Positions 1 through 7,870 of a stretch of DNA of 7,870 nt are shown here, in pieces. A model generated the notes under the pieces. That model saw only the letters and a program-made list of their open reading frames with translations, was not told the DNA's origin and made no database searches. How positions within the stretch are numbered: the first letter of the stretch is position 1; each line of letters starts with the position of its first letter. Origin of the DNA: Vulcanisaeta distributa. Lineage in GTDB: Archaea > Thermoproteota > Thermoprotei > Thermoproteales > Thermocladiaceae. Where the stretch lies: contig DAXY01000099.1 of NCBI GenBank assembly GCA_002506645.1, positions 1 through 7,870 on the forward strand, written 5' to 3'. The translations under genes were made by a program, and so were the position numbers.

Positions 1-15
1 GAGTTAGGTTTTTAA
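1..15 (+). promoter_or_regulatory. TATA promoter of Sec61 beta gene
   Basis: The sequence GAGTTAGG followed by TTTTTAA (9-15) places the first T of the box 30 nt before the ATG at 39. This fits a leaderless archaeal transcript. Nearly the same string recurs at 7719-7734 before another small membrane protein gene. The window edge may cut off more upstream elements. Confidence 0.65.
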
Positions 16-38
16 TTACTTAGTCAACTTCATGATCA

Positions 39-212
39 ATGCCCAGGCGTAGGCGTGCCTCTGGGATGTCCCCATTCATCGCTGCTGGGTTGGTCAAGTT
101 TAATGAGGCTAAGGAAATTGAGAGGATCAAGATAAGCCCGCAGGCCGTCATATTCCTCGGCATAGCAATCTCGGTGCTGATAATAATCCTAAAGTTCCTG
201 GCCCCTCTTTGA
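39..212 (+). CDS. secG: Preprotein translocase subunit Sec61 beta (SecG homologue)
   Basis: This 57-residue protein is the small tail-anchored subunit of the SecYEG/Sec61 protein-conducting channel in the cytoplasmic membrane. It begins MPRRRRASGMSPFIAAGLVK, the basic N-terminus followed by the conserved S/NPF-x-AAGL-x-KF block of archaeal Sec61 beta (residues 10-20). An EIERIKISPQ linker (26-35) and one C-terminal hydrophobic span (about 36-54, VIFLGIAISVLIIILKFL) follow. Length and domain order are as expected for the complete archaeal protein. The ATG at 39 is chosen because it supplies the basic stretch and lies 30 nt after a TTTTTAA box, as expected for a leaderless mRNA. The internal ATG at 66 would lose the arginines. 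It is convergent with GGGP synthase, and the two 3' ends overlap by 24 nt. The gene is short but the family signature is clear. Confidence 0.93.
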   Translation: MPRRRRASGMSPFIAAGLVKFNEAKEIERIKISPQAVIFLGIAISVLIIILKFLAPL

Positions 213-968
213 GCCCATCCTCGCGAGCCCACCTTCATGAACAGCCCTTATAATGTCCTTAATAAGTTCAGGCCTCTCCTCAATTATCGTCCCCGTGACA
301 ATTGCGTCCGCGCCAGCCAGGGCCAATTCACCGGCCTTCTCTGGATCCCTAATACCGCCACCAACAATTAGCGGCTTACTGACCAATTGCTTAACCCTTG
401 AAACCATCCTGGGCCTCACGGGCTCCCTGGCGCCGCTTCCCGCCTCCAGGTAAATCATGTCGAAGCCCATTAACTGGGCCGCGTATGCGTAGGCCAGCGC
501 TATGTCATCCCTATCATAGGGTATTGGCCTCGCATTACTCACGTAACCGACGGCGCCACCATCACCAACAATTATGTACGCCAGCGATATTGGTTCAAGG
601 CCCCTAAACCTCTTTAGCAGTAGTACCGAGGCCTGTACCTGGGCGCCTACTATGAAGTACGGATCGGCACTATTGAGTACGCTGAGGAAGAACACGGCAT
701 CCGCGTACCTGCTAAGGTTAGCCACGCTACCGGGGAATAGGATAATAGGTATTTTTAGTAGGCCCTTGACCGCGCTTAGGTACTCATCTAACTGCCCCTC
801 GGATATGCCCAGTGAGCCGCCGACCATCAATGCATCACTGCCGTATTCCTGAACCATCAATGCGAACTCCCTAAACTCCCTGGCGGTGACCTTGTCTGGG
901 TCGAGCAGCGTCATGTGTATTGTGCCGAACTCGGCAATGCGCTTAAGCAGGTAGTCCTTAATGCCCAT
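189..968 (-). CDS. Geranylgeranylglyceryl phosphate synthase (GGGP synthase, PcrB family)
   Basis: The 259-residue TIM-barrel prenyltransferase joins geranylgeranyl diphosphate to sn-glycerol-1-phosphate, making the first ether bond of archaeal membrane lipids (EC 2.5.1.41). Visible family motifs are HMTLLDPDK (18-26), GGSLGIS (50-56), LFPGS...ADAVFFLSVLNS (77-100), the YIIVGDGGAVGYVS block (131-144), YLEAGSGA (173-180), LIVGGGIRDP (200-209) and GADAIVTGT (219-227). The last three are the usual phosphate-binding loops of the barrel. Length fits the longer archaeal group of the family. The ATG at 968 is preferred: it directly precedes the conserved GIKDYLLKRI helix and sits 32 nt after a CTTAAAATA box. 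A GTG at 1007 would overlap the Elf1 stop as GTGA and add 13 unconserved-looking residues; it is possible but less likely. Elf1 lies just upstream on the same strand, and the 3' end overlaps Sec61 beta. Confidence 0.95.
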   Translation of the reverse strand: MGIKDYLLKRIAEFGTIHMTLLDPDKVTAREFREFALMVQEYGSDALMVGGSLGISEGQLDEYLSAVKGLLKIPIILFPGSVANLSRYADAVFFLSVLNSADPYFIVGAQVQASVLLLKRFRGLEPISLAYIIVGDGGAVGYVSNARPIPYDRDDIALAYAYAAQLMGFDMIYLEAGSGAREPVRPRMVSRVKQLVSKPLIVGGGIRDPEKAGELALAGADAIVTGTIIEERPELIKDIIRAVHEGGLARMGSKRGQEL

Positions 969-991
969 AGTGAGTGAGAGATGGCCATGGA

Positions 992-1001
992 GTATTTTAA
1001 G
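992..1001 (-). promoter_or_regulatory. Internal TATA-like box for GGGP synthase
   Basis: On the minus strand CTTAAAATAC lies between the GTG and ATG candidate starts of GGGP synthase and just past the Elf1 stop. The first T (1000) is 32 nt before the ATG at 968. This suggests the lipid gene can be transcribed leaderless from its own promoter, besides any read-through from Elf1. Confidence 0.4.
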
Positions 1002-1003
1002 TA

Positions 1004-1438
1004 TCACTCCTCAGTATAACCCGTGTCCTCAGAATACTCACTCTCCTCACCATAGATATCCTCGTAACCTCCACCCTCGCCAAACTCCTCATTAGCCTCA
1101 CCGAGGGCTTCTGTTGATTCCTGCCCCTCATTCAGCAATGGGTTTGACTTCGTTGCTAATTGAGTAAGTGACACGGTGACCTCCTTCTTAGGCTTGATTT
1201 GGCCCTGGTAGTAGAGGTCTACGAACTTATTGAAGTAGTCCACGGGGAGCAATCCAGGTATGTAGTTGAATTCCGCCTCGAGACCGCAATTACCGCAGTT
1301 AACCAATACCTTCCCCTCCTTCCTATCAATCTTCACATTAACTAATGGCGCACCACAGTGCGGGCATGTGAATATCTTCGGCAGCGTCTTCTTGGGCCTA
1401 AGCAATAATTTCTTACGACTCTTCCTCCTACGACCCAT
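1004..1438 (-). CDS. Archaeal Elf1-like transcription elongation factor, zinc ribbon with acidic tail
   Basis: The 144-residue protein starts MGRRRKSRKKLLLRPKKTLP, the basic N-terminal tail typical of Elf1. A four-cysteine zinc ribbon follows: CPHC (C25, C28) and CGNC (C48, C51), with the strand KIDRKEGKVLVNC between them. Next is a segment resembling the Elf1 fold end, LPVDYFNKFVDLYYQG (about 64-79). The last 40 residues are strongly acidic and rich in Glu, Gly and Tyr, longer than the compact Elf1 core. Elf1 binds RNA polymerase near the DNA entry channel and aids elongation through obstacles; that role here is inferred by homology. The ATG at 1438 follows a TATATATA box by 30 nt. The gene reads into GGGP synthase, separated by 35 nt. 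A general zinc-ribbon protein is the alternative, but the basic tail plus ribbon spacing favours Elf1. Confidence 0.82.
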   Translation of the reverse strand: MGRRRKSRKKLLLRPKKTLPKIFTCPHCGAPLVNVKIDRKEGKVLVNCGNCGLEAEFNYIPGLLPVDYFNKFVDLYYQGQIKPKKEVTVSLTQLATKSNPLLNEGQESTEALGEANEEFGEGGGYEDIYGEESEYSEDTGYTEE

Positions 1439-1460
1439 CGAAGCCCCAACTAAGCCTTAG

Positions 1461-1480
1461 TATATATATCTTTTTCTTCC
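1461..1480 (-). promoter_or_regulatory. BRE/TATA promoter of Elf1 gene
   Basis: Reading the minus strand, a purine-rich BRE-like GGAAGAAAAA is followed by GATATATATA. The first T of the box (1468) is 30 nt before the ATG at 1438, so the mRNA is probably leaderless. This is the most canonical promoter in the window. Confidence 0.75.
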
Positions 1481-1518
1481 TGATCCCAAGTAAATTATTA
1501 ATAACTTATGAGTCCCGG

Positions 1519-1575
1519 TAAGTCAGTCGGGTATGTTCTCGTCACTCATCCGCGTAACTCTGAATCATCATGCGT
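1519..1575 (-). ncRNA. C/D box sRNA (2'-O-methylation guide)
   Basis: On the minus strand the order and spacing of archaeal C/D guide RNAs are complete. C box ATGATGA is at 1571-1565. A 12-nt D' guide TTCAGAGTTACG (1564-1553) and a D' box variant CGGA (1552-1549) follow. After a 3-nt spacer come the C' variant GTGACGA (1545-1539), a 12-nt D guide GAACATACCCGA (1538-1527) and a canonical D box CTGA (1526-1523). Both guides are exactly 12 nt, the spacing set by the archaeal sRNP of L7Ae, Nop5 and fibrillarin. By the N-plus-five rule the D guide would methylate G in target TCGGG(TATGTTC), and the D' guide A in CGTAA(CTCTGAA). I could not assign the targets, which are probably rRNA or tRNA. No strong terminal stem is visible; the outer ends given are approximate. 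Confidence 0.8.
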
Positions 1576-1603
1576 ATCTCCCTAGCCTAAATAAGGGGGC
1601 GCG

Positions 1604-1617
1604 CTATTAAAATTAAG
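1604..1617. promoter_or_regulatory. AT-rich TATA-like element, possibly bidirectional
   Basis: CTATTAAAATTAAG reads as a TATA-like element on both strands. On the minus strand it would place transcription start near 1586, about 15 nt before the sRNA C box. On the plus strand it would start near 1632-1635, at the GTG of the putative small gene. A second minus-strand box, TTATTTA at 1594-1588, is closer to the sRNA but less well spaced. Confidence 0.35.
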
Positions 1618-1631
1618 CCCAGTCCATCGGT

Positions 1632-1756
1632 GTGGCCGTCATCGAGACGGTGGGTAGTGATTGGTGGCGTTTAACGACCTTATTAATAGTTCATGGGAGG
1701 CTGAGGCATCGAGGGAATACTTAAAAAACCATATTGAGGGTATAATTGATGCATGA
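1632..1756 (+). pseudogene. Possible small frameshifted gene before DUF92
   Basis: I do not recognise a product. From GTG 1632 the frame reads VAVIETVGSDW (to 1664) using codons typical of the window. Beyond that, the same frame turns to CGT, CGA and CTG codons that neighbouring genes avoid. A shift of one base at about 1662-1664 (TGATTGGTGG) moves into a frame reading VAFNDLINSSWEAEASREYL and then KNHIEGIIDA, ending with TGA at 1754-1756. That second part has AGG as its only arginine codon and a helical, amphipathic composition. Together they would make a roughly 41-residue protein overlapping the DUF92 ATG by 8 nt. Options are a decayed gene, a sequencing error, a separate 30-residue ORF starting at GTG 1664 (a GGTGGG purine run lies about 8 nt upstream), or chance. 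Confidence 0.25.
1720..1728 (+). promoter_or_regulatory. TATA-like box of DUF92 gene
   Basis: CTTAAAAAA has its first T (1721) 28 nt before the ATG at 1749, matching the leaderless spacing of other genes here. A GAGGG run at 1736-1740 could alternatively act as a ribosome binding site if the mRNA starts further upstream. Confidence 0.5.
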
Positions 1757-2660
1757 ATTAATCATGGGAATTACCTATTCTGTAATTACGTATTTAGTGT
1801 TCGCAATCGCGGCATTAGCCGCATCCGCGGTATTGGCCTACGCGGCATTAAGGGCTAGGGTAATTACTAGGGATGCCGTGGCGCCGTCAATGCTCGTGGG
1901 GTTCATGATACTCATTGGTGGGCTGCCATCAATACTACCGTTCGTAGTCTTCCTAGGTAGCTCGAGCTTCCTCACTAAGGTTGGTGTTGAGAGGAAGGAG
2001 GAGCTAGGCACTGCGGAGGATGTTAAGGGAAGGAATTGGAAGCAGGTACTGGCGGTCGGCTTGGTACCAGGCACATTAGCGTTATTGAGCGGCATAGCCT
2101 ATTTCACCCACGAATCAGCCATGTACCAGTTGTTCTCCATTGCGGCCGTAACGAGTATTGCCTACTCAAACGCCGATACTTGGGCATCCGAGTTGGGCGT
2201 TTTGAGTAGGTCAAGGCCCAGGTTAATAACGAGGCCCTGGACCACAGTTGACCCCGGCGTGTCAGGCGGCGTCACCCTACTTGGCGAGTTGAGCTCATTC
2301 CTCGGCTCATCCACGATAGCGCTCACTTACCTAGGGGTCCAATACCTGCTTAAATTCCTGAGTTACGCGGATTCGGTAAATGCGTGGTTAGTCCTAATCG
2401 TCCTAGTTCTAGGTTATTTGGGTGAGGTTCTTGACAGCGTCTTCGGGGCCTTGCTCCAGCCCAAGTATTGGTGCCCGAGGTGTGGCGTTATGACTGATAG
2501 GGAGGTTCACGTGTGTGGTGAAAGGGCTATGAGGATTATGGGTAATTATGACCTTGAGAATGAGGATGTGAACCTACTCGTATCGGCCATAACGGCGGCG
2601 TTATCAATAATCACCCTATTATTCCTAATAGGCCCCCACGTGGTCATACCCAACTTATAA
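1749..2660 (+). CDS. DUF92 family integral membrane protein (TMEM19/VTE6-like)
   Basis: This 303-residue polytopic membrane protein carries the DUF92 signatures. They are FLGSSSFLTKVGVERKEELG (68-87), RNWKQVLAVG (95-104), NADTWASELG (141-150), PRLIT...VDPGVSGGVTLLG (157-179), GEVLDSVFGALLQ (225-237) and a C-terminal C242PRC245...H254VC256G group that could bind zinc. About six or seven hydrophobic spans are visible, including the first near 10-34 and the last near 280-300. A characterised plant relative, VTE6, is a phytyl-phosphate kinase in tocopherol synthesis, and archaeal members are uncharacterised. Phosphorylation of a geranylgeranyl-type polyprenyl phosphate would suit an archaeal membrane and the nearby GGGP synthase, but this is inference. 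The ATG at 1749 is preferred over TTG 1746 because a TATA-like box lies 28 nt upstream. Confidence 0.9.
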   Translation: MHELIMGITYSVITYLVFAIAALAASAVLAYAALRARVITRDAVAPSMLVGFMILIGGLPSILPFVVFLGSSSFLTKVGVERKEELGTAEDVKGRNWKQVLAVGLVPGTLALLSGIAYFTHESAMYQLFSIAAVTSIAYSNADTWASELGVLSRSRPRLITRPWTTVDPGVSGGVTLLGELSSFLGSSTIALTYLGVQYLLKFLSYADSVNAWLVLIVLVLGYLGEVLDSVFGALLQPKYWCPRCGVMTDREVHVCGERAMRIMGNYDLENEDVNLLVSAITAALSIITLLFLIGPHVVIPNL

Positions 2661-2702
2661 GGCTAACGCGTGGGTAATCAAGCGCCATGTAGGCCGTAGG
2701 TG

Positions 2703-2731
2703 CAGGCATATTCACTGCATATTTATGCCTG
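2703..2731. repeat. Inverted repeat with nested direct repeats upstream of 2766 gene
   Basis: CAGGCATA (2703-2710) and TATGCCTG (2724-2731) are perfect 8-bp inverted arms around a 13-nt spacer. Within the element GCATATT occurs at 2706-2712 and again at 2717-2723, an 11-bp period. It lies after the DUF92 stop and before the winged-helix-like gene, so it could be an operator for that protein or a 3' hairpin of the DUF92 transcript. Confidence 0.4.
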
Positions 2732-2765
2732 GATATACAGGGCTATTACGTATACGTACCTGGTC

Positions 2766-3140
2766 ATGAACCCTTTAAATCCCGCTGTCTACGCCTATTT
2801 AATGACGCAGATAACGAATATTTACGCGGATTTCAAGAAAATCGAGGAGCTGGTGGCGAGGGGGTTGTGGGTGGCCGTCAAGTATGCCAGGGGCACCTGC
2901 GTAAGCTTCACCCCAAAGAAGGTGCTTGAGTATGCCGAATTCAACGAGGCAATACCAGTGGTACTGACCCTGGTTAAGCACGTGCTTAAGCAATTGAGTG
3001 ATTCAGGCTACCTACAAATTGATAGCAGTAGGAGTATTGTTAGGTATAGGCTATGTAGGGACTCCAAGCTTTGGGGATTGATAAAACAGAGCAGCGGGCC
3101 TGAGGAGGTGCTAAAGTTCCTTGAGGAGGTAACTCAATAA
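2766..3140 (+). CDS. Hypothetical winged-helix-like protein
   Basis: I do not recognise a named family for this 124-residue protein. It begins MNPLNPAVYAYLMTQITNIY, an amphipathic helix running to about residue 34. The segment GLWVAVKYARGTCVSFTPKK (33-52) probably contains two strands and a turn. The second half reads like a winged helix: helix LVKHVLKQLSDSGYL (69-83), then a basic hairpin DSSRSIVRYRLCR (86-98), then a final helix. It may therefore bind DNA or RNA, but this is only a fold impression. Start choice is open. ATG 2766 keeps the helix whole and has GATATAC about 32 nt upstream. ATG 2802 (112 residues) has a better TTTAAA box at 2774-2779, 28 nt upstream. The in-frame GTG at 2700 adds residues that look non-coding. 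It is followed by ThiL after 52 nt. Confidence 0.7.
   Translation: MNPLNPAVYAYLMTQITNIYADFKKIEELVARGLWVAVKYARGTCVSFTPKKVLEYAEFNEAIPVVLTLVKHVLKQLSDSGYLQIDSSRSIVRYRLCRDSKLWGLIKQSSGPEEVLKFLEEVTQ
2773..2780 (+). promoter_or_regulatory. TATA-like box inside the 2766 gene
   Basis: CTTTAAAT sits 28 nt before the in-frame ATG at 2802. If it is the working promoter, the hypothetical protein starts at 2802 rather than 2766. Confidence 0.35.
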
Positions 3141-3161
3141 TCAGCATTCCAAAATCCAAAC

Positions 3162-3170
3162 CTTAATAAT
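3162..3170 (+). promoter_or_regulatory. TATA box of ThiL gene
   Basis: CTTAATAAT has its first T (3163) 30 nt before the ATG at 3193. This supports the ATG over the upstream TTG at 3178, which would be only 15 nt from the box and so would lie upstream of the transcription start. Confidence 0.6.
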
Positions 3171-3192
3171 AACTTAGTTGTACCACCCCTGC

Positions 3193-4164
3193 ATGAGGAG
3201 CGGTAATGCGCCAGGCAAGGTACTAAGGGACTTTGGGGAAACCAACCTAATAAGTATTGCCAAGGGCATAATCAATTCTGCGGAGGACAATGATCTAGAG
3301 TTCATGGAGATTGATGGTAATATCCTGGCGATAAAGATTGATGGCCTATCACTGTCGACGTCTCGAATGCCCTTCATGACCTATTTCGACATGGGTTGGA
3401 AGGTAATGGCATCCGTGGGCAGCGACTTCCTCGTCAAGTTAAGCAAGCCCCTCTACGCCGTGGTCTCAATAACGCTGAGGGGCGACTCGGCCATTGATGA
3501 CTTTAGGGAATTGATTAATGGATTAAATGATGGAGCGAATTACCTGGGCATGAGGTACCTCGGCGGTGACTTAAATGAGGGTAGAGATGACGTAATTGAT
3601 GTTGCCGCGGTGGGTAAGCCATTAGCTGGCGTAATAGGTAGGAAGCCTAGGGTGGGTGATGCCCTAGTGACTAAGCCGTACTTCGGCTACACAGGCCTCG
3701 TCTTCAAGCTCTACTACAGTAATGAACTCGATAAGTGGATTGACTCGAAAGTCGTTAAGGAGGGCATTGAAATGCTGAGAAGGCCCAGGCCGGAAATTAA
3801 CATGTTGAACGACCTAATAAGGCTCAGGGACTGCATTTCCGCAGGCATGGACTCAAGTGATGGTCTCGGTAAGGTCCTCTGGACCATGGCCATTGATGGT
3901 GGGGTTAAGATAATAGTTAATGAATTACCAGTGAATGATGAATTCCTCAATTCAGCAGGTGAGGTCGGTATTAATGTCGAGGAGGCCGTGTTTAACGGGG
4001 GTGAGGAGTTCCTACCAATATTCTCGGTTAGGAAGGATTGCGCCGCGGAATTTGAGAGGCTTGGTTTTAAGGCATTTGCAACGGTTGAGGAGGGCAACGG
4101 TGTCTACTTCAGGGACTCCCTGCTTAGGTATAGGGGTTGGGATTATTTCATTGGGTGGGTTTAG
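3193..4164 (+). CDS. thiL: Thiamine-monophosphate kinase, divergent (ThiL)
   Basis: The 323-residue protein belongs to the AIR synthase/ThiL superfamily, in which ThiL phosphorylates thiamine monophosphate to thiamine diphosphate with ATP in the cytosol. Matches in order are KIDGLSL (48-54, position of the family's TD motif), DMGWKVMASVGSDFL (66-80, counterpart of K-AlavnlSDlaA), YLGGDLNEG (122-130, counterpart of GGDTtrg), DSSDGL (220-225) and FNGGEEF (267-273, counterpart of GGEDYEL). The N-terminal GDD(A/C) metal-binding triplet is replaced by EDND (31-34) in the expected place. The family's AMG after the SDLA block is VKLSKP here. It is thus recognisably ThiL but altered near the nucleotide site, and another AIR-synthase-like kinase cannot be excluded. 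The ATG at 3193 is chosen from promoter spacing. The stop overlaps the convergent MFS stop by 3 nt. Confidence 0.8.
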   Translation: MRSGNAPGKVLRDFGETNLISIAKGIINSAEDNDLEFMEIDGNILAIKIDGLSLSTSRMPFMTYFDMGWKVMASVGSDFLVKLSKPLYAVVSITLRGDSAIDDFRELINGLNDGANYLGMRYLGGDLNEGRDDVIDVAAVGKPLAGVIGRKPRVGDALVTKPYFGYTGLVFKLYYSNELDKWIDSKVVKEGIEMLRRPRPEINMLNDLIRLRDCISAGMDSSDGLGKVLWTMAIDGGVKIIVNELPVNDEFLNSAGEVGINVEEAVFNGGEEFLPIFSVRKDCAAEFERLGFKAFATVEEGNGVYFRDSLLRYRGWDYFIGWV

Positions 4165-5621
4165 ACCTCCAACGCCCTTATCTCGCCCCTCACGAAAATC
4201 TCGCGCGTCAACGACATAATCACCACTATGGCAATTACGTAAAGGGCCGTGGTTATTAAGAACATTAGTTGATAGGAGGACTTGGCAGGCAGTGTTAACC
4301 AAAATAGTGGCTTTAGCGATAGTATGACCGAGGCTTGGTACATGCTCATTAACGAGCCCGCGACCGCGGGCCCCCAGGCACCGCCTATGTTCCGGAACAC
4401 GGAGTTTAAGCCTGTGGCCAGGCCCATGTTACTCCTACCCACTGAGAAGACCAGTATGTTTATTACGGCAACATTGACCATGCTTATCCCAGCGGCTAGC
4501 ACGGACATGGACCCCACCACATAGGATAAGCCGTAGAATGAGGTGTAGGTTAGCATTAGTAGGCCGATTATGGCAATCAACGAGCCAATAACCGCCACCT
4601 TCTTAGCGCCAATGTCCGTGATGACCCTGCCGGCTATCGGCGCCACGATCATTTGAACCACCGCCATGGGTATCATCATGATGCCTGTATCGAGTATTGA
4701 AAGGTCATAACCAAGGGGCCTCGGTGACTCGAGTAAGTAGGTTAGGGCCTGGGCCATTAGGAATAGTGCGAAGCCGGCTAGGGCGACGCCGATGTTCGCG
4801 GCCATGACGTTTCTATTACTCAATAGGTTTATTGGGACGAGTGGGTTATTTATCGTCGTTTCATATAATACGAAAACGCCGAAGCCTAGTACGAAAAGCA
4901 GTAGGAGCAACATCACCAGTGGGTCTGTCCACCCATAGGTTGGCGCGTCCGTAACTGCTATTAAGCCGCTAGCCAGCGATGTAGAGAGTAGGAATAAGCC
5001 CACCCAATCAATTGGTTGCGGATTCCTAACCCTACTCTCCCTAATGTATAGGTAAACCATTAAATCCTCAATTACTATGAATGGGTATACCGTGTGGTAC
5101 GTGGCCTGCCAACCGAGGGTTTGCGACACGTAGGCGCCAAGGGGCAGCGACACGGCCATGCCCACGCCGAACATGGCGCTTATTAATCCCTGGACCTGAG
5201 GTATCATGCGCGGTGGGAATTCCTCCCTAACTATGGCGAAGGCCAGGGGCATCATGGCCATGCCAACGCCCTGCAAGGCCCTACCCACCAGGAGCATTCC
5301 ATAACTCGTGGAGAAACCCGTTATTAGGGCGCCCACCGTGTACGTTATCATGGTTACCATGAGGATTTTCTTCTTACCGTACATATCGCCAAGCTTACCC
5401 ATTATTGCGGAGGATAGCGTACCCATGAGTATGTATATGGATAGTATCCAGGAGGCGTCCGCCGCGGATATGCTCAAGTCCCTTTGAATAGTTGGTAGTG
5501 ATGGTATGAGCATTCCCTCTGTATACATAACCACAAGCGTTAAAGTGACCAATATCGCGGTTGCCCTCCAGGCATAGGCAACGTCATACCCACCCTCTAC
5601 ACTAGCTCCACCTCCACGCAC
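4161..5621 (-). CDS. MFS transporter, DHA2 (EmrB/QacA-like) drug exporter
   Basis: This 486-residue protein has about 14 hydrophobic spans, the pattern of the DHA2 group of proton-driven exporters in the cytoplasmic membrane. Span 1 (about 19-42) carries the IPSLPTIQRDL start typical of the group. The WILSIYILMG segment (58-67) leads into motif A, GKLGDMYGKKK (75-85). Arg114 in GRALQGVG (113-120) is the motif B arginine. The usual motif C Gly-Pro is changed to GMAVSLPLGAYV (154-165), followed by WQATYH. A second half-repeat has AGRVITDIGAKK. The substrate is unknown. The only reasonable start is GTG 5621, inside the end of the upstream surface protein gene (25-nt overlap), with GGTGAT five bases before it as a good ribosome binding site, so translation is probably coupled. 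The stop overlaps that of convergent ThiL. Confidence 0.92.
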   Translation of the reverse strand: MRGGGASVEGGYDVAYAWRATAILVTLTLVVMYTEGMLIPSLPTIQRDLSISAADASWILSIYILMGTLSSAIMGKLGDMYGKKKILMVTMITYTVGALITGFSTSYGMLLVGRALQGVGMAMMPLAFAIVREEFPPRMIPQVQGLISAMFGVGMAVSLPLGAYVSQTLGWQATYHTVYPFIVIEDLMVYLYIRESRVRNPQPIDWVGLFLLSTSLASGLIAVTDAPTYGWTDPLVMLLLLLFVLGFGVFVLYETTINNPLVPINLLSNRNVMAANIGVALAGFALFLMAQALTYLLESPRPLGYDLSILDTGIMMIPMAVVQMIVAPIAGRVITDIGAKKVAVIGSLIAIIGLLMLTYTSFYGLSYVVGSMSVLAAGISMVNVAVINILVFSVGRSNMGLATGLNSVFRNIGGAWGPAVAGSLMSMYQASVILSLKPLFWLTLPAKSSYQLMFLITTALYVIAIVVIMSLTREIFVRGEIRALEV

Positions 5622-7438
5622 TCGCCATCACCGCCGCAGAGCACTTCATACGATACGAGCCTACCCTGGTAATTGCCCGGCCCCTGATCACCATAAGACA
5701 CGTGCATACCGCGATTATTGTTACCGCCCAACCTACGCCTCCTTACCGCGGCGATTATGCCTATCACGATCACGATAATTATTAGTACTAGGACTATCCA
5801 CAGGAGCACGTTTGGCGCCGGCTTCACGTCTACGTAAGTGGTCACGGACTCGGTCAATGGGTACATGGAACCCGTCTGGTTCCACACGAACATGAGCACC
5901 AATGGGTAACTCCCCGGCCTGGCATTCGAATCAACATCGACTAGGAATGTGACGTTTATTTCCTGGCCCGGCCTTAAGTCGCCAATAAATGCTTGGGAAG
6001 CCGTTAATGCCGAGAGTGGGTTGCTCGATGATACGTGAGGCTGTATTACCTGCCCCGTGGATATGGTCACCACTATGTTCTTGGCCTCGACAGGCCCCTC
6101 ATTCATTATAGTTATGGTTATCGGCACCTTGGACTCGCCCGGTGACAGCGTTGGTGAGGTTATTGTGCTAAGCAGTGCGCCTAGGTTCGATAGGCTTGGG
6201 CTTGGTGGTTGTGGGTAACTAACGCCAACAACCACCAGGTTAGCCCTGGGCCTAACATTCAATTGGTAATACCTGGTGGTTGACCCGCCGTCGTAGGCCA
6301 CGGTAATGACCATCGTGTAATTACCTGGGCTACTCGGTAGGCTTATGGGTATTGTCAATTGGATCGGCTTTCCCGGCGGTATTGCACCGAGTACTAGCGG
6401 CATGCTCACCAGCGGCGATGCACCCGTGCAATTTATGTAGAGTTCAGCATCGTAGGCAATGCCCGACCCTATATTAACAATACTCAGCACCAACTGGGCC
6501 ATCGGGTAGCCCTGGAAGACCTCCGGCGGGTTTGTGGCCACTGACTGAATATAAACAATGGGTTCCTGGGGCACTATAAGCGTTGCGTTGATTACGCTAT
6601 CCACGCCCGTGAAGTAATCAATCCCTAACTCAAGCGTGTAGTTGCCCTGCGGTATATAGCTTGGCACGTAGGCGTAAAACGTGAGCGGCACGGGCTGGCC
6701 CGGCGGTAGGGCCGGCAGGTGCTGTGTCGTATTAACTATGCTAAGCTGCGGCGGTTCTGACAGTAGCGTAACCGTCACGTTATACGCTGGGGTATTTCCA
6801 TAGTTTGTCAGGTATATTGTTATTGGCACGTACGACCCAGGCAGCGCCTGGACCACATTATCCGGCGTACCTATCATTGCGGTTGCCTCAAAACCCACGT
6901 AACCAAGTATGGGCACGGAAACGTTGGTGCTCACGCTCTCCGATGACTTGGACGTGGATATTGAGGGTATTGAACCCATCACCGTCGGTATCTGTATCGT
7001 CACAGGCACGGTCTTAACGCCGGTTATGACCGGCGTACCGTTGTAAAGCGTCGTAGTTACCAGGGTGGTTACGGGTATTGAAATTGTTTGATAAACAATT
7101 AGCGGCTTAACACTTGTCGTTACGTTAACCTCGGTATAATTGACAATTATCGGCACCTGGTAAATACCCATGGAAGCGCCTGGATCGACCTGGACGTAGA
7201 CAATGCACGAACTATTACCCTCGGGAGGTACCACGGGTATTTGGCAGTAGTTCGATGATGAGTTAACGTAGTAAATAGGCTTTATTAGCGACGAGTTTAT
7301 GGTTATCGTCACATTAAATAGGTAGGCCTGCATTGGGTTAAACACGGTGAATACTAGGTATGAATCCTCGCCAGGTGCCACGGGTTGGTTAAGTAACCAG
7401 TGGGCCAGGACTATTATAGATAGTGATATCGGATCCAT
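5597..7438 (-). CDS. Membrane-anchored COG1361/CARDB-like surface protein
   Basis: The protein (613 residues from ATG 7438) is probably cell-surface and anchored at its C-terminus. It has a short hydrophobic N-terminal segment (SLSIIVLAHWLL), then a large beta-rich ectodomain. At least four Ig-like repeats of the COG1361/CARDB kind are visible; each has a phrase such as LTNYGNTPAYNVTVT, IVNIGSGIAYDAELY or IMNEGPVEAKNIVVT, followed by a PPG or PGQ turn and a GNYT/GSYP strand. Sixteen N-x-S/T sequons can be counted, suggesting heavy N-glycosylation. One transmembrane span (about 543-565) precedes RRRR and a 44-residue cytoplasmic tail with two cysteines (CGGDGEC). It precedes and overlaps the MFS exporter gene. 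ATG 7465 would add nine residues, but a TTTTTAA box touches it, so transcription should begin near 7440; TTG 7441 or ATG 7438 is more likely. The ligand is unknown. Confidence 0.82.
   Translation of the reverse strand: MDPISLSIIVLAHWLLNQPVAPGEDSYLVFTVFNPMQAYLFNVTITINSSLIKPIYYVNSSSNYCQIPVVPPEGNSSCIVYVQVDPGASMGIYQVPIIVNYTEVNVTTSVKPLIVYQTISIPVTTLVTTTLYNGTPVITGVKTVPVTIQIPTVMGSIPSISTSKSSESVSTNVSVPILGYVGFEATAMIGTPDNVVQALPGSYVPITIYLTNYGNTPAYNVTVTLLSEPPQLSIVNTTQHLPALPPGQPVPLTFYAYVPSYIPQGNYTLELGIDYFTGVDSVINATLIVPQEPIVYIQSVATNPPEVFQGYPMAQLVLSIVNIGSGIAYDAELYINCTGASPLVSMPLVLGAIPPGKPIQLTIPISLPSSPGNYTMVITVAYDGGSTTRYYQLNVRPRANLVVVGVSYPQPPSPSLSNLGALLSTITSPTLSPGESKVPITITIMNEGPVEAKNIVVTISTGQVIQPHVSSSNPLSALTASQAFIGDLRPGQEINVTFLVDVDSNARPGSYPLVLMFVWNQTGSMYPLTESVTTYVDVKPAPNVLLWIVLVLIIIVIVIGIIAAVRRRRLGGNNNRGMHVSYGDQGPGNYQGRLVSYEVLCGGDGECVEVELV
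5622..5632 (-). promoter_or_regulatory. Ribosome binding site of MFS gene
   Basis: On the minus strand GGTGAT (5632-5627) followed by GGCGA precedes GTG 5621. It matches the archaeal anti-Shine-Dalgarno sequence and lies within the last codons of the surface protein gene. It fixes the GTG as the start and suggests reinitiation or coupling within one mRNA, in contrast with the leaderless genes around it. Confidence 0.6.
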
Positions 7439-7465
7439 CAAAAACACAGTGTGGGCTATTCCCAT

Positions 7466-7474
7466 TTAAAAACC
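7466..7474 (-). promoter_or_regulatory. TATA box of surface protein/MFS operon
   Basis: On the minus strand GGTTTTTAA ends directly before the first in-frame ATG at 7465. With the usual spacing in this window, transcription would start near 7442-7438. This argues that the first ATG is upstream of the mRNA and that ATG 7438 (or TTG 7441) is used. Confidence 0.55.
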
Positions 7475-7512
7475 ATTCTTAATTATCGAATAGATATCGC
7501 TGGGAGATACGT

Positions 7513-7529
7513 GCGAAAAAGTTAATAAA
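7513..7529 (+). promoter_or_regulatory. BRE/TATA promoter of tRNA-Leu
   Basis: GCGAAAAAG (BRE-like) followed by TTAATAAA (7522-7529) lies 31 nt before the first base of the tRNA. It is divergent from the surface protein promoter at 7466-7474. Confidence 0.65.
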
Positions 7530-7552
7530 CCAAGGACATGGGTATTGAACTT

Positions 7553-7640
7553 GCGGGGGTGCCCGAGCCAGGTCAAAGGGGACGGGTTTAGGTCCCGTTG
7601 GCGAAGGCCTGCGTGGGTTCAAATCCCACCCCCCGCACCA
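7553..7640 (+). tRNA. tRNA-Leu (anticodon UAG)
   Basis: All arms fold. The acceptor GCGGGGG (7553-7559) pairs with CCCCCGC (7630-7636). The D arm is CCC...GGG. Anticodon stem ACGGG (7582-7586) pairs with CCCGT (7594-7598) around loop TTTAGGT, whose anticodon TAG is at 7589-7591. A long variable arm has a GGC-GAAG-GCC hairpin, the type II hallmark of leucine tRNAs. The T arm is GTGGG-TTCAAAT-CCCAC. Discriminator A and an encoded CCA (7638-7640) follow. It reads CUN leucine codons. No intron is present, notable because many tRNA genes in Thermoproteales have introns. Confidence 0.97.
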
Positions 7641-7658
7641 AAATAGAACAAGCCGAGA

Positions 7659-7682
7659 AATGCATTGGCTATGGAATGCATT
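7659..7682. repeat. Inverted repeat 3' of tRNA-Leu
   Basis: AATGCATT (7659-7666) and AATGCATT (7675-7682) flank an 8-nt spacer. Each copy is itself palindromic, so the pair can form an 8-bp stem with an 8-nt loop or serve as two identical protein sites 16 bp apart. It begins 19 nt after the tRNA CCA. Confidence 0.5.
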
Positions 7683-7683
7683 A

Positions 7684-7699
7684 ACCACCATCTGGTGGT
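7684..7699. repeat. Short dyad ACCACCA-TC-TGGTGGT
   Basis: Perfect 7-bp arms with a 2-nt centre lie immediately after the AATGCATT pair and 28 nt before the TATA box of the last gene. As RNA it would make a 6-bp hairpin; as DNA it could be an operator. Confidence 0.45.
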
Positions 7700-7718
7700 G
7701 CTTCCATAACGTGGTTGT

Positions 7719-7734
7719 GAGTTAGGGTTTTTAA
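7719..7734 (+). promoter_or_regulatory. TATA promoter of right-edge small membrane protein
   Basis: GAGTTAGGG followed by TTTTTAA (7728-7734) has its first T 29 nt before ATG 7757. Apart from one extra G it equals positions 1-15, the Sec61 beta promoter. Confidence 0.6.
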
Positions 7735-7756
7735 CCATGCCTCTCGCTGAACGTGT

Positions 7757-7870
7757 ATGATCATTAGACATACGTATGAGGGTGATGACATTAATCCAAT
7801 GACCGTGGCAATAGTGGGTTTGGCCACATCAATAATCCTCCTACTATTCATAAGGTTGATTAGGCCCATA
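7757..7870 (+). CDS. Small single-span membrane protein, partial at window edge
   Basis: The open frame from ATG 7757 runs off the window after 38 residues. It begins MIIRHTYEGDDINPMTVAIV and continues with a hydrophobic span (about 16-33, TVAIVGLATSIILLLFIRL) and basic residues R34 and R37. I do not recognise the family. The layout of a short polar N-terminus followed by one membrane span resembles small tail-anchored or N-in proteins; the true length is unknown. Support for this strand comes from the TATA box 29 nt upstream, an in-frame TGA (7748-7750) just before the start, and codon use (AGG/AGA for Arg) like the neighbours. An open frame on the opposite strand here is considered a shadow. 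Confidence 0.6.
   Translation, partial: MIIRHTYEGDDINPMTVAIVGLATSIILLLFIRLIRPI

What the first reader, a model, noticed from the sequence alone, without database searches (positions are those of the whole stretch)
1519..1575. Unannotated C/D box sRNA in the Elf1-DUF92 gap
The minus strand carries C, D', C' and D boxes with both guides exactly 12 nt and a 3-nt D'-C' spacer, the geometry of archaeal methylation guides. The D' (CGGA) and C' (GTGACGA) boxes are variant, so motif-strict scanners could miss it. Predicted methylated targets are G in TCGGGTATGTTC and A in CGTAACTCTGAA.
Basis: partly seen in the sequence, partly recalled or inferred. Interest (0 to 1): 0.7.

Follow-up and report, generated by a model that had tools for sequence, protein, structure and literature searches.

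The report
Vulcanisaeta C/D box methylation-guide RNA gene
A tiny gene in a hot-spring archaeon very probably makes a guide RNA that directs two chemical marks onto an important part of the large ribosomal RNA; it is a new example of a well-known kind of RNA.

Summary
In detail: the minus strand at 1571-1523 carries C, 12-nt guide, D' (CGGA), 3-nt spacer, C' (GTGACGA), 12-nt guide, D. The C/D box sRNA reading is supported. In the window and six Vulcanisaeta loci the element is a conserved island in poorly alignable intergenic DNA. Of 101 genomes searched, 11 have a full-length homologue; 10 of the 11 lie between DUF92 and Elf1, and in the 11th the contig ends before Elf1. The guides match two sites 37 nt apart in relatives' 23S rRNA, equivalent to E. 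coli A1913 (helix 69) and G1950; 0 of 2000 shuffled guide pairs did so. Of 16 other C/D-like elements parsed, 9 carry the G1950 guide, 3 the A1913 guide, none both. No Rfam family reaches its cut-off. There is no RNA evidence, and the window's own rRNA is not held. Real, ordinary, a new member of a known kind.

The parts
1523..1571 (-). C/D box sRNA core, C box to D box; mature ends not known
1565..1571 (-). box C, ATGATGA
   Evidence: RTGATGA in all 7 aligned sequences
1553..1564 (-). D' guide TTCAGAGTTACG; predicted target 23S A1913 (E. coli numbering)
   Evidence: pairs unbroken from the 2nd to the 11th position counted from D'; 0 of 300 shuffled guides as good on G002 16S+23S
1549..1552 (-). 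box D', variant CGGA
   Evidence: CGGA, CAGA or CTGA in the 10 homologues that parse
1546..1548 (-). 3-nt D'-C' spacer
   Evidence: 3 or 4 nt in the 10 homologues that parse
1539..1545 (-). box C', variant GTGACGA
   Evidence: RTGANGA in the 10 homologues that parse
1527..1538 (-). D guide GAACATACCCGA; predicted target 23S G1950 (E. coli numbering), with one internal A.A mismatch to the 23S of relatives
   Evidence: on its own 19 of 300 shuffled guides reach this score
1523..1526 (-). box D, CTGA
   Evidence: invariant in the 7 sequences
1004..1438 (-). Elf1-like zinc-ribbon protein, downstream neighbour on the same strand
   Evidence: Pfam PF05129, E 5.3e-19
1460..1479 (-). probable Elf1 promoter (purine run plus A/T-rich element) between the sRNA and Elf1
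   Evidence: sequence; similar in the other 6 sequences; function inferred by eye
1746..2660 (+). DUF92 membrane protein, divergent neighbour
   Evidence: Pfam PF01940, E 4.7e-62

Best explanation
It is a double-guide archaeal C/D box sRNA of Vulcanisaeta. The C/D and C'/D' motifs fold into kink-turn-type motifs that bind L7Ae, and Nop5 and fibrillarin complete the particle (inferred from the known family). The D' guide pairs with helix 69 of 23S rRNA and directs 2'-O-methylation of the residue equivalent to E. coli A1913; the D guide pairs 37 nt downstream and directs methylation of the equivalent of G1950. Shown here: boxes, geometry, conservation, synteny, complementarity in relatives, and the protein families in four relatives. 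Inferred: transcription, assembly and methylation.
For: Box order and geometry. Conserved island: 38 of the 49 columns from C to D are invariant in 7 sequences while most of the intergenic DNA around it aligns poorly by eye. Full-length homologue in 11 of 101 genomes, the score then falling from 38.4 to 29.3 bits; 6 of the 11 were used to build the model, 5 are new. Same place in 10 of 11, contig end in the 11th. The D' guide pairs over 10 unbroken positions with the 23S A1913 site; in G013 the next best of all 16S, 23S and 42 tRNA sites scores 2.0 penalty units. Both guides within 100 nt on G013 23S at penalty 1 or less: 0 of 2000 shuffled pairs. The target block is the same in the 7 homologue-carrying genomes whose 23S was read (G001, G002, G003, G011, G013, G014, G015). 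Fibrillarin, Nop and L7Ae-type families in 4 of 4 relatives (the L7Ae family is broad, three matches per genome). Helices 68, 69 and 71 are reported hotspots of predicted methylation, dense around A1912 in hyperthermophilic archaea (PMC4644070, section 7 read).
Against: No RNA data. The window's own genome and rRNA are not held, and 4 of the 11 homologue genomes gave no 23S (G004, G005, G006, G012). The D guide has an A.A mismatch at the 8th position from box D in the window, G001-G004 and G013 and alone is matched by 19 of 300 shuffles. A second, weaker site for the D' guide exists in 16S of G002 (penalty 1.5), not among the top sites of G003 or G013. In 5 homologues (L098-L102) the D' guide pairs over 9, not 10, positions. 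G015 has no recognisable D' box and a changed D guide (by eye). No promoter for the sRNA was established. The naked RNA does not fold better than shuffles (z -0.53, 61 of 200 shuffles as good), which neither supports nor excludes it.
Confidence: 0.93

Rival explanations
1. It is a C/D box sRNA, but in this organism only the D' guide (A1913) works well; the D guide has been weakened by its internal mismatch, and its site is unmodified or served by another sRNA.
For: A.A mismatch at the 8th guide position in the window, G001-G004 and G013, whereas 5 other homologues (L098-L102) carry T there and pair over the whole 10-position core. The D guide alone is matched by 19 of 300 shuffles.
Against: The rest of the D guide, and C' and D, are largely kept in the 7 aligned sequences. 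The same guide occurs on other sRNAs in other genomes (9 of 16 parsed), so the site is worth guiding.
Confidence: 0.25
2. It is a leader or regulatory element of the elf1 transcript, a kink-turn that binds L7Ae to control Elf1 expression, and not a free guide RNA.
For: Same strand and directly upstream of elf1 in 10 of 11 homologues. Translational regulation by L7Ae in archaea is suggested by PMC5539422 (title and start of abstract in the listing).
Against: Both guides are conserved and match 23S rRNA, which a leader would not need. A TATA-like element lies between the sRNA and elf1, so elf1 probably has its own start (inferred by eye).
Confidence: 0.05
3. It is a chance match to the box motifs.
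For: Only that the boxes are short and two of them are variant.
Against: Conservation, synteny, 0 of 3000 shuffles with the motif and 0 of 2000 shuffled guide pairs.
Confidence: 0.01

Closest known systems
Archaeal C/D box methylation-guide sRNAs, as described for Pyrobaculum and Thermoproteus
   Same: Box order, 10-12 nt guides, dual guides aimed at rRNA sites within 100 nt of each other (PMC7994747, passages); target in a reported hotspot of 23S domain IV (PMC4644070, section 7).
   Different: This pairing of the two guides was seen only in the 11 homologues and the window, not in the 16 other C/D-like elements parsed. The published Pyrobaculum families (Lui et al. 2018) could not be read, nor any supplement, so an equivalent there is not excluded.
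Rfam sR11, sR7, sR9 (RF01150, RF01310, RF01312)
   Same: Same class and box layout; they align over the whole element.
   Different: 22.1, 21.1 and 20.9 bits against gathering scores of 39, 37 and 36. Among the relatives' loci scanned no match reached its cut-off.

Membership tests
Archaeal C/D box sRNA | C (RUGAUGA) and D (CUGA) boxes near the ends | tested here: met
   ATGATGA and CTGA; consensus from PMC7994747 passage
Archaeal C/D box sRNA | Internal C' and D' boxes | tested here: met
   Variant CGGA and GTGACGA in the window; 10 of 11 homologues parse, G015 does not
Archaeal C/D box sRNA | Guides of 10-12 nt | tested here: met
   12 and 12 nt; range from PMC7994747 passage
Archaeal C/D box sRNA | Complementarity to a target RNA, with methylation opposite the 5th nt upstream of D or D' | tested here: met
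   23S A1913 (10 unbroken pairs) and G1950 (one internal mismatch), tested on relatives' rRNA, not the window's own
Archaeal C/D box sRNA | L7Ae, Nop5 and fibrillarin in the organism | tested here: inconclusive
   Families found in 4 of 4 relatives searched; the window's own genome is not held
Archaeal C/D box sRNA | A stable small RNA, about 50-70 nt, in the methylation particle | not testable with these tools
   No RNA data
Rfam sR11, sR7 or sR9 | Score at or above the family's gathering score | tested here: not met
   22.1, 21.1 and 20.9 bits against 39, 37 and 36

The most novel reading that the evidence does not exclude
A Vulcanisaeta guide RNA joins two ribosomal sites, A1913 and G1950, that other genomes cover with separate sRNAs, and one clade, to which the window belongs, has fixed a mismatch that tunes down or switches off the second site: a natural experiment on how guide pairs are assembled, kept and lost.
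Probability: 0.25. Interest if true: 0.4.

Novelty: new member of a known kind. Interest (0 to 1): 0.25.

Why it matters
It gives a sound gene model for a conserved small RNA that no Rfam family reaches its cut-off on. It makes two exact, testable predictions of ribose methylation, in helix 69 and 37 nt further on, in a region reported to lie at the subunit interface (PMC4644070). It also shows the same two guides on different sRNAs in other genomes, in line with the reported dynamic evolution of guides. It does not change the picture of the class.

Tried and rejected
Rfam: no match at its cut-off for the window's element, for 11 relatives' loci, or for 12 further loci; the only window match above a cut-off was the tRNA. 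Other targets: the best tRNA site in G013 (42 tRNA genes, both strands) scores 2.5 penalty units for the D' guide and 3.0 for the D guide, against 0 and 1.0 for 23S, so tRNA targets were set aside. G010, listed near the top of the relatives but without a full match, is uninformative: neither Elf1 nor DUF92 was found there. Thermocladium and Caldivirga loci L007-L009: no full homologue, only partial matches elsewhere in their genomes. Pairing between the 5th base of C' and the 2nd of D' was considered, since the window's pair is C-G: among the window and the 10 homologues that parse it is C-G in 5, A-U in 1, U-G in 1 and C-A in 4, so not strict; the pairing rule is recalled, and my look for it in one paper gave no passage that states it. 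The idea that the D guide fits an intron-containing 23S: the seven 23S sequences read from homologue-carrying genomes show no intron there. Fold of the naked RNA: nothing beyond chance. A promoter of its own: looked at by eye only, undecided; the promoter scanner was not run. Tree of the neighbouring GGGPS gene: the mismatch carriers group together, but with support of only 47, so a single origin is consistent, not shown. Papers: searches of Vulcanisaeta with 'D box' (2 papers), 'sRNA' (4) and 'snoRNA' (5) listed nothing on this RNA as far as titles and abstract starts show; none of these was opened, and the library lacks most subscription papers.

Full report
What is there. The minus strand at 1571-1523 carries, in order, box C, a 12-nt guide, D', a 3-nt spacer, C', a 12-nt guide and box D. 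The pattern occurs once in the window and in none of 3000 dinucleotide-preserving shuffles, strict or loose; it was chosen after seeing the site. Neighbours are Elf1 (PF05129) downstream on the same strand and DUF92 (PF01940) divergent. The best named relatives of the window's GGGPS protein are from Vulcanisaeta, so the window is most likely from that genus or close to it; its own genome is not held.

Conservation. A GGGPS alignment of 19 sequences was used to scan genome contigs; 176 stretches encoded a relative, the best 80 were kept, and the first six are titled Vulcanisaeta. In those six and the window the element is conserved while most of the intergenic DNA around it aligns poorly, apart from the A/T-rich blocks next to DUF92 and Elf1. 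Of the 49 columns from C to D, 38 are invariant. A sequence-only model of the seven was run over 101 genomes (G002 and its relatives) with the stricter filters the tool uses for large sets. It gave matches at E 0.1 or better in 73 of 101, but a full-length match at 38 bits or more in 11. Six of the 11 are the genomes the model was built from (G001-G006); five are new (G011-G015). DUF92 and Elf1 lie on either side in 10 of 11; in L102 (G012) only DUF92 is found and the contig ends about 100 nt past the element. Ten of 11 parse with all four boxes. G015 does not: its D' box is not recognisable and its D guide has a further change (read by eye).

Targets. On the 16S and 23S rRNA of G002 and G003 the D' guide pairs unbroken from the 2nd to the 11th position with one 23S site, likewise in G013; 0 of 300 shuffled guides did as well on G002. 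The next best site is at penalty 1.5 in G002 16S and 2.0 in G013 23S. The D guide's best site is 37 nt further on, with one A.A mismatch at the 8th position; 19 of 300 shuffles did as well, so alone it proves little. Both guides at penalty 1 or less within 100 nt on the 23S of G013: 0 of 2000 shuffled pairs. The first guide position, next to the box, is unpaired for both window guides. Counting on E. coli rrlB gives A1913 and G1950. Methylation opposite the 5th nucleotide upstream of D or D' is the published rule (PMC7994747 and PMC7089733, passages); a 10-pair duplex is quoted as giving the highest methylation in vitro for an S. solfataricus enzyme (PMC7089733, passage). The target block is the same in the seven homologue-carrying genomes whose 23S was read; four of the 11 (G004, G005, G006, G012) gave no 23S match.

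The mismatch. The window, G001-G004 and G013 have A at the 8th position of the D guide; L098-L102 (G006, G005, G011, G014, G012) have T and pair over the whole 10-position core. Conversely L098-L102 have a mismatch at the 11th position of the D' guide, where the window has none (all scored against G013 rRNA). A tree of the GGGPS gene (G012 not included) groups the A carriers, support 47.

Other genomes. Of 41 segments examined (window, the 20 loci returned, and 20 weaker matches that I chose from its longer list), 27 gave a C/D parse and 14 did not. Of the 16 parsed segments outside the family's own 12 places, 9 have a D guide whose best site, on G013 rRNA, is G1950; 3 have a D' guide whose best site is A1913; 4 have neither; none has both. 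In G021 the two guides are on two separate elements (L189, L190; the C box of L190 is weak). This fits the reported dynamic evolution of guides in Pyrobaculum (PMC7994747, passages, citing Lui et al. 2018, which is not held).

Machinery and context. Fibrillarin, Nop and L7Ae-type families were found in 4 of 4 relatives searched; the L7Ae family is broad and gave three matches per genome. PMC4644070 (section 7 read) reports helices 68, 69 and 71 as hotspots of predicted methylation with many sites around A1912, so the target region is an expected one.

Verdict. It is a new member of a known kind. Transcription, assembly and methylation remain inferred.

Noticed in passing
L120 (G097), 23S rRNA: An insertion of about 1.1 kb, probably an rRNA intron, sits just after GTAACTCTGACTCTC, between the A1913 and G1950 sites.
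   Followed up: partly
L083 (G009, Caldivirga), 23S rRNA: The 23S match is about 4.1 kb long and the G1950 target is broken after CCGGGTA, probably by an intron, so a guide could pair fully only after splicing.
   Followed up: partly
window 1576-1709: The stretch between the sRNA and the DUF92 promoter is some 70-100 nt longer than in the six aligned relatives; no Rfam match there.
   Followed up: no
L204 (G004) and L205 (G011): A second C/D-like element in these genomes with the same CGGA and RTGACGA inner boxes; its D' guide matches another 23S site (position 1280 in G013) without a break.
   Followed up: partly
window 1720-1728: CTTAAAAAA before DUF92 is conserved in the seven aligned sequences, probably its TATA element.
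   Followed up: no
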